A stretch of 64,000 nt of DNA from Bacteroidales bacterium (GTDB lineage: Bacteria > Bacteroidota > Bacteroidia > Bacteroidales > F082). The DNA is taken from contig JAFYJV010000018.1 in the NCBI GenBank assembly GCA_017537965.1, positions 62,001 through 126,000 of the forward strand, read 5' to 3'. Made by a program: the position numbers and the translations under genes. Below are positions 1 through 64,000 of the stretch, in pieces. Below the pieces are notes generated by a model. The model saw nothing but the letters and a program-made list of their open reading frames with translations, was not told the origin of the DNA and made no database searches. Position 1 is the first letter of the stretch; the number at the start of each line of letters is the position of its first letter.

Positions 1-111
1 TTGTACCTCTCTACCAATCTTCATGACGAAGAAAGCAACGTCATTACCATTGAGAGAAGAAACACCTCGTGGAATGACAAGAACTATGGAGTTAGACACT
101 GGAAACGTTAA
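1..111 (+). CDS. C-terminal end of an OadG-like subunit (partial)
   Basis: Frame 1 is open from the window edge and closes with TAA at 109-111, leaving the last 36 residues (ending GVRHWKR). Only 11 bases separate it from the biotin carrier gene, so it belongs to the same operon. In Bacteroidales decarboxylase operons the gene before the biotin carrier usually encodes a long OadG-family gamma/delta subunit, and the charged, Asn-rich tail is compatible with that. The identity rests on gene order rather than on a diagnostic motif, because most of the protein lies outside the window. Confidence 0.5.
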   Translation: MYLSTNLHDEESNVITIERRNTSWNDKNYGVRHWKR

Positions 112-122
112 TCTTTAGAACA

Positions 123-563
123 ATGAAAAAATTCAAATTCACTATTAGTGGTAAACCATACGAAGTGGAAGTCCAGGACATTGAGGGCAATATCGCCACG
201 GTCAATGTGAACGGGACGGAATATAAAGTGGAAATGGAAGAACAGGCTGCTCCGGTTGTCGCTCCGATTGCCCGTCCTGCCGCCAAGCCCGCTGCAAGTG
301 CCTCAACGCAAAGCGCAGCCCCGAAACCTGCCGCTGCCGCTGGTGGCGCCGGATACAAGATGGCCGCTCCTCTGCCAGGTACCATCATGCAAATCTTTGT
401 ACATCAAGGCGACAGCGTCAAGAAAGGCGACAAGTTGTTGATGTATGAAGCCATGAAGATGGAGAACAACCTGTTGGCCGAGGCTGACGGTACCATTACC
501 GCCATCAACTGTCGTCAAGGCGACAATGTGCTCCAAGGTGATGTGTTAATCGTAATTGGATAA
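123..563 (+). CDS. Biotin carboxyl carrier subunit of a Na+-pumping decarboxylase
   Basis: A 146-residue biotin carrier. Residues 1-40 form a small N-terminal domain, 41-75 an Ala/Pro-rich flexible linker, and 76-146 a biotinyl-lipoyl domain with the motif EAMKMENN; Lys112 is the expected biotin attachment site. In this family the carrier moves CO2 from a carboxyltransferase (methylmalonyl-CoA, oxaloacetate or glutaconyl-CoA type) to the membrane decarboxylase encoded next. The downstream oadB-like gene starts just 4 bases after this stop codon. The carboxyltransferase subunit lies outside the window, so the acyl substrate cannot be fixed; methylmalonyl-CoA is the usual one in Bacteroidales making propionate. 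Confidence 0.93.
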   Translation: MKKFKFTISGKPYEVEVQDIEGNIATVNVNGTEYKVEMEEQAAPVVAPIARPAAKPAASASTQSAAPKPAAAAGGAGYKMAAPLPGTIMQIFVHQGDSVKKGDKLLMYEAMKMENNLLAEADGTITAINCRQGDNVLQGDVLIVIG

Positions 564-567
564 AGCC

Positions 568-2238
568 ATGTTGGGAAAGAAAAGTATCTATAGAAGACCG
601 GCGGTGATCCTCGCCTCTTTGCTCATCCTCCTGCTGCTGAATGTCGTCGTGGTCAACAACCCGATGTTAGCCACTAGGGTGAGTGATCTGACGGAGCAAA
701 CCGATTCGGTTACCGAGATGAGCTTGGAAGAAAGCAATGCCCAGACAGCTGCCATGGTCGATGCCATGACGGAACCGCAAGAGGAGCAAACGCTTTCCGT
801 CGAAGAACAACGCCCATCCACAACGGAACAACTTAAGGACGGCTTGCGTAAGTTCTGGATCCTTACCGGTTTCAGGAATTGCAAGTTGGGTAACCTCATC
901 ATGATCATTGTGGGTATCATCTTCATCTTCCTTGCCGTGAGATTTGAGTTCGAGCCCATGCTGCTGATCCCTATCGGAACGGGTATCATTTGTGGTAACA
1001 TCCCATTTTTCCAAGGGTATGGAGTCAACCTTGCCGATGCCGTCAACTACGCACAGGCTGCTATCGACTCGGGAGCTTTCAGTTTCGACCTGGAGACCGC
1101 CAAGGCTCTGTTGCTGGGTGTCTTTGGCGACAATCCAGGCGACAAACACATGGTGTTGAGCGAAGCCATCAAGGTGGTTGACAAGATGGACTTGACCAAA
1201 GTGGGTATTGCTGCAGGCAACATCGAAGAAGTGAAGCTGTTCTTGAATCAAGTGTTCGAAGCTGGTGAGTTGAACCTCCAGACAGGTCTTTACCAACAAG
1301 GCAGTGTGCTCAACTACCTGTATTTCGGTGTGAACAAAGGCATCTACCCGCCTTTGATCTTCCTGGGCATTGGTGCCATGACCGACTTCTCGTCGCTCAT
1401 CGCCAACCCGAAACTGATGATTCTGGGAGCCGCTGCACAACTCGGCGTGTTCATCACGTTTATTGGTGCCTTGTATTTGGGCTTTAACCTGCGTGAGGCT
1501 GGTGCCATTGGCATCATCGGTGGTGCTGACGGTCCTACCGCCATCTTCCTCTCCTCACGTTTGGCCAACGGCATGAACGGCACCCGTAACCTTATCGGAC
1601 CTATTGCCATTGCAGCTTATTCCTACATGGCTTTGGTGCCTGTGATTCAGCCGCCCATCATCCGTTTGATGACCTCGAAGAAAGAGCGTCTGATCAAGAT
1701 GAAGGCGCCTCGTATGGTGAACAAGACCGAGAAGATCATGTTCCCCATCGTGGGTCTCATCCTGACCACTTTCATCAGCCCGACTGCCTTGCCGCTGTTA
1801 GGTATGCTGTTCTTCGGTAACATCATCAAGGAATCGGGTGTTGTGAAACGTTTGCAGAACACGGCTGCCAATCCTTTGATCGACATTGTGACGATCATCC
1901 TGGGTCTCACCGTGGGTGCTTCCACGCAAGCTTCGGTGTTCCTGACCTCAAGCTCCATCAAGATCTTCATCTTGGGTGCCTGCTCGTTTGCCGTGGCTAC
2001 GGCTGGCGGTCTGCTGGGAGCCAAGTTGATGAATGTATTCTTGAAGGAGAAGATCAACCCGATGATCGGTGCTGCCGGTGTGTCGGCTGTGCCTGACAGT
2101 GCCCGTGTCGTCGAAGTCGAAGGTCAGAAGTACGATCCATCGAATCACCTGCTCATGCATGCCATGGCTCCGAACGTCTCTGGCGTGATCGGATCGGCTG
2201 TTGCTGCCGGTGTGATGATGTCGTTCTTGATGATGTAA
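568..2238 (+). CDS. oadB: Sodium-translocating decarboxylase beta subunit (OadB/MmdB family), enlarged
   Basis: An integral membrane protein that decarboxylates carboxybiotin and exports Na+. Family signatures are present: YPPLIFLGIGAMTDF near residues 260-274, IIGGADGPTAIF near 316-327 (its Asp belongs to the ion-conducting region IIIa), and the C-terminal SAVPDSARV and HAMAPNVSGVIGSA segments. I start at ATG 568; a TTG at 556 would overlap the biotin carrier. At about 556 residues it is much longer than the usual 400-430. The excess is an N-terminal membrane segment (residues 12-31) followed by a 55-residue acidic Glu/Gln/Thr linker, and an extra block of roughly 85 residues (about 152-240) between GNIPFFQG and GLYQQGSVLNYLY. 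Both additions are in frame, and the core looks intact. Confidence 0.93.
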   Translation: MLGKKSIYRRPAVILASLLILLLLNVVVVNNPMLATRVSDLTEQTDSVTEMSLEESNAQTAAMVDAMTEPQEEQTLSVEEQRPSTTEQLKDGLRKFWILTGFRNCKLGNLIMIIVGIIFIFLAVRFEFEPMLLIPIGTGIICGNIPFFQGYGVNLADAVNYAQAAIDSGAFSFDLETAKALLLGVFGDNPGDKHMVLSEAIKVVDKMDLTKVGIAAGNIEEVKLFLNQVFEAGELNLQTGLYQQGSVLNYLYFGVNKGIYPPLIFLGIGAMTDFSSLIANPKLMILGAAAQLGVFITFIGALYLGFNLREAGAIGIIGGADGPTAIFLSSRLANGMNGTRNLIGPIAIAAYSYMALVPVIQPPIIRLMTSKKERLIKMKAPRMVNKTEKIMFPIVGLILTTFISPTALPLLGMLFFGNIIKESGVVKRLQNTAANPLIDIVTIILGLTVGASTQASVFLTSSSIKIFILGACSFAVATAGGLLGAKLMNVFLKEKINPMIGAAGVSAVPDSARVVEVEGQKYDPSNHLLMHAMAPNVSGVIGSAVAAGVMMSFLMM

Positions 2239-2245
2239 TTCTTTT

Positions 2246-2273
2246 AGAAGTCGGAAGACAGAAGAAAGAAGAA
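2246..2273. repeat. Heptamer array, AGAAGTC type, 4 units
   Basis: Four consecutive 7-bp units (AGAAGTC, GGAAGAC, AGAAGAA, AGAAGAA) directly after the oadB stop and touching the terminator stem. It is one of six arrays of this flavour in the window (see 9983, 23051, 34863, 36862 and 49581). Confidence 0.75.
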
Positions 2274-2299
2274 AGCCGCCCCTTATGGAGCGGCTTTCT
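2270..2299. terminator. Bidirectional terminator between convergent genes
   Basis: A perfect 10-bp inverted repeat (AGAAAGCCGC and GCGGCTTTCT) around a 10-base loop, flanked by A- and T-rich runs. It lies between the stop of oadB (plus) and the stop of the next minus-strand gene, so it can serve both. Confidence 0.85.
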
Positions 2300-2320
2300 T
2301 TATGGCATTTCTGAAATCGA

Positions 2321-3520
2321 TCAGCGAACCAGTACTTTCTGGGTTTCCACATGACCGTTTCGATCTTGGATTTTGAGCAGATAGGCGCCCGAAGAAATGC
2401 CGTTAAGTGTGATCGTGGGCGTGACGCTTTCCAACACTTTTTGTCCAGTCAAGGTATAAACCTCTGCTTTCATGAACTGCTCACCGCTGATCTGGATCCG
2501 GTCGTCGATCGGGTTGGGGGCGATGATGAACTGGCTGGCAGTGGGATGCTCTTGTAACCTGGTGACATCAACATATTTCACTGTCAATTCCTTGACGTTT
2601 TCATAGGTCATGCTTTCCCCTTCATTGTAGAATATCTCAATGTCGGTGTTGAACTCTTCGGCACCACCGTAATTGGATTGGCAGTATGCATGGGTTGAGT
2701 TGCCCATCCAGTCATAAGTGTAGTTGATGATCTTGGTCTTGTCATCCGACCAAGCGTTGTTTTCCCATAGTGTCTTGACGACCTTGTTTAACTTATATGG
2801 GTCATCATACCAATAACTGGTCTTCTCGACATTGTTCCATTCGAGATTAATCCACTCTTGGTAGATTTGTTCCGTTATTTCATTGTTTCCATTGTAGCTA
2901 ATCTCTGTTTTTTCTTGGTTCTGCCAAGCGCCTCCTTGATAGTACTGAAACAACACAGAAGTGTGATTAAAAGTGTTCTCGAAGGTATAAAGATAACTGT
3001 TCTCGAAGCTGTTTCCGTTCCATTCCTTGACTAGAATCATCTTATTGGGATCGTAGCTGTAGATGAGCTTGCGGACATTGACCCAGTTGTTGTTTTCCCA
3101 TTGCTGGTACACCTCTTCCTCGACCAAAGGCATGAAGTCATCGTCGTTGTAGGAGAGGAGGATTCTTTGGTCGTTGATCCAACTGCCGTCCCATTTTTGT
3201 TGCAGGATTTCCGTGGGCACGAGGTTGTAGTTGTAATCATAAGTCTTCATGGAATAAGGTATCCATTCCCCCAGGTCTTCCATGTAGGTTGTTATGTTTG
3301 AAAGAAAAAATTCGTTTTCGTCGTAGCTGAACTCATCGCGAAAACTGATCACAGCGCCACCATCATTGGTTTGATAACCGACTTTTTCTGGGGCGATACT
3401 GTTACGGAGGGATGTCGGATGAAGCACTTTCTCCAAGAGCCTCAAGTCGGTTTTTTCTTGGGCATGACTGATCGTGACAAAGGCCATCAGCATTGCAGCT
3501 ATGATACATGTTTTTTTCAT
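2321..3520 (-). CDS. Type IX-secreted protein with Trp-rich repeats
   Basis: A 399-residue protein of unknown function. Residues 1-20 are a signal peptide (MKKTCIIAAMLMAFVTISHA, then Q). The middle, about 95-290, is built from imperfect repeats of 30-40 residues, each combining a W-x-N/D-x-x-W phrase with a following Y-x-Y stretch (for example WENNNWVNVRKLIYSYD). The last 75 residues are a T9SS type A sorting domain: IIAPNPIDDRI, VYTLTGQKVLES, GISSGAYLLKI and a closing QKVLVR. It is therefore expected at the cell surface or outside. It sits upstream of no obvious partner; the two minus-strand genes before it are also exported. No catalytic motif is visible, and a binding role is only a guess. 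Confidence 0.85.
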   Translation of the reverse strand: MKKTCIIAAMLMAFVTISHAQEKTDLRLLEKVLHPTSLRNSIAPEKVGYQTNDGGAVISFRDEFSYDENEFFLSNITTYMEDLGEWIPYSMKTYDYNYNLVPTEILQQKWDGSWINDQRILLSYNDDDFMPLVEEEVYQQWENNNWVNVRKLIYSYDPNKMILVKEWNGNSFENSYLYTFENTFNHTSVLFQYYQGGAWQNQEKTEISYNGNNEITEQIYQEWINLEWNNVEKTSYWYDDPYKLNKVVKTLWENNAWSDDKTKIINYTYDWMGNSTHAYCQSNYGGAEEFNTDIEIFYNEGESMTYENVKELTVKYVDVTRLQEHPTASQFIIAPNPIDDRIQISGEQFMKAEVYTLTGQKVLESVTPTITLNGISSGAYLLKIQDRNGHVETQKVLVR

Positions 3521-3539
3521 CGTTGTTTGTATTTAAAGG

Positions 3540-4016
3540 TTATTCTTGGACTTGGATGACGTCGAAGCCATGTATGATGCAATCGATGATCTCTCCTTCC
3601 GCATCGTATCTGCATCGGCGTTCACGGCCATGGAGTCGGACTTGGTTTTGTTGGTTCTTATACACGGTCATGTGAACGTCTTCATTGTTGTTGTGGAAAC
3701 TGATTTCGGAGTCGCTTTCGTTGATGACAGCCAAACCAGTGAAGTATTTGTTGATGGTATTGGGGATGACGATGTGGAACTTGACGAGATCACCGTCCAT
3801 CGAAGTGATATCGATAATCGTGTTGGGATAGACAACGACTCCTTCCGTGGGCAGTTCAGAGTAGCAGGTGGTGTCGGGATTGGCCTCGTAATGTCCGACG
3901 ATGTCCTCTTTCGAAAAGCCATAGAAGCGTTGCCAGGTATTGTCTTTGGTTTTTTCACAGGAACTGAAGCACAATGCGCCGAGCATCAAGCAGATGAAGA
4001 TGTTGAGTGTTTTCAT
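3540..4016 (-). CDS. Small lipoprotein, function unknown
   Basis: A 158-residue protein. The N-terminus is a lipoprotein signal with lipobox FSSC (Cys20), followed by a charged EKTKDN stretch. The rest is predicted beta-rich with no recognisable family motif; a TDITSMDGDL-like segment and several acidic turns are all that stands out. The stop lies 19 bases before the next gene, and the start is 2 bases after the M1 peptidase stop, so it is probably co-transcribed with that peptidase. Function is not recognised. Confidence 0.8.
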   Translation of the reverse strand: MKTLNIFICLMLGALCFSSCEKTKDNTWQRFYGFSKEDIVGHYEANPDTTCYSELPTEGVVVYPNTIIDITSMDGDLVKFHIVIPNTINKYFTGLAVINESDSEISFHNNNEDVHMTVYKNQQNQVRLHGRERRCRYDAEGEIIDCIIHGFDVIQVQE

Positions 4017-4018
4017 GG

Positions 4019-6289
4019 TTATTGGATAACGAGTTTTTGTAAAATACGATGGTTTTCAACGAAATAGATACCGGCAGCAAGGTCGTTGACGTTGAATGTC
4101 AGTTTGTCGCTGTTGCGGTAGGGGATGCTTTTCACAAGCTGAAGCTGTTGGTTGTAAACCTTGACACAGCCGTTGTCAGGCCCTCCCCATTGCAGGGTGA
4201 CAAAGTCGTTGGCAGGATTGGGGAAGAGGCTGGGGTGTTTTTCGCAAAAGTCGTTCACATCATAGAGTTCCTTGTCGATGGCACCGATGGTATATTGTCC
4301 TGTTTGGAGGTTGTCGAAGTCGAACTTGCCATTCTTCCATTGGCCTTGGAAGGAATATGGGATGGTATGCCATGGCTCAAGTGGATTGGAGCGGTACAAA
4401 AGCACGGCCGAGTCATTTGCTGTTTCGATGATGTCGCCGTCAGAGTTGAGGTTGAAGGTGAGGATTCCGCTTACCGAGGCATCGCCGAAGTCTTGGCGCA
4501 GCACGTTCCAGTAGTGACGTGTTGAGATGGTCAGCGCAGGGATCTCGGGATCGTTGTCGGGACCGACCAGATGCTCTTCCAGACGAATCATTACGGAGTC
4601 GGTAACGTTTCCAACGTTGATCTTGAATTTGTTGATAGCAAGGTTTTCAGGCTCTTTGGCCATGAGATTCTCGTCGAACTTGGCATCAAGATAATGATCG
4701 TAGTAGTCGGCGAAGGCGGCAACGGGAGCGAAATCAAGGCTGACTGTTTGTTCGCTCTCCAGTCCGTCCCAACAGATCTTCTCCGTCTGCAGTTGTCCGT
4801 CGGCACTCACAAAGGTAACTTCCACACGGTTGTTTTGTCCCACATGCGAGGGGCCCACATGCTGGTAGGTCATTCGTATTTGGGCTTCGTATTGGTCTCC
4901 GCTTTGAGTGATATTGTCGATGTTGACTTCGTAATGGGGCATGCCGCCGCAGAAGACGTAGGTGTCGAAGAAACCGTTCATGTCGATGCCGGTGGCTTCA
5001 GTGAGGACATCACGAAGTTGCTCGGAGGTGGCAGCGCCATAGTTGTAGTTTTCGAGGTAGTGGCGCAATCCATCAAGGAAGGTCTCGCGTCCCAGGTAGT
5101 TCATCATGGTGTTGACGACAACAGCGCCCCGTTCATAGACGGCCTTGGTATCGTAAGTCATGTCGAGAGGCATATTGTTCAAAGGGATCCAGTTGGACTC
5201 GGCATTGCACCAGCTGGTGATGGTGTTGATGGTCTTCTTTATCTCTTCTTGGAAATTCGCTTCGCCATAGACGCCCGCACGGTAAAACATGCCGACAAAT
5301 TGGGCGAATCCCTCATTGAGCCACATGTCACCAGCAGTGGAACATGTGACCTGATTGCCGAAATACATGTGCGAGAGTTCGTGTGCCACATATTCCTCTT
5401 GGGTGGTGTTGCCCGTAATGACGCCTGAGGTCACTGCGATGTTGTCGATATGCTCCATGCAGCCTTGTCCCGTGCAAACATATCCAATGCGGTTGAAGGG
5501 ATAGGGACCGAAGCACTCTTCGTAGAAAGCAGCGATGTCTTTCACGTGGACGAAGGTTCCGGGGACGCTGTTGATCTGTCCCGGCTTCACATACACCTCA
5601 ACGGGGATGTCGCGCTCGATGCCGTGGTAGGTGTCTTCCCATTTCACATAGTCGCCGATGGCGAAAGAAACATGATAGGTGGCCACTTCTTGAGGTACAT
5701 CCCAATACCAGGTGGAGGTGCCGTCGCCGTTGTCGAAAGTGTTGATCAAGTTGCCGCCGCAGATGGCTTTCATGTCGTTATTGACGGTGATGTAGAGGCT
5801 GTATGTTGCTTTGTCGGTAAAGTCGTCCACGCAGGGGAACCAGGTCTTGCCGAGGTTGTGCGGCTGGCTTTCGAAGCCTACACCGAGGTTATAGACGTAG
5901 TTGCTTCCCCACCAGTGAACGCCGCCCCACGACTCGTTGAAAGTGTTGCCTCCATAACGGATGTCGAGTATGGCGTTTTCACCGGCTTCCATGGGCTCGT
6001 CAAAGTGGATGGTCAGCTGGTCGTCCCACTGTTCGAAACTATCCACATTGAACAGGTCGCAAGCCACGTCGGTAACGGTCAAGGTCTTGAGTTCCAGAAC
6101 GAAGGTTTCAGCCCTTTCGGTTGCCGTGAAGGTGATGAAAGCCTCTCCTTGCAGGGTGTGGGCACTGAAGTCGAAACCCCAGAGCTGGATCTCATAATGG
6201 GTTACGTCGAAATTCTCGCCTGCATTTTGGGCGTGGAGGTTGCCAATCAAGGCAAAAATGACGATCATCAAAAAGAACTTTTTCATCAT
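4019..6289 (-). CDS. Secreted M1-family metallopeptidase with T9SS sorting domain
   Basis: A zinc aminopeptidase-like protein of 756 residues. I start at the MMKKFFLMIVIFALIG signal peptide; the open frame extends further upstream from a TTG, but that part has no signal. The zinc site is HELSH at 303-307 with the third ligand Glu326 in WLNEGF, giving the HExxH-x18-E spacing of family M1. The exopeptidase motif reads GCMEH rather than GAMEN; a GxMEH form is common in secreted Bacteroidota members. The C-terminal 80 residues (HPSLFPNPANDFVTL, AAGIYFVEN, LVIQ) are a T9SS type A domain. It follows a lipoprotein gene, with only a 19-base junction made of heptamer repeat. Likely role: peptide harvesting outside the cell. 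Confidence 0.92.
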   Translation of the reverse strand: MMKKFFLMIVIFALIGNLHAQNAGENFDVTHYEIQLWGFDFSAHTLQGEAFITFTATERAETFVLELKTLTVTDVACDLFNVDSFEQWDDQLTIHFDEPMEAGENAILDIRYGGNTFNESWGGVHWWGSNYVYNLGVGFESQPHNLGKTWFPCVDDFTDKATYSLYITVNNDMKAICGGNLINTFDNGDGTSTWYWDVPQEVATYHVSFAIGDYVKWEDTYHGIERDIPVEVYVKPGQINSVPGTFVHVKDIAAFYEECFGPYPFNRIGYVCTGQGCMEHIDNIAVTSGVITGNTTQEEYVAHELSHMYFGNQVTCSTAGDMWLNEGFAQFVGMFYRAGVYGEANFQEEIKKTINTITSWCNAESNWIPLNNMPLDMTYDTKAVYERGAVVVNTMMNYLGRETFLDGLRHYLENYNYGAATSEQLRDVLTEATGIDMNGFFDTYVFCGGMPHYEVNIDNITQSGDQYEAQIRMTYQHVGPSHVGQNNRVEVTFVSADGQLQTEKICWDGLESEQTVSLDFAPVAAFADYYDHYLDAKFDENLMAKEPENLAINKFKINVGNVTDSVMIRLEEHLVGPDNDPEIPALTISTRHYWNVLRQDFGDASVSGILTFNLNSDGDIIETANDSAVLLYRSNPLEPWHTIPYSFQGQWKNGKFDFDNLQTGQYTIGAIDKELYDVNDFCEKHPSLFPNPANDFVTLQWGGPDNGCVKVYNQQLQLVKSIPYRNSDKLTFNVNDLAAGIYFVENHRILQKLVIQ

Positions 6290-6316
6290 ATCTCTAAATT
6301 TTAAATTCTCAATTAA
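6290..6316. repeat. Heptamer array, AGAATTT type
   Basis: About three and a half AT-rich 7-bp units fill the whole gap between the upstream lipoprotein gene and the M1 peptidase start, and include the TGA stop of the former. Read on the minus strand, the array runs directly into the peptidase ATG. Confidence 0.7.
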
Positions 6317-6842
6317 ACCAAATCGCTTCCGTTTCGATGGTGTTGCTTTCATGCAATGCCCTGTCGATGACATGAACCCGAAGTTTGACGGTGTCGGTCG
6401 GAGAGAGTGGGTTGAGCAGCAACATTTTGTATTCAATGGTTCCCGAGATGGCTTTTACTTCGTCGTAGAAGACCAGTCGCTTGAATCGTGCATTGAAGCT
6501 GATGGTGTCGTAAGCCTGGACCTGTTGGTTCCAGCTAAGCAGCGGGGTCTCTACATATTGCTCGCCGTCCCATTTCAAGTAGTCGATGAGCAGGTTGTAG
6601 TAATGGGGGTCTTGGTTCCCAAAAGGATAGATGCTGTCGCTGTCGTCCAAGCCAAGGTCGCCATCTCCATCGGTATAGCCGATGCTGAGTATCACCTCTC
6701 CTGTCAAGGTGCTGTCGGCAGCCATCAAGTAGCTGAGACCATGGTAGCTAATCACCGGCTCGATGGGATACTCGGGTTGCTTTTGGCAAGCAGCCAGCAA
6801 CGCCAATGCAAACGACAGGACTATGGTAATTTTTATTTTCAT
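6309..6842 (-). CDS. Lipoprotein with Asp-rich DGDGD loop
   Basis: A 177-residue lipoprotein; start chosen at MKIKITIVLSF, giving a lipobox LAAC (Cys19). An upstream in-frame start would bury the signal. A TDGDGDLGLDDSDS segment near residue 55 resembles a calcium-binding loop seen in many Bacteroidota surface lipoproteins, and the remainder is beta-rich. It is the first gene of a minus-strand run with the M1 peptidase and a second lipoprotein, suggesting that all three act at the cell surface. No enzyme motif is visible. Confidence 0.8.
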   Translation of the reverse strand: MKIKITIVLSFALALLAACQKQPEYPIEPVISYHGLSYLMAADSTLTGEVILSIGYTDGDGDLGLDDSDSIYPFGNQDPHYYNLLIDYLKWDGEQYVETPLLSWNQQVQAYDTISFNARFKRLVFYDEVKAISGTIEYKMLLLNPLSPTDTVKLRVHVIDRALHESNTIETEAIWFN

Positions 6843-6846
6843 GTAG

Positions 6847-6854
6847 CAAAAATA
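6847..6854 (-). promoter_or_regulatory. -7 box (TATTTTTG), lipoprotein/M1 peptidase run
   Basis: On the minus strand TATTTTTG is followed by only four bases (CTAC) before the ATG at 6842. If used, the transcript would begin at or almost at the start codon. Confidence 0.5.
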
Positions 6855-6865
6855 CGAATTATTTG

Positions 6866-6873
6866 TATTTTTG
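6866..6873 (+). promoter_or_regulatory. -7 box (TATTTTTG), hydrogenase maturation genes
   Basis: A Bacteroidota-type -7 element about 110 bases upstream of the TM1266-like gene, divergent from the box at 6847-6854. The long leader to 6982 shows no clear structure. Confidence 0.5.
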
Positions 6874-6981
6874 CAGTCGAAAATAACAACAATCATCCAT
6901 GGCATACTGCGATGAAGACTAATAGTTGACATCAAAGCCGCCGTGGAATGACATAACATCTGATCCGGAGGTATCTAACAA

Positions 6982-7293
6982 ATGGAAAAGAGAATCGGTA
7001 CCGTCATCATCTATGTGGGTGACCGTCAATCCGCACCGCAACTTAACGAGGTGCTTTCGCGCCATGCGGACATTATTATTTGCCGTCAAGGCTTTCCAAG
7101 ACAGAATTACAGCTTGATTTCCGTGGTTTTCGAGGGAACCACTGACCGTATTGGTTCGCTCACAGGACAGCTCGGACGCATTGAGGGCATTGAGGTGAAA
7201 TCGGCGCTGCTTCCACAAATTAAAACTAACAATGAAAAGGAACTACAGATCCGTAAAATCCGCAACGAAGTTGCTAAATCCTTTAGATCTTGA
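6982..7293 (+). CDS. TM1266-family iron-only hydrogenase system regulator
   Basis: A 103-residue ACT/NikR-like small protein. MEKRIGTVIIYVGDR, ADIIICRQGFP and the SLISVVFEG strand match the putative iron-only hydrogenase system regulator family, which is found beside hyd maturation genes. Here hydF and hydG follow. Family members usually end soon after the IEVKSALLP strand at about 80-85 residues. The last 20 residues (QIRKIRNEVAKSFRS) are extra, and their DNA contains a repeated ATCCGTAAA-like nonamer that recurs after the stop, so the tail may be recent non-homologous sequence. Confidence 0.85.
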   Translation: MEKRIGTVIIYVGDRQSAPQLNEVLSRHADIIICRQGFPRQNYSLISVVFEGTTDRIGSLTGQLGRIEGIEVKSALLPQIKTNNEKELQIRKIRNEVAKSFRS

Positions 7294-7352
7294 TAGAAAT
7301 CCAAAATATCTGTAAAATCTGTAGTTAAACAGCGTGGTTAATAGAAAGAATC

Positions 7353-8516
7353 ATGAAACGCACACATATTGGCATCTATGGCCGCACCAACAGCGGTAAA
7401 AGCTCCCTCATCAACAAACTGACGGGACAAAACACTGCTATCGTCTCCGCACAAGCTGGCACCACCACCGATCCAGTGAAGAAATCCATCGAGATCTTCG
7501 GCATCGGGCCTGTGGTCTTGATTGACACCGCCGGTATCGACGATGCCTCGGAACTTGGAAAACAAAGGGTGGAGAAGACCTATCAGACTTTGAAGGAGAT
7601 TGACTGTGCGGTTCTTGTGGTCGCCGACAACCGATTTGGCGAACCCGAAATAAAGATCATCGAACAATTCAAGAAATATGCGTTGCCATACGTTTTGGTC
7701 AACAACATGTTTGAGGGTGTGGTAAATAGTGACGCCATCAACCTCAACGTCCTGAAAGATGACCCGCAACCCATTGTTGAAGCACTGAAAGAAGCCATCC
7801 CTGAAAGCGCCTATAAAAAAGCTTCCATGTTGGGCGACCTTGTCCAATCCGGCGACTTGGTGTTGCTGGTGACGCCCATCGACGCCGAAGCTCCCGAAGG
7901 ACGACTCATCCTGCCTCAGGTGATGGCCATCCGCGATGTGCTCGACAACGATTGCATCTGCACTGTGTTGAAAGAAACCAATCTGAAACAGTATTTCGAT
8001 ACAAACATGCCCCGCCCTGATTTGGTGGTTACCGACTCACAGGCTTTTGCCATTGTGAGCAAGATTGTTCCCGAAGACGTGAGATTGACTAGCTTCAGCA
8101 TCCTCTTGGCGAGATTAAGAGGTGATTTCGAGAATTACCTGAAAGGCACGCCGCATTTGGCTCAACTTCAAGATGGCGACATGATCTTGATGCTTGAATC
8201 GTGTACCCATGAGATCAGCTGCGGCGACATTGGACGGGTGAAACTTCCCAACTTGATCCGCAAGTTCACGGGCAAGGACATCCAGTTCGACTATGTGGCT
8301 GGGCTATCACCCATTAATAATATTCACCAATACGCCATGGCTATCCAATGCGGGGGCTGCGTGGCTACACGGAAACAACTCGTCAACCGCACCAACCTCG
8401 CCGTCCAAGCAGGCATCCCCATCAGCAACTATGGCATGGCCATCGCCTTTATGACCGGTATCTTCAACCGTGCGACAGCCGTCATTGCGACAACAAATAA
8501 ACAACTCAACAAATAA
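7353..8516 (+). CDS. hydF: [FeFe]-hydrogenase maturation GTPase HydF
   Basis: The scaffold GTPase that carries the di-iron precursor of the H-cluster and delivers it to apo-hydrogenase. It has 387 residues. The GTPase domain has P-loop GRTNSGKSS (10-18), TTTD (37-40), and DTAG (58-61). The C-terminal cluster-binding domain has CTH at 284-286 and CGGC at 333-336. In the usual family motif CxH...HCxxC a His precedes the second cysteine; here it is Gln332. The last codons (TTNKQLNK) lie in the first copy of a 16-bp duplication that continues into the hydG leader. Eleven bases separate it from hydG, so the two are co-expressed. Confidence 0.95.
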   Translation: MKRTHIGIYGRTNSGKSSLINKLTGQNTAIVSAQAGTTTDPVKKSIEIFGIGPVVLIDTAGIDDASELGKQRVEKTYQTLKEIDCAVLVVADNRFGEPEIKIIEQFKKYALPYVLVNNMFEGVVNSDAINLNVLKDDPQPIVEALKEAIPESAYKKASMLGDLVQSGDLVLLVTPIDAEAPEGRLILPQVMAIRDVLDNDCICTVLKETNLKQYFDTNMPRPDLVVTDSQAFAIVSKIVPEDVRLTSFSILLARLRGDFENYLKGTPHLAQLQDGDMILMLESCTHEISCGDIGRVKLPNLIRKFTGKDIQFDYVAGLSPINNIHQYAMAIQCGGCVATRKQLVNRTNLAVQAGIPISNYGMAIAFMTGIFNRATAVIATTNKQLNK

Positions 8517-8523
8517 ACAACTC
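8492..8523. repeat. 16-bp tandem duplication at the hydF-hydG junction
   Basis: Two identical 16-bp copies (8492-8507 and 8508-8523) beginning AACAAATAAACAACTC. The first encodes the tail of HydF; the second holds the hydF stop and the hydG leader, ending 4 bases before the hydG ATG. Confidence 0.85.
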
Positions 8524-8527
8524 AACA

Positions 8528-9982
8528 ATGAAATTCAATCCTGAAAAATGCCGTATCCCAGACGAGCCCAACAAGCCGTTTATCTCTTCGGAAGAGATTT
8601 GGGATTACATCAACAACACCAAAAGCACCCCGGAAAGGGTACACGAAATCATCCAAAAGTCTCTCGACAAGAATCGTCTGACCCTTGAAGAGACCGCTGT
8701 GCTGGTCAACACCACTGACCCTGCGCTGGTAGAGGAAATCAAGGAAGGCGCACGCGAACTGAAACGCCGCATCTATGGCAACCGCATCGTGCTGTTCGCC
8801 CCCCTCTATGTGGGCAACTACTGCGTCAACAACTGCTCCTACTGCGGCTTCCGCTCCTCCAACAAGGAGCAGATCCGCACCACCCTTACCGACGAAGAGT
8901 TGGTCCGCAACGTGGAAGCCTTGGAGGAAGACGGCCAGAAGCGCCTCATCCTTGTCTATGGCGAGTCGCCGAAGTATTCACCTGAGTACATCGCCCATAC
9001 GGTGAAGGTGACCTACGCTACCCATAAAGGCAAAGGCAGTATCCGTCGTGTGAACATCAACGCCGCTCCACTCGATGTGGAAGGCTTCCGCACCGTGAAA
9101 GAGGCAGGTATCGGCACCTACCAGATCTTCCAGGAGACCTACTGCCCCGAGATCTACAACGACTACCACCCGAAGAATACGTTGAAGGGCAACTATGAAT
9201 GGCGTCTGACCGCCATGGACCGCGCCCAGCAGGCAGGCATCGACGACAACGGTCTGGGTATCCTCTTTGGTTTATATGACTGGCGTTACGAGGTGCTGGC
9301 CATGATTCGTCACACCAACCACCTGGAGGCTTGCTTCAACGTGGGTCCGCACACCATCTCCTTCCCGCGTATCAAGGACGCTTCAGGTTTGAGTATCGAT
9401 AAGAAGTATTTCGTTGACGACGATACATTTGAGAAAATCATTGCCATCTTTCGTCTGGCCGTGCCTTACACCGGCATGATCCTGACCGCCCGTGAGGATG
9501 CCGCCTTCCGCGTGAAGGCCATCGAATACGGCATCTCCCAGATCGATGGCGGCACCAACCTGCAGATCGGCGACTACAAGTACCATCACGAAGAGGAAGA
9601 GAAGAACAGCGACAAGCAGGAGAACCAGAACCTGCACCGCGAGCAGTTCAAGATCGGCGACGATCGCAGCTTGGGCGAGACCATTGACGAGCTCCTCGAT
9701 CACGACTTCATTCCTTCGTTTTGCACCGCCTGCTACCGCCTCGGCCGTACTGGAGAGCACTTCATGGAGTTCAGCGTGCCGGGCTTCATCAAGCGTTACT
9801 GTACCCCCAACGCCATCCTCACCCTCACTGAATACTTGGTGGACTACGCCACGCCCGAAGTCGCCGCCAAGGGCTGGAAGTGCATCGAGAACAACTTCAA
9901 GAACGTCGATCCGAAGTTCCTTGACGAGCTGAAGGCAAGGATTGAGCGCATCAAGCAGGGCGAGAGAGATCTGTATTTTTAA
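8528..9982 (+). CDS. hydG: [FeFe]-hydrogenase maturation radical SAM tyrosine lyase HydG
   Basis: HydG splits tyrosine to make the CO and CN ligands of the H-cluster. It has 484 residues, the normal length. The radical-SAM cysteines are C99-VNN-C103-SY-C106 (CX3CX2C), and the C-terminal auxiliary cluster site is C399-TA-C402 ... C425 (CX2CX22C), which is diagnostic for HydG over the related ThiH. Both sets are complete, so the enzyme should be active. It follows hydF closely. The third maturase, HydE, and the hydrogenase itself are not in this window and must lie elsewhere if present. Confidence 0.96.
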   Translation: MKFNPEKCRIPDEPNKPFISSEEIWDYINNTKSTPERVHEIIQKSLDKNRLTLEETAVLVNTTDPALVEEIKEGARELKRRIYGNRIVLFAPLYVGNYCVNNCSYCGFRSSNKEQIRTTLTDEELVRNVEALEEDGQKRLILVYGESPKYSPEYIAHTVKVTYATHKGKGSIRRVNINAAPLDVEGFRTVKEAGIGTYQIFQETYCPEIYNDYHPKNTLKGNYEWRLTAMDRAQQAGIDDNGLGILFGLYDWRYEVLAMIRHTNHLEACFNVGPHTISFPRIKDASGLSIDKKYFVDDDTFEKIIAIFRLAVPYTGMILTAREDAAFRVKAIEYGISQIDGGTNLQIGDYKYHHEEEEKNSDKQENQNLHREQFKIGDDRSLGETIDELLDHDFIPSFCTACYRLGRTGEHFMEFSVPGFIKRYCTPNAILTLTEYLVDYATPEVAAKGWKCIENNFKNVDPKFLDELKARIERIKQGERDLYF

Positions 9983-10018
9983 AGAAGTCAAGAAGACAGA
10001 AGTCAGAAGTAAGAAGAT
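9983..10018. repeat. Heptamer array, AGAAGTC type, 5 units
   Basis: Five units (AGAAGTC, AAGAAGAC, AGAAGTC, AGAAGTA, AGAAGAT; one has 8 bases) beginning immediately after the hydG stop codon. Confidence 0.8.
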
Positions 10019-10124
10019 CATAGGCGCATCAGTTCACACAACCCGCCCTTGGTGCCGACAACAAAGGCCAAGGGGTTGTCCTCGGGATATTTGAGTATTT
10101 GGAGGGTGAATAGGATTAGTCAAA
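10019..10124 (-). pseudogene. Possible remnant of a coding sequence
   Basis: The minus strand has an open stretch of about 35 codons ending in TGA near 10019, with protein-like content (KYPEDNPLAFVVGTKGG, then LCELMRL). There is a stop just upstream and no start codon. It fills most of the hydG-rpn gap and looks like the 3' end of a decayed gene. I do not recognise the family, and chance cannot be excluded at this length. Confidence 0.3.
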
Positions 10125-10174
10125 GGATTGTAAAATATTTCTTCAAAAATGTTGTGTGATGTAAAAAAATAACG

Positions 10175-10182
10175 TATTTTTG
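10175..10182 (+). promoter_or_regulatory. -7 box (TATTTTTG), rpn-like gene
   Basis: TATTTTTG followed by CGG, 25 bases before the ATG at 10208; matches the Bacteroidota -7 consensus. Confidence 0.65.
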
Positions 10183-10207
10183 CGGAAAATTTCTAAACCA
10201 TCACGCC

Positions 10208-11083
10208 ATGAAGAAAACCGACAATGTCATCCGCTTTGACTGGGCCGCGAAAAACATTCTTCGCGACAAGGCCTCGTTCGTCATCCTCGAAGGTTTCCTG
10301 ACTGCCCTCCTGAAAGAGAAAGTAACCATCATCGAGCTCCTTGAGAGCGAGAGCAACCGCCAGCGGCGCACGGCCAAGGCCAACCGTGTGGATGTGAAGG
10401 CCAAGAACAGCAAGGGGGAGATCTTCCTCATCGAGATTCAGCAGGCGTCGGAGACAGACTACCTGGAGCGTATCGTGTTCAGCACGGCCAAGACGATCAC
10501 CGAGCATATCGACACGGGCATCGACTATTCCCAGATCAAGAAGGTGTACTCGGTGAACATCGTCTATTTCAACTTGGGCGAGGGGAGCGACTACCTATAC
10601 CACGGTCAGAGCGTCCTTCGGGGTGTGAACACGGGCGACACGCTGCGGATGAGCGGGAAGGCCAGCGAAGGCTTGAGGATGGTGAACCCGAAGAATGTGT
10701 TCCCGGAGTACTACATCCTCCGCGTGAAGAAGTTCGACGACGAGAATCCCGACACGGCGTTGGGCGAGTGGATGCGCTATTTCAAGTGGGGCTACATCGA
10801 CCCCGAGACGAAGGTTCCGGGCTTGAAGGAAGCCATGGAGCGGCTCAACGTGCTCAACCTAAGCAAAGAAGACAGGAAACGCTACGACTACGACCTGTAC
10901 GACAGCCATTATGAGGAGGACATCGTGGATACCGCCCGTTTCGAGGGACGGGAAGAAGGACTCGCACAAGGTCGTGAGGAAGGTCTCGCACAAGGTCGGC
11001 TGTTGGAAAAGGAAGCCATGGCAAAAAGGCTAGAGGAAGCAGGGATTGCCCCCGAAGTCATCAGTGCGGTCACTGGACTTTGA
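10208..11083 (+). CDS. Rpn-family PD-(D/E)XK nuclease (transposase-like)
   Basis: A 291-residue protein of the Rpn/PDDEXK transposase-like family, whose members cut DNA and promote RecA-independent recombination, or act in phage defence. The start FDWAAKNILRDKASF matches the family opening. The nuclease core shows Asp62 in RVDVKAKNSKG and E76-I-Q78 in FLIEIQ, a D-x13-E-x-Q arrangement. The C-terminus contains two near-identical GLAQGREE repeats followed by a Glu/Lys helix, as in other Rpn proteins, where this region varies by recombination. It has its own promoter and stands alone between unrelated genes. Such genes are usually multicopy in Bacteroidales. Confidence 0.92.
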   Translation: MKKTDNVIRFDWAAKNILRDKASFVILEGFLTALLKEKVTIIELLESESNRQRRTAKANRVDVKAKNSKGEIFLIEIQQASETDYLERIVFSTAKTITEHIDTGIDYSQIKKVYSVNIVYFNLGEGSDYLYHGQSVLRGVNTGDTLRMSGKASEGLRMVNPKNVFPEYYILRVKKFDDENPDTALGEWMRYFKWGYIDPETKVPGLKEAMERLNVLNLSKEDRKRYDYDLYDSHYEEDIVDTARFEGREEGLAQGREEGLAQGRLLEKEAMAKRLEEAGIAPEVISAVTGL

Positions 11084-11191
11084 CAAAATGATCGCCACCA
11101 CTAAACTCACAGAGCATTTTGATGGCGGTTGTTTCTTTTGGCGAGCGTTCAAAGCGGTTTTTCTTGTTGTTTGACAAATAACGTTTTTTCT

Positions 11192-11199
11192 TATCTTTG
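11192..11199 (+). promoter_or_regulatory. Promoter of the S9 peptidase gene
   Basis: -7 box TATCTTTG at 11192-11199 with a TTTG at 11170-11173 at the right distance to be the -33 element (18 bases between). The ATG is at 11224. Confidence 0.7.
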
Positions 11200-11223
11200 C
11201 CCCAAATTCCAAATGGATCAACA

Positions 11224-13365
11224 ATGAAAAAACTATTCCTATTCCTCCTCCTCGCCCTGGCGTTCAACGCTGGCGCTCAGGAAAAGAAATTCTTCACTCC
11301 CGCTGACGCTTCCTATAACAATAGAAGCCTCTATGCCCAACGTCCCAACCAATTGAAATGGGTAGGTGACTCCGACATCTTGATGAAGGTCAAGGACAAA
11401 GAGATCATCACCATGCTCCCAGGCAAGAAAAACGAAGGGGTGTTCCTGACACTGGACGAACTCAATGGATATGCCCGTGAAGCCGGCATCGACAGCCTGC
11501 GCCGTATCCCACAGCTGACTTGGCTCAATGACCGTCAATGCTATTTCTATTCCATGGGTAAGGACGGCACTGCACTGAACCGTTTCGATATCAAGTCAAA
11601 AAAAATGGAGCGGATGACCACAGTGCCGAAAGATGCCGAGAATCAATCCATCTGCGATGCTACTATGCGTGTTGCCTACACCATAAAAAACAACCTCTTT
11701 GTGGCTGACGGAAGCAAACAGGTCCAGATCACCGACAACCCCGAAGGCGTGGTGGCAGGACAGAGTGTGCACCGTAACGAGTTTGCTATCAAAGGCGGCA
11801 TCTTCTGGTCGCCCGACGGCTCGCAGCTGGCCTACTACTCCATGGATGAGCGCATGGTCACTGACTATCCGTTGGTCGATATCGACGAACGCATCGCCAC
11901 CGCCAAGCCAATCAAATACCCCATGGCCGGCATGACCAGCCATCAGGTGACACTCCATATTTATAATATGGCAACGAGAAAGGAAATCGTCGTGAAGACG
12001 GGTGAACCCGTAGAGCAATATCTCACGGCCATCACTTGGAACCCCGACAACAAACGTATCTATATCGGTGTGCTGAACCGCGAGCAGAATCATCTGAAAT
12101 TCAATGAATATAATGCCATCACGGGAGATTTCATCCAAACCATCTTTGAGGATCGTGATGAGCAATATGTGGAACCCCAAGGCCCCGCCTACTTCTTGCC
12201 CAACAATCCCGACCAGTTCATCTGGAAAGCACAGCGCGACGGCTACTACCATCTCTATCTTTACACCATAAGCAAACATCAGGTGAAACAGCTTACCAAG
12301 GGCGAGTTCGTGATCACCGACTTCAATGGCTTCTCCAAGGATGGCACCAAGATCTATTATCGCTCCACCGAGGTGAGCCCGCTGGAACGTCACTGCTATA
12401 TGATGGACATCAAGAGCGGCAAGGTCACCAAACTCACCCAAGAGCATGGCACCCACGATGTGATGCCTTCCAAGAGCGGCCGTTACTTCCTCGACTATTA
12501 TACCAGTACCGATGTGCCTTACAATGTGGACTTGCAAGATGCCAAAGGCAAGATGGTTTCCCGTCTGCATGAAGCTGAGAATCCACTGAAAGACTATAAC
12601 ATCGGTGAGACCACTCTTGGCACATTGAAATCCGAGGATGGACAAACCCTTTATACCCGTCTCATCAAGCCTTATAACTTCGATTCTTCGAAGAAATATC
12701 CCGTCATTGTCTATGTGTATGGCGGTCCTCATGCCCAACTAATCACCGATGAGTGGACGGCTGGCGCAGGCATCTATCTGAACTATTTGGCTCAAGAAGG
12801 CTTCTTGGTGTTTACCCTCGACAACCGTGGCTCCGCCGATCGTGGCGAGGCCTTTGAACAATGCATCCATCGTCAGTGCGGTCAGTTGGAGATGCGCGAC
12901 CAGATGGTGGGCATCGAATGGCTCAAGACCCTGCCATACGTTGATGCCGAACGTATCGGCAGCGATGGCTGGAGTTATGGCGGCTTCATGTCAACCTCAC
13001 TGAAGATCAACCATCCCGAGGTGTTCAAGGTGAGTGTGGCAGGCGGTCCTGTGTTGGATTGGAAGTATTACGAGATCATGTATGGCGAGCGTTACATGGA
13101 CATGCCGCAGGAAAACCCTGAGGGTTATGAGCTTACCAGCCTTGAGAACAAGACTGACAAGCTTGAAGGGAAACTCTTGATGATTCATTGCACTACCGAC
13201 CCCGTGGTGATGTGGCAGAGCAGTCTGGTCTTTGTGGAGAATTGCATTCACAACGGCAAGCAGCTTGATTACTTCGTGTATCCCGGCCATGACCACAACG
13301 TCTATGGCATGGATCGGGCACATCTGATCACCAAGATCACCCAGTATTTCAAGGATAACCTATAA
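11224..13365 (+). CDS. Exported dipeptidyl-peptidase IV-like S9 serine peptidase
   Basis: Removes dipeptides from peptide N-termini, typically X-Pro, in the periplasm or at the surface. It has 713 residues from MKKLFLFLLLALAFNAGAQ, a clean signal peptide; an in-frame ATG 27 bases earlier lies too close to the -7 box. Residues 30-470 form the beta-propeller (DPPIV_N; for instance FWSPDGSQLAYYSMDE). Residues 480-713 are the alpha/beta hydrolase, with Ser584 in GWSYGG, Asp659 in TTDPVV and His691 in GHDHNVYG as the likely triad. It is a single-gene unit, closed by a strong hairpin. Complete and of normal length for the family. Confidence 0.93.
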   Translation: MKKLFLFLLLALAFNAGAQEKKFFTPADASYNNRSLYAQRPNQLKWVGDSDILMKVKDKEIITMLPGKKNEGVFLTLDELNGYAREAGIDSLRRIPQLTWLNDRQCYFYSMGKDGTALNRFDIKSKKMERMTTVPKDAENQSICDATMRVAYTIKNNLFVADGSKQVQITDNPEGVVAGQSVHRNEFAIKGGIFWSPDGSQLAYYSMDERMVTDYPLVDIDERIATAKPIKYPMAGMTSHQVTLHIYNMATRKEIVVKTGEPVEQYLTAITWNPDNKRIYIGVLNREQNHLKFNEYNAITGDFIQTIFEDRDEQYVEPQGPAYFLPNNPDQFIWKAQRDGYYHLYLYTISKHQVKQLTKGEFVITDFNGFSKDGTKIYYRSTEVSPLERHCYMMDIKSGKVTKLTQEHGTHDVMPSKSGRYFLDYYTSTDVPYNVDLQDAKGKMVSRLHEAENPLKDYNIGETTLGTLKSEDGQTLYTRLIKPYNFDSSKKYPVIVYVYGGPHAQLITDEWTAGAGIYLNYLAQEGFLVFTLDNRGSADRGEAFEQCIHRQCGQLEMRDQMVGIEWLKTLPYVDAERIGSDGWSYGGFMSTSLKINHPEVFKVSVAGGPVLDWKYYEIMYGERYMDMPQENPEGYELTSLENKTDKLEGKLLMIHCTTDPVVMWQSSLVFVENCIHNGKQLDYFVYPGHDHNVYGMDRAHLITKITQYFKDNL

Positions 13366-13369
13366 ACTG

Positions 13370-13397
13370 AAAAGGGCGGCCGATCGGCCGCCCTTTT
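13370..13397. terminator. Bidirectional terminator, 28-bp perfect palindrome
   Basis: A perfect palindrome with AAAAGGGCGGCC as its left arm, centred on GATC, ending in TTTT. It lies between the S9 peptidase stop (13365) and the convergent gene ending at 13416. Confidence 0.92.
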
Positions 13398-13415
13398 CTT
13401 CTTTAATGTTTTTTT

Positions 13416-14105
13416 TTAATTTGCAGGAATCGCATAGGAATATCGGATATAGATATCGGTGACCATACTCTCTGCGCCTGAGGCATTGTGAAGTATGGGC
13501 TGATTGGGTTCTGCGTTGCGTATGTCAATGGTATTAAAACCGAAGCTGATGCTGTTTCCGTAACAATTAAAACCTACGCCTGCACCTGTGTAGAAACCTT
13601 TTGCGGACACTACTCGACCTGGATTGCCAATATAGGCCTGGTTGGTGGGGATGGCATATCCCACACGTGCCTCTGCAAAGAGTTTTGTGCTCCATCCGGG
13701 GGTGCTGAGCCTGATATTGGCGTAGATGGGAATTGTGTTCAGAAAGGCAGAATTTTCATAATGGCCCAACATGTTTCTCGTGCCATAGTATTCAGCACCC
13801 ATTCCGAGGCTGAGCAGGCGTCCGGCCTGAACTTCACTCATGCAGCCGACGCTATAGTGGTGGGGATATTCATGCCAAAAGATGCCAATTGGGTCGGAGA
13901 CGCCAAGTTCACCAATAAGGTGGATCCGGAGCTCTCCGATGTCATCGTGGAAACGAGCGAGAGTATGGGGTTTCGGTCGGGGTTTGGTGGTCGTGGTGGT
14001 GTACTTATGTGTTGACTTGTGACGGTGTACTGTTCGGCTTCGTTGTGCATCGGCTGTAACGGCCAGTGCAAAGATTATAGCTAAGAATAAGATGGCCTTT
14101 TTCAT
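13416..14105 (-). CDS. Exported beta-barrel-like protein, function unknown
   Basis: A 229-residue protein with a signal peptide (MKKAILFLAIIFALAVTADA) and then a basic Thr/Lys/Pro-rich segment (HKYTTTTTKPRPKPH, about 30-48). The rest alternates hydrophobic and polar residues in strands (SLGMGAEYYG, FAEARVGYAI, FYTGAGVGFN, SISFGFNTID) and ends IYIRYSYAIPAN, as in small outer-membrane barrels. It is a single gene without a clear partner. The 121 bases before it hold no feature I can name. Confidence 0.75.
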   Translation of the reverse strand: MKKAILFLAIIFALAVTADAQRSRTVHRHKSTHKYTTTTTKPRPKPHTLARFHDDIGELRIHLIGELGVSDPIGIFWHEYPHHYSVGCMSEVQAGRLLSLGMGAEYYGTRNMLGHYENSAFLNTIPIYANIRLSTPGWSTKLFAEARVGYAIPTNQAYIGNPGRVVSAKGFYTGAGVGFNCYGNSISFGFNTIDIRNAEPNQPILHNASGAESMVTDIYIRYSYAIPAN

Positions 14106-14226
14106 AGTATGTAGTTTTTAGTATTCTGAAATAGGAAGACGAAATCTTCTGCGGAAAAGATCCGTAGAGCAAAAAAATACAAGAATCATACCAAAGAGTT
14201 TCCCGTATCTCTTAGGGGGAGAGGCT

Positions 14227-14730
14227 TTATTTGACAGCCTGCAACCTTGTTTTGAGACTGTTCTTGATGCTGTTGGAGGAGAAAGTGGCTCCGCTGACGG
14301 CATCCACTTCTTTATTCAGGGCCTCTTCTACGGTGAGGCCGTTCCATGACTCCAAGAAGCCGGCATTGATGACCTTCTTGAGGAAGCCGGGTGTCTCGTC
14401 GTTGTCGAGCACTCTAACTTCAATGATCTTGCCTTTTGTGTCCAGGGCGATCTGTAGAGGCGTGGGTCCGTTGAAGCCTTTGATGTCATCTGAAAAAGGT
14501 GAGGAGAGCAACACTGTGCCGATCACTTTGCCTTTGTTGTCCTTCACGGCGTATGTTGCCGTTTCGGTCAGTTCGACGTAAGCAGCCTTGGGGAAGGCAG
14601 TCTGGAGCTCGGTCAAAGTCTCGACGGGAAGGTCTTTTTCTGTGGGCGTGTAGTTGGAACACTGGGCAAACAACAAGGGAGCCGATAGGATCAATGATGC
14701 TAATAGGGTGTGGATGAAGTGTTTACGCAT
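14227..14730 (-). CDS. FMN-binding domain protein, covalently flavinylated
   Basis: A 167-residue exported protein. After a signal peptide (MRKHFIHTLLASLILSAPLLFA) comes one FMN_bind domain like those of RnfG and NqrC, with DNDETPGFLKKV in the middle and the flavinylation motif DAVSGATFS near the C-terminus; Thr149 is the residue expected to take FMN from ApbE. Such single-domain proteins pass electrons across or outside the inner membrane. No rnf or nqr gene is adjacent and it is transcribed divergently from uridine kinase, so its electron donor is not evident here. Confidence 0.88.
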   Translation of the reverse strand: MRKHFIHTLLASLILSAPLLFAQCSNYTPTEKDLPVETLTELQTAFPKAAYVELTETATYAVKDNKGKVIGTVLLSSPFSDDIKGFNGPTPLQIALDTKGKIIEVRVLDNDETPGFLKKVINAGFLESWNGLTVEEALNKEVDAVSGATFSSNSIKNSLKTRLQAVK

Positions 14731-14756
14731 TTTTTTAATCTTTTTATGTTTCCATA

Positions 14757-14764
14757 CAAAGATA
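14757..14764 (-). promoter_or_regulatory. -7 box (TATCTTTG), FMN-binding protein
   Basis: CAAAGATA on the plus strand is TATCTTTG on the minus strand, 26 bases before the ATG at 14730; back to back with the udk promoter. Confidence 0.65.
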
Positions 14765-14780
14765 CTCTTTTTTTATTTTT

Positions 14781-14788
14781 TATCTTTG
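14781..14788 (+). promoter_or_regulatory. -7 box (TATCTTTG), udk
   Basis: TATCTTTG, 22 bases before the udk start codon, in a T-rich stretch. Confidence 0.65.
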
Positions 14789-14810
14789 TGCATTCAAAAA
14801 AATCAATAAC

Positions 14811-15413
14811 ATGTTAATTATCGGTATCGCAGGCGGATCAGGTTCAGGCAAGACCACCGTCGTCAAAGAGCTTGTCAAGCAATTGCCCAACAATTCGGTT
14901 TCGGTTATCTCGCAGGATGCCTACTACTACGACAATGGTCATCTTTCTCCAGAGGAAAAGCTGCACATCAACTTCGACCATCCCGATGCCATCGAGTGGG
15001 ACTTGATGATCGACCATTTGGATCGTTTGAAGAGAGGTGAGACCATCCCGATGCCTATCTACACCTATGTCACCTGTGCTCGTTCAGAGGAAGTGGTCCA
15101 TGTAGAGCCTACCGAGGTGATCATTGTGGAAGGCATCTTGGTGCTGAACAGCGAAGAGTTGCGCAAACGCATGGATATCAAGGTGTTTGTCGATACCGAC
15201 AGTGACGAGCGTTTGATGCGTATCATCCATCGCGACATTGCTGAGCGTGGCCGTACTTGGGAGGCGGTGCTGCGCCATTACCAGACCTTTGTGAAGCCCA
15301 TGCACCAGCAGTTCATTGAACCCACCAAGCGTTATGCCGACATCATCTTGCCGCAGGGCTCGAGCCCCGTGGTAGTCGATATCCTCGCTTCGAGGATCAA
15401 GATGAGTTTATAA
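14811..15413 (+). CDS. udk: Uridine kinase
   Basis: Phosphorylates uridine and cytidine for pyrimidine salvage, in the cytoplasm. It has 200 residues, normal for the family. The P-loop GGSGSGKTT lies at 8-16, and SQDAYYYDN near 39, FDHPDAIEWDLM near 60, and IVEGILVL near 104 are all uridine kinase signatures. It ends 6 bases from the stop of the convergent sialidase gene, with no hairpin between them. Confidence 0.95.
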   Translation: MLIIGIAGGSGSGKTTVVKELVKQLPNNSVSVISQDAYYYDNGHLSPEEKLHINFDHPDAIEWDLMIDHLDRLKRGETIPMPIYTYVTCARSEEVVHVEPTEVIIVEGILVLNSEELRKRMDIKVFVDTDSDERLMRIIHRDIAERGRTWEAVLRHYQTFVKPMHQQFIEPTKRYADIILPQGSSPVVVDILASRIKMSL

Positions 15414-15419
15414 ATCCAG

Positions 15420-17957
15420 TTATTGTTTTACCAATCGTCCGGCTTTCTTGAAACTTCCATCAATGCCTTCAACGAAATAGGTTCCCGAAGCCCATTCAGA
15501 AACATCAACACGGACCTTAGAAGCTCCTTTAGTCGGAATCGACCTGACGAGTTGCCCCATTGCATTGTAAATATTGATAGTCTCCATATCATCAGTGTTA
15601 ATCGTGATGATAGATGAGGCAGGCACGGGATAAATCTTCAAGGAATCCGTTTGTCCTTGGTTTTCGGCAATTCCTGTCGGGTCAAAATGGTCTTGGCCGT
15701 CGGTGAGCCAATCTAGACTGAAGTTGTAAAACACCGTCGAATAACCCGATGCGCCCGCGTAGGCTTCCTCAACGTAAAGGCCGATGGTGCCGTCGGGGAG
15801 GATGCACAGTGAAGAGTAAGCCGAACTGTATGGCACGATGCATTTGCGGATGGACCAAGACTCTCCTTCGTCGTAACTTATATAGACCGACACATTGGCC
15901 CGAGAGCTGCCATAAGGCACGGAATGAAGCAGGCGGTTGCGGTCATCGCCGTGGTTGACGGAGGTGTATCGGATCATATCGCCGTTGCAAGCTGGTGCCG
16001 TGATGTCGTACCAGGTGTAAGTAGTGGGTTGCCAGGTCTCTCCGCCGTCCTCTGAGATGTTGTACCAGCGGTTGCCTCCGTGGCGGATGCTCATCAAGAT
16101 ACGGCCATCAGCCAGTTCGGTGACCTTGGCTTCGTCGCCTGCAGTGGAAGCGCGTCCCGATACATGCCAGGTCTCGCCGTTGTCGTCCGAATAAACGGCA
16201 TAGTTGTTTAGCGACTGGGCTGAGCCTTCGCGGATGGCGGCCACGAACATGATGCGACCCGTGGAGGTTCGCAGGCCATTGCCTGAGCCAAAGAAGGATG
16301 CGCGCCAAGTCTGATGTTCGGGGACGATGCAATTGGCGCCGAAGATATAGTCGGTGATATCTTTTGGTTCAGACCAAGTCAGGCCATTGTCATAGCTCTT
16401 TGAGATATAGGAACGAATGGGGTTGGTGGGTGTGGAATACCACAATCCCGGGCCACCCACGAAGCCTGCAATAAGGCCGTTGTCGTCGTTGCTCCAGGCC
16501 ACGGCACAGTCGCCATAGCCGTGGTTGACACCAGTGCCCAAAGCGATCGTGTAGGGTTCGCTCCAAGTGTGGCCGCCGTCTGTGCTACGATTACATACAA
16601 TATCGATGTCCTCGGGCAGGTCGCCTTCGTTATATTTGCGCTTGTCGGTGATCGCCACGATGCTTCCGTCCTTGGCCGTGATGACAGCTGGGATGCGGTA
16701 GTTGGCGGAACTATAGTCGCCAGGCTGATAGATCAAGGTGCGGGCAAGAAGAATTTCGCGGCTTCCAGAAGGAGCAGGGTTGCTGAGCTCGTAGGTCTGG
16801 CTGGTCGTGCTGATGGATTTCAGCGAGGCATCGATGCAATGGCCTTCAACAGCGTTATCGGAGATGTGGGCTGTGATCCAGAGATAGTTTGTACCAGAAG
16901 CAAGGGTGCCTTCGAGACTGCAAACCAAATCTCCCAAAGCGGGATTGATGCTGCCAATCAGTGTGGCTGTCTGTGGGAAGCGAGGATCGAAGGCATTCAC
17001 CGGACCCGTAGAATACACATCTATCATTTTAATGTCGCTGACATCGGTGGTACCTTCGAGGTTGAGGGTCATGGACTGGAGGTTTTCCGTGGCGTTGGTG
17101 CCGCCGTAGGACACTGCCGCTTTGAGGATGACTTCGTTGGCGTTGCTGCGTCCGGTTTTACGGGTGTCTTGGGAAAGCGTCACGTCAAGGATTTCGGCAC
17201 CTCCAAAGTTGAAGTTTACCAATTCGCCGTTATGCCCGTGGCCGGAGAGGTCGGCAAGTTGGTTGCCTGTGATATGGTCGGTGCTGAAGTCGTAGGCAGC
17301 CAACAAGTTGGTTTGCATTTCGGCAGTGAGTTCAGAAAGGTTATCGTGATAATAGTCGGTCACGACCTCATCGTGACTTAATGCCTTGCCATAGAAACGG
17401 ATGTTGCCAAAAGAGCCGTTGCAAAAGTTGCTGGGCTGACCTCCGCTGTTGCCTGCACCGATGAATACATCATGGGTGTTGGCAACGAACCAGTTGTTCA
17501 ATGCAGCTGACCAGTCGTCGGGGGTGTTAAGGTCATGGGATATTCTGATGACGTTGTTGGTGCGGTCCACAATGAGGGCAAAGTGCATCCATTCTCCAGC
17601 CGGTATCGTCACTCCAGTATAAACGGAGAGTGCGTGTCCTGTAGTGGCAGTGGGGGTGTTGAGACCCAGTGACTGGCCGGAATTTCCAGTTCCGAAAAAC
17701 TCATAACCTGTGCGTTCATTACCCGCAGCAGTGACCGTCATATCTCGTTTGCACACATAACGCGGATAGGAGGTGTAAGTCTCGTTCCTGACCCAGCCAG
17801 TCAGGGTGAAGCTTTGGTCGGCGGCGATGTTGAAATCGCTATGATGAGGAATCCGCATATACTGGTCGGTGCCGTTGAAGGTGATGAAGTGTGTGGGTTG
17901 TGCCATGGCCAATGTGCTGATGGCCACCATGACAAAGAGTAGGTGGAGTTTTTTCAT
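15420..17957 (-). CDS. Secreted exo-sialidase (GH33) with LamG-like and T9SS domains
   Basis: Releases terminal sialic acid from host glycans. It has 845 residues from MKKLHLLFVMVAISTLAMAQ. Order: LamG/concanavalin-like domain (25-235), a beta-sandwich resembling the BNR-associated N-terminal domain (about 260-395), then the six-bladed sialidase fold. The latter starts with the arginine motif YRIP and has five Asp boxes (STDGGHTWSEP, SYDNGLTWSEP, SDDNGETWH, SEDGGETWQ, SYDEGESWS). The last 75 residues (KIYPVPASSIITI, IYNAMGQLVRSI, SGTYFVEG) are a T9SS type A sorting domain, so it should be on the surface rather than periplasmic like most Bacteroides sialidases. No nan transport or catabolism genes are adjacent. 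Confidence 0.93.
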   Translation of the reverse strand: MKKLHLLFVMVAISTLAMAQPTHFITFNGTDQYMRIPHHSDFNIAADQSFTLTGWVRNETYTSYPRYVCKRDMTVTAAGNERTGYEFFGTGNSGQSLGLNTPTATTGHALSVYTGVTIPAGEWMHFALIVDRTNNVIRISHDLNTPDDWSAALNNWFVANTHDVFIGAGNSGGQPSNFCNGSFGNIRFYGKALSHDEVVTDYYHDNLSELTAEMQTNLLAAYDFSTDHITGNQLADLSGHGHNGELVNFNFGGAEILDVTLSQDTRKTGRSNANEVILKAAVSYGGTNATENLQSMTLNLEGTTDVSDIKMIDVYSTGPVNAFDPRFPQTATLIGSINPALGDLVCSLEGTLASGTNYLWITAHISDNAVEGHCIDASLKSISTTSQTYELSNPAPSGSREILLARTLIYQPGDYSSANYRIPAVITAKDGSIVAITDKRKYNEGDLPEDIDIVCNRSTDGGHTWSEPYTIALGTGVNHGYGDCAVAWSNDDNGLIAGFVGGPGLWYSTPTNPIRSYISKSYDNGLTWSEPKDITDYIFGANCIVPEHQTWRASFFGSGNGLRTSTGRIMFVAAIREGSAQSLNNYAVYSDDNGETWHVSGRASTAGDEAKVTELADGRILMSIRHGGNRWYNISEDGGETWQPTTYTWYDITAPACNGDMIRYTSVNHGDDRNRLLHSVPYGSSRANVSVYISYDEGESWSIRKCIVPYSSAYSSLCILPDGTIGLYVEEAYAGASGYSTVFYNFSLDWLTDGQDHFDPTGIAENQGQTDSLKIYPVPASSIITINTDDMETINIYNAMGQLVRSIPTKGASKVRVDVSEWASGTYFVEGIDGSFKKAGRLVKQ

Positions 17958-18025
17958 GATCGTTGGATTAGGATGATGCAAACATAATAAAAAAACCGCT
18001 GCGAAACAAATCGTAGCGGTTTAAG

Positions 18026-18098
18026 TTGCCCAACCAGGGTTCGAACCTGGACTTTACTGATCCAGAGTCAGTCGTGTTGCCAATTACACCATTGGGCA
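18026..18098 (-). tRNA. tRNA-Gln (anticodon CTG)
   Basis: A 73-nt cloverleaf on the minus strand. The acceptor stem is TGCCCAA with TTGGGCA, the anticodon stem ACTGA/TCAGT encloses loop CTCTGGA (anticodon CTG, reading CAG), and the T arm is CCAGG-TTCGAAC-CCTGG. Discriminator A; CCA is not encoded. Confidence 0.96.
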
Positions 18099-18111
18099 TC
18101 TGTATCGGCTG

Positions 18112-18119
18112 CAAAAATA
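18112..18119 (-). promoter_or_regulatory. -7 box (TATTTTTG), tRNA-Gln
   Basis: TATTTTTG on the minus strand, 13 bases before the mature tRNA 5' end. Confidence 0.6.
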
Positions 18120-18160
18120 CGTTTTTTTTATTTCATGCAAGAAAAAAATCGAATTTTTTT

Positions 18161-18184
18161 GTTGCCCAACCAGGGTTCGAACCT
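18161..18184 (-). repeat. Duplicated 3' piece of tRNA-Gln
   Basis: 24 bases identical to 18025-18048: the 3' acceptor strand, discriminator, and most of the T arm of the neighbouring tRNA-Gln, in the same orientation 136 bp away. The rest of the tRNA is missing. Either a decayed tandem tRNA copy or an old attachment-site scar. Confidence 0.85.
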
Positions 18185-18253
18185 TGAAAAAGGTAAAATT
18201 AGAAAAAAATCAATAAAAAACTAAAAAAATAGTTGCAAAATTAAAATATTATG

Positions 18254-18261
18254 TATATTTG
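18254..18261 (+). promoter_or_regulatory. -7 box (TATATTTG), LRR lipoprotein
   Basis: TATATTTG followed by CAG, 18 bases before the ATG at 18280. The rest of the 17958-18279 gap holds the tRNA, its broken copy and A/T runs. Confidence 0.65.
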
Positions 18262-18279
18262 CAGCGTTATAATCCTGCA

Positions 18280-19206
18280 ATGAGAAAGATTTCGTACATA
18301 TCAATCCTTGTTTTCACCTTGTCGCTGCTGGCATCCTGCGCGACGAACCGCCTCGTGGATTACGGTGTCACCAAGCTATCCCTTAGCAATCAGAATCTGA
18401 AACGCATTCCTTCTTATATAAAAAGGTGCAAAAACCTCGAAACCCTAAATCTCGAGGGGAACCACATCAAACACATCCCCGCATGGATCACCGAACTTGA
18501 CAGCCTGAAAGAAATTAACCTGAACAAGAATCAAATGCGTTTGACAAAGGCTGACATCCGTCATCTCGCAAAGGTGGAACGCCTTCTGATGACCGACAAC
18601 GGCATCGAGAAACTGCCCAGTAACATCGGCATTCTGCAATGCAAATGTCTTGTGCTGGCACGAAACAATATCAGCGCGCTGCCAGCCTCCTTCGGTGACT
18701 TGAAAAACATCAGAAACATCATCTTCTATGAGAACGACTTCTCGGAGATTCCACAACCCATCGCAAAACTCACTTCGCTTCGCGAAATCGACTTCTATAA
18801 AAACCATGTCAAGGAAATCCCCGATTTCATCGGTGGATTGGAGAATTTGGAACAGATCTTTATGGCATTCAACGAGATAGAATGCATCCCTGATACAATA
18901 CGGAACCTGAAAAACTTGAAATACTTATATATCCACCACAACAAGTTGAAATTCCTGCCTGATTGGATCGTTGAAATGGATCGCTTGGAACGTTTTGGCG
19001 TGGGTTACAACCAACTCCTGGCACTGCCCGACCTCGCCAAGATGAAGTCGCTGAACGATTTCGACTGCGAACACAACCTGTTGGATGAATGTCCTTGGAG
19101 TTTGGTGGAGAAACCCGGCATGGAGATCCTCGTCATCCGTGACAACTATTTCAAATTGACCCTTGAAGAGGAACTTCGCCTAGATTCTTTGAATGTTATT
19201 TATTAA
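18280..19206 (+). CDS. Leucine-rich-repeat lipoprotein
   Basis: A 308-residue lipoprotein starting MRKISYISILVF with lipobox LASC (Cys21). Residues 35-285 are about eleven leucine-rich repeats of 23 residues, of the bacterial type LxxLxLxxNxIxxIPxxI (for example LETLNLEGNHIKHIP). The repeat with LVLARNNISALP lacks the usual leading LxxL. There is no enzymatic domain; the curved LRR solenoid suggests protein binding at the membrane. An earlier in-frame ATG (18259) overlaps the promoter and is rejected. It is 20 bases ahead of the blaI-like gene, so possibly co-transcribed. Confidence 0.88.
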   Translation: MRKISYISILVFTLSLLASCATNRLVDYGVTKLSLSNQNLKRIPSYIKRCKNLETLNLEGNHIKHIPAWITELDSLKEINLNKNQMRLTKADIRHLAKVERLLMTDNGIEKLPSNIGILQCKCLVLARNNISALPASFGDLKNIRNIIFYENDFSEIPQPIAKLTSLREIDFYKNHVKEIPDFIGGLENLEQIFMAFNEIECIPDTIRNLKNLKYLYIHHNKLKFLPDWIVEMDRLERFGVGYNQLLALPDLAKMKSLNDFDCEHNLLDECPWSLVEKPGMEILVIRDNYFKLTLEEELRLDSLNVIY

Positions 19207-19226
19207 ATGACTAATACTACATAAAA

Positions 19227-19601
19227 ATGAAAGAGTTGACAAAAGCAGAGGAACAAGTGATGCAGGTGCTGTGGGGCATCGGTCAAGGTTTCGCCAACGA
19301 GATCATGGCGGCCTTTCCAGAACCGAAACCAGCTTATAACACGGTGTTGACTGTCATCAAGATCCTTGAGAACAAAGGCTTCGTGAAGCATGAGACCTTC
19401 TGCCGGGCCAACCGCTACAGTCCTGTGGTAAGCAAAGAGGAGTATTCGCAAAACTTCCTCGGCAGCGTGGTGGAACGGTATTTCAATAACTCTTACCTCG
19501 ACCTGGTGTCGGCCTTTGCCAAGAAGGAGAACTTCAGTCTCGAGGAGCTGGAAACCTTAAAGAAAATGATTGACGATGCCATCGACGACGAAAAGAAGTA
19601 A
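19227..19601 (+). CDS. BlaI/MecI/CopY-family transcriptional repressor
   Basis: A 124-residue winged-helix repressor. LTKAEEQVMQVLWGIGQG and AYNTVLTVIKILENKGFVKHE match the DNA-binding half of BlaI (TVxTxxxxLxxKG region), and the C-terminal helices (FSLEELETLKKMI) form the dimerisation part. The family represses its own operon until a membrane peptidase of the BlaR type removes it. That partner is encoded 3 bases downstream, the standard arrangement in Bacteroidales. No beta-lactamase is nearby, so the signal and targets are unknown. Confidence 0.93.
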   Translation: MKELTKAEEQVMQVLWGIGQGFANEIMAAFPEPKPAYNTVLTVIKILENKGFVKHETFCRANRYSPVVSKEEYSQNFLGSVVERYFNNSYLDLVSAFAKKENFSLEELETLKKMIDDAIDDEKK

Positions 19602-19604
19602 GCC

Positions 19605-21050
19605 ATGAACACAACTGAGTTTTTCACCCACAATCTCTTGCCTGTCGCCATCAGCTTGATGGTGCTTTGGCTGGCCTACCGTCTGCTGTTCACCAACAGC
19701 AACCGGTTCCAGTTCAACCGTTTTTATCTGCTCACGGCCATGCTGTTCTCGTTAGCCCTGCCTCTGTTTGGCCTGTTGATGGGTCAAAGTTCGCCTCACG
19801 TGGTGGCTCTAAAACGGAACTTGTTCAACGGCTTTTTGTTGAATGAGATCACCGTCTCTTACGGAGACACGACGGTAACGACCTTGCCCGAAATGGTGAT
19901 CTCAGGACCAGCCCAGATGCATGTCACCGTTTGGCAAGTGTTGATTGCCATATATTTAATGGGTGTGGCGGTCATGAGCATGCTGTTTCTTTTCAAAATG
20001 GGTAAGTTGGTTGTCATGATTATCCACTCGCCCAAGCGTAAGATGGACGGCTACACCATGGTCTTCACGCACAAGGAGCATGGTCCCTATTCCTTCTTTC
20101 GGTACGCCTTCTTCACCGATGAGCAAGTCGATCCTACTATCGTCCGCCACGAGTTGAGCCATATTGCGCATCACCATTCGTGGGACATCCTGATGGTGGA
20201 ACTGATGAAGATCTTCCAATGGTTCAACCCTTTCATTTACTTCTATAAAAGAGAACTCCAGAGCCTCCATGAGTACATCGCCGACGATGACGTGGTGGCT
20301 AACGGAGCCGACAAACGAAACTACATGATGCTGATCTTGCAGCAGTGCACGGCCGTCGATTTCAGCGACATGAGCAATAATTTCAGTTTAATCTTAACCA
20401 AAAAACGCATCAAAATGATTACAAAACATGAAAAGGCCAAGGGCTTCTGGTGGAAGCTGTTGGCAACGTTGCCCGTGTTGGCGTTATTACTGATTATCAA
20501 TGCGAGAGCGACAGCGCAACAAGTGAAAAAAACGGATCAGACCGTTTATGAGATCGACATCAAAGAAATCACGAATGTCAAGATCAAAAACGTGGACAAC
20601 GACAGCATTTACAATATCGTTGAGGTGATGCCTGAATTTCCCGGTGGGATGGAGAAGATGATGAACTATCTTTCCGGTAACATCAAGTATCCCGAAGAAG
20701 CTAAGGATAAAGGCATCAGCGGCAGGGTATTCCTCAGTTTTGTGATTGAGAAAGACGGTTCGGTCAACGAGGTCAAGGTAATGAGAAGCGTTGATCCGTT
20801 GCTTGACAACGAGGCGGTCCGTGTGGTGAAGGCCATGCCGAAGTGGAAACCGGGTATGCAAAAGGGCAAGGCGGTGAGAGTGAGCTATGTCCTTCCAATC
20901 AGTTTTAAGTTGGATGAAAGCGCAACGACCACCCAAAAAACTGATGCAGAGATTTACGATACCCCTGAAACCATGCCCGAGTATGTTGGCGGTATGGATG
21001 CCATGACAAGTATATGCAAGAGAATATCACTGTGCCTGAGAAATACATGA
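19605..21050 (+). CDS. BlaR1-like M56 membrane metallopeptidase with TonB C-terminal domain (frameshifted)
   Basis: A membrane zinc peptidase that likely senses an envelope signal and inactivates the adjacent BlaI. Three or four N-terminal membrane segments (10-30, 40-60, 108-132) precede the M56 site HELSH (182-186), with Glu223 in LHEYIADD as third ligand, and one more membrane segment sits near 285-303 (LLATLPVLALLLIINA). After it comes a TonB-C-like domain (about 345-440: PEFPGGMEKMMNYL through GKAVRVSYVLPISFKL). A second such domain begins (MPEYVGGMDAMT), but the frame is lost at about 21004-21008; the 14 residues that follow are out of frame. Restoring one A gives TKYMQENIT, which continues in the next entry. 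Either a real mutation or a sequence error. Confidence 0.88.
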   Translation: MNTTEFFTHNLLPVAISLMVLWLAYRLLFTNSNRFQFNRFYLLTAMLFSLALPLFGLLMGQSSPHVVALKRNLFNGFLLNEITVSYGDTTVTTLPEMVISGPAQMHVTVWQVLIAIYLMGVAVMSMLFLFKMGKLVVMIIHSPKRKMDGYTMVFTHKEHGPYSFFRYAFFTDEQVDPTIVRHELSHIAHHHSWDILMVELMKIFQWFNPFIYFYKRELQSLHEYIADDDVVANGADKRNYMMLILQQCTAVDFSDMSNNFSLILTKKRIKMITKHEKAKGFWWKLLATLPVLALLLIINARATAQQVKKTDQTVYEIDIKEITNVKIKNVDNDSIYNIVEVMPEFPGGMEKMMNYLSGNIKYPEEAKDKGISGRVFLSFVIEKDGSVNEVKVMRSVDPLLDNEAVRVVKAMPKWKPGMQKGKAVRVSYVLPISFKLDESATTTQKTDAEIYDTPETMPEYVGGMDAMTSICKRISLCLRNT

Positions 21051-21277
21051 ACATGGATACCAAAGCGACGTACCGAGTCATGGTGAAGTTTGTGGTCGAA
21101 GCCGATGGTTCAGTCACCGAGGTTGAAACGGTGAGGCCTGAACCCTCCAAGCAAGACCTCAACGACGAGGCGGTCCGCGTTGTCAAGGGTATGCCGAAAT
21201 GGAAGCCCGGCACCATGGACGGCAAGCCGGTCAGAGTGAGATACATGCTGCCAGTGACCTATAAACTTGGTAAATGA
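21014..21277 (+). pseudogene. Displaced 3' end of the M56 peptidase gene (second TonB-like domain)
   Basis: The frame opposite the end of the preceding entry encodes about 87 residues (MQENITVPEKYMNMD, VVEADGSVTEVETV, VVKGMPKWKPGTMDGK, VRYMLPVTYKLGK). It is clearly the remainder of the second TonB-C-like domain, closely parallel to the first domain's VVKAMPKWKPGMQKGK. With one base restored, the whole gene would run 19605-21277, about 557 residues. It lacks a promoter of its own, so independent expression is unlikely. Confidence 0.8.
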
Positions 21278-21306
21278 AAAAAAGGGGTCGTGAGACCCCT
21301 TTTTTC
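21278..21306. terminator. Bidirectional terminator
   Basis: Stem GGGGTC/GACCCC with a GTGA tetraloop, flanked by A6 and T6, between the M56 gene end (21277) and the convergent glnS stop (21308). Confidence 0.92.
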
Positions 21307-21307
21307 A

Positions 21308-23050
<1,743 letters not shown>

Positions 23051-23080
23051 AATTCTTACTTCTAACTTCTGTCTTCTTTA
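23051..23080. repeat. Heptamer array, AGAAGTC type
   Basis: Four units on the minus strand (AGAAGAC, AGAAGTT, AGAAGTA, AGAATT) make up the entire spacer between the C69 gene stop (23078-23080, TAA) and the glnS ATG. Confidence 0.78.
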
Positions 23081-24817
23081 ATAAGCCTTATATTTATCAC
23101 CTGTTTTTTCGATCAGGATCTCGTAATACTCATCGCTGTATTTGGGATGCTCGCTTTTGATGGGCGTGTATTTCTGTCCGGGAGTGGGCTTTTGAGCGGT
23201 GTTGAGGTTGCCATCCATGTATTTCATGAATAGATCTTGATAGAACCTTTTCCAGTTGTAGCACAGTTCGTCGGCTTGGATGTTCGAGAACTTGGTCAAA
23301 ACCTTAATGGCCTCTCTTTGGTCGGTGATCTGTTTCACTTCCTGATCGATGGCAGGCACCAGTTTCTCAATGTAGTTCTTCTCGTACTCGTGCTGGCGTT
23401 TCTCGATTTCGGGATGGATGTAGTCGTATTTGGTGTATGCCCAGTTGCTCATCTGGTTGAAGATCCAGAAAGCGGCCGACTCCGACCATTCCGACATGGA
23501 TCCATTGCCTTCCCTAAAGCCGTCTGGCACTACGTTGAGACAAGTGTACATGGGGCAATAGACGGTGTTGGCAGCGTCATCCACGCCGAACCAGATGATA
23601 CCGCCGTAAGGGGCTGGGATGTAGCCACGGCATTGGGCCACGAAAGAGAAACCGGTCTGTTGGGTAGCGGTAGTGCGTTCGTGCACGTAGGTCACGCCGT
23701 TGACTTCCCAATCCATTGGACGCCAGCGGTAGGGGCAGTGGAAGGGACCAGCGCCGACATCTTGCGACATGTCGAGTTCGGTGTTCTCAAGATGGTCGCG
23801 CATAAAGTCCATCATGTCCTGCAAGCTGACTTTTTTATTGGGTTGAACCCATAGCGGCATACGGTTGGTGGGGAAGTTCTCGGGTGTCTGGCACATGTCT
23901 TTGGTGTAAGGCTGAGCACGCTTGATGTCGCGGCCGGTGGCATAGCCCCAATATTGGTTCATGCCGTTGATGACCTTGTTGAACATGGCCCATACGCGGA
24001 GGTCGCAGAAACGGGCACCATCGAAAGTGACGGGGTTGTAAACGTCGGAGAAAGAGAATTTCTCGTCTGGACCTTTGTATAACTTGGCATCTTTGGCGAA
24101 GCTGATGACGTCGTCGGCATACACACAATCAATGCTCTTGTCGGTCAAGAGCTTGTCGATGTTTTTATAGGTGATGCTGGTCTTGTTTTGCTTAGCCAAT
24201 GGGAAGGTAGTGATGCGGGCTTGGTTGGCGTGGCCTGAGACATAGCCGTCGGGGATGCGGCGAGCTACCCACACGGCACCTTTGTTCTGAGGGCCTTTGC
24301 CGATCATCTCAAGGATCCAACATTCTTCGGTGTCGGCGATGGAGAAGGATTCGCCCTCGCTGACATAGCCGTAGTTATAGACGAGGTCGGCCATCCATTT
24401 GATGGCTTCACGGGCAGTCTTGGAACGCTGCAGTGCGATGTAGATCAGGCTGCCATAGTCGATGATGCCTTGGCCGTTATAAAGTGACTCGATGCCGCCG
24501 TAGGTGGTCTCGCCAATGGCTACCTGCCATTCGTTCATGTTGCCCACGACGTTGTAGGTGTGTGCAACCTCGGGGATGGTGCCGAGATAGGCGCCGCCAT
24601 CCCAGTCGAAGACCTGGCGCAAAGCCCCCTCGGGATAACTCATGGCGGGATAGTGGTAGAGCTCTCCGTACAAGACGTGTGAGTCGGCGGCGTATGAGAT
24701 CATGCAAGATCCGTCAGCAGAAGCGCCTTTAGTGACTAAGAAGTTAGTGCAGGCTTGGGATTTTCCAAATGCGAAAACCAGAGCCAATGCCATTAAAGCC
24801 GATAGGATTCGTTTCAT
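23078..24817 (-). CDS. Exported C69-family dipeptidase
   Basis: A 579-residue N-terminal-nucleophile peptidase resembling PepD dipeptidases. The signal sequence MKRILSALMALALVFAFGKSQA is followed directly by Cys23 (CTNFLVTKGASADGS), the expected catalytic nucleophile exposed on processing. YAADSHVLYGELYHYPA, GNMNEWQVAIGETT and ESFSIADTEECWILEM are family signatures. I start at MKRILS; the frame extends upstream across the promoter without a signal. A likely role is trimming dipeptides after extracellular proteolysis. Confidence 0.92.
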   Translation of the reverse strand: MKRILSALMALALVFAFGKSQACTNFLVTKGASADGSCMISYAADSHVLYGELYHYPAMSYPEGALRQVFDWDGGAYLGTIPEVAHTYNVVGNMNEWQVAIGETTYGGIESLYNGQGIIDYGSLIYIALQRSKTAREAIKWMADLVYNYGYVSEGESFSIADTEECWILEMIGKGPQNKGAVWVARRIPDGYVSGHANQARITTFPLAKQNKTSITYKNIDKLLTDKSIDCVYADDVISFAKDAKLYKGPDEKFSFSDVYNPVTFDGARFCDLRVWAMFNKVINGMNQYWGYATGRDIKRAQPYTKDMCQTPENFPTNRMPLWVQPNKKVSLQDMMDFMRDHLENTELDMSQDVGAGPFHCPYRWRPMDWEVNGVTYVHERTTATQQTGFSFVAQCRGYIPAPYGGIIWFGVDDAANTVYCPMYTCLNVVPDGFREGNGSMSEWSESAAFWIFNQMSNWAYTKYDYIHPEIEKRQHEYEKNYIEKLVPAIDQEVKQITDQREAIKVLTKFSNIQADELCYNWKRFYQDLFMKYMDGNLNTAQKPTPGQKYTPIKSEHPKYSDEYYEILIEKTGDKYKAY

Positions 24818-24861
24818 ATCAATCGTGTTAAAGTTTGTATTCCAATGAACATTACTTGGAA

Positions 24862-24891
24862 CCACAAAGATAATAATAATTGTCTTTGTGG
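24862..24891. promoter_or_regulatory. Promoter of the C69 gene inside an inverted repeat
   Basis: The minus-strand -7 box TATCTTTG (24865-24872) overlaps the left arm of a 9-bp inverted repeat, CCACAAAGA ... TCTTTGTGG (24862-24870 and 24883-24891), separated by 12 A/T-rich bases. The repeat could be an operator or chance overlap of two box-like sequences. Confidence 0.5.
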
Positions 24892-24912
24892 CATCCAACA
24901 AAATTCAAAACC

Positions 24913-25860
24913 TCATGATAGATGTTGTGAGAAATAGTCTTTTACCTGCTCTCGGTCTTTCTCTAACTGGGCTTTCAACGCTGTCAGGCTTTCAAACTTC
25001 ACCTCATCCCTGATGCGGTCAAGAAACCATACTTTTAGGGTCTTTCCGTAGAGGTCGCCGTCGAAGTCGAAAATGTTGACTTCGATGATGAAATCCCCGT
25101 CGGCACGGTCGCCTATGGTAGGTCTTAAGCCAGTGTTGGCCATGGCCTGATAGGTCTTGCCCTCGATGACAGTCCTGCAGGCATATACTCCTGGGTTGTT
25201 GATCATCATGTATTCTTTGGGGATGTCAAGGTTGGCGGTGGGGAATCCGATGGTGCGACCAATCTCATTGCCGCGAATCACGGTTCCTTGCACGGAATAG
25301 GGATAACCCAGCAACTGGTTGGCCAAAAGCACGTTGCCGACCCATAATGCGTTGCGGATCTTGGTGGAGCTGACAGCCACCTCGTTGACGTCTTGTGCCT
25401 CCACTTGAATGGTCTTGAAGCCGTATCTTGCCCCCAGCTCGTTCAGCATTTCAAAATCGCCCATCCGGTTTTTCCCAAAATGATGGTCGTAGCCCACCAC
25501 GATGACGGCGGGATGGATGCGGTCGATGATGTATTGTTTGATGAATTGTTCCGATGGCGTACTGGCAAACTCTTTCGTGAAAGGGATGATGATCACGTTG
25601 TCGATGCCGAACTCCTCGAATTTGCCCAGCTTATCTTCTTGCGAACAGATGAATCGCAGGGTGTCAGTCCCGATGTCAAGTACTTGACGGGGATGGGGAT
25701 GGAAAGTGACCACGACAGTCTCGCCTCCTATCTCCTTGGCCAGACGACGCATCTCCTTGAAGATGGCCTGATGGCCGAGATGCACTCCGTCGAAGGTGCC
25801 AATGGTGACAACGGCATTCTTGATGTCGCGGGCTTGTATGAGGGTTTTTATGACTTTCAT
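24913..25860 (-). CDS. ribF: Bifunctional riboflavin kinase / FAD synthetase
   Basis: Makes FMN and then FAD from riboflavin. It has 315 residues, the usual length. The N-terminal nucleotidyltransferase domain shows GTFDGVHLGHQ (near 22-32), VTFHPHPRQVL, and VVGYDHHFGKNRMG; the C-terminal kinase domain shows GRTIGFPTANLDI (near 199-211), PGVYACRT and the EVNIFDFDGDLYG strand. Its ATG overlaps the TGA of asd (ATGA), so translation is likely coupled. Confidence 0.95.
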   Translation of the reverse strand: MKVIKTLIQARDIKNAVVTIGTFDGVHLGHQAIFKEMRRLAKEIGGETVVVTFHPHPRQVLDIGTDTLRFICSQEDKLGKFEEFGIDNVIIIPFTKEFASTPSEQFIKQYIIDRIHPAVIVVGYDHHFGKNRMGDFEMLNELGARYGFKTIQVEAQDVNEVAVSSTKIRNALWVGNVLLANQLLGYPYSVQGTVIRGNEIGRTIGFPTANLDIPKEYMMINNPGVYACRTVIEGKTYQAMANTGLRPTIGDRADGDFIIEVNIFDFDGDLYGKTLKVWFLDRIRDEVKFESLTALKAQLEKDREQVKDYFSQHLS

Positions 25861-26855
25861 AAGATGTTCTTGATGAGGTATTGCGCAATCTGTACCGCGT
25901 TGGTGGCGGCGCCTTTGCGGATGTTGTCGCTGACAACCCAGAAGTTCAAACCGTTCGCTATGCTGAAATCGCGGCGGAGCCTGCCTACGAAGACCTCGTC
26001 ATTATCGTATGCGTTGATGGCCATCGGATACACGTTGTTGGCGGGATCGTCTTGCACCACGATGCCAGGATAGTTTTCCAACAGCCGTCTCACCTCATCG
26101 AGTTCGAAGGGCTTGTTGAACTCGACGTTGACGGCTTCGGAATGGCCTCCTGTGACGGGCACGCGGCATACGGTGGCGGTGATGGCGATCTGGGGAGCCC
26201 TGAGGATCTTACGGGTCTCGTTCACGAGTTTCTCTTCCTCGGTGGTGTAGCCGTTGGGGCAGAAGTCGCCGCCATGGGGCAGGACGTTCCTATAGATTTG
26301 ATGAGGATATGCGTTGGGTGTTGTGGGGATACATGGCATGTGTCCCTCTTCGCGGTCAAGCTGATTGATGCCCTTCAAGCCGCTTCCACTCACGCTTTGG
26401 TAGGTGGCTATCACCAATCGCTTGATGTCAAAGGCTTTGTGCAACGGCGCCAAGGCCAGCACCATCTCGATCGTGGAGCAGTTGGGGTTCGCGATGATGT
26501 GGGTGTCCTTGGTGATCGTGTCGGCGTTGATCTCGGGCACCACCAATGGGATCTCTGGAAACATGCGCCAGGCAGAGCTGTTGTCAACCACGTATGTGCC
26601 TTGGGCGGCAAACTGGGGAGCATATTGCTTGGATGCGGATGCGCCAGCGGAGAAGATGGCGATGTCGGGACGTGAAGCAATGGCTTCTTCGACGCTGACA
26701 ACACGGTGGTTTTGGCCCCTGAAGACGATTTCCTTGCCGACTGACCTCTCTGAGGCGGCGACAATCAGTTTATCCATCTTAACATTCTGTTCGTCAAGAA
26801 CTTGTAACATCTTGGAGCCTACCAGTCCAGTGGCCCCCACCACGGCGATTCTCAT
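25857..26855 (-). CDS. asd: Aspartate-semialdehyde dehydrogenase
   Basis: Reduces aspartyl phosphate to the semialdehyde, the branch point for lysine/diaminopimelate, threonine and methionine. It has 332 residues from MRIAVVGATGLVGSKML (Rossmann glycine motif); seven codons upstream in frame (MNKNQIK) do not fit the family. The nucleophile is Cys126 in NPNCSTIEM, and the GHSEAVNVEF segment supplies substrate-binding residues. It is first in a two-gene unit with ribF, overlapping by four bases. Confidence 0.95.
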   Translation of the reverse strand: MRIAVVGATGLVGSKMLQVLDEQNVKMDKLIVAASERSVGKEIVFRGQNHRVVSVEEAIASRPDIAIFSAGASASKQYAPQFAAQGTYVVDNSSAWRMFPEIPLVVPEINADTITKDTHIIANPNCSTIEMVLALAPLHKAFDIKRLVIATYQSVSGSGLKGINQLDREEGHMPCIPTTPNAYPHQIYRNVLPHGGDFCPNGYTTEEEKLVNETRKILRAPQIAITATVCRVPVTGGHSEAVNVEFNKPFELDEVRRLLENYPGIVVQDDPANNVYPMAINAYDNDEVFVGRLRRDFSIANGLNFWVVSDNIRKGAATNAVQIAQYLIKNIL

Positions 26856-26904
26856 TTTTATTTGATTTTTATTCAACTTTTGTATAAAAACAAATTCTTC
26901 TTAG

Positions 26905-26912
26905 TATTTTTG
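26905..26912 (+). promoter_or_regulatory. -7 box (TATTTTTG), lamin-tail protein
   Basis: TATTTTTG followed by CGG, 35 bases upstream of the preferred ATG at 26948 and only 14 before the alternative at 26927. Confidence 0.65.
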
Positions 26913-26947
26913 CGGCAAACAAAGCAATGGGCAAAAATACTGAAAAT

Positions 26948-29557
26948 ATGAGAATGACAGTGCTCCTTTTTTTATTTCTCTCTTTTGGAGTTACCGCTCA
27001 GGTTGTTGACGACTTCTCTGACGGAGACTTCAACAGGGATCCTGAATGGGTGGGAACAGACTCATGTTTCACCGTCAACAATGCATTGCAGCTTCAATCG
27101 GCGGCGACTACTGCCGGAGAGGCATGGCTTTCTGTGCGCTATGACATACCCGCTTCAGGCTTTGGAAGCGAAGGAGAAACGGAATGGCGGTTTTGGATCC
27201 GGGAGGCTTTCAGTCCTTCTGGCAACAATTATGCTGAGGTTTGGCTGGTGGCCGATACCGCCGATCTTCGTCATGCCACATACGGCTATTTCATGCGTTT
27301 TGGCGCAGCAGGCAGCCAAGATGCCATCGAGTTATTTAGGAAGGATCCAGAAGGGGATCATCTGATCTGTGCGGGTGCGCCGGCGGCCATTGCCACTTCC
27401 TTCAAAGTAGCGGTGAAAGTGAACCGTGATCGAGAGGGGCATTGGACGTTGCGGACGGATTACGAGAATATGGGTAATTACATGGTCGAGGCGGAGGGTA
27501 TTGATAGCACCAGCCTTTGTGGAGGCTATTTCGGTTTTCACCTTTTTTTCACCTCTAGTAATGCGCGCAAGTTCTATTTCGATGATATTTATATCGGGCC
27601 GACCGTCTATGACATGTTGCCGCCCGAGTTGGTGAGATTGGAGGTGAGGGATGCAAGCCATCTGTTGTTGTGTTTTGACGAGCCGCTTTCTATGTCGGCG
27701 TTGGACGCGACGCGATACGAAGTGGAGCCTGGGACGCTCGTGCCGGATACGGTGTGTTTTGCATCCCGACCCTCCGAGGTGTTGCTGGCTTTTCATCCGC
27801 CGCTTCCTATCAATGTGAACTGCCGTCTTACGGTGAGGGGAATCTGCGATTTGTCGGAGAATGTCATGGATGATATGACGTGTGATTTTGCAGTATATGT
27901 CCCCATGGAGAACGATGTGGTGATCAATGAGATCATGGCCGATCCTTCTCCTCCCGTAGGGCTGCCCGAATGGGAATATGTGGAGCTGTTCAACACGACA
28001 GCACTTCCCATCGACTTGACGGGCTGGCGTTTGGAGGTCGGTACCACGGAGAGGGTGTTTCCTGCAGTGGGCATCGACCCACAGGGTTTCTTGATCCTGT
28101 GCAAGGCGGATGCGGCATCGGCGCTGTCGTCTTTCGGCCCGACATGCGGCTTTTCCAGCTTCTCCATCGCCAATGCCGGCACCGCCTTGCATCTCCTGTC
28201 GCCCGACGGGACCGTGGTGTCGGAGGTCTCTTTTAACGACACATGGTACCACGATGCGGAGAAAAAGGAAGGAGGGTGGTCCTTGGAACAGATTGATCCT
28301 TATAACCCTTGCGCCGGCACCTACAACTGGACGGCTTCCACCGATCCCTCGGGAGGGACCCCGGGGAGGGAAAACGCTGTCAACGCACCAAATGCATTTC
28401 AGCCGTCTTTGGATCGGGTGAGCATGTTGGGTGATGCCATTGTGCTGCTTTGGTTTGACCAGCAGATGAACAGATCGAGTCTTGGCGACCCTTCCCATTA
28501 TCAGGTGATGGAGACGGGATCACATCCCATTGAGGTGATCTGCAACCCTTTGAATGCGACGTCGGTGGAGTTGCTCTTTGAGACTCCCTTTCAGGAAGGT
28601 GCTCTCTACACCTTGGCGGTGCGCGAGGTGGAGAACTGTAGCGGCCATCCCATCGGAGCGGATGCGGAGATCTCCTTTGGGATCCCATTTGCCATTGGTG
28701 CCTCGGAGGTGCTTATCAACGAGATCCTCTTTGATCCCATTGAGCCAGGAGTGGATTATGTGGAGCTGTATAATGTTTCGGAAAAGACTTTTGACTTGTC
28801 AGAACTGAAGCTGGGAGTGATCAAGGAGTCCTTCCCGAATCCCGCCGACACGGTATTGAAAGAAATCTCGTCCGACCCTACGCTGTTTCTACCTCATACC
28901 TATATGTTATTGTCAACTGATGGATTGCTGGTGACGCAACAATATGGATGTGATCTCGGAGCTCATGTGGATATGAAGTCTTTCCCTTCGTATCCGAATG
29001 CTGGCGCTACAGTGGTCTTGATGAGCCGTCAGGGAGTGGTGGTGGATCAGATGGCTTATTCGGAGTCGATGCACTATCCATTGTTGAAGGAGACCAAAGG
29101 AGTGTCGCTTGAAAGGGTGTCGTGGGAAGTGTCATCGTCCCAACCTGACAACTGGCATTCTGCTGCCGAGTCGGTGCATTTCGGGACGCCGGGCTATGAA
29201 AACTCGATGGCTGTTGTGGCACAAGAATCTGAAATAAAGGAAGGAGGTGTGGTAAGGATCTTGCCGGAGGTGTTCTCGCCTGACGGAGACGGCATAGATG
29301 ACCATTGTCAGGTCATCTATGCCTATGAAGAGGCGGGCTGTACGATGAATGTCTATGTCTTCAATGTTGATGGACAGATGGTTCGTCATCTAGTCAGAGG
29401 CGAATTGGTAGCGAAAGAGGGAGAGTTTGTCTGGAATGGTCTGGACAACCGTGGCAACCGAGTGTCACTGGGTATCTATGTCCTGGTCACAGAGGTGTTC
29501 GATATGCATGGCAATGTCCGTCGGTATCGTAACGCGGTGTCGGTGGCGTCACGCTGA
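26948..29557 (+). CDS. Secreted lamin-tail-domain surface protein
   Basis: An 869-residue exported protein. Signal peptide MRMTVLLFLFLSFGVTAQ; ATG 26927 would add seven residues and is possible. Domains: a jelly-roll of about 200 residues, an Ig-like SbsA domain (ELVRLEVRDASHLLLCFDEP), a lamin-tail domain (VVINEIMADPSPPVG, then WEYVELFNTT), a second Ig-like domain, a second lamin-tail domain (VLINEILFDPIEPGVDYVEL), and a C-terminal FlgD-like Ig module (FSPDGDGIDDHCQV, WNGLDNRGNRVSLGIYVL). The last resembles T9SS type B or gliding-associated C-termini. Probably a structural or adhesive surface protein; no enzyme motif is seen. It ends one base from the convergent phosphatase gene. Confidence 0.85.
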   Translation: MRMTVLLFLFLSFGVTAQVVDDFSDGDFNRDPEWVGTDSCFTVNNALQLQSAATTAGEAWLSVRYDIPASGFGSEGETEWRFWIREAFSPSGNNYAEVWLVADTADLRHATYGYFMRFGAAGSQDAIELFRKDPEGDHLICAGAPAAIATSFKVAVKVNRDREGHWTLRTDYENMGNYMVEAEGIDSTSLCGGYFGFHLFFTSSNARKFYFDDIYIGPTVYDMLPPELVRLEVRDASHLLLCFDEPLSMSALDATRYEVEPGTLVPDTVCFASRPSEVLLAFHPPLPINVNCRLTVRGICDLSENVMDDMTCDFAVYVPMENDVVINEIMADPSPPVGLPEWEYVELFNTTALPIDLTGWRLEVGTTERVFPAVGIDPQGFLILCKADAASALSSFGPTCGFSSFSIANAGTALHLLSPDGTVVSEVSFNDTWYHDAEKKEGGWSLEQIDPYNPCAGTYNWTASTDPSGGTPGRENAVNAPNAFQPSLDRVSMLGDAIVLLWFDQQMNRSSLGDPSHYQVMETGSHPIEVICNPLNATSVELLFETPFQEGALYTLAVREVENCSGHPIGADAEISFGIPFAIGASEVLINEILFDPIEPGVDYVELYNVSEKTFDLSELKLGVIKESFPNPADTVLKEISSDPTLFLPHTYMLLSTDGLLVTQQYGCDLGAHVDMKSFPSYPNAGATVVLMSRQGVVVDQMAYSESMHYPLLKETKGVSLERVSWEVSSSQPDNWHSAAESVHFGTPGYENSMAVVAQESEIKEGGVVRILPEVFSPDGDGIDDHCQVIYAYEEAGCTMNVYVFNVDGQMVRHLVRGELVAKEGEFVWNGLDNRGNRVSLGIYVLVTEVFDMHGNVRRYRNAVSVASR

Positions 29558-29558
29558 A

Positions 29559-30260
29559 TCACATGTCGAGGTTGGTCTGGGCGAACAACACGTTGGTATC
29601 GGGGTTGAAAGCCATCAAGTTGCCCATGTCGGTTTGCTCGGTGCAAAAGACCCCATTGTCCAAGGCGATGAAGTCGTAGCCTTTTTGGTGATGGATGACG
29701 TGGTCGATGAAGCTGTAATCGACAGGGATGTGTCCATGGATGATGCGGCGTCCATTGGTTTTGTTGAAATCGACCTTGAAGTTCCTGACCCAAATCATGC
29801 TACGAAGGTCTTCAAATGGATTGTCGATGTTGAAGTTCATCCCCGCGTGGACGAGAATATAATCCTCAAGCTCGTGGTAGTATTCGAGCCCTTGCATCCA
29901 TTCGATGTATTGTTGGGGTATCTCACGGGGATGCTTGACACCAAAGCTCTTGAGGGTCGCAGAAGCGCCCACTTTTTCCCATGAACGTTGTATCTCGGGC
30001 TTGAAGAGATGCCATTTCTGGTCGGCTTCCCAGGCCTTGATGCAGTAGTCTTCGTGGTTGCCTTTGAGGCAGTGGAGTCGGTATCCCTTTTCTTGAAGGT
30101 CCATGAGGTAATCGATCACCTCCTTGCTTCTCGGTCCACGGTCGATAAAGTCGCCAAGGAAAAACAATTCGTCTTCCTTGGTGATTTTCAGGAAGCTTTC
30201 CACCAACGACTTGAGTGTCTTGGCGCAACCGTGAATATCAGGAATGATCCACCTTGCCAT
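29559..30260 (-). CDS. Serine/threonine-type metallophosphatase (PPP family)
   Basis: A 233-residue cytoplasmic phosphoesterase. Metal-binding motifs are DIHGC (8-12), GDFIDRGPRS (near 36-45), GNHED (near 67-71), and the histidines of VHAGM and IHGHIPV. This set fits the PPP family close to bacterial Ser/Thr and diadenosine-tetraphosphate phosphatases; the exact substrate cannot be told from sequence. It is downstream of gpmA on the same strand with a 19-base spacer made of AT-rich heptamers, so the two may be co-transcribed. Confidence 0.9.
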   Translation of the reverse strand: MARWIIPDIHGCAKTLKSLVESFLKITKEDELFFLGDFIDRGPRSKEVIDYLMDLQEKGYRLHCLKGNHEDYCIKAWEADQKWHLFKPEIQRSWEKVGASATLKSFGVKHPREIPQQYIEWMQGLEYYHELEDYILVHAGMNFNIDNPFEDLRSMIWVRNFKVDFNKTNGRRIIHGHIPVDYSFIDHVIHHQKGYDFIALDNGVFCTEQTDMGNLMAFNPDTNVLFAQTNLDM

Positions 30261-30282
30261 TTTAATTTAGAATTTAGAATTA
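30261..30282. repeat. Heptamer array, AGAATTT type
   Basis: About three units of TTTAGAA fill the gap between the gpmA stop (30280-30282) and the phosphatase ATG (30258-30260). Relative to the genes, its orientation is opposite to the other AT-rich arrays. Confidence 0.7.
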
Positions 30283-31023
30283 TTTCTTCCCTTGGTTGGC
30301 GACGGCGGCCATAAGGGCAGCGACTTTCTCAGGATCGCCGAGGAAGAAGTCTTTTTGAAGCTTCATCTGATCGTCGAACTCGAATATGTACGGGATTCCG
30401 GTGGGGATGTTGAAGGCGATGATCTCGTCGTTCGACATGCCTTTGAGCACTTTCACGACACCGCGAAGGCTGTTGCCGTGGGCCACCACCATCACTTGGT
30501 CATGGTCTTCGAAGGCCTTCATGATGTGGTCTTGGTAGTAGGGCATGACGCGCTCGATGGTGTCGCACAACGCTTCGGTCAGCGGGATCTGTTCGTCGGT
30601 GAGTTCGGCGTAGCGAGGATCCATGCGAGGGCTCTTGGGGTCGTTCATCTCCAACGCCGGAGGGCGTACGTCGAAAGCACGGCGCCAAAGTCGAACCTGT
30701 TCGTCACCGTATTTCTCTGCCGTCATCTTCTTGTCCAAGCCCTGTAACTGGCCATACGACTTCTCGTTCAGCCTCCAGGTCTTATAGACGGGCAACCAGT
30801 CCATGTCCATTTCATCAAGTACATAGTTCAAGGTCTTGATGGCGCGTTTCAGGTAGGAGGTGAAGCAGATCTCAGGTTTGTAGCCGTTTTCTTTCAAAAC
30901 TTCACCAGCTTCAATGGCTTCTTGGATGCCTTTTTCAGATAGATCGACATTGGTCCAACCCGTGAACAGGTTGAGTTTATTCCACTGGCTTTCGCCGTGA
31001 CGGATCAGAATCAGTTTCTTCAT
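30280..31023 (-). CDS. gpmA: 2,3-bisphosphoglycerate-dependent phosphoglycerate mutase
   Basis: Interconverts 3- and 2-phosphoglycerate in glycolysis. It has 247 residues from MKKLILIRHGESQWN; His9 of RHGE is the phosphorylated residue. FTGWTNVDLSEKG, TSYLKRAIKT, WRLNEKSYGQLQG and VVAHGNSLRG are dPGM signatures. A longer frame begins 14 codons upstream, across the promoter, and is rejected. Confidence 0.96.
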   Translation of the reverse strand: MKKLILIRHGESQWNKLNLFTGWTNVDLSEKGIQEAIEAGEVLKENGYKPEICFTSYLKRAIKTLNYVLDEMDMDWLPVYKTWRLNEKSYGQLQGLDKKMTAEKYGDEQVRLWRRAFDVRPPALEMNDPKSPRMDPRYAELTDEQIPLTEALCDTIERVMPYYQDHIMKAFEDHDQVMVVAHGNSLRGVVKVLKGMSNDEIIAFNIPTGIPYIFEFDDQMKLQKDFFLGDPEKVAALMAAVANQGKK

Positions 31024-31053
31024 GATAAATTGTGTTTGTTGTCTTATTGGCTC

Positions 31054-31061
31054 CAAAATTA
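31054..31061 (-). promoter_or_regulatory. -7 box (TAATTTTG), gpmA
   Basis: TAATTTTG on the minus strand, 30 bases before the gpmA ATG. Confidence 0.55.
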
Positions 31062-31154
31062 ACACTTTATTCGCAAAATGGAATGGAAATTGTAATTACC
31101 GGGCCGATTTTTATCAAAAATTATGTAGAATCTTGTAATTTCAAATAAAATTAT

Positions 31155-31162
31155 TATTTTTG
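31155..31162 (+). promoter_or_regulatory. -7 box (TATTTTTG), lipoprotein
   Basis: TATTTTTG, 27 bases before the ATG at 31190, in an A/T-rich leader. Confidence 0.65.
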
Positions 31163-31189
31163 TACCCTAAACCTTTAAAAATTATTATT

Positions 31190-32173
31190 ATGAAGAAACT
31201 ATCAATCTTTCTTGGCAGTCTGCTTATCGCCGTTGCCATTTTAGCAGTGAGTTGTGGTAAGGATAAAGAGACCACGATTCAGAAATTCATCAACATTGTT
31301 GACGCTGTTTTGGTTAGCGACGACATGCCAACTGCCACTGCGGACTATGATATTGATGTCCAGATGGGTGGCAATGTCATCCCTGGAGGTTCCGCCTACG
31401 TCAGAGTGAGCTCTCCTATTCAAGCACAGAAGATTTATGTTGCCGTCAATAATCAAGTGGGTTATTATGAGGTTCCTGCCGATAACAACAACAGGGATTT
31501 CTCGTATAACTTTGTGATGATTGTTGACCAAGGCATTGACCTTGGAGAAGACGGAATCTTCACCATCCAAGTCGCTATCCTTGACATAGACGGCAACGTC
31601 TCAAATATATGGGAGAACAATATTGGTTTGATCACTGTGGGTACGGGTGAACTTCAGATCAGTATGACCTTCGACCAGCACAAGGACATCGACCTCCATG
31701 TGATTGAGCCTGAGATTGAGAATGACACCTTGACTTACGGTGATCGCCATATTTATTATGGTCATAGAACCAGCCGTAATGGTGGTAAGCTTGATTTGGA
31801 TTCCAATGCCGGTTGCAGCACTTCTGAAGTTTGGGCTGAAAATGTTACTTACGGTGAAGACGCTTTTGTGAGACCCGGTCTCTACAAGGTGTATGCTGTG
31901 ATCTGGAGCAACTGCGATACGGCTGAAGAACCCACCAACATCACCCTTTCGGTGTTCTACGGTGGTCAGCTGATTGCCACGGAGAATGGTGTCGCCAATC
32001 CGTTTGTGGCCACCTTCCCGGGAGGTTCTCCCAGCACTGGATCAAGCTTGAGCATGGATCCTACGCTGACCTTCGTCATCCCGGACCACGGACAGAGAAG
32101 CGTCAAGGATTTCGAGCCGACTCCTCTTACCGAGAGCGATCTTGAAAAAATGGAAATGGAAACTGAGTTCTGA
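31190..32173 (+). CDS. Lipoprotein with a DUF2135/YfaP-like domain
   Basis: A 327-residue lipoprotein from MKKLSIFLGSLLIAVAILAVSC (lipobox VSC-G, Cys22). Residues 40-160 are beta-rich. Residues 165-285 (MTFDQHKDIDLHVIEP, then RNGGKLDLDSNAGC, FVRPGLYKVYAVIWSNC) resemble the DUF2135/YfaP fold of unknown function, which has the same D-x-D-L-H-V ... G-G-x-L-D-x-D pattern. The tail (PLTESDLEKMEMETEF) is acidic. It is a single-gene unit with promoter and strong terminator, so it may be well expressed. The ten codons upstream of ATG 31190 overlap the promoter. Confidence 0.82.
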   Translation: MKKLSIFLGSLLIAVAILAVSCGKDKETTIQKFINIVDAVLVSDDMPTATADYDIDVQMGGNVIPGGSAYVRVSSPIQAQKIYVAVNNQVGYYEVPADNNNRDFSYNFVMIVDQGIDLGEDGIFTIQVAILDIDGNVSNIWENNIGLITVGTGELQISMTFDQHKDIDLHVIEPEIENDTLTYGDRHIYYGHRTSRNGGKLDLDSNAGCSTSEVWAENVTYGEDAFVRPGLYKVYAVIWSNCDTAEEPTNITLSVFYGGQLIATENGVANPFVATFPGGSPSTGSSLSMDPTLTFVIPDHGQRSVKDFEPTPLTESDLEKMEMETEF

Positions 32174-32192
32174 TCAGCGTTCTATTGACGGA

Positions 32193-32230
32193 AATGAAAT
32201 AGGGTGGCCTGCAGGCCACCCTATTTCATT
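32193..32230. terminator. Very long bidirectional terminator
   Basis: A perfect 38-bp palindrome (19-bp arms) whose core is AGGGTGGCCTGCAGGCCACC, with A/T-rich ends, between the lipoprotein stop at 32173 and the convergent lspA stop at 32249. Confidence 0.92.
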
Positions 32231-32248
32231 ATATTCAAGAACATATTA

Positions 32249-32887
32249 TTAAATGTTCTTCAACCATTTCCATTGGAAGAGGATCATATAAAATACCCCG
32301 ATGGTGATGGCCGCGTCGGCGATGTTGAAGATGGGACGGAAAAAGATAAAGTGTCCGTCTTCTCCAAAAAAGAAGTTGGGCAGCCAACTATTGTTCTCTC
32401 GTGCAATGTCGATGAGCGGGAAATAGAGCATATCGACGACTTTCCCGTGCAGCCATCCTGCATAACCTCCGCCGTCAGGGAATAATGTGGCGACCTGTGA
32501 GTAGGTGCTCTCGCTGAAGAGTGGACCGTAAAAGATGCTGTCGAGGATGTTGCCCATGGCACCTGCCACGATGAGCGAGATGCCGAACATCACGCCGAAG
32601 CGAGTGTTCTTTTTGGAGAGCCTGAAGAGCACGATGAACAACACCACTACGGCAATGATCCTAAAGATGCTCAAGATGGCTTTCATAGTGCCACCACCCC
32701 CCATCCAGCCGAATGCCATGCCGGGGTTTTCGATAAAGAGCAACTTGAACCAATTGCCTAATATGGGGATCTCCTGACCTACAGTCATGTGCAACTTGAC
32801 CCAGATCTTGAAGAACTGGTCAAGAAACAGGACGATGAGGATGATCAAAAATGAGGCGGTGAGGCCTTTGCGTTTTCCTTGGGTCAC
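32249..32887 (-). CDS. lspA: Lipoprotein signal peptidase (signal peptidase II)
   Basis: Cleaves lipoprotein signal peptides after lipidation; the many lipoproteins here are its substrates. It has 212 residues with four membrane segments. Motifs are ENPGMAFG (53-60), GNILDSIFYG (catalytic Asp116), GKVVDMLYFPL, and FNIADAAITIG (catalytic Asp191). It is longer than the E. coli enzyme (164) because of a periplasmic loop between the third and fourth membrane segments, which is usual in Bacteroidota. Its start overlaps the upstream dksA-like stop by four bases. Confidence 0.95.
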   Translation of the reverse strand: MTQGKRKGLTASFLIILIVLFLDQFFKIWVKLHMTVGQEIPILGNWFKLLFIENPGMAFGWMGGGGTMKAILSIFRIIAVVVLFIVLFRLSKKNTRFGVMFGISLIVAGAMGNILDSIFYGPLFSESTYSQVATLFPDGGGYAGWLHGKVVDMLYFPLIDIARENNSWLPNFFFGEDGHFIFFRPIFNIADAAITIGVFYMILFQWKWLKNI

Positions 32888-33282
32888 TTTTTCTTTTCCT
32901 TCATTTTAGCGTCCAGACAAATTGTCGTAGTGGGAACGCAGCGGAGCCGTTCCTTCGGGATCAACTTGCCAGTGGCGCGGCAAACGCCGTAGGTCTTGTT
33001 CTCGATGCGCATCAAGGCGAATTCGAGGTTTTGTATGTATTTTTCAGTGCGGGAAGCCAACTTGGCGTTCTCTTCTTTCTGCGATACCGAATAGCCTTCC
33101 TCCAGGATCTTGAAGGTGGGCGCCGTGTCGTCGGTGCTATGTTCTCCACCGGCGATGTTCTCTTTCAGGATCTCAAGGTTCTCTTGTGCCTGTTTCAGCT
33201 TCTCCAAAATCAACACTTTGAACTCTTCCAGTTCTTCATCGGAGTATCTCACGGTCGGTGCTACTTTGTTCTTCTCGTCCAT
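32884..33282 (-). CDS. TraR/DksA-family protein without a complete zinc finger
   Basis: A 132-residue protein related to DksA, which binds RNA polymerase together with ppGpp. Residues 15-95 form a coiled coil (YSDEELEEFKVLILEKL onward), and the C-terminal globular part reads YGVCRATGKLIPKERLRCVPTTTICLDAK. The four cysteines of the classical CxxC...CxxC finger are not in place: positions two and four are Thr and Ala, with other cysteines out of register. Loss of this finger is common in Bacteroidota members. It is co-transcribed with lspA (ATGA overlap), and both are upstream-free of any clear promoter box. Confidence 0.9.
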   Translation of the reverse strand: MDEKNKVAPTVRYSDEELEEFKVLILEKLKQAQENLEILKENIAGGEHSTDDTAPTFKILEEGYSVSQKEENAKLASRTEKYIQNLEFALMRIENKTYGVCRATGKLIPKERLRCVPTTTICLDAKMKEKKK

Positions 33283-33345
33283 AGTTGATATATTTTTTTG
33301 AAAGTGCTAAAATACGTTAATTTTCATTAAAAATCAAGTTTTTTT

Positions 33346-36300
33346 TTACACTTTCTGAATTTTCATTCTGACATTGACTTTCTCTGTAAGTTCGTCTTCA
33401 AGCACCTCGCCGTCAAGGTGGTTGGAAGTCTCGATGCCGTTGGCCAGGGTCTCGGCGCAGATGTAACTGCTGAACACCTTGACGGCGGGCTCGATCTTCT
33501 CATTCTTCTCAATGAAGATGTTGATGCGGTCGGTGACTTCCAAGCCGGAGTTCTTGCGGAGGGTCTGGACGCGGTTGACGATCTCGCGGGCGAGGCCTTC
33601 GTTGAACAGGTCCTCGGTGATGGTCATGTCCAAAGCCACGGTGTAGTTGCCTTCGGAGGTGACTGCCCAGCCAGGGATGTCCTGTGTGGCGATGAGGGCG
33701 TCTTCCAACGTCAACTCAACATCGACACCATCCACGTCAAGATGGGTACCGTTGTTCTTCTCGTAAGCGTGGATCTCGTCTTGGCTCATGTTGGCGAAGA
33801 AAGCGGTGATCTGTCTCATCTGCTTGCCGTACTTTCGCCCCAAGGTCTTGAAGTTGGGCTTCACGTTCTTCACCAGGATGTTGTTGTCGGGAGCCAGGAA
33901 CTCAATGCCTTTGATGTTGACCTCACTCATGATGAGGTGGGCGACTTTTTCGAGTTGGCCTTTCATCGTTTCATTGGCCACGGGGATCATGATCTTTGAC
34001 AAGGGCTGGCGTACGCGGATGTTGGCTTTCTTGCGCAACGAAAGCACCAACGAGGAGATAAGTTGCGCGGCTTCCATGCGTTCTTCCAAAGCCTTGTCTA
34101 TGAACTTGGTGTCGGCCACGGGGAAGTCGGTCAGGTGCACTGACTCGGCCTTGTTGTGTCCAGTGGCGTTGTTGAGGTCGCGATAGAGTTGCTCGCTGAA
34201 GAACGGGGCGATGGGCGAACTGAGTCGGGCCACGGTCTCCAGGCAAGTATATAAGGTCTGATATGCCGAGAGCTTGTCTTTGTCGTCGTCGCTTCTCCAG
34301 AAACGGCGGCGTGAGAGGCGGACGTACCAGTTGCTGAGGTGAGCGTCCACGAAGTCTTGGATGGCACGGCCGGCACGAGTGGGTTCATAGCTCTTATAAG
34401 CATCGTTGACGTTGATGATCAGCGAGTTGAGTTCAGAGAGGATCCAGCGGTCAATCTCAGGACGTTCTGCCATCGGAAGATCGGCCTCCTCGTAGTGGAA
34501 CTTGTCGATGTTGGCATACAGGGCGAAGAAAGCATAGGTGTTGTACAAGGTTCCGAAGAACTTGCGGCGCACCTCATCGACACCGGCCTCATCGAATTTC
34601 AAGTTGTCCCACGGCTGTGAGTTGGTGATCATGTACCAACGCACGGCATCGGCACCATATTTCTCGATGGCGCCAAAAGGATCCACGGCGTTGCCTAAAC
34701 GCTTCGACATCTTGTTGCCGTTTTTGTCGAGCACCAAGCCGTTGGAGATCACATTTTTGTATGCTACGCTGTCGAAGCACATCGTGGCGATGGCATGGAG
34801 CGTAAAGAACCAGCCACGGGTTTGGTCAACGCCTTCGGCAATGAAATCTGCCGGGAAAGGGAGTCTTCCACCTTCTGTCTTCAGTCTTCCGTCTTCCGTC
34901 TTCTCCCCCATATAATGGTATTGGGCGTAAGGCATGGCTCCCGAGTCAAACCACACGTCGATCAAGTCGGGTTCGCGGAACATCTTCTTGCCGCTTGCAG
35001 AGCAGAGGATGACGCCATCGATGTAAGGACGGTGCAGATCGAACTTGGTATAATCGGCGGAGGCATACGGATTGTCTTTCATGAATCCTGCCTTGATGGA
35101 TTTCTCGATCTCGTTGCGAAGCTCTTCCACGCTGCCGATGCAGATCTCTTCCTTGCCGTCTTCGGTGCGCCAGATGGGCAATGGCGTGCCCCAGTAGCGC
35201 GAACGGGAGAGGTTCCAGTCCACGAGGTTCTCCAGCCAGTTTCCGAAACGTCCGCTGCCAGTGGCTTCGGGCTTCCAGTTGATGGTCTTGTTGAGTTCGA
35301 TCATGCGGTCTTTCAAGGCCGTGGTCTTGATGAACCAGCTGTCGAGAGGATAGTAGAGCACAGGTTTGTCGGTGCGCCAGCAGTGTGGGTAGTTGTGCGT
35401 ATGTTTCTCGCTCTTGAAGAGCTTGCCTTCGTCTTTCAGCATGACCACGATATCGACATCCAACGACTTGTCTTTCTCAGTCTTGGTGGGGTCGTAGGCG
35501 TTTTTCACGAACTGGCCGGCGTATGGACGGTAGGCTTCCATGTCCATGCAGTTCTTTACGAACTCGGGGTCGAGGTCTTCGATGCGGAAGAACTTGCCTG
35601 TGCGGTCCACCATAGGCTGTGGCTTGCCGTCCTTGTCGATCATCTGTAAGGGCGGGATGCCTGCGGCTGCGGCGACGCGTTTGTCGTCCGCACCGAAAGT
35701 GGGTGCGATGTGGACGATACCTGTACCATCTTCTGTAGTGACATAGTCGCCAGGGATGATCCGGAACGCGCCTTCGCCCGGGTTGACCCAAGGAATCAGC
35801 TGTTCGTATTCAATGCCGACGAGGTCCTTGCCCTTGAATTCCTTGACAACTTCAGGGGCTTCCTTGAACATGGTCTCCACCAAAGCTTTGGCCATAAGGA
35901 TCTGGCAAGGTTCTTCGGTGTAAGGATGCACCGTGTTCAGCAGGACATAGTCGATATTAGGACCGACACACAAGGCGGTATTGCTCGGCAAGGTCCACGG
36001 CGTGGTCGTCCAAGCGATGGCATACGTAGGGCTGTCACACTGTGGCAGCCGTACATCATTTTTCAGTTTAAACAACGCCACACAAGTCAGATCTTTCACA
36101 TCGCGGTAGCAGCCAGGCATGTTCAGTTCATGGGAACTGAGTCCGGTGCCGGCAGCGGGCGAATAGGGTTGGATGGTGTAGCCTTTATAGAGCAAGCCTT
36201 TGTTGTACAGGTCTTTCAGCAGGAACCACAAGGTCTCGATGTAGTCGTTGGTGAAGGTGATGTATGGATCGTTGAGGTTGACCCAGTATCCCATCTTACG

Positions 36301-36711
36301 GGTGAGGTCGTCCCAAAGGTCCTTGTATTTCATCACTTCCTCGCGGCAGGCGCGGTTGTAGTCGTCAACGCTGATCTTCTTGCCGATGTCTTCCTTGGTG
36401 ATGCCGAGTTTCTTCTCCACGCCAAGTTCGACAGGTAGGCCGTGGGTGTCCCAACCAGCCTTGCGAACCACATGCTTGCCTTGCAGGGTTTGGTAACGGC
36501 ACACCACGTCCTTGATGGTACGGGCCATCACATGGTGAATGCCCGGGGTGCCGTTGGCGCTCGGCGGACCTTCAAAAAACACGAAGGCATTGTCCTTGTC
36601 GCGGTTGTCAAGGCTCTTCTGGAAGGTGTCGTTTTCCTCCCAATATTTGCGGATCTCGTTGGCAGTCTCAGTGAGATTCAGCTGCTTATATTCTTTGTAG
36701 CTCTCTTTCAT
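33346..36711 (-). CDS. ileS: Isoleucyl-tRNA synthetase with a repeat-derived insertion
   Basis: Charges tRNA-Ile and edits valine. It has 1121 residues. The HIGH-like motif is GTPGIHHVMA (near 54-63), the editing domain is in the first half, the KMSKS motif is KMSKRLGNAVDPFG (near 668), and a long C-terminal anticodon-binding region follows, typical of the eukaryote-like (ileS2) form found in Bacteroidota. At residues 603-616, between YAQYHYMGE and FPADFIAEG, lies a seven-residue tandem KTEDGRL-KTEGGRL encoded by a six-unit AGAAGTC-type heptamer array. The site is a length-variable surface loop in the family, so function may be kept. Single gene with its own -7 box. Confidence 0.96.
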   Translation of the reverse strand: MKESYKEYKQLNLTETANEIRKYWEENDTFQKSLDNRDKDNAFVFFEGPPSANGTPGIHHVMARTIKDVVCRYQTLQGKHVVRKAGWDTHGLPVELGVEKKLGITKEDIGKKISVDDYNRACREEVMKYKDLWDDLTRKMGYWVNLNDPYITFTNDYIETLWFLLKDLYNKGLLYKGYTIQPYSPAAGTGLSSHELNMPGCYRDVKDLTCVALFKLKNDVRLPQCDSPTYAIAWTTTPWTLPSNTALCVGPNIDYVLLNTVHPYTEEPCQILMAKALVETMFKEAPEVVKEFKGKDLVGIEYEQLIPWVNPGEGAFRIIPGDYVTTEDGTGIVHIAPTFGADDKRVAAAAGIPPLQMIDKDGKPQPMVDRTGKFFRIEDLDPEFVKNCMDMEAYRPYAGQFVKNAYDPTKTEKDKSLDVDIVVMLKDEGKLFKSEKHTHNYPHCWRTDKPVLYYPLDSWFIKTTALKDRMIELNKTINWKPEATGSGRFGNWLENLVDWNLSRSRYWGTPLPIWRTEDGKEEICIGSVEELRNEIEKSIKAGFMKDNPYASADYTKFDLHRPYIDGVILCSASGKKMFREPDLIDVWFDSGAMPYAQYHYMGEKTEDGRLKTEGGRLPFPADFIAEGVDQTRGWFFTLHAIATMCFDSVAYKNVISNGLVLDKNGNKMSKRLGNAVDPFGAIEKYGADAVRWYMITNSQPWDNLKFDEAGVDEVRRKFFGTLYNTYAFFALYANIDKFHYEEADLPMAERPEIDRWILSELNSLIINVNDAYKSYEPTRAGRAIQDFVDAHLSNWYVRLSRRRFWRSDDDKDKLSAYQTLYTCLETVARLSSPIAPFFSEQLYRDLNNATGHNKAESVHLTDFPVADTKFIDKALEERMEAAQLISSLVLSLRKKANIRVRQPLSKIMIPVANETMKGQLEKVAHLIMSEVNIKGIEFLAPDNNILVKNVKPNFKTLGRKYGKQMRQITAFFANMSQDEIHAYEKNNGTHLDVDGVDVELTLEDALIATQDIPGWAVTSEGNYTVALDMTITEDLFNEGLAREIVNRVQTLRKNSGLEVTDRINIFIEKNEKIEPAVKVFSSYICAETLANGIETSNHLDGEVLEDELTEKVNVRMKIQKV
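34863..34904. repeat. Heptamer array inside ileS, 6 units
   Basis: On the minus strand: AGAAGAC, GGAAGAC, GGAAGAC, TGAAGAC, AGAAGGT, GGAAGAC, exactly 42 bases, so the reading frame is preserved. Because 7 and 3 share no factor, every 21 bases give one seven-residue peptide repeat. Confidence 0.88.
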
Positions 36712-36734
36712 TGTGCTGTTTTGAAATGAAGCTG

Positions 36735-36742
36735 CAAAGATA
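36735..36742 (-). promoter_or_regulatory. -7 box (TATCTTTG), ileS
   Basis: TATCTTTG on the minus strand, 23 bases before the ileS ATG. Confidence 0.65.
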
Positions 36743-36774
36743 AGAAATAAATCTCACCTTTCAATGATCAGTTT

Positions 36775-39700
36775 TCAATTTTCACTGACAACAATTTTCT
36801 GGGTTTTGACCTGGTTGTTGTCGAAGAGGCGCAACACATAGATACCGGAGGCGGGGAAGCAAGAAGTCGGAAGTCGGAAGTCAGAATGGACTTCGCGGCT
36901 GAACAGCTGTCGTCCCATTAGGTCAATCACCTGGACGGTTCCTTCTCCATTGATGATGAGGTGGCCGTTGTTGATGTATGCGAAACAATCGTTTTCAAGT
37001 GTCATCTGTTCTTCGACATTCACGCTAGGGCCAAGAAACACACTGTTCGAGAAGCCTGTCTCCTTGCCGTCCCAGATGGCAGTGACGTTGTACCTGAGAT
37101 TCTCGTTGTTCTGGTGGGTGACTTGGGTGATGCTGACATTGTCGTAAAGGATGCTCATTTGGTAGTCTTCAGCCTCTTCGGGCCCTACATAGACCTTATA
37201 GCTGAGGTCGCGTCCCGGAGCGGTAGCAGTATAAGTGCGCAACAACCAAGAGAGGTATTGGCTGTAATAGGTGATGGGTCGCCACTGTCCTCCTACCCTG
37301 ACCATGCAGCTGTTGGGTACACCAACATATTCACCGTATGGTGCAGGATGTTCCACGTTGTTTGGCTCGACACAGATCCAAAGTGGCAAGGTGGTGTCGA
37401 AAGGCACCTCCTCGTCAAGGGAGAACCTAACGAAGGTTTGCGAACCGGTCATCTCATGGGTCTGACTGTAGATTTGGTTGTTATTGTCAGGGGTCTCGCC
37501 GCTGTGGATTTTGAAAGTATAGTTGCCTGCTGAGCAGTCGAACATCTCGATATGGGTCAAGGGCAATCCTTCGAAGACAGTTAAAAGCTCAGGGTCGATC
37601 TTGATGCCGAACTTCTGAGTCTTGGAGCCCATCTGGTCAACAAAATAATTGTCATCGTAGGCGAGCATTCCGTGTCCAATGAATTGTGGAGCTTCCCAAG
37701 TGAGCTCGTTGTAGGGCTGACTGTCTTCATAGTGGGTTCCTTGAAGGTTTTGAGGTGGCTCGCAAGAATAGGTCATGACGAGTCCCTGGACCTGGTTGTC
37801 GGGATTCCAAGAAAGGGTTGATGCTTGAGCGTTGAAGACCTGGTAATGGTATGTGCCCGATCGCGCGAGCCGATTGTCATGGAATTCATAACCTGTCATG
37901 GAGGGGACGAGACAAATGCCATCACGGTAAATGCTGAATGTATTACTCTCGGTGGGAATGGTCCAATGCAGATGGATGTTGCCGTCCTCGGCGGTGGCGG
38001 TGAGGTGTTGTGGCGACATGACACCCAATCCCGACTCAGGTACGACATGGGTAGCCAGAACCCCTGCTTCGGGACTTTCGAGATCAAAAAGGGTCTCTTC
38101 CCCGTTTTCATTTGCATTGGTGGCTGTGACACGGATGCCTTGGCTTTCGGGGTCGAAACCGGCGATCCAGCGGAAGGTGACCTCGGTGTTGGCTGGCACC
38201 TGCAGCTGGGCTTCATTATGCGTGCCTTCGTAGATGGTAAGATACTGGCTCTTCATGTCGGGATTGTCGAACGACACTTCCAATTCGCCGCCTTTGGTGC
38301 CATGGGGCGAGTCACAGATGATGCTGAGGTTGATGGTCTCGTAGTCGCCAAGGATGACCCAAGCTTTGGATTCGGCGCTGTAAACGTGCATCAGTCCTGA
38401 ATCAACAGACAGCACACTATAAATATGAAATCCATGGTCAGCCTCAGTATAGGGAATGACAAAATTGGCGTCAGTGACTTCTGCAATGGTAACGCCGTCG
38501 CGATACACATTATAGTAGCCGGCATTGGGATTTGCATTCCAAGAAAGCTCTACCTGGTGTTCCACGCTGTTGACATTGGCAACGAAGTTTTCTGGTCCTG
38601 GGGCACTTCCTTCTCCGTCGTATGGCATGAAGTCAAAACACATCCGGTCGCCCGTCTTCCTGATATTGGTGATTTGATCCGGCCAGTCGTAGAAGTCGTA
38701 GGGTTGATTGTGGATGAAGGGGTGGGGATCGGAGCCAATATTGAAGGATGTCCTTCCCGACTCTTCATTGAAATAGGCTTGGTCGAGGTTGCCAGCCTGA
38801 TAAGTGGTTCCGCCTGGGCGGAAAAGATAGACCTCGTCAAGATAGTCGTTGCCATTCCAGGAAGCATTGCCGTCGAAGCGGGTGTCAATTAGATAGACCA
38901 GCATTCCGCTGTCAGGGATCTTGCTTTCGAAGACATTGTTCCTGTCACGGTATTCGACGAAGAAGCATTGGTTGGGGTTGCCTATGGATATCAGGTAGCC
39001 GTTGCGTCGGCCACCTTCCCATGAGACGGCTTCCAGCTCGTAGGAGCCATGGGAGTTGATGACGGGGATGTCGTCCACCCAGTTGCCGTACTTGTATTTC
39101 ATGTAGGTGTTGGTCTGTTGAGGTGGCTCAGTGGTGCCGCACATCAGGTCCCAAGAGCCCACGGGGTCGATGCCGCCACTGTAATGGTAAAGGTCGGGAG
39201 CGCCCAAAGAGTGGAACATTTCATGGCATAAGGTGCTGACATTGAAATAGCCGCCTTGCTCCAGCTGAAGGTTGAAGTCATAAACCTGAAGGTCGTGCAG
39301 GGGAACGTAACGGTCGTAGATGCACCAGCGGTGGGGCCAGAGCAACGACGCCCATTCGCCAGGCTCGCCTTTGATGACGAACACCACGTTGTCAACCATG
39401 CCGTCGCCGTTGTAGTCCAGGTCGATGTCATAAGGCACCATGTCCTCGATGTAGTTGATGGCGCGTTCCAGCATGGAGAACTCGCGGTCGGCAGTCTCGC
39501 CGTCTTGATATCCTATGGGGTTGGTCACGGGGTCGTATGGCTGGTAGTATTGTTTGGGATAGATGTCTTCGTATGAGAGGATGGTCTCGCCTTCGGGTTG
39601 CGGGAAGAAATGCGACCGAAGGTCGAGTTGGTTGTAAGAGGTGTGATGGTAGTAGTTGTGCAGCGAGTTGGCCTCATAGTCGTCGGCGTTGAACATGGCT

Positions 39701-40167
39701 TCGACTGTGGAGAAGTTGTTGGTGTGGTAGGTGTCTCCGGCAAAGCGGATGAAGACCACCAGGTTGTTGTAAAGTCCGTGGTTGAGTTCTCTGTCTTTCT
39801 TCCTCATCTGAGGCCGTTGGATGTGTTTTTCACGCTCGTATCGGCGGGCATAGTATTCCTCCTTGGAGATCTTCACGTAGGGTTGCAAACCCACGGAGGC
39901 GGGGTCAACGCTATTGACCACGTATGTGGAAGGGACGACGTTGTTATTGGTGTCGCGGGTGGCGTAGTAATAGTAGCCGCCTTCGCCTCGGACGATAGTG
40001 AAGCCGTTGGCATCGTGAAGGTAGTTGTAGAACTCATCGCCCGAGGCGAAGCAGTTGATGACTTGCCCGTCAGGCTGGGTCAGACGGACTTCGACGTTTT
40101 TCAGTGGTGCGGCGAAAGCAAAACAGCTCATCGCCATCAGCATAATTAGTAGTATGCGACACTTCAT
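36775..40167 (-). CDS. Secreted M6-family metalloprotease with T9SS sorting domain
   Basis: A 1130-residue exported protease. Signal peptide 1-19 (MKCRILLIMLMAMSCFAFA); an N-terminal propeptide-like region to about 130; then the M6 domain with zinc motif HEMFH (315-319) followed by SLGAPDLYHY and SWDLMCG. After about 540 come fibronectin-III-like domains (GPENFVANVNSVEH, SPQHLTATAEDGNIHLHW) and a jelly-roll module resembling cleaved-adhesin domains (YDDNYFVDQMG to YLSWLLRTYT). The end (VIDLMGRQLFSRE, SGIYVLRLFDNNQ, KIVVSEN) is a T9SS type A sorting domain. The sorting domain contains a four-unit heptamer array coding for HSDFRLPTSCF (about residues 1093-1103). It is last in a minus-strand run after the SPFH gene. 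Confidence 0.9.
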   Translation of the reverse strand: MKCRILLIMLMAMSCFAFAAPLKNVEVRLTQPDGQVINCFASGDEFYNYLHDANGFTIVRGEGGYYYYATRDTNNNVVPSTYVVNSVDPASVGLQPYVKISKEEYYARRYEREKHIQRPQMRKKDRELNHGLYNNLVVFIRFAGDTYHTNNFSTVEAMFNADDYEANSLHNYYHHTSYNQLDLRSHFFPQPEGETILSYEDIYPKQYYQPYDPVTNPIGYQDGETADREFSMLERAINYIEDMVPYDIDLDYNGDGMVDNVVFVIKGEPGEWASLLWPHRWCIYDRYVPLHDLQVYDFNLQLEQGGYFNVSTLCHEMFHSLGAPDLYHYSGGIDPVGSWDLMCGTTEPPQQTNTYMKYKYGNWVDDIPVINSHGSYELEAVSWEGGRRNGYLISIGNPNQCFFVEYRDRNNVFESKIPDSGMLVYLIDTRFDGNASWNGNDYLDEVYLFRPGGTTYQAGNLDQAYFNEESGRTSFNIGSDPHPFIHNQPYDFYDWPDQITNIRKTGDRMCFDFMPYDGEGSAPGPENFVANVNSVEHQVELSWNANPNAGYYNVYRDGVTIAEVTDANFVIPYTEADHGFHIYSVLSVDSGLMHVYSAESKAWVILGDYETINLSIICDSPHGTKGGELEVSFDNPDMKSQYLTIYEGTHNEAQLQVPANTEVTFRWIAGFDPESQGIRVTATNANENGEETLFDLESPEAGVLATHVVPESGLGVMSPQHLTATAEDGNIHLHWTIPTESNTFSIYRDGICLVPSMTGYEFHDNRLARSGTYHYQVFNAQASTLSWNPDNQVQGLVMTYSCEPPQNLQGTHYEDSQPYNELTWEAPQFIGHGMLAYDDNYFVDQMGSKTQKFGIKIDPELLTVFEGLPLTHIEMFDCSAGNYTFKIHSGETPDNNNQIYSQTHEMTGSQTFVRFSLDEEVPFDTTLPLWICVEPNNVEHPAPYGEYVGVPNSCMVRVGGQWRPITYYSQYLSWLLRTYTATAPGRDLSYKVYVGPEEAEDYQMSILYDNVSITQVTHQNNENLRYNVTAIWDGKETGFSNSVFLGPSVNVEEQMTLENDCFAYINNGHLIINGEGTVQVIDLMGRQLFSREVHSDFRLPTSCFPASGIYVLRLFDNNQVKTQKIVVSEN
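36862..36889. repeat. Heptamer array inside the M6 protease gene, 4 units
   Basis: Plus strand AGAAGTC, GGAAGTC, GGAAGTC, AGAATGG: 28 bases located in the codons of the T9SS domain, between its VIDLMGRQ strand and GIYVLRL strand. Confidence 0.82.
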
Positions 40168-40170
40168 GTC

Positions 40171-40200
40171 TCTAAATTCTAAATTCTCAATTCTAAATTA
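40171..40200. repeat. Heptamer array, AGAATTT type, 4 units
   Basis: The whole spacer between the SPFH gene stop (40198-40200) and the M6 protease ATG (40165-40167). On the minus strand: AGAATTG, AGAATTT, AGAATTT, AGAGAC, then ATG. Confidence 0.8.
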
Positions 40201-41196
40201 CTTGTCTATATTCAGCAGCAGTCCATTGCCGTCGCCGGTCATGATCTCGGGCAGTTTGCCATCCCATTTGTTGATCCATTCAAGTTGGACGATCTTGGGG
40301 TTGTTGGAGACGGAGGCGCCTTTGATCTTCAGGGCCTCGGCCTCGCCTTCAGCGTTGAGGATCTGGATGTCTTTCTCGATCTCGGCTTGTTTCTTGAGCT
40401 CTTCCTTCTGCTTGGTGACCTCGGAGAGGGTGAGGGCCTTCTGTTCCTCCAGCTTCTTCTGGTTGATAGCGGTCTCGTACTCGTTGTTGTAGTACACCTC
40501 GCGGATGTCGATCTGGTCGAGGATGAGGTGGTAGGATCTGATGTCGTTTTTCATCCTCTCAAGCACAAATGCCTGGATCTCCTCGCGGCTGGTGCTATAG
40601 ACCTGGATGGGGGTGTATTTGCTGGTGGTAAGGGCGAGGGCCGACTTCAGTTTGGGCTTGATGACGTTTTCTTCGAGCCAATAGAAACGTCCGTTGGTTT
40701 TGCCGTCCGTTTCCGACACGTTGTCGTAGATCCACCAGGCATATTCCGGGTCGATACGCCAAGACGCGCTGATGTCGAATCCCATTTTGATACCGTCGAT
40801 GGTTGGGGTCCACACGGTCTCGGCTTGTGTGGCTTCGGCTTTGTAGGATTTGTATTCCGGGTCGCTGCGGCTGACCTCGGTACGTTTGGCGCAAGTATAG
40901 ACCTGCTCGGTCTTGTCCATGGTCTGTACCTCATACCAAGGCAGGATCAGGTGCCATCCTGTGTAATAGGTGTGCTGTTTCACGCCAGAGGGGGTGATCA
41001 CCACGCCACATTCCTGTGCGGGGATGATGGTAAGAAAACTGGAAACAACGAGGTAAATGACAGGAATGAGCCACAAAAACATGCTGTTGGCAAGCGTCTT
41101 GTCTCCTTTGTTGCTTTTCCGGATTCGATTGTTGTAGATGGCGGCCACCACGCTGTAGATGATGGCGATGATGGCGATGTAGTTGAGTATTTTCAT
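40198..41196 (-). CDS. SPFH/band-7 (prohibitin-like) membrane protein
   Basis: A 332-residue membrane-anchored scaffold protein. Two membrane segments (5-22 and 41-60) precede the band-7 domain (AQECGVVITPSGVKQHTYY, WHLILPWYEVQTMDKTEQVY, to DQIDIREVYY). A long Glu/Lys-rich coiled coil follows (NQKKLEEQKALTLSEVTK onward), then EAEALKIKGASVS, typical of prohibitin/HflK-type proteins. Such proteins form large oligomeric membrane rings; the cargo here is unknown. Upstream lies the acyl-CoA dehydrogenase gene (36-base gap). Confidence 0.92.
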   Translation of the reverse strand: MKILNYIAIIAIIYSVVAAIYNNRIRKSNKGDKTLANSMFLWLIPVIYLVVSSFLTIIPAQECGVVITPSGVKQHTYYTGWHLILPWYEVQTMDKTEQVYTCAKRTEVSRSDPEYKSYKAEATQAETVWTPTIDGIKMGFDISASWRIDPEYAWWIYDNVSETDGKTNGRFYWLEENVIKPKLKSALALTTSKYTPIQVYSTSREEIQAFVLERMKNDIRSYHLILDQIDIREVYYNNEYETAINQKKLEEQKALTLSEVTKQKEELKKQAEIEKDIQILNAEGEAEALKIKGASVSNNPKIVQLEWINKWDGKLPEIMTGDGNGLLLNIDK

Positions 41197-41232
41197 TTTG
41201 AGTCGGTTTATTCAACAATGTTTATCTCTTAG

Positions 41233-42375
41233 TTAGCAGCCGATGGCTCTGGAAATCACTAGCCGCAGGATCTCGGAGGTGCCTTCCCCGATTTGGAGAA
41301 TGCGTTGGTCGCGGTAGAAGCGTTCCATGTCAAACTCTTTGAGAAGTCCGTGACCGCCCATGACCTGCACGGCGTTGTCGCAAACCTCGGCGGCCACTTC
41401 GGAGCAGTAGAGCTTGGCCATGGCGGCTTCCTTGCCGAAAGGCCGGTGCTGATCCTTAAGCCAGCAGGCGTGGTAGAGCAGGTTGCGTGCCGCTTCGATC
41501 TTCATGGCCATGTCGGCGAGCTTGAAGGCTACTGCCTGGAACTTGCAGACGGGTTTGCCAAACTGCACGCGTTTCTTGGAATAGGCTAGTGCCATCTCGT
41601 ATGCGCCTTGTGCACATCCCAGGCCCATGGCAGCGATGGAGAGTCGGCCTGAGTCGAGGGTGGCCAGCATCATGTGGGAGCCTTCCCCGGGCTCGCCCAA
41701 GATGCATTCCCTGGGCAGCCGCACATTGTCGAACACGAGTTTGCCGGTGTTGGAGGCACGCCACATCATCTTTTCATCCATCGGAGTCTGGGTGAAGCCT
41801 TCGGCGGTGTTCTCCACGAGCAAGGCGGTGAACTCGGGCTTGCCGTCTTTCTCACCCGAGACGGCCTGTACGCTGGTGCCGAGCGTGATCGGCGTCGCAC
41901 TGTTGGTTATGAAGATCTTGGAGCCGTTGAGCAGCCAGGTGTCGCCTTCGAGCTTGGCAGTGGTCTTGGTGCCGCGCGAGTCGCTACCGGCGTCCTCCTC
42001 GGTCAACCCAAAGCCCCAGAGCTTGTCTTTGCACAGCTGAGGCAGGTACTTGCGTTTCTGCTCCTCGGTGCCATAGTCCTTGATGGGACCGATGCCCAGC
42101 GAGTTGTCGGCGGCGATGGTAGCGGCGGTGGAGCCGTCCACACGGGCGAGCTCTTCCACGGCGATGATGTAGCTGAGGTTGTCCCAGCCGTGACCGCCGT
42201 ATTCCTTCGGGACGGTCATGCCTAGCAGACCCAACTCGCCCATCTTGAGGGTCAGCTCGGTATCGAAATGCTGGTGTTCGTCGTTATAGCGAGCCACGGG
42301 TTTTACCTCCGCTTCCGCAAATTCACGTACTTTCTGCCGCAAGGCTTCCTGTTCTTTGGTGAGGTCGAAATTCAT
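41233..42375 (-). CDS. Acyl-CoA dehydrogenase, short-chain type
   Basis: An FAD-dependent dehydrogenase that forms the 2,3-double bond of a short acyl-CoA. It has 380 residues, normal length. WGFGLTEEDAGSD and the RASNTGKLVFDNV segment are flavin and substrate regions; MGGHGLLKEFDMERFYRD and IGEGTSEILRLVIS close the protein. Glu364 (in GEGTSE) occupies the catalytic-base position of butyryl- and medium-chain enzymes. Isovaleryl-CoA dehydrogenases have Ala or Gly there, so although the neighbours look like a leucine pathway the enzyme may prefer a straight chain. It follows the carboxylase alpha gene after a heptamer spacer. Confidence 0.93.
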   Translation of the reverse strand: MNFDLTKEQEALRQKVREFAEAEVKPVARYNDEHQHFDTELTLKMGELGLLGMTVPKEYGGHGWDNLSYIIAVEELARVDGSTAATIAADNSLGIGPIKDYGTEEQKRKYLPQLCKDKLWGFGLTEEDAGSDSRGTKTTAKLEGDTWLLNGSKIFITNSATPITLGTSVQAVSGEKDGKPEFTALLVENTAEGFTQTPMDEKMMWRASNTGKLVFDNVRLPRECILGEPGEGSHMMLATLDSGRLSIAAMGLGCAQGAYEMALAYSKKRVQFGKPVCKFQAVAFKLADMAMKIEAARNLLYHACWLKDQHRPFGKEAAMAKLYCSEVAAEVCDNAVQVMGGHGLLKEFDMERFYRDQRILQIGEGTSEILRLVISRAIGC

Positions 42376-42408
42376 ATCTCAAAATTCTAAATTCTCAATT
42401 CTAAATTA
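42376..42408. repeat. Heptamer array, AGAATTT type, 4 units
   Basis: Fills the spacer between the carboxylase gene stop (42401-42403, TAG) and the dehydrogenase ATG. The array includes that stop codon. Nearly identical to the array at 40171-40200. Confidence 0.8.
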
Positions 42409-44392
42409 ACTCAATAAGTTGCTTTTTATTGTCAACCATTTCATTTTCAGCGACCAAAATGCGTTTTACTTTGGCCTTGGCGGTGGCTGTGATGTTGTTT
42501 TCCATCTTCATGGCCTCCACCACGATCATCACAGTGCCTTTCTGCACCTCGTCGCCTTCTTTGACGTTGATCTTGACCACTTTTCCGGGCATGGGAGAGA
42601 TGAGGGTCGATTTGTCGTTGGTCTCGTTCTTCCTTGAATAGTCGAGCGTGTCGTTGAGTTGGTCGGTGCGGAAACAGGAAAAGTTGAGACCGTGGAAGTT
42701 GACGATGGTCTTCTGTTCCTCGTTGACGGAGCAATAGATCACCTCCGTCCGGCCGTTGAGCATGATCTTCAGCTGAGGTTTGTTGTAGGCGATGAACTCG
42801 GCTGTGAAAGGCTTGCCATTCATGCAACCTTCCAGCTTTTTGTTGCCGGTTCGGTTAATATGGACAGGGATTTTTTGGCCTTCCACATCGATGGTAAACT
42901 GGCTGTGGAAACGCCAGTATCCGATCTCCTCCCAAACATTCTCGGTATGGTTTTCGATGCGTTTCTTGAAGAAGTCGAAGAGCAGGAACGATGCTGCAAT
43001 ATCATTGACATTCAAATTATTACGACTTTCATTTAAGGCTTTCAGCAGCGTTTCCTGATGTGTGGCACAGAACGAGGTGTCGATCTTGTTTTCTACGAAA
43101 TCCTCATTTTTGATCACTTCCCAGAGGTAGGCTTTGTTGGTAGTCAAACCTTGGATGATGAACTCTTTCAAGGCGTGTTGTGCCGTCTCGATGGCCGCTT
43201 GACGGGTCTTGCTGTGGCAGCTGAGCTTGGCGATCATGGGGTCGTAGGCCTCGCTGATGGTGCAGGTGCCGTCGATGCTGGAGTCCACACGGGCGCCGCG
43301 GACTTGCGGTTCGTGGTAAGCCGTCACCTTGCCTGGGGTGGGCAGGAAGCCATTCTCGGGATTCTCGGCATAGATACGCAACTCGATGGCGTGACCTTGT
43401 GCTTGGATGAGGTCTTGGGTCCAGCCCATCTCCTTGCCGCGTGCGATGCGGATCTGTTCTTCTACGATGTCGATGCCAGTGCGCATCTCGGTGACGGGAT
43501 GTTCCACCTGGATGCGTGTGTTCATCTCCAGGAAATAGTAGTTCAGGTCTTGGTCCACGATGAACTCCACGGTGCCGGCGTTCTTGTAGCCGATGGTCTT
43601 GCAGAGCTTCAAGGCGGTGTCGAGCAGCTGTTGCCGCTTTTCATCGTTGAGTGTCGGCGAGGGTGACTCCTCGATGATCTTTTGGTAGCGTCTCTGGATG
43701 GTGCATTCGCGCTCATGGAGATGGATCACGTTGCCATGATGGTCGGCGAGGATCTGTACCTCGATATGGCGTGGCTTTTCAAGATATTGTTCCACGAAGA
43801 CGGTGCCGTCGCCGAAATAGTTGGCTGCTTCGCGCGAAGCCCTTTCCAACTCTTCTTTCAGGTCTTCCTTGCAGTTGACGATATGCATACCTTTGCCGCC
43901 ACCGCCCGCTGCCGCCTTGATGAGCACGGGATAGGGCAGGACATCGGCTTGTGCCAGGATCTGGCTGGTGTCGCCCGTGATGCCGAAGGTGACGGGGATG
44001 CCGTTGTCGATGGCCAACTGACGGGCTGCTATCTTGTTGCCCATAAGGCGCATGGTGTCGGCGTTGGGGCCGATGAAGATGAGGTTGTTGGCGGCACAAG
44101 CCTCTACAAACTCGGGGTTCTCGGAGAGGAACCCGTATCCAGGGTGAATGGCATCGGCACCGGCATCCAAGGCGGCGTCGATGATCTTCTGAATATTAAG
44201 ATAGGTGTCCTTGAGGGTGCCGTTGCCTAGAGGATAGGCTTCATCGGCGAGACGGCGGTGCAGGGCCTCGGCATCGTTGTCGGCAAAGACCGCCACCGAC
44301 TCGATATGAAGCCGCCGTAGCGTGCGGATGATGCGGACGGCGATCTCCCCACGGTTGGCTATCAGGACTTTATTTATTTTTTTCGTGTTCAT
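42401..44392 (-). CDS. Biotin carboxylase alpha subunit (methylcrotonyl/propionyl-CoA carboxylase type)
   Basis: ATP-dependent carboxylation of its own biotin. It has 663 residues. The biotin carboxylase domain (8-455) has KVLIANRGEIAVRI, HPGYGFLSEN, the glycine-rich AAAGGGGKGMH, and EMNTRIQVEHPVTEM. The C-terminal biotinyl domain has EAMKMENN with Lys629 as biotin site. The BC-plus-BCCP fusion is typical of the alpha subunits of methylcrotonyl-, propionyl- and related acyl-CoA carboxylases. The beta (carboxyltransferase) gene is not in the window. With an acyl-CoA dehydrogenase after it and a hydratase before it, 3-methylcrotonyl-CoA is the most plausible substrate, by context only. Confidence 0.92.
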   Translation of the reverse strand: MNTKKINKVLIANRGEIAVRIIRTLRRLHIESVAVFADNDAEALHRRLADEAYPLGNGTLKDTYLNIQKIIDAALDAGADAIHPGYGFLSENPEFVEACAANNLIFIGPNADTMRLMGNKIAARQLAIDNGIPVTFGITGDTSQILAQADVLPYPVLIKAAAGGGGKGMHIVNCKEDLKEELERASREAANYFGDGTVFVEQYLEKPRHIEVQILADHHGNVIHLHERECTIQRRYQKIIEESPSPTLNDEKRQQLLDTALKLCKTIGYKNAGTVEFIVDQDLNYYFLEMNTRIQVEHPVTEMRTGIDIVEEQIRIARGKEMGWTQDLIQAQGHAIELRIYAENPENGFLPTPGKVTAYHEPQVRGARVDSSIDGTCTISEAYDPMIAKLSCHSKTRQAAIETAQHALKEFIIQGLTTNKAYLWEVIKNEDFVENKIDTSFCATHQETLLKALNESRNNLNVNDIAASFLLFDFFKKRIENHTENVWEEIGYWRFHSQFTIDVEGQKIPVHINRTGNKKLEGCMNGKPFTAEFIAYNKPQLKIMLNGRTEVIYCSVNEEQKTIVNFHGLNFSCFRTDQLNDTLDYSRKNETNDKSTLISPMPGKVVKINVKEGDEVQKGTVMIVVEAMKMENNITATAKAKVKRILVAENEMVDNKKQLIELI

Positions 44393-44416
44393 CTTATTTC
44401 TTGTATTAAAACCTAA

Positions 44417-45205
44417 TCACCTTTCCCATTCAGGTTTCCGCTTCTCGAAGAAAGCTGCCATGCCTTCTTGGCCGGCTTTGGAGATGCGCTGGTTGGCGAT
44501 GAGTGCGGAGGTCTCATAGAAAATCGAGCTGTAAGGGTTGGCAGTGTTGCTCACCATTCGCAACAGGTTCTTGCATTCAGCCACTGCATCGGGTGAGGCG
44601 TGCATGAAATGATCGATGTATTGCCTTTCGGTGTCAATCAGTTCGTTTTCATCCACCACTACATTCACTAGCTGGAAGGCCTTGGCTTCGGCCGCAGTGA
44701 AGCGTCGTCCGGTAAGCATCAGCTCCTTGGCGGCGGCAAGACCGATCTTTTGAACTACGAAAGGCGAGATGGTGGCAGGCGTGATGCCCAGCCGCACCTC
44801 CGAGAAGGCGAAGACCGACCGGGTCTCGGCGATCACCACATCGGCGGCGGCAACGATTCCGTTGCCGCCGCCGATGCAGGCACCGTGGACGACGACGACG
44901 ACAGCCTTGTTGCAATAATAAACCGAACGAAACAGCTTAGAGAGCCGTTCCGCGTCAGCCATGTTCTGGGCATGGCCGTATCCCGCCATCTCTTTCATAT
45001 AGGCCAAGTCGGCTCCGGCACAGAAGGCCTTGCCGTTGCCTTTGAGGACGATGACACGGATGTCGTCGCGGCTTCCCAACCAGTCGATGGCTTCGGTGAG
45101 CTCGCGGATCATCTCCTGATTCAGCGCGTTGCGCACCTCAGGGCGGTCGAAGTTGACCCAAGCCACGCTTTCCCCTAATTGTATCTTGATAGTCTTGAAA
45201 TCCAT
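44417..45205 (-). CDS. Enoyl-CoA hydratase family protein (methylglutaconyl-CoA hydratase-like)
   Basis: A 262-residue crotonase. I start at MDFKTIKIQLGES; the frame upstream (30 codons) overlaps the promoter region of the divergent gene. The oxyanion-hole segments are AFCAGADLAYMKEM (near 67-80) and HGACIGGGNGIVAAAD (near 110-125); the SEVRLGITPATISPFV stretch resembles methylglutaconyl-CoA hydratases (LiuC). The order hydratase, carboxylase alpha, dehydrogenase recalls liuC, liuD and liuA of leucine degradation, but liuB and liuE are not here. It is first in the run. Confidence 0.9.
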   Translation of the reverse strand: MDFKTIKIQLGESVAWVNFDRPEVRNALNQEMIRELTEAIDWLGSRDDIRVIVLKGNGKAFCAGADLAYMKEMAGYGHAQNMADAERLSKLFRSVYYCNKAVVVVVHGACIGGGNGIVAAADVVIAETRSVFAFSEVRLGITPATISPFVVQKIGLAAAKELMLTGRRFTAAEAKAFQLVNVVVDENELIDTERQYIDHFMHASPDAVAECKNLLRMVSNTANPYSSIFYETSALIANQRISKAGQEGMAAFFEKRKPEWER

Positions 45206-45310
45206 ATCGCAAAAATCGGAAATTTTGTCATAAATCCACCTTCTTTCGGAAAAATTCTTTTCCTTTGCACGATATTTGTCATGCATTGCGTCCATTGCAA
45301 AACGATTTTT

Positions 45311-45769
45311 ATGGAAGACGAGAATTTTAAAAAGGAATTGGAAGACTTCTTCAGGCTCTTCAAGAAGCTGGTCGAGAAGGAATCAATAGGTGATATCCCC
45401 GGGATGGACTCACAGCAACTCGAGCAGATCAAGGCTTTCATGGTGCAGTTCGACAACCTCAAGGAGGACTTCAAGGTGGAGATGATCCATGTGGATCCGT
45501 TCACCAAGATGATGGTCTCTACCCTCGTGAAACAGCTACGCGAACAGCTGGGACCGGAAGCGGATGAGGAGATTCCGACGGTGTCGCCAGAGGAGATCAT
45601 TGACAGGAAAGAGCAGGAACTCATGGCGCTGTCGGACGCATCGCAACGCAATGTCTCACTGATCGAGGCCATCGATGAACAGCTGAAAAACCCGAATCTC
45701 AGCGATGAAGAGATCGATACCCTGCTGGACCGTCGTGCCCAAATTTCCAGCAATATCCCAAAGATTTGA
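45311..45769 (+). CDS. Acidic helical protein, function unknown
   Basis: A 152-residue soluble protein from MEDENFKKELEDFFRLFKK. The frame extends upstream to 45179, but that part would overlap the divergent gene's start and lacks protein character. The sequence has no cysteine, no membrane segment and no signal; it is rich in Glu, Asp, Leu and Lys with predicted long helices, and ends in a helical hairpin (SDEEIDTLLDRRAQISS). It probably acts in the cytoplasm, perhaps as a dimer. No family is recognised. It precedes a barrel-protein gene that has its own -7 box. Confidence 0.75.
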   Translation: MEDENFKKELEDFFRLFKKLVEKESIGDIPGMDSQQLEQIKAFMVQFDNLKEDFKVEMIHVDPFTKMMVSTLVKQLREQLGPEADEEIPTVSPEEIIDRKEQELMALSDASQRNVSLIEAIDEQLKNPNLSDEEIDTLLDRRAQISSNIPKI

Positions 45770-45779
45770 AAATAATTCG

Positions 45780-45787
45780 TACTTTTG
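45780..45787 (+). promoter_or_regulatory. -7 box (TACTTTTG), outer-membrane protein
   Basis: TACTTTTG, 29 bases before the ATG at 45817. Confidence 0.5.
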
Positions 45788-45816
45788 TCATCTCAAAACG
45801 AAGAGTGTACCCTACT

Positions 45817-46488
45817 ATGAAGAGACTGCTTTTTATCGGGATCGCTTTGATCCTCTCTGTCAGCGGCTATGCCCAGCTGATCGCAAACAAGACGGATAAC
45901 AAGGTGACCATGAACCTTGACTTTTTCAACGATTTCCAACTGTCCACCAACGACAACTGGGATGCCCGAATGTTTAACCAAGGCTTCAGCTGCGCGCTGA
46001 CATATAACTTCCCCTTGGGAGAGAGCACCAAGCATACGGTCAGCCTGGGAGTCGGCTATAGTGGGCACAACTATTTCTCATATAGCAGGATCATGAATCC
46101 TTATACCACTGACACATTGCAATTCCAACAATACCGAGGCGAGGACGGATTCAAGCGTAATAAGCTGAACTGTAACTATATCGAAGTGCCTCTGGAACTT
46201 CGCTTCCGCATCAAGGACGCTTGGAAGATCGGTGTGGGATTCAAGTTCGGACTTTTGGTCAATGCCAAGACGAAGTTTGTCGGCAACAACGAAGACGGCG
46301 TGAGGATTCACGAGAAGTATTGCTATATCAGCAACGTGGAGCGTTATGCCTATGCAGCTACGTTGCGTGTCGGATACAAGTGGGTGAGTGCCTTCTGCGC
46401 CATGCAGCTGGTGCCGGTGTTCGAAGTTGGACACGACGCCCCGCGTATCATGCCGCTTTCGGTCGGCGTTACCTTTGCACCATTCTAA
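45817..46488 (+). CDS. Outer-membrane beta-barrel protein (PorT-like)
   Basis: A 223-residue protein from MKRLLFIGIALILSVSGYAQ; upstream in-frame codons are rejected because they place the signal peptide internally. The rest consists of alternating amphipathic strands (FSCALTYNFPLG, HTVSLGVGYSGHNYFSY, IEVPLELRFRI, KIGVGFKFGLLV, YAATLRVGYKWV) ending in VGVTFAPF, a terminal aromatic as in barrels. It resembles the outer_membrane_beta-barrel/PorT-like group of Bacteroidota. Its stop overlaps the stop of the convergent gene by three bases. Confidence 0.82.
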   Translation: MKRLLFIGIALILSVSGYAQLIANKTDNKVTMNLDFFNDFQLSTNDNWDARMFNQGFSCALTYNFPLGESTKHTVSLGVGYSGHNYFSYSRIMNPYTTDTLQFQQYRGEDGFKRNKLNCNYIEVPLELRFRIKDAWKIGVGFKFGLLVNAKTKFVGNNEDGVRIHEKYCYISNVERYAYAATLRVGYKWVSAFCAMQLVPVFEVGHDAPRIMPLSVGVTFAPF

Positions 46489-47156
46489 TACTCTGTGTTA
46501 TTCGATGCTGAAAGGTTGGCGGGCCGTATCGTATAGGTGATTGCGGCCTGCAGCACGATATTGTAATAATGACCGTAGAAAATGCTCGGGGATTCCGGCC
46601 TCCAACGGCATGGAGTCAGCGAGTTCATCGATCTGATGTTGACGCCGAGACGCTCGTTGAGGTCGATCTGCACACCCACATTTCCTGTGACCGAGAAAAA
46701 CAGCCATGAAGGATTCGAATAGCCTCCGTCGTTGTATGCTGATTGCAGGTTTTTTGCCAGGAAGTCTCCGCTGAGCCCCAACTCCAAGGTGAGGAAATCC
46801 AAGGTCTTTTCGTTGATACGAAACTGTGACAGGTTGTAACGGAACATGATGGGCAGCTCGATATAGTGCAGTCGGATGTCCATGGGTGCCATCCCGTAAT
46901 CGATCTCCTCCACGCTGGAATGCGCTCCGAAGAGGGAGTACTTCAGTTCCATCTGCCATGACGTTGGTCCGTCGGTGGGGATACGACCGAAGACGCCGCC
47001 CGTCCAGCCGATCTGATGGTATCCGCCATAGCCGTCGCCGTTGATTTGCGAAGCTACTACGCCTGCCATGAGACCGCCTTCGAAAGACTGAGCTTGACAA
47101 TGCAGGCCTGTAAGGGTCAGTAAAACGGATAGTAATAAGGTGTAAAGTCTTTTCAT
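46485..47156 (-). CDS. Outer-membrane beta-barrel protein (PorT-like)
   Basis: A 223-residue barrel-like protein from MKRLYTLLLSVLLTLTGLHCQAQ. GGLMAGVVASQINGDGYGGY and HYIELPIMFRYNLS are hallmarks of PorT-type barrels in Bacteroidota, and the FLTLELGLSGDFL, FSVTGNVGVQIDL, IVLQAAITYTI strands follow. Its ATG overlaps the stop of the transglycosylase gene by four bases, suggesting a shared envelope function and coupled translation. It has the same length as the convergent neighbour, but no strong identity by eye. Confidence 0.85.
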   Translation of the reverse strand: MKRLYTLLLSVLLTLTGLHCQAQSFEGGLMAGVVASQINGDGYGGYHQIGWTGGVFGRIPTDGPTSWQMELKYSLFGAHSSVEEIDYGMAPMDIRLHYIELPIMFRYNLSQFRINEKTLDFLTLELGLSGDFLAKNLQSAYNDGGYSNPSWLFFSVTGNVGVQIDLNERLGVNIRSMNSLTPCRWRPESPSIFYGHYYNIVLQAAITYTIRPANLSASNNTEY

Positions 47157-48205
47157 GGTTCTATCAGTGCTTGATAATGTGAATATCTTTTCAGTACGTC
47201 TTTCACGAAACGGTAAGTCTGACGGGGCATGTACCGTTCGACGTTGTCGTCCCAGAGGTTGGGGTCTTTTCCCTGTTTTTCCGCTTTTTTCCTTGCTTCG
47301 AGCACGTTGCCGAGTCCTGCGTTGTATGATGCGAGGATGAACTTTTGACGTTCCAGGCTGTCGGAAATGCACTCGGGCAATTCGTGGTCGATATGGAGAA
47401 GCAACTTGCCTCCTGCCACCAGCTGGTCTTCTGGCGGAGAGTCGTAGTCGATGTCGTAGGTTTCCATCACGATGGGCATGAGTTGCATCAGGCCGTAGGC
47501 GCCCACATCGCTCTCCAAGTCGGGTTTGAAACGTGACTCCTGATAGATGATGGAGGACAACAAGCGCCAATCCCAGTGTATCCGTTCAGCCTCGGTCTTG
47601 ATGAGGGCGTCGTAAGGGCTGATGTGCTTGCTGTCAACCGTTTCGGACACCGTTTTGCTTCTTCCTCCTGGAAAATAGCGATAGAAACTGCTTTTCATGT
47701 CCTTCTTTTGGAAGTCGTCCATCCATAAATTGATGAGGAAGAATAGGCTGCTGTCGCCGTCATGGTTGGGAATGACCCATGCTATCGTCTTATCCAGCGC
47801 CACGGGAGTCTTCAAGATAAGGTGGAAATAGGTGCTGTCGAGCAAGTCCACGCTATCGACTTCGCCCGCAAAGAGATCCACGCTGCCTTCTGAGAGCATA
47901 CGGTAGCACTCTTCAAGACTGTCGTTGACAAGCAAGTTCAACTTCAGGTCGGCATCTTCGCAGAAATCGTCCAGCAACTCAAACTGGAAGCCAGAAGGAC
48001 GTCCTTCAATGAGGCGGTAGTTGAGATGTTGCCTTTGGGTTACTGCCCTTAGCGTTCCCCGTTCCTGCAGGTGATCCAGCGCGGTCAGGGTGTCGATGGG
48101 CTCCTCTTCCACGATGGGTTCGGGCACGACCTCTTTGGGATGATTGCATCCGACGAGGCAAAGAAATCCGCAAAGAAAGCATAATGCATTCAGAAAAAAC
48201 TTCAT
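47153..48205 (-). CDS. MltF-like membrane-bound lytic transglycosylase
   Basis: A 350-residue lipoprotein (lipobox LVGC, Cys20). Residues 45-190 resemble the periplasmic solute-binding domain that MltF carries (LRAVTQRQHLNYRLIEGRP, GFQFELLDDFCEDADLKLN). Residues 205-350 are the SLT catalytic domain, with Glu in YQESRFKPD, then GAYGLMQLMP and ASYNAGLGNV. It cleaves peptidoglycan strands to 1,6-anhydro ends; the binding domain may regulate it. It is first in a two-gene unit with the barrel protein. Confidence 0.92.
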   Translation of the reverse strand: MKFFLNALCFLCGFLCLVGCNHPKEVVPEPIVEEEPIDTLTALDHLQERGTLRAVTQRQHLNYRLIEGRPSGFQFELLDDFCEDADLKLNLLVNDSLEECYRMLSEGSVDLFAGEVDSVDLLDSTYFHLILKTPVALDKTIAWVIPNHDGDSSLFFLINLWMDDFQKKDMKSSFYRYFPGGRSKTVSETVDSKHISPYDALIKTEAERIHWDWRLLSSIIYQESRFKPDLESDVGAYGLMQLMPIVMETYDIDYDSPPEDQLVAGGKLLLHIDHELPECISDSLERQKFILASYNAGLGNVLEARKKAEKQGKDPNLWDDNVERYMPRQTYRFVKDVLKRYSHYQALIEP

Positions 48206-48224
48206 AATGGTCTGTTTTGCAAGG

Positions 48225-48232
48225 CAAAAATA
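48225..48232 (-). promoter_or_regulatory. -7 box (TATTTTTG), transglycosylase
   Basis: TATTTTTG on the minus strand, 19 bases before the ATG at 48205. Confidence 0.65.
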
Positions 48233-48263
48233 CGGTAAATGTTGATATAGACGAACTTTTTGT

Positions 48264-48271
48264 TAATTTCG
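48264..48271 (+). promoter_or_regulatory. Weak -7 box (TAATTTCG), acyltransferase
   Basis: TAATTTCG differs at one position from TAnnTTTG; 21 bases before the ATG at 48293. Confidence 0.4.
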
Positions 48272-48292
48272 CAGCCGATTATTTTTCATCTC

Positions 48293-49588
48293 ATGGATAG
48301 AAAGAGAAAGATACAAGATAACAATTTTTATTATTCCCTCTTGCGTCCGTTCGTGGATTTCAACTGTCGCCGTTCTTACAGGCGTTTTGAGGTTCATGGA
48401 CAGGAGAAGTTGCCCAAGGATGGCGCCTTGATTTACGGCATCAATCACAGCAACACGTTGATGGATGCGCTGGTGGTGCTGGCCACAAGTCATCACAAGA
48501 AGGTCTTCATGGCACGTGGCGATATCTTTTCGAATCCCAAGGTTGCCAAGATATTGCGGTTTATGCGTATTTTGCCTTTGTTCCGGATCCGTAATGGTGT
48601 GGCTGCGGTGAAAAACAACACGGACTCGATGGAGCAGGCGGTGGATGTGGTGCACGATCAGGTGGGCCTGTATTTGTTCCCCGAAGGGCGTCATAGAACC
48701 AAGCATTCTTTGCTGCAACTCAGCAAGGGTATCTTCCATATCGCGATGGACTCCAACCGTGAGTTTGGCAAGGATCAGCCGGTTTATCTTGTTCCGGTCG
48801 GCATTGAATATGGCGATTATTTCCGTTACCGTTCTACCTGCATGGTGCATTTCGGTGAGCCCATCAATGTGACGGATTTCATCAAGGAAAGCACTGAGGA
48901 AAACGAGGCGGTGCTGATGAACCAGCTCCGAGCCATGATGTCGGAACGCATCTCCAAGCTGATCACCTATATTCCTGACGATGATGACTATGACGCTACA
49001 TGGGAGATTGTCAAGATGAAGAACGAGAAACGGGCTGGAGGCTTGTATAAGAAGATGCTTCGCAATCGTGCTACGGTAGGGAAGATTCAGCAATACCAGC
49101 AGGAGCATCCCGAAGAAGCCAAGAGCTTGTTCGAGAGAGTGATGCAGTTTTCCCAAGATCGGGTGAAAAACAAGATCTCCGTTACCTCTACCGCGAAGAA
49201 GCGTCCCTTGCTGAACTCGTTGTGGAAGCTGCTGGTGGCTATTGTCGGGTTCCCTTATTTTGTGGCATCGACGGTTGCCAATGCCATCGTATGGATCCCG
49301 ACCTTGATCATCAAGTCGAAACTAAAGGATCCCGCCTGGAGCAACACGGTGTGTTTCGGGGGAAAGATGCTGGTCTCGCCGCTGGTGTTCATCGGTGGCA
49401 CTATCGCGCTGTTCTGCACGCTGCCTTGGTATTGGGCCTTGGCAGGGGCAGTGGCGTTGTTCTTCTCTTATGACATCTGGTTCGATTACCAGGAACTTGT
49501 CCGTAGGATGGTTTCCGACATCCGCTGGGCCTTCAAGACCAAGCTCCGCAAGGAATACCGAAACCTGAATCTAAACAAGCTCTTCTGA
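48293..49588 (+). CDS. PlsC-like glycerolipid acyltransferase
   Basis: A 431-residue membrane protein. The acyltransferase domain (about 30-230) has NHSNTLMDA (His52 and Asp58, an HX5D form as in GPAT-like NHPNxxxD proteins), FLRFMRILPLFR-like motif II (RFMRILPLFRIRNG), and the motif III block LFPEGRHRTKHSL. A lysine-rich helical segment (240-310) and two hydrophobic hairpins near 325-400 follow. It likely acylates lysophosphatidate or another lipid at the inner membrane. I start at MDRKRKIQDN; the 11 upstream codons overlap the promoter. It ends in a heptamer array. Confidence 0.88.
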   Translation: MDRKRKIQDNNFYYSLLRPFVDFNCRRSYRRFEVHGQEKLPKDGALIYGINHSNTLMDALVVLATSHHKKVFMARGDIFSNPKVAKILRFMRILPLFRIRNGVAAVKNNTDSMEQAVDVVHDQVGLYLFPEGRHRTKHSLLQLSKGIFHIAMDSNREFGKDQPVYLVPVGIEYGDYFRYRSTCMVHFGEPINVTDFIKESTEENEAVLMNQLRAMMSERISKLITYIPDDDDYDATWEIVKMKNEKRAGGLYKKMLRNRATVGKIQQYQQEHPEEAKSLFERVMQFSQDRVKNKISVTSTAKKRPLLNSLWKLLVAIVGFPYFVASTVANAIVWIPTLIIKSKLKDPAWSNTVCFGGKMLVSPLVFIGGTIALFCTLPWYWALAGAVALFFSYDIWFDYQELVRRMVSDIRWAFKTKLRKEYRNLNLNKLF

Positions 49589-49616
49589 CTTCTTCCTCCT
49601 GTCTTCCGACTTCTTA
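49581..49616. repeat. Heptamer array, AGAAGTC type, 5 units
   Basis: On the minus strand AGAAGTC, GGAAGAC, AGGAGGA, AGAAGTC, AGAAGAG. It spans the gap between the convergent stops at 49588 and 49614, including the end of the acyltransferase gene. Confidence 0.8.
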
Positions 49617-50948
49617 AAAAATGTAATTGAACCCAATAAAGGTTTTGAGTTTCTCACCGTCGCGTTCGTCGAGGGCCTTGCCCATGTCGACCGACACGAT
49701 GAGGTTGCGGTTCATGATGAGCTTCAGGCCGCAGCCGGCGCTCATGTGGAGCCTTTCGTTCTGTCCGCTCCACCAGATAGGATAGACGGTATTTGGGTCG
49801 GTGGGTCTCATTTCTTCCTCACGGAACGTTTGTGTTACCATTCCCGCATCAAAGAAAGGATTCAACGCCACCTGCCAATTCTGATTGATGAATTGGAAAT
49901 TTAAAATGCGCCAACGCAACTCCACATTGCCGAAGACGAAGCCCTCACCAATCACACCGTTGCGGTTCACGCCACGCATGGTCACGCTGCCGCCCAAGCC
50001 TTCGGTGTACATCTTTTGAAAGAACATCGTGTTCAGGTTGTTGATCATATACCATGGGGTTTGGCCTATGATACGGCCCTGAGCACCAATACGGTAGGCC
50101 AGGGTCAGTTTGTCTTTGTTTACGGGATTCAAAGGAAGGTATTGCCGCCACAAAAAGGTGTATGAAAGGTTGCCATAGCCCTTGCGGTCGATGAGGTCGG
50201 GAGCGCCAACGAGGGTTGCTTCGGCATAAATGCCACTTGTGGGATCGCTGTTGTGGTCGCGGCTGTCGTAGATCATGCCGAGACGGATCTGGGTGGTGTT
50301 GCCGCCATGGGCCTCGTCGGGTTTGATGATGCAACTGTCGTTCACATATAAATCGTAAAGCGTCACTTGACCCTCATAGCCTTCCAAGTTGATGCGGTCC
50401 ACCTTGGTGTTATAGTAGGCCAATCCTGCTGTCCAATAAAGGTTGGGCACGCCAAAGAAGGGCCTTTGCATAGAGCCTACGAAGCGGAATTGGTTGCGGT
50501 TGAGGAAATGGAAACCATCTTTCTCCAAACTAGAGTAGGGACTGTTTTGTCCGGCCATATAACCATTAAAGCCGAAGAACTCATATTTCTTGGCGTAGAA
50601 ATAGGTCACGTCGAAGAAGAGTTTGGTGTTCTTGACGACGTAAGGCATGTCGCTATAGAAGCGGAACACGCCGGAGCCTTTGGTGTATCGCGAGGCCTCC
50701 ACGTTGAACTTGTAGTTGTAGCGGGGATAGCGCGAGCCGTCGCCGTAGTTGAAGATATCGCAGGTAACACCGTACTGGAAGCCTAGGTCGGCATCGTAAC
50801 CCACCACGGGCAGGGGACCGAAGTTCCAGCCTTTCTTGATGATTTCTCCTTTTTCGTTATAGGTCTTTTCTTTCTTGGCTTTCTTTTCTTGTGCCATGCC
50901 GCCTACCGCCAACAGAAGGGCAAGCATTAATAGTAAGGTCTTTCTCAT
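49614..50948 (-). CDS. Omp85/surface-antigen-family outer-membrane barrel
   Basis: A 444-residue protein from MRKTLLLMLALLLAVGGMAQ. After a lysine-rich stretch (EKKAKKEKTYNEKGEIIKK) come WNFGPLPVVGYDADLGFQYG and a run of barrel strands, with the signature SVTMRGVNRNGVIGEGFVFGNVELRW close to the Omp85 VRGF/Y-type lid segment (read here as TMRGV). It ends in KTFIGFNYIF with a terminal Phe. There is no POTRA domain, so it is a barrel-only relative of BamA/TamA; the function (lipid or protein export) is unknown. Confidence 0.88.
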   Translation of the reverse strand: MRKTLLLMLALLLAVGGMAQEKKAKKEKTYNEKGEIIKKGWNFGPLPVVGYDADLGFQYGVTCDIFNYGDGSRYPRYNYKFNVEASRYTKGSGVFRFYSDMPYVVKNTKLFFDVTYFYAKKYEFFGFNGYMAGQNSPYSSLEKDGFHFLNRNQFRFVGSMQRPFFGVPNLYWTAGLAYYNTKVDRINLEGYEGQVTLYDLYVNDSCIIKPDEAHGGNTTQIRLGMIYDSRDHNSDPTSGIYAEATLVGAPDLIDRKGYGNLSYTFLWRQYLPLNPVNKDKLTLAYRIGAQGRIIGQTPWYMINNLNTMFFQKMYTEGLGGSVTMRGVNRNGVIGEGFVFGNVELRWRILNFQFINQNWQVALNPFFDAGMVTQTFREEEMRPTDPNTVYPIWWSGQNERLHMSAGCGLKLIMNRNLIVSVDMGKALDERDGEKLKTFIGFNYIF

Positions 50949-50994
50949 ATTGGTAATTTTTGCGGCTGCCACTATATGACAGCTCTACAAACTG

Positions 50995-51002
50995 CAAAAA
51001 TA
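50995..51002 (-). promoter_or_regulatory. -7 box (TATTTTTG), Omp85-like gene
   Basis: TATTTTTG on the minus strand, 46 bases before the ATG at 50948. Confidence 0.55.
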
Positions 51003-51034
51003 TGGTTTTTATCAATAAAAGGACGAAAATGTGT

Positions 51035-51042
51035 TATTTTTG
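51035..51042 (+). promoter_or_regulatory. -7 box (TATTTTTG), mntP
   Basis: TATTTTTG, 18 bases before the mntP ATG. No yybP-like riboswitch fits in this short leader. Confidence 0.65.
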
Positions 51043-51060
51043 CGCCACAATTCAAACAAT

Positions 51061-51645
51061 ATGACTTTTATTGAACTTCTGTTGATTGCCGTAGGCCTGT
51101 CCATGGATGCTTTCTCGGTGTCGGTCTGCAAAGGGTTGACTTCCAAGCGGTTTTCGTGGAGCCTTGCGTTGACATGCGGCTTGTGGTTCGGATTTTTTCA
51201 GGCGCTGATGCCCGTGATCGGCTATTTCCTTGGGGCTCAGTTCCAGCAATATATCGAGGCATACGATCATTGGATCGCTTTCGGTTTGTTGTTCCTCATT
51301 GGCGCCAACATGATTCGTGAGGCGTTGTCGAGGAAGGAAGAAGACGAGGCTTCTTCATCCGATAATGGTTCACTTGGCTTCAAAACCATGTTGCTGTTGG
51401 CTATTGCCACCAGTATCGACGCCCTTGCCGTAGGCGTTTCTTTTGCCTGCATTCAAGTGAAGCTTTGGTCGTCGGTGCTCATCATCGGGGTGACCACCTT
51501 CCTGTTTTCCATTCTTGGCGTCCGCATCGGAAATGTGTTTGGTTCGAGATTCGAGAAGTCGGCTGGGATAGTCGGCGGTATCATATTGATACTCATTGGT
51601 TCGAAGATTCTCTTGGAGCATTTGGGAATCATCGGTTTATCATGA
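51061..51645 (+). CDS. mntP: Manganese efflux pump MntP
   Basis: Exports Mn2+. It has 194 residues and six membrane segments arranged as two repeats, each with the family motif: [14 protein letters not shown] (near 13-26) and [14 protein letters not shown] (near 116-129), whose Asp residues bind metal. I start at [12 protein letters not shown]; ten upstream codons lie in the promoter. It is a single gene, followed by tRNA-Pro. Confidence 0.94.
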
Positions 51646-51703
51646 TAAGCTCGTTTTGTTGAAAAAAAACGGGAAAGATTTGTCTTGCATTATTAAAAAA
51701 TCG

Positions 51704-51711
51704 TATTTTTG
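51704..51711 (+). promoter_or_regulatory. -7 box (TATTTTTG), tRNA-Pro
   Basis: TATTTTTG followed by CAG, 14 bases before the mature tRNA 5' end. Confidence 0.65.
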
Positions 51712-51725
51712 CAGTCTGAAAGTTT

Positions 51726-51799
51726 CGGGATGTAGCGCAGCCCGGTAGCGCGCTTCGTTCGGGACGAAGAGGCCGCAAGTTCGAATCTTGTCATCCCGA
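51726..51799 (+). tRNA. tRNA-Pro (anticodon CGG)
   Basis: A 74-nt cloverleaf: acceptor CGGGATG/CATCCCG, D arm GCGC..GCGC, anticodon stem CTTCG/CGAAG around loop TTCGGGA (anticodon CGG, reading CCG), and a T arm with TTCGAAT. Discriminator A; CCA is not encoded. Confidence 0.96.
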
Positions 51800-51865
51800 C
51801 TTTCGCTGTACGATTCCGCCCTTGAGAAAGGCGGGGTTTGAAAACGAGAGAGAGTTTTTAGTTTA

Positions 51866-52453
51866 ATGTCGAACCTGTATATCATATCAGGCTGTAATGG
51901 AGCTGGTAAGACCACTGCATCCATGACGGTATTGCCGGAGACGCTGCAATGCCGTGAGTTCGTCAATTGTGACGAGATCGCAAAAGGGCTCAACCCGCTC
52001 AATCCTGACAGCGCCAAGGTCGCCGCTGCCCGGCTGATGCTTTCACGTATCAAGAAGCTCATTGCCGACAACGCTGACTTTGCCATTGAGACCACGCTGG
52101 CCACAAAATCGTACCATGCGCTGGTGCAGAGGGCGCAAGAAAAAGGCTACGACATCAAATTGATTTATTTTTGGCTGCAAAGCCCTGAACTCGCCCTTCA
52201 GCGTGTTGCCGAAAGGGTGAAAAACGGTGGTCACAACGTTGAAGAGCACATCGTTCGACGCCGTTATGCTATGGGCATCCGTAACCTATTTAGGTTGTAT
52301 TTTCCGGTAGTGGATTATTTCATCCTTATTGATAACTCCGTCGTCCCTCGTGAGGTGGTGGCGGAAGGAAGCATCCATGATTCCGTGAAGGTTTACAATG
52401 AAGAGAAATTTAAAATGATTAGACAATATGACAACAGTAAAAGTGAATGCTAA
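51866..52453 (+). CDS. Zeta-toxin-like P-loop kinase
   Basis: A 195-residue protein with the P-loop GCNGAGKTT (9-17), a REFVNCDEIAKGLNPLNPD segment, AIETTLATKSY, and IKLIYFWLQSPELALQRVAERV, then RRRYAMGIRNLFRLY. This pattern matches the zeta-toxin/COG4185 group, whose toxins phosphorylate UDP-N-acetylglucosamine and block cell wall synthesis; family members with other roles exist. It lies 66 bases after tRNA-Pro and overlaps a small downstream gene by 26 bases. No epsilon-type antitoxin precedes it, so the small gene is the candidate partner. Confidence 0.85.
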   Translation: MSNLYIISGCNGAGKTTASMTVLPETLQCREFVNCDEIAKGLNPLNPDSAKVAAARLMLSRIKKLIADNADFAIETTLATKSYHALVQRAQEKGYDIKLIYFWLQSPELALQRVAERVKNGGHNVEEHIVRRRYAMGIRNLFRLYFPVVDYFILIDNSVVPREVVAEGSIHDSVKVYNEEKFKMIRQYDNSKSEC

Positions 52454-52625
52454 AAAGAACGAGGTCTCCGATCTGACCAAACAGCTGATGACTGGCCTCG
52501 ACCTATCTTTCCGACGCCTCGTCATCATGCGCAGCCGTCATAATGGAACGATGTGTTTTTGCGACGAAAAAGGCCACATCTACACCGTGAAGGCCAAGGA
52601 AGTGAAAATGATGATGGGTGCCTAA
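52428..52625 (+). CDS. 65-residue protein, possible partner of the zeta-like kinase
   Basis: Starts inside the end of the kinase gene (26-base overlap, different frame) and ends just before a strong terminator that closes both. It is lysine-rich (MTTVKVNAKKNEVSD, then LSFRRLVIMRSRHNGTM and HIYTVKAKEVKMM), with a predicted helix followed by beta strands. The overlap implies translational coupling. Its identity as an antitoxin is inference from position alone; I know no motif for it. Confidence 0.65.
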   Translation: MTTVKVNAKKNEVSDLTKQLMTGLDLSFRRLVIMRSRHNGTMCFCDEKGHIYTVKAKEVKMMMGA

Positions 52626-52648
52626 ATAGCAACTTTGAAATAGCGTTG

Positions 52649-52689
52649 AAACCACAATTTACAGGATGTCCTGTGAGTTGTGGTTTTTT
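52649..52689 (+). terminator. Two-part hairpin terminator
   Basis: Outer stem AAACCACAA/TTGTGGTTT (9 bp) with an inner stem ACAGGA/TCCTGT and a TG loop, followed by T3. It closes the kinase pair and abuts the -7 box at 52691. Confidence 0.88.
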
Positions 52690-52690
52690 G

Positions 52691-52698
52691 TATCTTTG
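52691..52698 (+). promoter_or_regulatory. -7 box (TATCTTTG), fucosidase
   Basis: TATCTTTG directly after the terminator's T run, 16 bases before ATG 52715. The -33 region would lie inside the terminator hairpin. Confidence 0.6.
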
Positions 52699-52714
52699 GC
52701 GTCATAAAAATCCT

Positions 52715-54130
52715 ATGTCCATGAATAAAAAAGCATTGATCCTGGTTTTGTTTGCGAGTCTGGCGTTGAACCCCGCTTTCGCCCAAACCGACCAACAACC
52801 TGAAACCGACCCTGTTATCACCAACCGCATCAGCCAATGGCAGGACTTGAAGTTCGGCTTCATGATGCATTGGGGCATGTACGCCCAATGGGAAGTCGTG
52901 GAGTCGTGGTCCATCTGCAACGAGCCTTGGATCAACCGCGACGGTGCTGATTATTATCAATACAAGACAGATTACCAAAACCTTAACAAGACCTTTAACC
53001 CCAAGAACTTCGACCCTTCGAAATGGGCCGAAGCGGCTGCTGATGCGGGAATGAAGTACGTGGTTTTCACAACCAAGCACCACGACGGTTTCTGTATGTT
53101 CAACACCAAGGAAACCACCTATTCTACAGTTGATCCTTCTTGTCCTTTCTCTTCGAATCCTAAAGCAGACATCACTGGGGCAGTGGTCGATGCTTTTCGC
53201 AAAAAAGGTTTTTGGACAGGACTCTATTTCTCCAAGCCCGATTGGCATTGCGACGACTACTGGGCGCACGAATGGGCCACCCCTGACCGCAACGTGAACT
53301 ATGACCCGACTGTACATCCCGAGCGTTTTCAGAAATATAAGGACTTCACTTTCCGTCAAATCAAGGAACTCACCCACAACTACGGCGACATCGACATCCT
53401 TTGGCTGGACGGTGGCTGGGTGCGTCCCGAATGGAGCGTGAACGACGAGACCCGTCCGTGGTTGGGTTGCCAAGGCTACATCCAGGATGTGGATATGCCC
53501 AAGATCGCTGCCATGGCCCGTGAGAACAATCCCGATCTGATCATTGTGGACCGCTCGGTAGGAGGGAAGTACGAGAACTATCAAACACCCGAGCAGCAGG
53601 TGCCAGACAGCCTTTTGCCGTATCCTTGGGAGACCTGCATGTCGATGGGCAACTCATGGTCGTATGTTTCCACCGACACCTACAAGAGCACCAACAAGCT
53701 CACCCATCTGCTGTGCGATATCGTGGCCAAAGGTGGCAATTTTCTGCTTAATGTCGGCCCCGATGCTGATGGCAACCTGCCTGACACCGCTTTGCTACGT
53801 ATGAAAGAAATCGGCGAATGGATGAAGGTCAACGGCGAAGCTATTTACGGCACACAGCCTGTTTATCCATACACCTACGGCAAGTTCCGTTTCACTCAAA
53901 AAGGTAATAAGGTGTATGCCATCTTCCTATTGGATGAGCAGGAGAGCCCCGTGCCGGATACTTATTGGATTGATGCTGCCGATTTGAAACTTATTCCGGG
54001 AAAAGTCAAAGTATTGGGCAGTAAAAAGAAAGCCTCCCTTCGCAAGGAGGCTGATGGTCGTTACCGCATCGACTTCCCTAGCTCATTTGAGATGCCACAT
54101 GCCGTGGTATTCGAAATCCGGAAACGCTAA
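52715..54130 (+). CDS. Exported GH29 alpha-L-fucosidase
   Basis: Releases L-fucose from host glycans. It has 471 residues with a signal peptide (MSMNKKALILVLFASLALNPAFAQ; a second ATG at 52721 is equally possible). GH29 features: LKFGFMMHWGMYAQWE, YVVFTTKHHDGFCMF (the HHDGF motif), GLYFSKPDWH, and DIDILWLDGGW with Asp232 as expected nucleophile. WETCMSMGNSWSY and GGNFLLNVGPDADG are also typical. A short C-terminal beta-sandwich follows. No T9SS or lipid signal is present, so it is likely periplasmic. With the sialidase it suggests mucin-type glycan use. Confidence 0.94.
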   Translation: MSMNKKALILVLFASLALNPAFAQTDQQPETDPVITNRISQWQDLKFGFMMHWGMYAQWEVVESWSICNEPWINRDGADYYQYKTDYQNLNKTFNPKNFDPSKWAEAAADAGMKYVVFTTKHHDGFCMFNTKETTYSTVDPSCPFSSNPKADITGAVVDAFRKKGFWTGLYFSKPDWHCDDYWAHEWATPDRNVNYDPTVHPERFQKYKDFTFRQIKELTHNYGDIDILWLDGGWVRPEWSVNDETRPWLGCQGYIQDVDMPKIAAMARENNPDLIIVDRSVGGKYENYQTPEQQVPDSLLPYPWETCMSMGNSWSYVSTDTYKSTNKLTHLLCDIVAKGGNFLLNVGPDADGNLPDTALLRMKEIGEWMKVNGEAIYGTQPVYPYTYGKFRFTQKGNKVYAIFLLDEQESPVPDTYWIDAADLKLIPGKVKVLGSKKKASLRKEADGRYRIDFPSSFEMPHAVVFEIRKR

Positions 54131-54160
54131 TAAAGACAGACCTTTAGATCAGTACACAAC

Positions 54161-54190
54161 TTTGTGGACCACAAAATTATGGACCACAAA
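54161..54190. repeat. Palindrome and 15-bp direct repeat before the ATPase gene
   Basis: TTTGTGGACCACAAA (54161-54175) is a perfect odd palindrome. Its right half TGGACCACAAA recurs at 54180-54190, 15 bases on. The set lies 25-54 bases upstream of a -7 box. Confidence 0.75.
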
Positions 54191-54214
54191 CTTGCGGACT
54201 AAAGAAATATGTCT

Positions 54215-54222
54215 TATTTTTG
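54215..54222 (+). promoter_or_regulatory. -7 box (TATTTTTG), ATPase gene
   Basis: TATTTTTG followed by CGG, 21 bases before the ATG at 54244. Confidence 0.65.
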
Positions 54223-54243
54223 CGGCATCAATAGAAAAACATC

Positions 54244-55368
54244 ATGAAAAAATCATTCATTTATGGTGTAGCCGTTGAAGGCAACAACTTTACGGATCGT
54301 GAAAAAGAAACCAGGCGTTTGAAGCAAGACTTCGAAAACGGGCAGAACATGATCCTCATTTCTCCGCGAAGAATGGGCAAAACCTCGCTTGTGCGGAAGG
54401 TCCAGACGCTTGTTGATAAAAATATTGTGACGGTTTATATGGATATCTACGACTGTCGCAACGAGTATGAGTTCTACAACAAGTTTGCCGCCGCCCTTAT
54501 GAAGCAAACCGCTGGCAAAACAGAGGCCATCATGAAAAACATCAAGGAATTTCTGGTGCGCTTGTCACCAACCATTTCATTTGGTCTTGATCCCAACAAT
54601 GAGCTTTCGTTGTCCCTTGGCATTACCCCAAAAAACTACTCGCCGGAGGAGATTCTACAACTACCCGAACGTATAGCCGCTAAAGTAGGCAAGCACATTG
54701 TCGTTTGCATTGATGAATTCCAACAGGTTGGAGAGTTTCCCGATTCGCTCAGCGTTCAAAAGAGGATGCGTGGCGTTTGGCAATTGCAAAGCAACGCCTC
54801 GTATTGTTTGTTTGGAAGCAAAAAGCACCTGCTAACCAACCTCTTTCAAAACAAGAGAATGCCGTTTTATCAATTTGGCGACATCATGTTTCTCCAACCT
54901 ATCCTTACGGAAGACTGGATCCCTTTTATACGCCAGAAGTTTGAGGAAAAGAAAATGAGTATTTCCGACGCCGTTATCGAAAAGATCTGCTCGACAGTTC
55001 AGAACCAATCCTCTTATGTTCAGCAACTGGCATGGAACGTCATGCTCAATACCACAAAAAAGGCGGATGAGAACACTTTGGAAACTGCCATTGAAGACAT
55101 GCTGAATCAAAACTCACAGCTGTTTTTGCAACAAATTGAGAACTTGACTGCCTTCCAGATGAACTTTTTGAAAGCCGTCGCCAAAGGTGTACACTCTGAT
55201 TTCACTTCTAAAGAAGTCTTGGCTAACTTTGATCTGGGTTCAAAATCCAATGTCGCAGGAATCATTACCGTGTTGACAAAAAAGGAATTGATAGAAAAAA
55301 CGCCGCAGAGAATCGTTTTTGCTGACCCCGTTTTTGAATTGTGGTTCACCAAAGAATGGTGTAAATAA
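54244..55368 (+). CDS. AAA/archaeal-type ATP-binding protein
   Basis: A 374-residue STAND/AAA-type ATPase. Opening FIYGVAVEGNNFTDRE is typical of the group; Walker A is SPRRMGKTS (40-48), Walker B is HIVVCIDEF (151-159), and an SNASYCLFGSKKHLL sensor region follows. The C-terminal 90 residues form a winged-helix-like region (FMN-free; FTSKEVLANFDLGSKSNVAGI, then LTKKELIEKTPQRIVFADPVFELWF). These are common, often multicopy, accessory ATPases of Bacteroidota with unknown role. By eye it is more A/T-rich than its neighbours, in keeping with an accessory gene. It ends one base before the convergent leuS stop. Confidence 0.88.
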   Translation: MKKSFIYGVAVEGNNFTDREKETRRLKQDFENGQNMILISPRRMGKTSLVRKVQTLVDKNIVTVYMDIYDCRNEYEFYNKFAAALMKQTAGKTEAIMKNIKEFLVRLSPTISFGLDPNNELSLSLGITPKNYSPEEILQLPERIAAKVGKHIVVCIDEFQQVGEFPDSLSVQKRMRGVWQLQSNASYCLFGSKKHLLTNLFQNKRMPFYQFGDIMFLQPILTEDWIPFIRQKFEEKKMSISDAVIEKICSTVQNQSSYVQQLAWNVMLNTTKKADENTLETAIEDMLNQNSQLFLQQIENLTAFQMNFLKAVAKGVHSDFTSKEVLANFDLGSKSNVAGIITVLTKKELIEKTPQRIVFADPVFELWFTKEWCK

Positions 55369-58300
55369 CTACCCAACCACGATATTCACAATCTTCTTCG
55401 GCACGTAGATGACCTTGCGGATCTGCTTGCCCTCGATCCATTTGGCGGACTCGGGAGCGGCCAGCACGGCGGCTTGCACCTCGTCGGCGGTCATGGTGAC
55501 GGGCAGTTCCATGTTGAAACGCATCTTGCCGTTGAAGCTGATAGGGTAGTTGAAGCTGTTCTCCACAGTCTTGCTCTCGTCATAGACAGGGAACGAAGCG
55601 TTGACCACCGAGGTGTCGTGACCCAGCAGGTGCCACAGTTCTTCGGCGATATGAGGAGCGTAAGGCGAGATCATCACGCACAAGGGCTCCAGAATCTCGC
55701 GTTTGTTGCACTTGAGGTCGTTGAGCTCGTTGACGCAGATCATGAAGGCAGAGACCACCGTGTTGAACGAGATGCTCTCGATGCCTTCTTCCTCTTTCTT
55801 GATGAGGGTGTGCAGGCTCTTCAACTCGGGTGCAGTGGCGGGCTCGTTGCTCACGTTGAACTCGTTGTTCTCGTTGTGGAACAGTCTCCAGAACTTGCGC
55901 ACGAATCGGAAGGTGCCTTCGATGCCTTGGGTGTCCCATGGCTTGGACTGCTCAAGCGGCCCGAGGAACATTTCATAGAGACGGAGCGTGTCGGCGCCGT
56001 ATTTCTCCACGAGGTCGTCGGGGTTCTGCACATTATATTTCGACTTCGACATCTTTTCGACTTCCGAGCCGCAGACAAAAATGTCGTTGCCGTCCTTGTC
56101 TTTCTCAAAAAGGAACTGGGCATCGTGCAAGTCATCGCGCCATTGGCGGAAAGCTTCCACGTCGAGCACGTCGTTGCGCACCATATTGATATCCACATGG
56201 ATGGGATCGCTGAATTCCTCACGTCCTTCGATGTTCTTAGAGATGAACAGAGGACCGCCGTGATAGGCCTCGCCTTCCACAAAGGTTGGGACATCCTTGC
56301 CAGCGATGAGATCCTTGATCTTCTGCTCGACTTTGTTGGTGCCGTTTATGTAGTCGTTCACCACATCGATAATCGGAACGAGAAGGAGCTTGTATCCTTT
56401 CGACGCAGCATATTCTTCCCAAGGTTCGGCTACCTTCTCGAGGGCTCCCATGCGGTTAATCTCGATGAGGATGCCTTTTTCAGGACAGAAGAAGTCGAAG
56501 CGACGGCGGCCGTCCTTGAAGTCCTTCTCGAACTTCACACCCAGCTTGTTGTCTTTGATATGTCGCCAAACGCCGTATTCGCAGAGTTTCTCCATGTTGG
56601 CGCGATAGGCGAAGCTGGAACGGCCTTGGATCATGCCTTGGTTGATCATCCGTTGGAAGGGCTCTTCCTTGCACGACAAACCGACGTCATAAAGGAACTT
56701 GCACCAGAAGCGGCTGTAGATCAAGTGGCCGGTAGCATGTTCTGCGCCGCCGATATAGAGATCGACGTTCTGCCAATAGTCGTTGGCCTCGCGGCTGAAA
56801 TATTCCTTATTGTTATGCGGGTCTTCGTAGCGGAAGTAATAGCCACTGGAACCGGCAAAGCCAGGCATGGTGTTGGTCTCGATGGGATAGCCCTCTTCGG
56901 TGACCCAGTTCTTGGCACGGGCCAAAGGCGGCTCACCCGTCTCAGTGGGCTTGTATTCGTTGATGGAAGGTAGCTCCAGAGGCAACTTTGATTCGTCCAT
57001 GGCGTAAGGCATGCCGTCCTTGTAGTAGATCGGGAAAGGCTCACCCCAGTAACGCTGGCGGCTGAAGATGGCATCGCGCAGGCGGTAGTTGGTCTTGCCG
57101 GTACCTACGCCGAGTATCTCAAGTTCTTCGATCATGCGCAGGATGGCTTTCTTGACTGGCAGTCCGTTGAGGAAGCCTGAGTTGACCAGTTCGCCATCCT
57201 TGGCGTCGAAGCTTTCTTCCCAGGTGGAGGGGTCGGTCGGCTCGGTGCCGGGTTTCTTCACCACTTGGATGATGGGCAGGTTGAAATGGCGTGCAAAGGC
57301 GAAGTCGCGGCTGTCGTGGGCAGGCACGGCCATGATGGCGCCTGTGCCGTAGCCCATCAGCACGTAGTCGGCAATCCAGATGGGCAGCTTGGCACCCGTG
57401 ATGGGGTTGATGCCGTAGGCACCCGTGAAGGCGCCGCTCACCTTGCGGACTTCGGCCATGCGCTCGCGTTCGCTGCGGTTCTTGGTGCGGGTGATGTATT
57501 CCTCCACCTCGGCGCAACGCGCCGAGGTGGTGATCTCGCTCACCAGCTCGTGTTCAGGTGCCAGCACCATGAAGGTCGTTCCGAACAAGGTGTCCGCACG
57601 GGTGGTAAACACCTCAAGGTCGATGTCCTTGCCATCGACTTTAAAGATGACGGAAGCACCCATCGACTTGCCGATCCAGTTGCGTTGCACATCTTTCACT
57701 GACTCGCTCCATTCGACCGTCTCAAGGCCTTCAAGCAGTCTGTCGGCGTAGGCGGTGATGCGGAGCAGCCATTGTTTCATCGACTTGCGGACCACGGGAT
57801 AGCCTCCACGCACCGAGAGGCCGTCGGCTACCTCGTCGTTGGCGAGCACCGTGCCCAGTTCGGGGCACCAGTTCACCATCGCCTCGGCCTGGTAGGCTAG
57901 GCGGTAATTCATCAGCACCTCTTGCTGTTCCTTCTCGCTCATGGCTTTCCACTCGGCAGCGGTAAAGTGCAGTGGCTTGCTCTCGGCCACATCGAGGCCT
58001 TCAGTGCCAGTGGCCCCAAATGCCTCCATCAGCTCGCTGATGGGACGGGCTTGCTTGGCTTGGTTGCAATAATAGGAGTTGAACAACTGCAAGAAGGTCC
58101 ATTGGGTCCACTTATAGTAGCCTGGCTCGCAGGTGCGCACCTCGCGGTCCCAGTCGTAGCAGAAGCCGATCTTGTCCATCTGCTCGCGGTAGTGGTTGAT
58201 GTTCTTCTCGGTCGTCACGGCGGGGTGGGTGCCTGTCTGGATGGCATATTGCTCGGCGGGCAGACCGTAAGCATCGTAGCCCATCGGGTGCAGCACGTTG

Positions 58301-58509
58301 AAGCCTTTCAGACGTTTGTATCTCGCATAGATGTCGGAGGCGATATAACCCAGCGGATGGCCCACATGCAGACCTGCGCCCGAAGGATACGGGAACATAT
58401 CCAAGACATAAAACTTAGGCTTGCCGTGGTCAATATCGACCTTATAGATTTTGTTGTCGTGCCAGTACTGCTGCCACTTTTTTTCGATCTCGGTAAAATT
58501 ATAATCCAT
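55369..58509 (-). CDS. leuS: Leucyl-tRNA synthetase with an inserted DUF559-like domain
   Basis: Charges tRNA-Leu. It has 1046 residues, against about 940 for typical Bacteroides LeuRS. HIGH motif [15 protein letters not shown] (near 40-54); editing domain with [25 protein letters not shown] motif [11 protein letters not shown] (near 810); C-terminal anticodon domain. Residues 637-752 are an extra block between [14 protein letters not shown] and [20 protein letters not shown]. It resembles DUF559, a Vsr-like nuclease fold: [33 protein letters not shown] (Asp672, Glu683), and [14 protein letters not shown]. The second acidic position is Asn685, and the usual DGxxH is absent. I start at [12 protein letters not shown], 29 bases after the -7 box. 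Confidence 0.95.
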
Positions 58510-58537
58510 AAAGAGCGTTTTTGTCGAATACAAACTG

Positions 58538-58545
58538 CAAAGATA
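58538..58545 (-). promoter_or_regulatory. -7 box (TATCTTTG), leuS
   Basis: TATCTTTG on the minus strand, 28 bases before the leuS ATG. Confidence 0.65.
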
Positions 58546-58556
58546 CATATTTTTAG

Positions 58557-58564
58557 TAACTTTG
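58557..58564 (+). promoter_or_regulatory. -7 box (TAACTTTG), histidine kinase
   Basis: TAACTTTG, 18 bases before the ATG at 58583, back to back with the leuS promoter. Confidence 0.6.
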
Positions 58565-58582
58565 CGCTATAAAAATCCGCAA

Positions 58583-60085
58583 ATGAACCTCTACGCAAAC
58601 AAGAAACGCTGGAAATGGGCACTCGCCGTGGTGGCACTCCTCATCGTGGGCGCATCGCTGTGGTACACCAACTACCTCGTGAAGTCGATTGCCGAACAGG
58701 AGACCAACCAGGTGAAGATGTGGGCCGCCGCCATGGAGCAACATGCAGGCATGATGAAAACCACCGAGGAGTTCTTCGGCAAGGTCAGTGAACAGGAGAA
58801 ACTGCGCGTGAACCTCTTGGCACATGCTTATCGCGAAGTGCTCGACTTCTCCAACGACGCCAACACAGGCATCTATCTTGAGATCATCAAGAACAACATC
58901 AGCATCCCGCTTGTGATCACGGATGACAAAGGGAATATCATGTTCTCGAACAACCTCCCTGACGACCAAAAAGATAAAAAGCTGTTTGACGCAGAGATGC
59001 GCAAGGCCTATTCGAAGTTCTCTCCCATCAAGATCAACCCGGGCTTCGGACAGATCCAGTGGCTGTATTATAACGAGTCGATGATCTACACGGAACTCAA
59101 GGCAGTGCTCGAAGGCATGATCGACCATTTCTTGGAGGAGATCACCCTCAATGCGGTGGGTGCTCCAGTGATCATCACCAATGCCGATGGTACCAAGATC
59201 CTTAGCTATGGCAACCTCGATTCGCTTCAGATGCTCAATGCTGATTATGTGGAACATCAGCTGGAGGTGATGCGCTCGGAGAACGATCCGCTTGAGATCG
59301 ACTTCATGAATACGGGCAAGGCATATATCTATTACCGCACTACCGATCTGGTGGAGCAGATGAAATACTTCCCCATCATCCAGTTCATCGTGGTAGGGCT
59401 TTATCTGTTGATCGCCTATCTGCTTTTCAGCTGGGCACGCCGTTCGGAACAGAACCAGGTGTGGGCTGGCATGGCAAAAGAAACGGCGCATCAGTTGGGC
59501 ACGCCGCTGTCGTCGCTGATGGGTTGGGTCGAGTTGCTCAAGATGCAAGAGGAGCCTTTTGCCGGGACCGATGAGATGGAGAAGGACATCGAACGCTTGC
59601 AGGTGGTGACGGACCGTTTCTCGAAGATCGGCTCAGTGCCTGTGCTGGAGCCTACCGACATCATTCCGGTCATCAAGGATACCATGGACTATCTCCAGCA
59701 TCGTTTTTCGAAGAAATTCGAATTCGACATCCAGTTGCCTACTGAGTCGTTGGTCTTGCCTTTGGTGCCGTCGCTGTTCCGTTGGGTGCTTGAGAATCTG
59801 ACGAAGAACGCCATCGACGCCATGGGCGACAAAGGCAAGATATCCCTGGAACTTGTGGAGGGAGCCGATGAGGTGACCATCGACCTGAGCGATACGGGAA
59901 AAGGCATCCCGAAGTCACAGTTCAAACAGGTGTTCAATCCCGGCTTTACCAGCAAGAAACGAGGCTGGGGATTGGGGCTTTCACTTGCCAAGCGTATCAT
60001 CGAAGAGTATCACAAAGGCAAGATCTTTGTGAAATCGTCTGTCTTGGGACAAGGCACTACGTTTCGGATTCAGTTAAGGAAATAA
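58583..60085 (+). CDS. Membrane sensor histidine kinase (orphan)
   Basis: A 500-residue kinase. One membrane segment near 10-32, a sensor region (about 33-265) outside or in the periplasm that contains two matching blocks (IPLVITDDKGNIMFSNN and APVIITNADGTKILSYGN, PAS-like), a second membrane segment near 266-285, then the catalytic core. H-box KETAHQLGTPLSSL with His303, N-box LENLTKNAIDAMG, G1 LSDTGKGIP, and G2 RGWGLGLSLAKRI. The kinase is complete, but no response regulator is next to it; the partner must be elsewhere. Separate -7 box from the leuS gene. Confidence 0.93.
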   Translation: MNLYANKKRWKWALAVVALLIVGASLWYTNYLVKSIAEQETNQVKMWAAAMEQHAGMMKTTEEFFGKVSEQEKLRVNLLAHAYREVLDFSNDANTGIYLEIIKNNISIPLVITDDKGNIMFSNNLPDDQKDKKLFDAEMRKAYSKFSPIKINPGFGQIQWLYYNESMIYTELKAVLEGMIDHFLEEITLNAVGAPVIITNADGTKILSYGNLDSLQMLNADYVEHQLEVMRSENDPLEIDFMNTGKAYIYYRTTDLVEQMKYFPIIQFIVVGLYLLIAYLLFSWARRSEQNQVWAGMAKETAHQLGTPLSSLMGWVELLKMQEEPFAGTDEMEKDIERLQVVTDRFSKIGSVPVLEPTDIIPVIKDTMDYLQHRFSKKFEFDIQLPTESLVLPLVPSLFRWVLENLTKNAIDAMGDKGKISLELVEGADEVTIDLSDTGKGIPKSQFKQVFNPGFTSKKRGWGLGLSLAKRIIEEYHKGKIFVKSSVLGQGTTFRIQLRK

Positions 60086-60101
60086 TTTTAGAGAGAGACG
60101 G

Positions 60102-61358
60102 TCAATCTCTAAATTCTAAATTCTTAATTCTAAGTTTTTCCATCGCTTGTTTAATGGTCTCCGCATGTCTTCCTTTGATGATCACATGATGGTTGCCGAT
60201 GGAATGTTTCAGTAGATACGGCCTTAAATCCACATTCAGCGTGATCTGCGTGCGGCAGAAATGGTCGCTGTAAGGCGCTTTGATGGCTTGGGCTTCGGCG
60301 ACGAAATAGCGATCCAGTTGCGGTCCGCCCCATTTGAAGATGGTGTAGTCGGTCAAAGGCATCACACCTTGGATAGCTACACCGATGCCCGACTCGAAAT
60401 GCGAGCGGATAGTCGTTTCGTCGCATAGGTTGAGAGGGATGGTGCAATGGGCGAGCATGGTGCTGTGGTCGGTGAGGTTGGATGGGTTTGCCATGAAAGC
60501 TTCTTCGCCTAGCAGGCGTTTTGCCAGCAGCATGCTCATCAAGGTTTGCATGTCGCCCTCACAGCCAGCCACGATGCCTTCGTCGTTAAGCAAAGCAAGG
60601 GCTAGGCAACTAGTGGTGCCGCAGGTCTTGACGATGTCGAAACATCGGATAGTCATGGCTTCGAGGCGTTCTTCCTGACAGATCTTTTTGATGGCGAGAT
60701 AGGCCTTGGCTGCCTCCACCATGTCGGCGCAAGAGGGTTCTTTGACGGCTTTGGCGCGTTTCACGGTGGCTTGTGCCACCTTCACGGCGTCGGTTTGTGG
60801 GATGGCCTTGATACCGTCAATGAGGCGTTGCAGGTCGATGTCAACGGTCTCGACGCCGAATTGTTCCAACAGGAAATCGCGGTCCACGTCACTGGCGATG
60901 AGCCAGTCGGAGGGTTTCCCGAAGAGGCCCACACGCAGCCCTTTCAGGGGAGACGTGGCCCGCAGGGCTTTCACGATCTCCTCGTTGGTTCCATGAAGGA
61001 TGCGTCCTTGCAGGCCATTTTGGCCCAGCCAGGTCAGGATCTCCAGGGAAGCGGCCAGTGAGTTGTTGCGTCCGTCGGCGATAAGCGTGACGGTTTTCGG
61101 TTGGGATGGAGCACACAACGTCTCTACGTCGATCGTTGACCACACGGTCTTGAACAGGTTTTCCACTCCGCCTGTGGCGACCATGATAGCGTCGGGCACA
61201 TAGGGATGTTGTTTCCATTGTTCGATGGAGGCGGCATCATCGCCGAGGATGCAGCATTCAACGCCGCAAGCAGTTTCCATCCCTTGCAGCAGTTCGGCAT
61301 ATTCCTCCTTGACGAATTCATCAGTTTGGAAAGAAGAACGAAGGATCAGGATTTTCAT
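60102..61358 (-). CDS. L-fucose/arabinose-isomerase-like protein, function unknown
   Basis: A 418-residue cytoplasmic protein. Its C-terminal half (CEGDMQTLMSMLLAKRL, then FMANPSNLTD and GIGVAIQGVMPLTDY) resembles the C-terminal domains of the fucose/arabinose isomerase superfamily, and its N-terminal half is Rossmann-like (LKGLRVGLFGKPSDWLI). It is shorter than true FucI (about 590), so the reaction is not certain. The final ten codons (LRIKNLEFRD, stop) are made of an AGAATTT-type heptamer array, so the native C-terminus has probably been replaced. It shares the strand with the secreted redoxin before it, with a 29-base spacer. Confidence 0.8.
   Translation of the reverse strand: MKILILRSSFQTDEFVKEEYAELLQGMETACGVECCILGDDAASIEQWKQHPYVPDAIMVATGGVENLFKTVWSTIDVETLCAPSQPKTVTLIADGRNNSLAASLEILTWLGQNGLQGRILHGTNEEIVKALRATSPLKGLRVGLFGKPSDWLIASDVDRDFLLEQFGVETVDIDLQRLIDGIKAIPQTDAVKVAQATVKRAKAVKEPSCADMVEAAKAYLAIKKICQEERLEAMTIRCFDIVKTCGTTSCLALALLNDEGIVAGCEGDMQTLMSMLLAKRLLGEEAFMANPSNLTDHSTMLAHCTIPLNLCDETTIRSHFESGIGVAIQGVMPLTDYTIFKWGGPQLDRYFVAEAQAIKAPYSDHFCRTQITLNVDLRPYLLKHSIGNHHVIIKGRHAETIKQAMEKLRIKNLEFRD
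60106..60134. repeat. Heptamer array, AGAATTT type, 4 units, in coding end
   Basis: Minus strand AGAATTA, AGAATTT, AGAATTT, AGAGATT. It supplies the last codons of the isomerase-like gene and stops just before its TGA. Confidence 0.8.
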
Positions 61359-61387
61359 AGTTAAGAGTAAAAGCTAAGAGTGTAAGA
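61359..61387. repeat. Imperfect heptamer spacer, ACTCTTA type
   Basis: On the minus strand CTTACAC, TCTTAGC, TTTTACT, CTTAACT, then ATG. It fills the gap between the redoxin gene and the isomerase-like gene. Periodicity is weaker than in the other arrays. Confidence 0.5.
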
Positions 61388-63241
61388 TTAATGGGTAACT
61401 ACGAAACGCAAGGCGGTTTCACCTGTCTTGACGAAATAGACGCCGTTGCTATAGCGGGTGGTGTTGATCTGGAGTTCGTTGCCTTCGGCCTTCAGTTCGT
61501 CCACCTTTTGGCCAAGGGAGTTATAGACGCGCACCGTGCCGAGATCCTCGCCTTTCAAAGTCACGACATTGTTAGCGGGATTGGGTCGGAGTGTGGTTGA
61601 AACCTTGTTTTCATCTATCGACCACGCATGTTCTATCATCACTGTGAAACTGGCGTCAGGCAAGTTGCTTGACAAAGTGACGAGGTCTTCGATATAGTCA
61701 GGATCGTTCTTTCCAACCATCAGGCACAACATTTCCATGGAAAGGGAATCGCCTTTCGGCAGAGCGATTTCAAGGCCATCAGGACAATTGCCATACTCTA
61801 TGCCGTTGATAAAGAAAGTAATCAGACAGAAGTTGTTCCAGTCGTTGGTTTCTTGAATACGATGGATGACGGCATCTTCCGAGGTGTTGTTGTAAACGGT
61901 GATTTCTGCTCCGGAGATATAAGGCAGCTCCATATTGTCTGTGCTGAAAGTCAGTGTCTCCTCGTAACAAGGCGCCTGTTGGTAGTTTTCGATGTTCATG
62001 GCATCGATGATGTATTCCAGCGTCGGCGGATAAATGTCACGTTTGGCAATAGTATGGTCGGGACGGATGAGCATGATGGCGGGGTACAGGGCCACCGGAA
62101 TGCTTTGGACAATAGTGTTGCCGCCTCCGTCGCGGCTGATGGTCGGGTACTCCACACCGAATTGTTCCGCCCAGGCCTGACAATCGCTGTTGTGGCCGTT
62201 GGGGGAGATCTCCATGACGAACACATCGTGGCCGTTGCAGCCGTAGAGGCGGTAGGCTTCGGTCATGTCGTCCATGACGTCCTCGCTGAAAGGATCACCA
62301 GTGAGGAAGAAGTTGATGAGCACAGCCTGACCGGCATCAAGGATGTCATAGAGATGGATTTCGTTGCCGTTAAGGTCGGTGCCGGTGAAGTCGGGCATGG
62401 TTTCGCTGCTTCCGCCCGAGGTGGTGGTGACGGTTTCTTGGGCCATCTCACCAAGGTTGCCGTCGAGGTCGGCGGGCACGGCATAGATAGTGTATTCTAT
62501 TTCTGGAGTCAATCCGTTAAAAGTATGGGAAAGGGTTTCCGAGCCAGGGATGCCATAGTTCCATAGGTATTCAGGGAGAGCGAGACCTGCTATGCTCATC
62601 CATTCTTGGATCTCGCTTTCAGTGGCAATGGTGTAGGCATAAGAAGCACAATCCTCGTTGGGGGTGAACGTGACGGTGACTTCCGTCTCGGTAACTAAGT
62701 CAATGCCAATGGCAACCTCAGGTGACGCAACGCAAGAATGCTGTTCCACGCCCTGGTTCTCCAAAGCGGTGATGACACTTTGGACATTGTTGATAGGCCA
62801 TAGGTCTTGGATCACGATTTGACGGTCGGGCCTGATGAGGATCACGGTGGGGAAGGCCCCAATCAGATATTGGTCGTTGATAGTGCTGCCTCCTGCTGCA
62901 CCGCTGATGGTGGGGTATTCCACGCCGTAGTTGGCGACCCAGTTCTGGCATACTGCATCGGAGTCCCTGTCGGAAATTTCCATATAAAACACATCGTGCA
63001 TGTTGCAACCGAAAGACTGGTACGACTGCACCATCATGGGTGCCGTGGTGTTGCACGCTCCACAGTTGTAATAGAAGAAGTCGATGAGGACATATTGTCC
63101 ACCGTCGAGGATGTCGAACAGGTGGACTTCGGTGCCGTGGCAGTCGGTGGCCGTAAAGTCAATGGCAGTCGTAAGAGGACATTGCGCCTTTACCCCGAGT
63201 CCAAGGGCCATCGCAATCAATAGGAGTGATAGTTTTTTCAT
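61388..63241 (-). CDS. Secreted double redoxin-fold protein with T9SS sorting domain
   Basis: A 617-residue exported protein from MKKLSLLLIAMALGLGVKAQ; the longer frame upstream has no signal. Two thioredoxin/TlpA-like domains: the first (about 22-185) has CGAC at 60-63 in FFYYNCGACNTT and the GAFPTVILIRPD cis-Pro region; the second (about 305-450) has the same layout (ALYPAIMLIRPD) but FFLTGDPFSED replaces the CxxC, so it lacks the redox pair. A fibronectin-like module lies between them. The last 70 residues (RPNPANNVVTLKG, VYNSLGQKVDEL, GVYFVKTGE) are a T9SS type A domain. Possible role: thiol redox or binding at the surface; inferred only. Confidence 0.87.
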   Translation of the reverse strand: MKKLSLLLIAMALGLGVKAQCPLTTAIDFTATDCHGTEVHLFDILDGGQYVLIDFFYYNCGACNTTAPMMVQSYQSFGCNMHDVFYMEISDRDSDAVCQNWVANYGVEYPTISGAAGGSTINDQYLIGAFPTVILIRPDRQIVIQDLWPINNVQSVITALENQGVEQHSCVASPEVAIGIDLVTETEVTVTFTPNEDCASYAYTIATESEIQEWMSIAGLALPEYLWNYGIPGSETLSHTFNGLTPEIEYTIYAVPADLDGNLGEMAQETVTTTSGGSSETMPDFTGTDLNGNEIHLYDILDAGQAVLINFFLTGDPFSEDVMDDMTEAYRLYGCNGHDVFVMEISPNGHNSDCQAWAEQFGVEYPTISRDGGGNTIVQSIPVALYPAIMLIRPDHTIAKRDIYPPTLEYIIDAMNIENYQQAPCYEETLTFSTDNMELPYISGAEITVYNNTSEDAVIHRIQETNDWNNFCLITFFINGIEYGNCPDGLEIALPKGDSLSMEMLCLMVGKNDPDYIEDLVTLSSNLPDASFTVMIEHAWSIDENKVSTTLRPNPANNVVTLKGEDLGTVRVYNSLGQKVDELKAEGNELQINTTRYSNGVYFVKTGETALRFVVTH

Positions 63242-63270
63242 AGTTGTTCGGTTATATAGTTGATTGGTTG

Positions 63271-64000
63271 TCAATAATCCCTGAAGTCTTTTTTCTTCGT
63301 CAGTTTTAGGTCTTGCAGTGCTTGTGCCTTCACGTTGATGGTGAAGTTCCAACTCTTATAGTTACCGATAGGGATCCAGTTGAAGCGCATCTCCCAGCAA
63401 TGCAGGTCGCGGTAGATGTTGAGCGAAGTATAGGAGAGGCCGTGGTTGGTGAAGTCCCATCCGGTGGAGAAGGAGACTTTCCATTTCGGGCTGAGGCTGA
63501 CGTCGCCATTCACAGTGAGGGTTTGGACAATCTGGTTTGTGGCGATGCCCATGAAGGCGGCATAGGTCACGTTGGACGAATGCCGCAGGTTATAGCTAAG
63601 GGTCAGCGACCAGGGTGCGGTCCAATCGACATAGGCGTTGGGGTTGCCGAGGATGTCGTCAAGCTCTCCGGGGGTGACGAATTCCGATCCCGTGGCACGT
63701 CGAGTGATGTCGTCCTCGAAGCTTTGTTCGCCGTCGTTGTGTTGTAGCTTCTTCAGGTCGTTTTGGCTGAACGACCAGCTGAGGCTGAAGTTCCATGCCG
63801 AGTTGTTCTTGTGGAAGAGACGTCGGTTCTCGATGATCTCAAAGCGGTTGACACGGTGGCCAAGCGAGTCCATGACGTAGGGATCCCACACGCTGGAGTA
63901 AGTGACTTTGAGTTTTTTGAACAGCGTGGTACGGGCATTTACCGACATGTAGGAGAAGTTAAGCGAGTCCTGGGTGAGGTCGTAGTTGCCGGAGAAGCCC
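63271..64000 (-). CDS. LptD-like outer-membrane protein, C-terminal part
   Basis: Open to the window edge; the visible 242 residues are the C-terminal part of a large barrel. The end, FSTGWDFTNHGLSYTSLNI, then YRDLHCWEMRFNWIPIG and NFTINVKAQALQDLKL, matches the LPS-assembly protein LptD family as found in Bacteroidota. It would insert LPS or lipooligosaccharide into the outer membrane. The tail KLTKKKDFRDY is basic, as usual in this group. It is 29 bases upstream of the redoxin gene on the same strand. The N-terminus is outside the window. Confidence 0.85.
   Translation of the reverse strand, partial: GFSGNYDLTQDSLNFSYMSVNARTTLFKKLKVTYSSVWDPYVMDSLGHRVNRFEIIENRRLFHKNNSAWNFSLSWSFSQNDLKKLQHNDGEQSFEDDITRRATGSEFVTPGELDDILGNPNAYVDWTAPWSLTLSYNLRHSSNVTYAAFMGIATNQIVQTLTVNGDVSLSPKWKVSFSTGWDFTNHGLSYTSLNIYRDLHCWEMRFNWIPIGNYKSWNFTINVKAQALQDLKLTKKKDFRDY

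Follow-up and report, generated by a model that had tools for sequence, protein, structure and literature searches.

The essential leucyl-tRNA synthetase (LeuRS, encoded by leuS) of many gut Bacteroidales bears a domain that sequence comparison traces to DUF559, a family of DNA-cutting enzymes. The case discussed here lies in a window of 64,000 nucleotides (the whole stretch of DNA that was analysed) from a Bacteroidales genome, and the domain is predicted to sit within the leucine-specific (LS) domain of the synthetase. We consider it about an even bet that this is an old, domesticated DUF559-type domain that entered the LS domain once and now extends the contact between LeuRS and tRNA-Leu.

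The gene and the sites on which the argument turns are listed below; residue numbers refer to a protein of 1046 aa that starts from the ATG at 58509, the start listed for the open reading frame being an ATG 13 codons upstream.

55369..58509, minus strand: leuS, leucyl-tRNA synthetase of 1046 aa with the inserted domain (TIGR00396 leuS_bact, 940.5 bits against a cut-off of 548.4)
57598..57651, minus strand: CP1 loop before FTTR, residues 287-304, empty in the window; LeuS of other Bacteroidota can have an intact DUF559 domain here
56602..56628, minus strand: upstream LS-domain junction QGRSSFAYR, residues 628-636, common to insert-free LeuS
56254..56601, minus strand: extra block, residues 637-752, with no counterpart in insert-free LeuS
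56278..56595, minus strand: predicted DUF559-like PD-(D/E)XK domain, residues 639-744, its limits set by eye from the alignment (PF04480, E 0.0013)
56188..56250, minus strand: downstream LS-domain junction, LFISKN to DPIHVDI, residues 754-774, from alignment with insert-free LeuS
56041..56055, minus strand: KMSKS catalytic loop, residues 819-823

The window protein belongs with the bacterial LeuRS by its TIGR00396 score, its KMSKS motif and its Pfam families (PF13603, PF00133 and PF08264, editing and anticodon domains included), and it is the sole copy identified in its genome (G000), where a C-terminal query found one matching place. The span from QGR to KMSKS comprises 196 residues in the window as against 78-79 in 11 scarless insert-free LeuS, an excess of about 118. 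The first-pass annotation of this DNA had delimited the extra block correctly, and its account of the usual enzyme, in which GRSxFVYR is followed by about 20 residues before PIHVD, agrees with the 19 residues that precede the (P/A)LHVD motif in three insert-free proteins (L094, L100 and L103). Residue 630 of the window protein aligns to residue 587 of the leucine-tRNA ligase in PDB entry 7nua, which we take to be the Neisseria gonorrhoeae enzyme (NgLeuRS). The LS domain and KMSKS loop of NgLeuRS span residues 586-638 and are described as moving together, and the LS domain is termed tRNA-binding (PMC9424281). By alignment, the extra block is inserted where the LS domain begins, ahead of KMSKS.

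Several lines of comparison indicate that the block is a divergent DUF559 domain, Vsr-like and of the PD-(D/E)XK type, as had been proposed at first sight. Against the window block, the Pfam family PF04480 gives E 0.0013-0.0021, and the block alone scores 19.0 bits, just under the gathering cut-off of 20.6. Among 16 aligned members, the window included, the family was found in 13 at E up to 1 (best 7e-7). A search of 99 genomes of the genus found 17 LeuS inserts above the cut-off, the best of them at 27.7 bits (G086), and gave no PF04480 match at E 0.001 in the window's own genome. With a limit of E 0.01, a 25-row profile of the block (A4) retrieved a single solved sequence, that of the endonuclease-like protein 3hrl_A, at E 1.7e-9. 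Profile-profile comparison with hhalign gave 99.0% against 53 in-frame and 99.2% against 26 stand-alone DUF559 domains, its E-values being those of single comparisons with relatives that had been collected with a profile of the block. An assembly or binning artefact, or a likeness to DUF559 arising by chance, is extremely improbable: the window block alone just misses the Pfam cut-off, but several profile results (the PF04480 inserts of the genus, hhalign and 3hrl_A) agree on the family, and the insert recurs at the identical place in more than 100 genomes, which excludes the joining of two genes by misassembly that had been raised as a possible explanation. An intein was also considered, and no intein family occurs among the Pfam hits of the window LeuS at E up to 10.

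The suggestion that this architecture may be common in one lineage was borne out by surveys of increasing breadth. In the window's own family, the LS-site insert is present in 95 of 173 genomes, comprising 73 of the 99 in its own genus and 22 of 74 in six other genera (counted as matches at E 1e-25 or better that reach into the insert; G091 and G100 are cut by contig ends). A sample of the order yielded LS-site matches in 30 of 393 genomes, spread over 16 families, one of them (G380) truncated where its contig stops; the remaining matches, among those listed, were shorter and weaker, and those fetched were other DUF559 domains. LS-site matches outside the order came from 4 genomes of a single family (f180) in a class sample of 395 genomes, a few of them from the order, and a phylum sample of 198 genomes, which overlaps the earlier samples, contained an LS-site match in the window's own genome only. 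Among named sequences, those closest to the locus are for the most part Bacteroidales MAGs from ruminants and other animals, bacterium F082 among them. A contig filed under a Methanobrevibacter MAG (L036, NZ_JAFSNZ010000003.1) bears a Bacteroidales leuS about 89% identical to that of the window, which is probably a case of binning contamination.

What has become of the nuclease site bears directly on the role of the domain. The AExxLW helix and D-x10-E core of the family are represented in the window by E644, W648, D672 and E683, with Cys at the position of the Ala. The positions of interest, with counts from 82 distinct LS-site inserts in which the window's own genus is heavily represented, are:

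56578..56580, minus strand: E644, first acidic residue, in helix 1 (AExxLW); Glu in 81 of 82
56494..56496, minus strand: D672, Asp of the PD motif and presumed metal site; Asp in 80 of 82
56461..56463, minus strand: E683, Glu of the ExK or ExD motif; Glu in 80 of 82 and Asp in the other 2
56455..56457, minus strand: N685, where PD-(D/E)XK has Lys and free DUF559 has Asp; N in 39, K in 37, R in 3, S in 2 and E in 1 of 82

W648 is retained in all 82, and in the diverse 25-row alignment only E644, W648, D672, F673 and E683 reach a conservation of at least 0.9 inside the block, so that the acidic residues are among its best-conserved positions, above nearly all hydrophobic ones. The spacing of 11 between D672 and E683, the Asn at 685 and the missing DGxxH, all noted in the first-pass annotation, are correct for the window block, but Asn685 is not typical of the inserts overall, given the near-equal number with Lys. 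The Asp that free DUF559 domains have at this third site occurs in none of 40 LS inserts, as against 52 of the 53 in-frame rows and 25 of the 26 stand-alone ones. The ExDG..H signature is likewise absent from the LS insert; its Gly and His are present in all 53 in-frame rows, where RRQ, D..R and other marks are conserved at 0.9 or more, and ExDG is found in 25 of the 26 stand-alone rows. The LS insert thus appears to have lost the ExDG..H half of the nuclease signature while retaining the acidic core E644-D672-E683, and complete loss of the site was rejected as a description of it. The shift from ExD to ExK or ExN with the acidic core mostly kept looks more like reuse than simple decay.

Reduced or lost cleavage by the LS insert, as had been suggested for the window block, is plausible on these grounds. 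An alternative is a domain that, in the lineages with a D-E-K site at least, still functions as a metal-dependent nuclease and might trim mischarged or damaged tRNA or cut invading nucleic acid beside the synthetase. The D..E-x-K order, which was not seen in the free DUF559 rows compared, occurs in nearly half of the inserts (37 of 82); it fits an active nuclease equally well and counts against the tRNA-contact reading, and the high conservation of the Asp, the Glu and the helix-1 Glu points the same way. We nevertheless consider an active nuclease unlikely, for the window and 38 other inserts have Asn at 685, the inserts lack the His and the second Asp seen in free DUF559, three of them (L184, L186 and L187) no longer have a complete acidic site, and fusion to an essential synthetase should demand tight control of any such activity.

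The history of the domain fits an old acquisition by the synthetase. All 40 LS inserts in a domain tree (119 rows, 103 columns) form one clade apart from 79 other DUF559 rows with ultrafast bootstrap 100, with some bias possible since the relatives were picked by a profile of the insert; the split that joins this clade to the nearest other row has a support of 13, so that a stand-alone DUF559 gene, rather than an in-frame element, may also have been the source. Distances in the insert and in the LeuS body correlate (p-distances, r 0.76, 741 pairs), with the insert diverging about 1.8 times as much. Because the inserts form one clade and diverge in step with their hosts, repeated gain of the LS insert is disfavoured. 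The f180 inserts branch close to the base of the insert tree, and the LeuS bodies of f180 belong with a basal LeuS group, as would be expected of an old origin. In a tree of 63 LeuS bodies, in which several nodes are weak, a single gain at the root requires 12 losses and plain parsimony requires 10 changes, so parsimony by itself does not favour a single gain. Taken with the domain tree, the insert appears to have entered once, deep in the class, and to have been lost repeatedly.

Some of these losses have left traces. Three kinds of in-frame scar occur in LeuS of the window's own genus (the L092 type, the L090 type and L107), and both edges of the block can persist in them. Among L090, L092, L107 and their relatives there are at least three different deletions of the LS insert within one genus. 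In another protein, L101, identity to the window is 90-98% in most windows of the LeuS body (80% in one) and falls to 58% just after the LS site, and its LS segment looks to have been replaced from an insert-free leuS. Some exchange of inserts between lineages is also likely: the inserts of L169 and L170 group with those of L083 and L089 (support 94), but their LeuS bodies do not (body node support 47).

It is possible that the insert is a tolerated passenger, a decaying selfish sequence in a permissive surface loop that brings the host no benefit. The 12 losses that follow from a single gain at the root of the body tree indicate that it is dispensable, and the in-frame scars, the faster divergence of the insert and the loss of nuclease residues in some lineages are all consistent with such a fate. 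The insert is, however, under purifying selection, with a median dN/dS of 0.086 as compared with 0.049 for the remainder of the gene (from 109 of the 276 pairs within the genus, those with an insert dS outside 0.1-1.5 or saturated being omitted). This selection, together with the invariant W648, the near-invariant acidic residues and the presence of the insert in 16 families, makes the passenger explanation doubtful.

Where the domain came from is suggested by DUF559 domains elsewhere in the same bacteria. The order survey turned up DUF559 domains inside long open frames, and many of those fetched are intact and in frame within other proteins. Pfam confirmed the in-frame domain, with E-values of 4e-30 to 3e-36, in all eight of the proteins submitted, namely LeuS (at the CP1 site, L166), ValS, IleS, acetyl-CoA synthetase, MetH, RecG, TsaD and a DNA methylase. 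Further hosts, named by their motifs, are presumably HsdR, HsdM, TsaB, a sugar epimerase and a GNAT protein with the domain at its C-terminus. The in-frame copies are as follows, the names of hosts other than synthetases being in part presumed from motifs.

LeuS, CP1 site: L147, L151-L153, L156-L160, L164, L166-L168, L197, L199, L206, L208
LeuS, an additional site before ELTTMPGW, the host presumed from its motifs: L214, L215
ValS: L150, L154
IleS: L162, L165
MetH: L198, L203, L207, L218
Acs: L219, L220
RecG: L233, L244
TsaD: L240
Remaining in-frame hosts: L239, L241, L245, L257, L223, L189, L190

Three of these proteins (L166-L168), LeuS of 1165-1201 aa, contain the LS-site domain together with a second DUF559 domain, intact, at the CP1 site, and comparison of L166 with L177 of the same genus finds the element in the CP1 loop of one and a short loop in the other. 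The CP1 site of LeuS adjoins FTTRPDT and the ValS site adjoins ATTRPET, each insert lying directly before its motif. The two sites look equivalent, and the similar motifs that follow them may reflect a target preference. Outside the synthetases, in-frame DUF559 domains are also often found close ahead of a conserved motif.

The edges of the in-frame inserts often read P-S-P-x-G-E-G or L-P-x-G-E-D-L-G-G, which are translations of palindromes of the type CCTCCCC..GGGGAGG. Inverted repeats that link both flanks with a score of at least 11 were found in 20 of 52 other in-frame inserts and at 1 of 78 control positions, but in 0 of 26 LS inserts; hairpins of at least 6 on both sides occur in 30 of 52, 6 of 78 and 2 of 26, respectively. 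By these counts, a good part of the in-frame inserts are without a clear repeat. The window site has only two weak, imperfect inverted-repeat pairs, which lie away from the two edges. No intein family appears among the Pfam hits (E up to 1e-5) of the eight proteins with an in-frame domain. Stand-alone DUF559 copies include three within-genome pairs that are 89-96% identical in DNA, as against at most 73% among the in-frame copies compared. Recent mobility in the window genome was discounted, there being no DUF559 match in it besides LeuS. At four places in the window's own genus (G094:C25:94338, G108:C12:241084, G098:C94:12951 and G102:C6:100866), frames of 1823-1829 aa weakly match the C-terminal half of DUF559.

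The palindromic flanks, the CP1 loop that is filled in L166 and short in L177, and the similar stand-alone copies suggest that these in-frame domains are mobile elements, and related domains of this kind are the likely source of the LS insert. More broadly, Bacteroidota may harbour elements in which a stop-free DUF559 frame lies between palindromic ends and enters conserved genes in frame, among them LeuS (two sites), ValS, IleS, MetH, Acs, RecG and TsaD; the host protein would be made with the nuclease inside, and the LS insert would be a descendant that has become immobile and fixed. We hold this proposal to be roughly as probable as it is improbable. A literature search of openly licensed papers, by titles and the openings of abstracts, returned among the matches listed none that concerned LeuRS with a DUF559 or other nuclease domain, or DUF559 elements lying in frame within genes, which is weak evidence that none exists.

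How might such a domain serve LeuRS? In the model that we favour, a DUF559-type domain would have entered the LS domain once, most likely from the in-frame pool of the phylum; it has no palindromes at its flanks, and would have shed the ExDG..H half of its signature while the acidic core was retained. The LS domain of LeuRS is described as not strictly required yet important in tRNA binding, and as distinguishing tRNA-Leu isoacceptors (PMC5059758). Since the fold is one that binds nucleic acid and it has been placed in a tRNA-binding domain, it would most simply extend the tRNA contact, and a precedent exists in the Vsr-like protein FASTKD4, whose ligand is a poly(A) tail (PMC11879112). In this model the LS domain, travelling with the KMSKS loop, would touch tRNA-Leu, and the added domain would enlarge that surface; its former nucleic-acid face, perhaps with a metal ion, could hold tRNA-Leu during aminoacylation or during hand-over to editing, with little or no cleavage. 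The near-neutral charge of the window domain (net charge +1, pI 7.7), which is not strongly basic, and the repeated losses speak against a tRNA contact.

That charge, and the conservation of a Trp and a Phe beside the acidic residues, would also suit a structural or docking module that lends stability to the LS domain or interacts with another protein, without contact to nucleic acid. We regard this as quite unlikely, for structural reuse alone leaves unexplained the conservation of three separated acidic residues above that of nearly all hydrophobic positions in the block.

If extended tRNA-Leu contact by a domesticated domain is the correct explanation, a DNA-nuclease domain has turned into a fixed part of a translation enzyme, and the stages of that change are still visible in living bacteria as palindrome-ended in-frame domains, the domesticated form, copies with a broken site and deletion scars. 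It would further reveal a route by which synthetases acquire domains and a kind of selfish element that hides within conserved proteins without splicing. With the LS insert, nature has provided LeuRS with an enlarged LS domain that is relevant to tRNA binding and editing.

Comparison with known systems helps to place the insert. It has in common with DUF559 (PF04480) and the solved relative 3hrl the AExxLW helix, the D-x10-E core and the C-terminal pattern, but differs in being nested in a synthetase, in having Lys or Asn at the third site, and in its want of the ExDG..H, RRQ and D..R marks. The RAP domain of FASTK proteins such as FASTKD4 is described as having a Vsr-like cavity, positively charged, for RNA binding (PMC11879112), although FASTKD4 is a human mitochondrial protein outside any synthetase and the likeness is one of analogy only. 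Rickettsia palindromic elements are palindromic DNA in frame in host ORFs (PMC10969869), and the in-frame DUF559 inserts of Bacteroidota are comparable to them. The Rickettsia elements, however, measure about 150 bp and encode a short conserved peptide, whereas the Bacteroidota inserts hold a whole nuclease domain and the LS insert is free of palindromes. A further parallel concerns mobility, although no intein family lies around the in-frame DUF559 domains scanned and any homing by them would be hypothetical. I-Bth0305I is a nuclease that belongs to a mobile element. It is cited as a Vsr-related homing endonuclease (PMC11879112), and is Vsr-like as the DUF559 elements are. Another comparison is with the LS domain of bacterial LeuRS itself, which occupies the same position in the host before KMSKS, and to which the LS segment of the window adds a second domain of about 110 residues.
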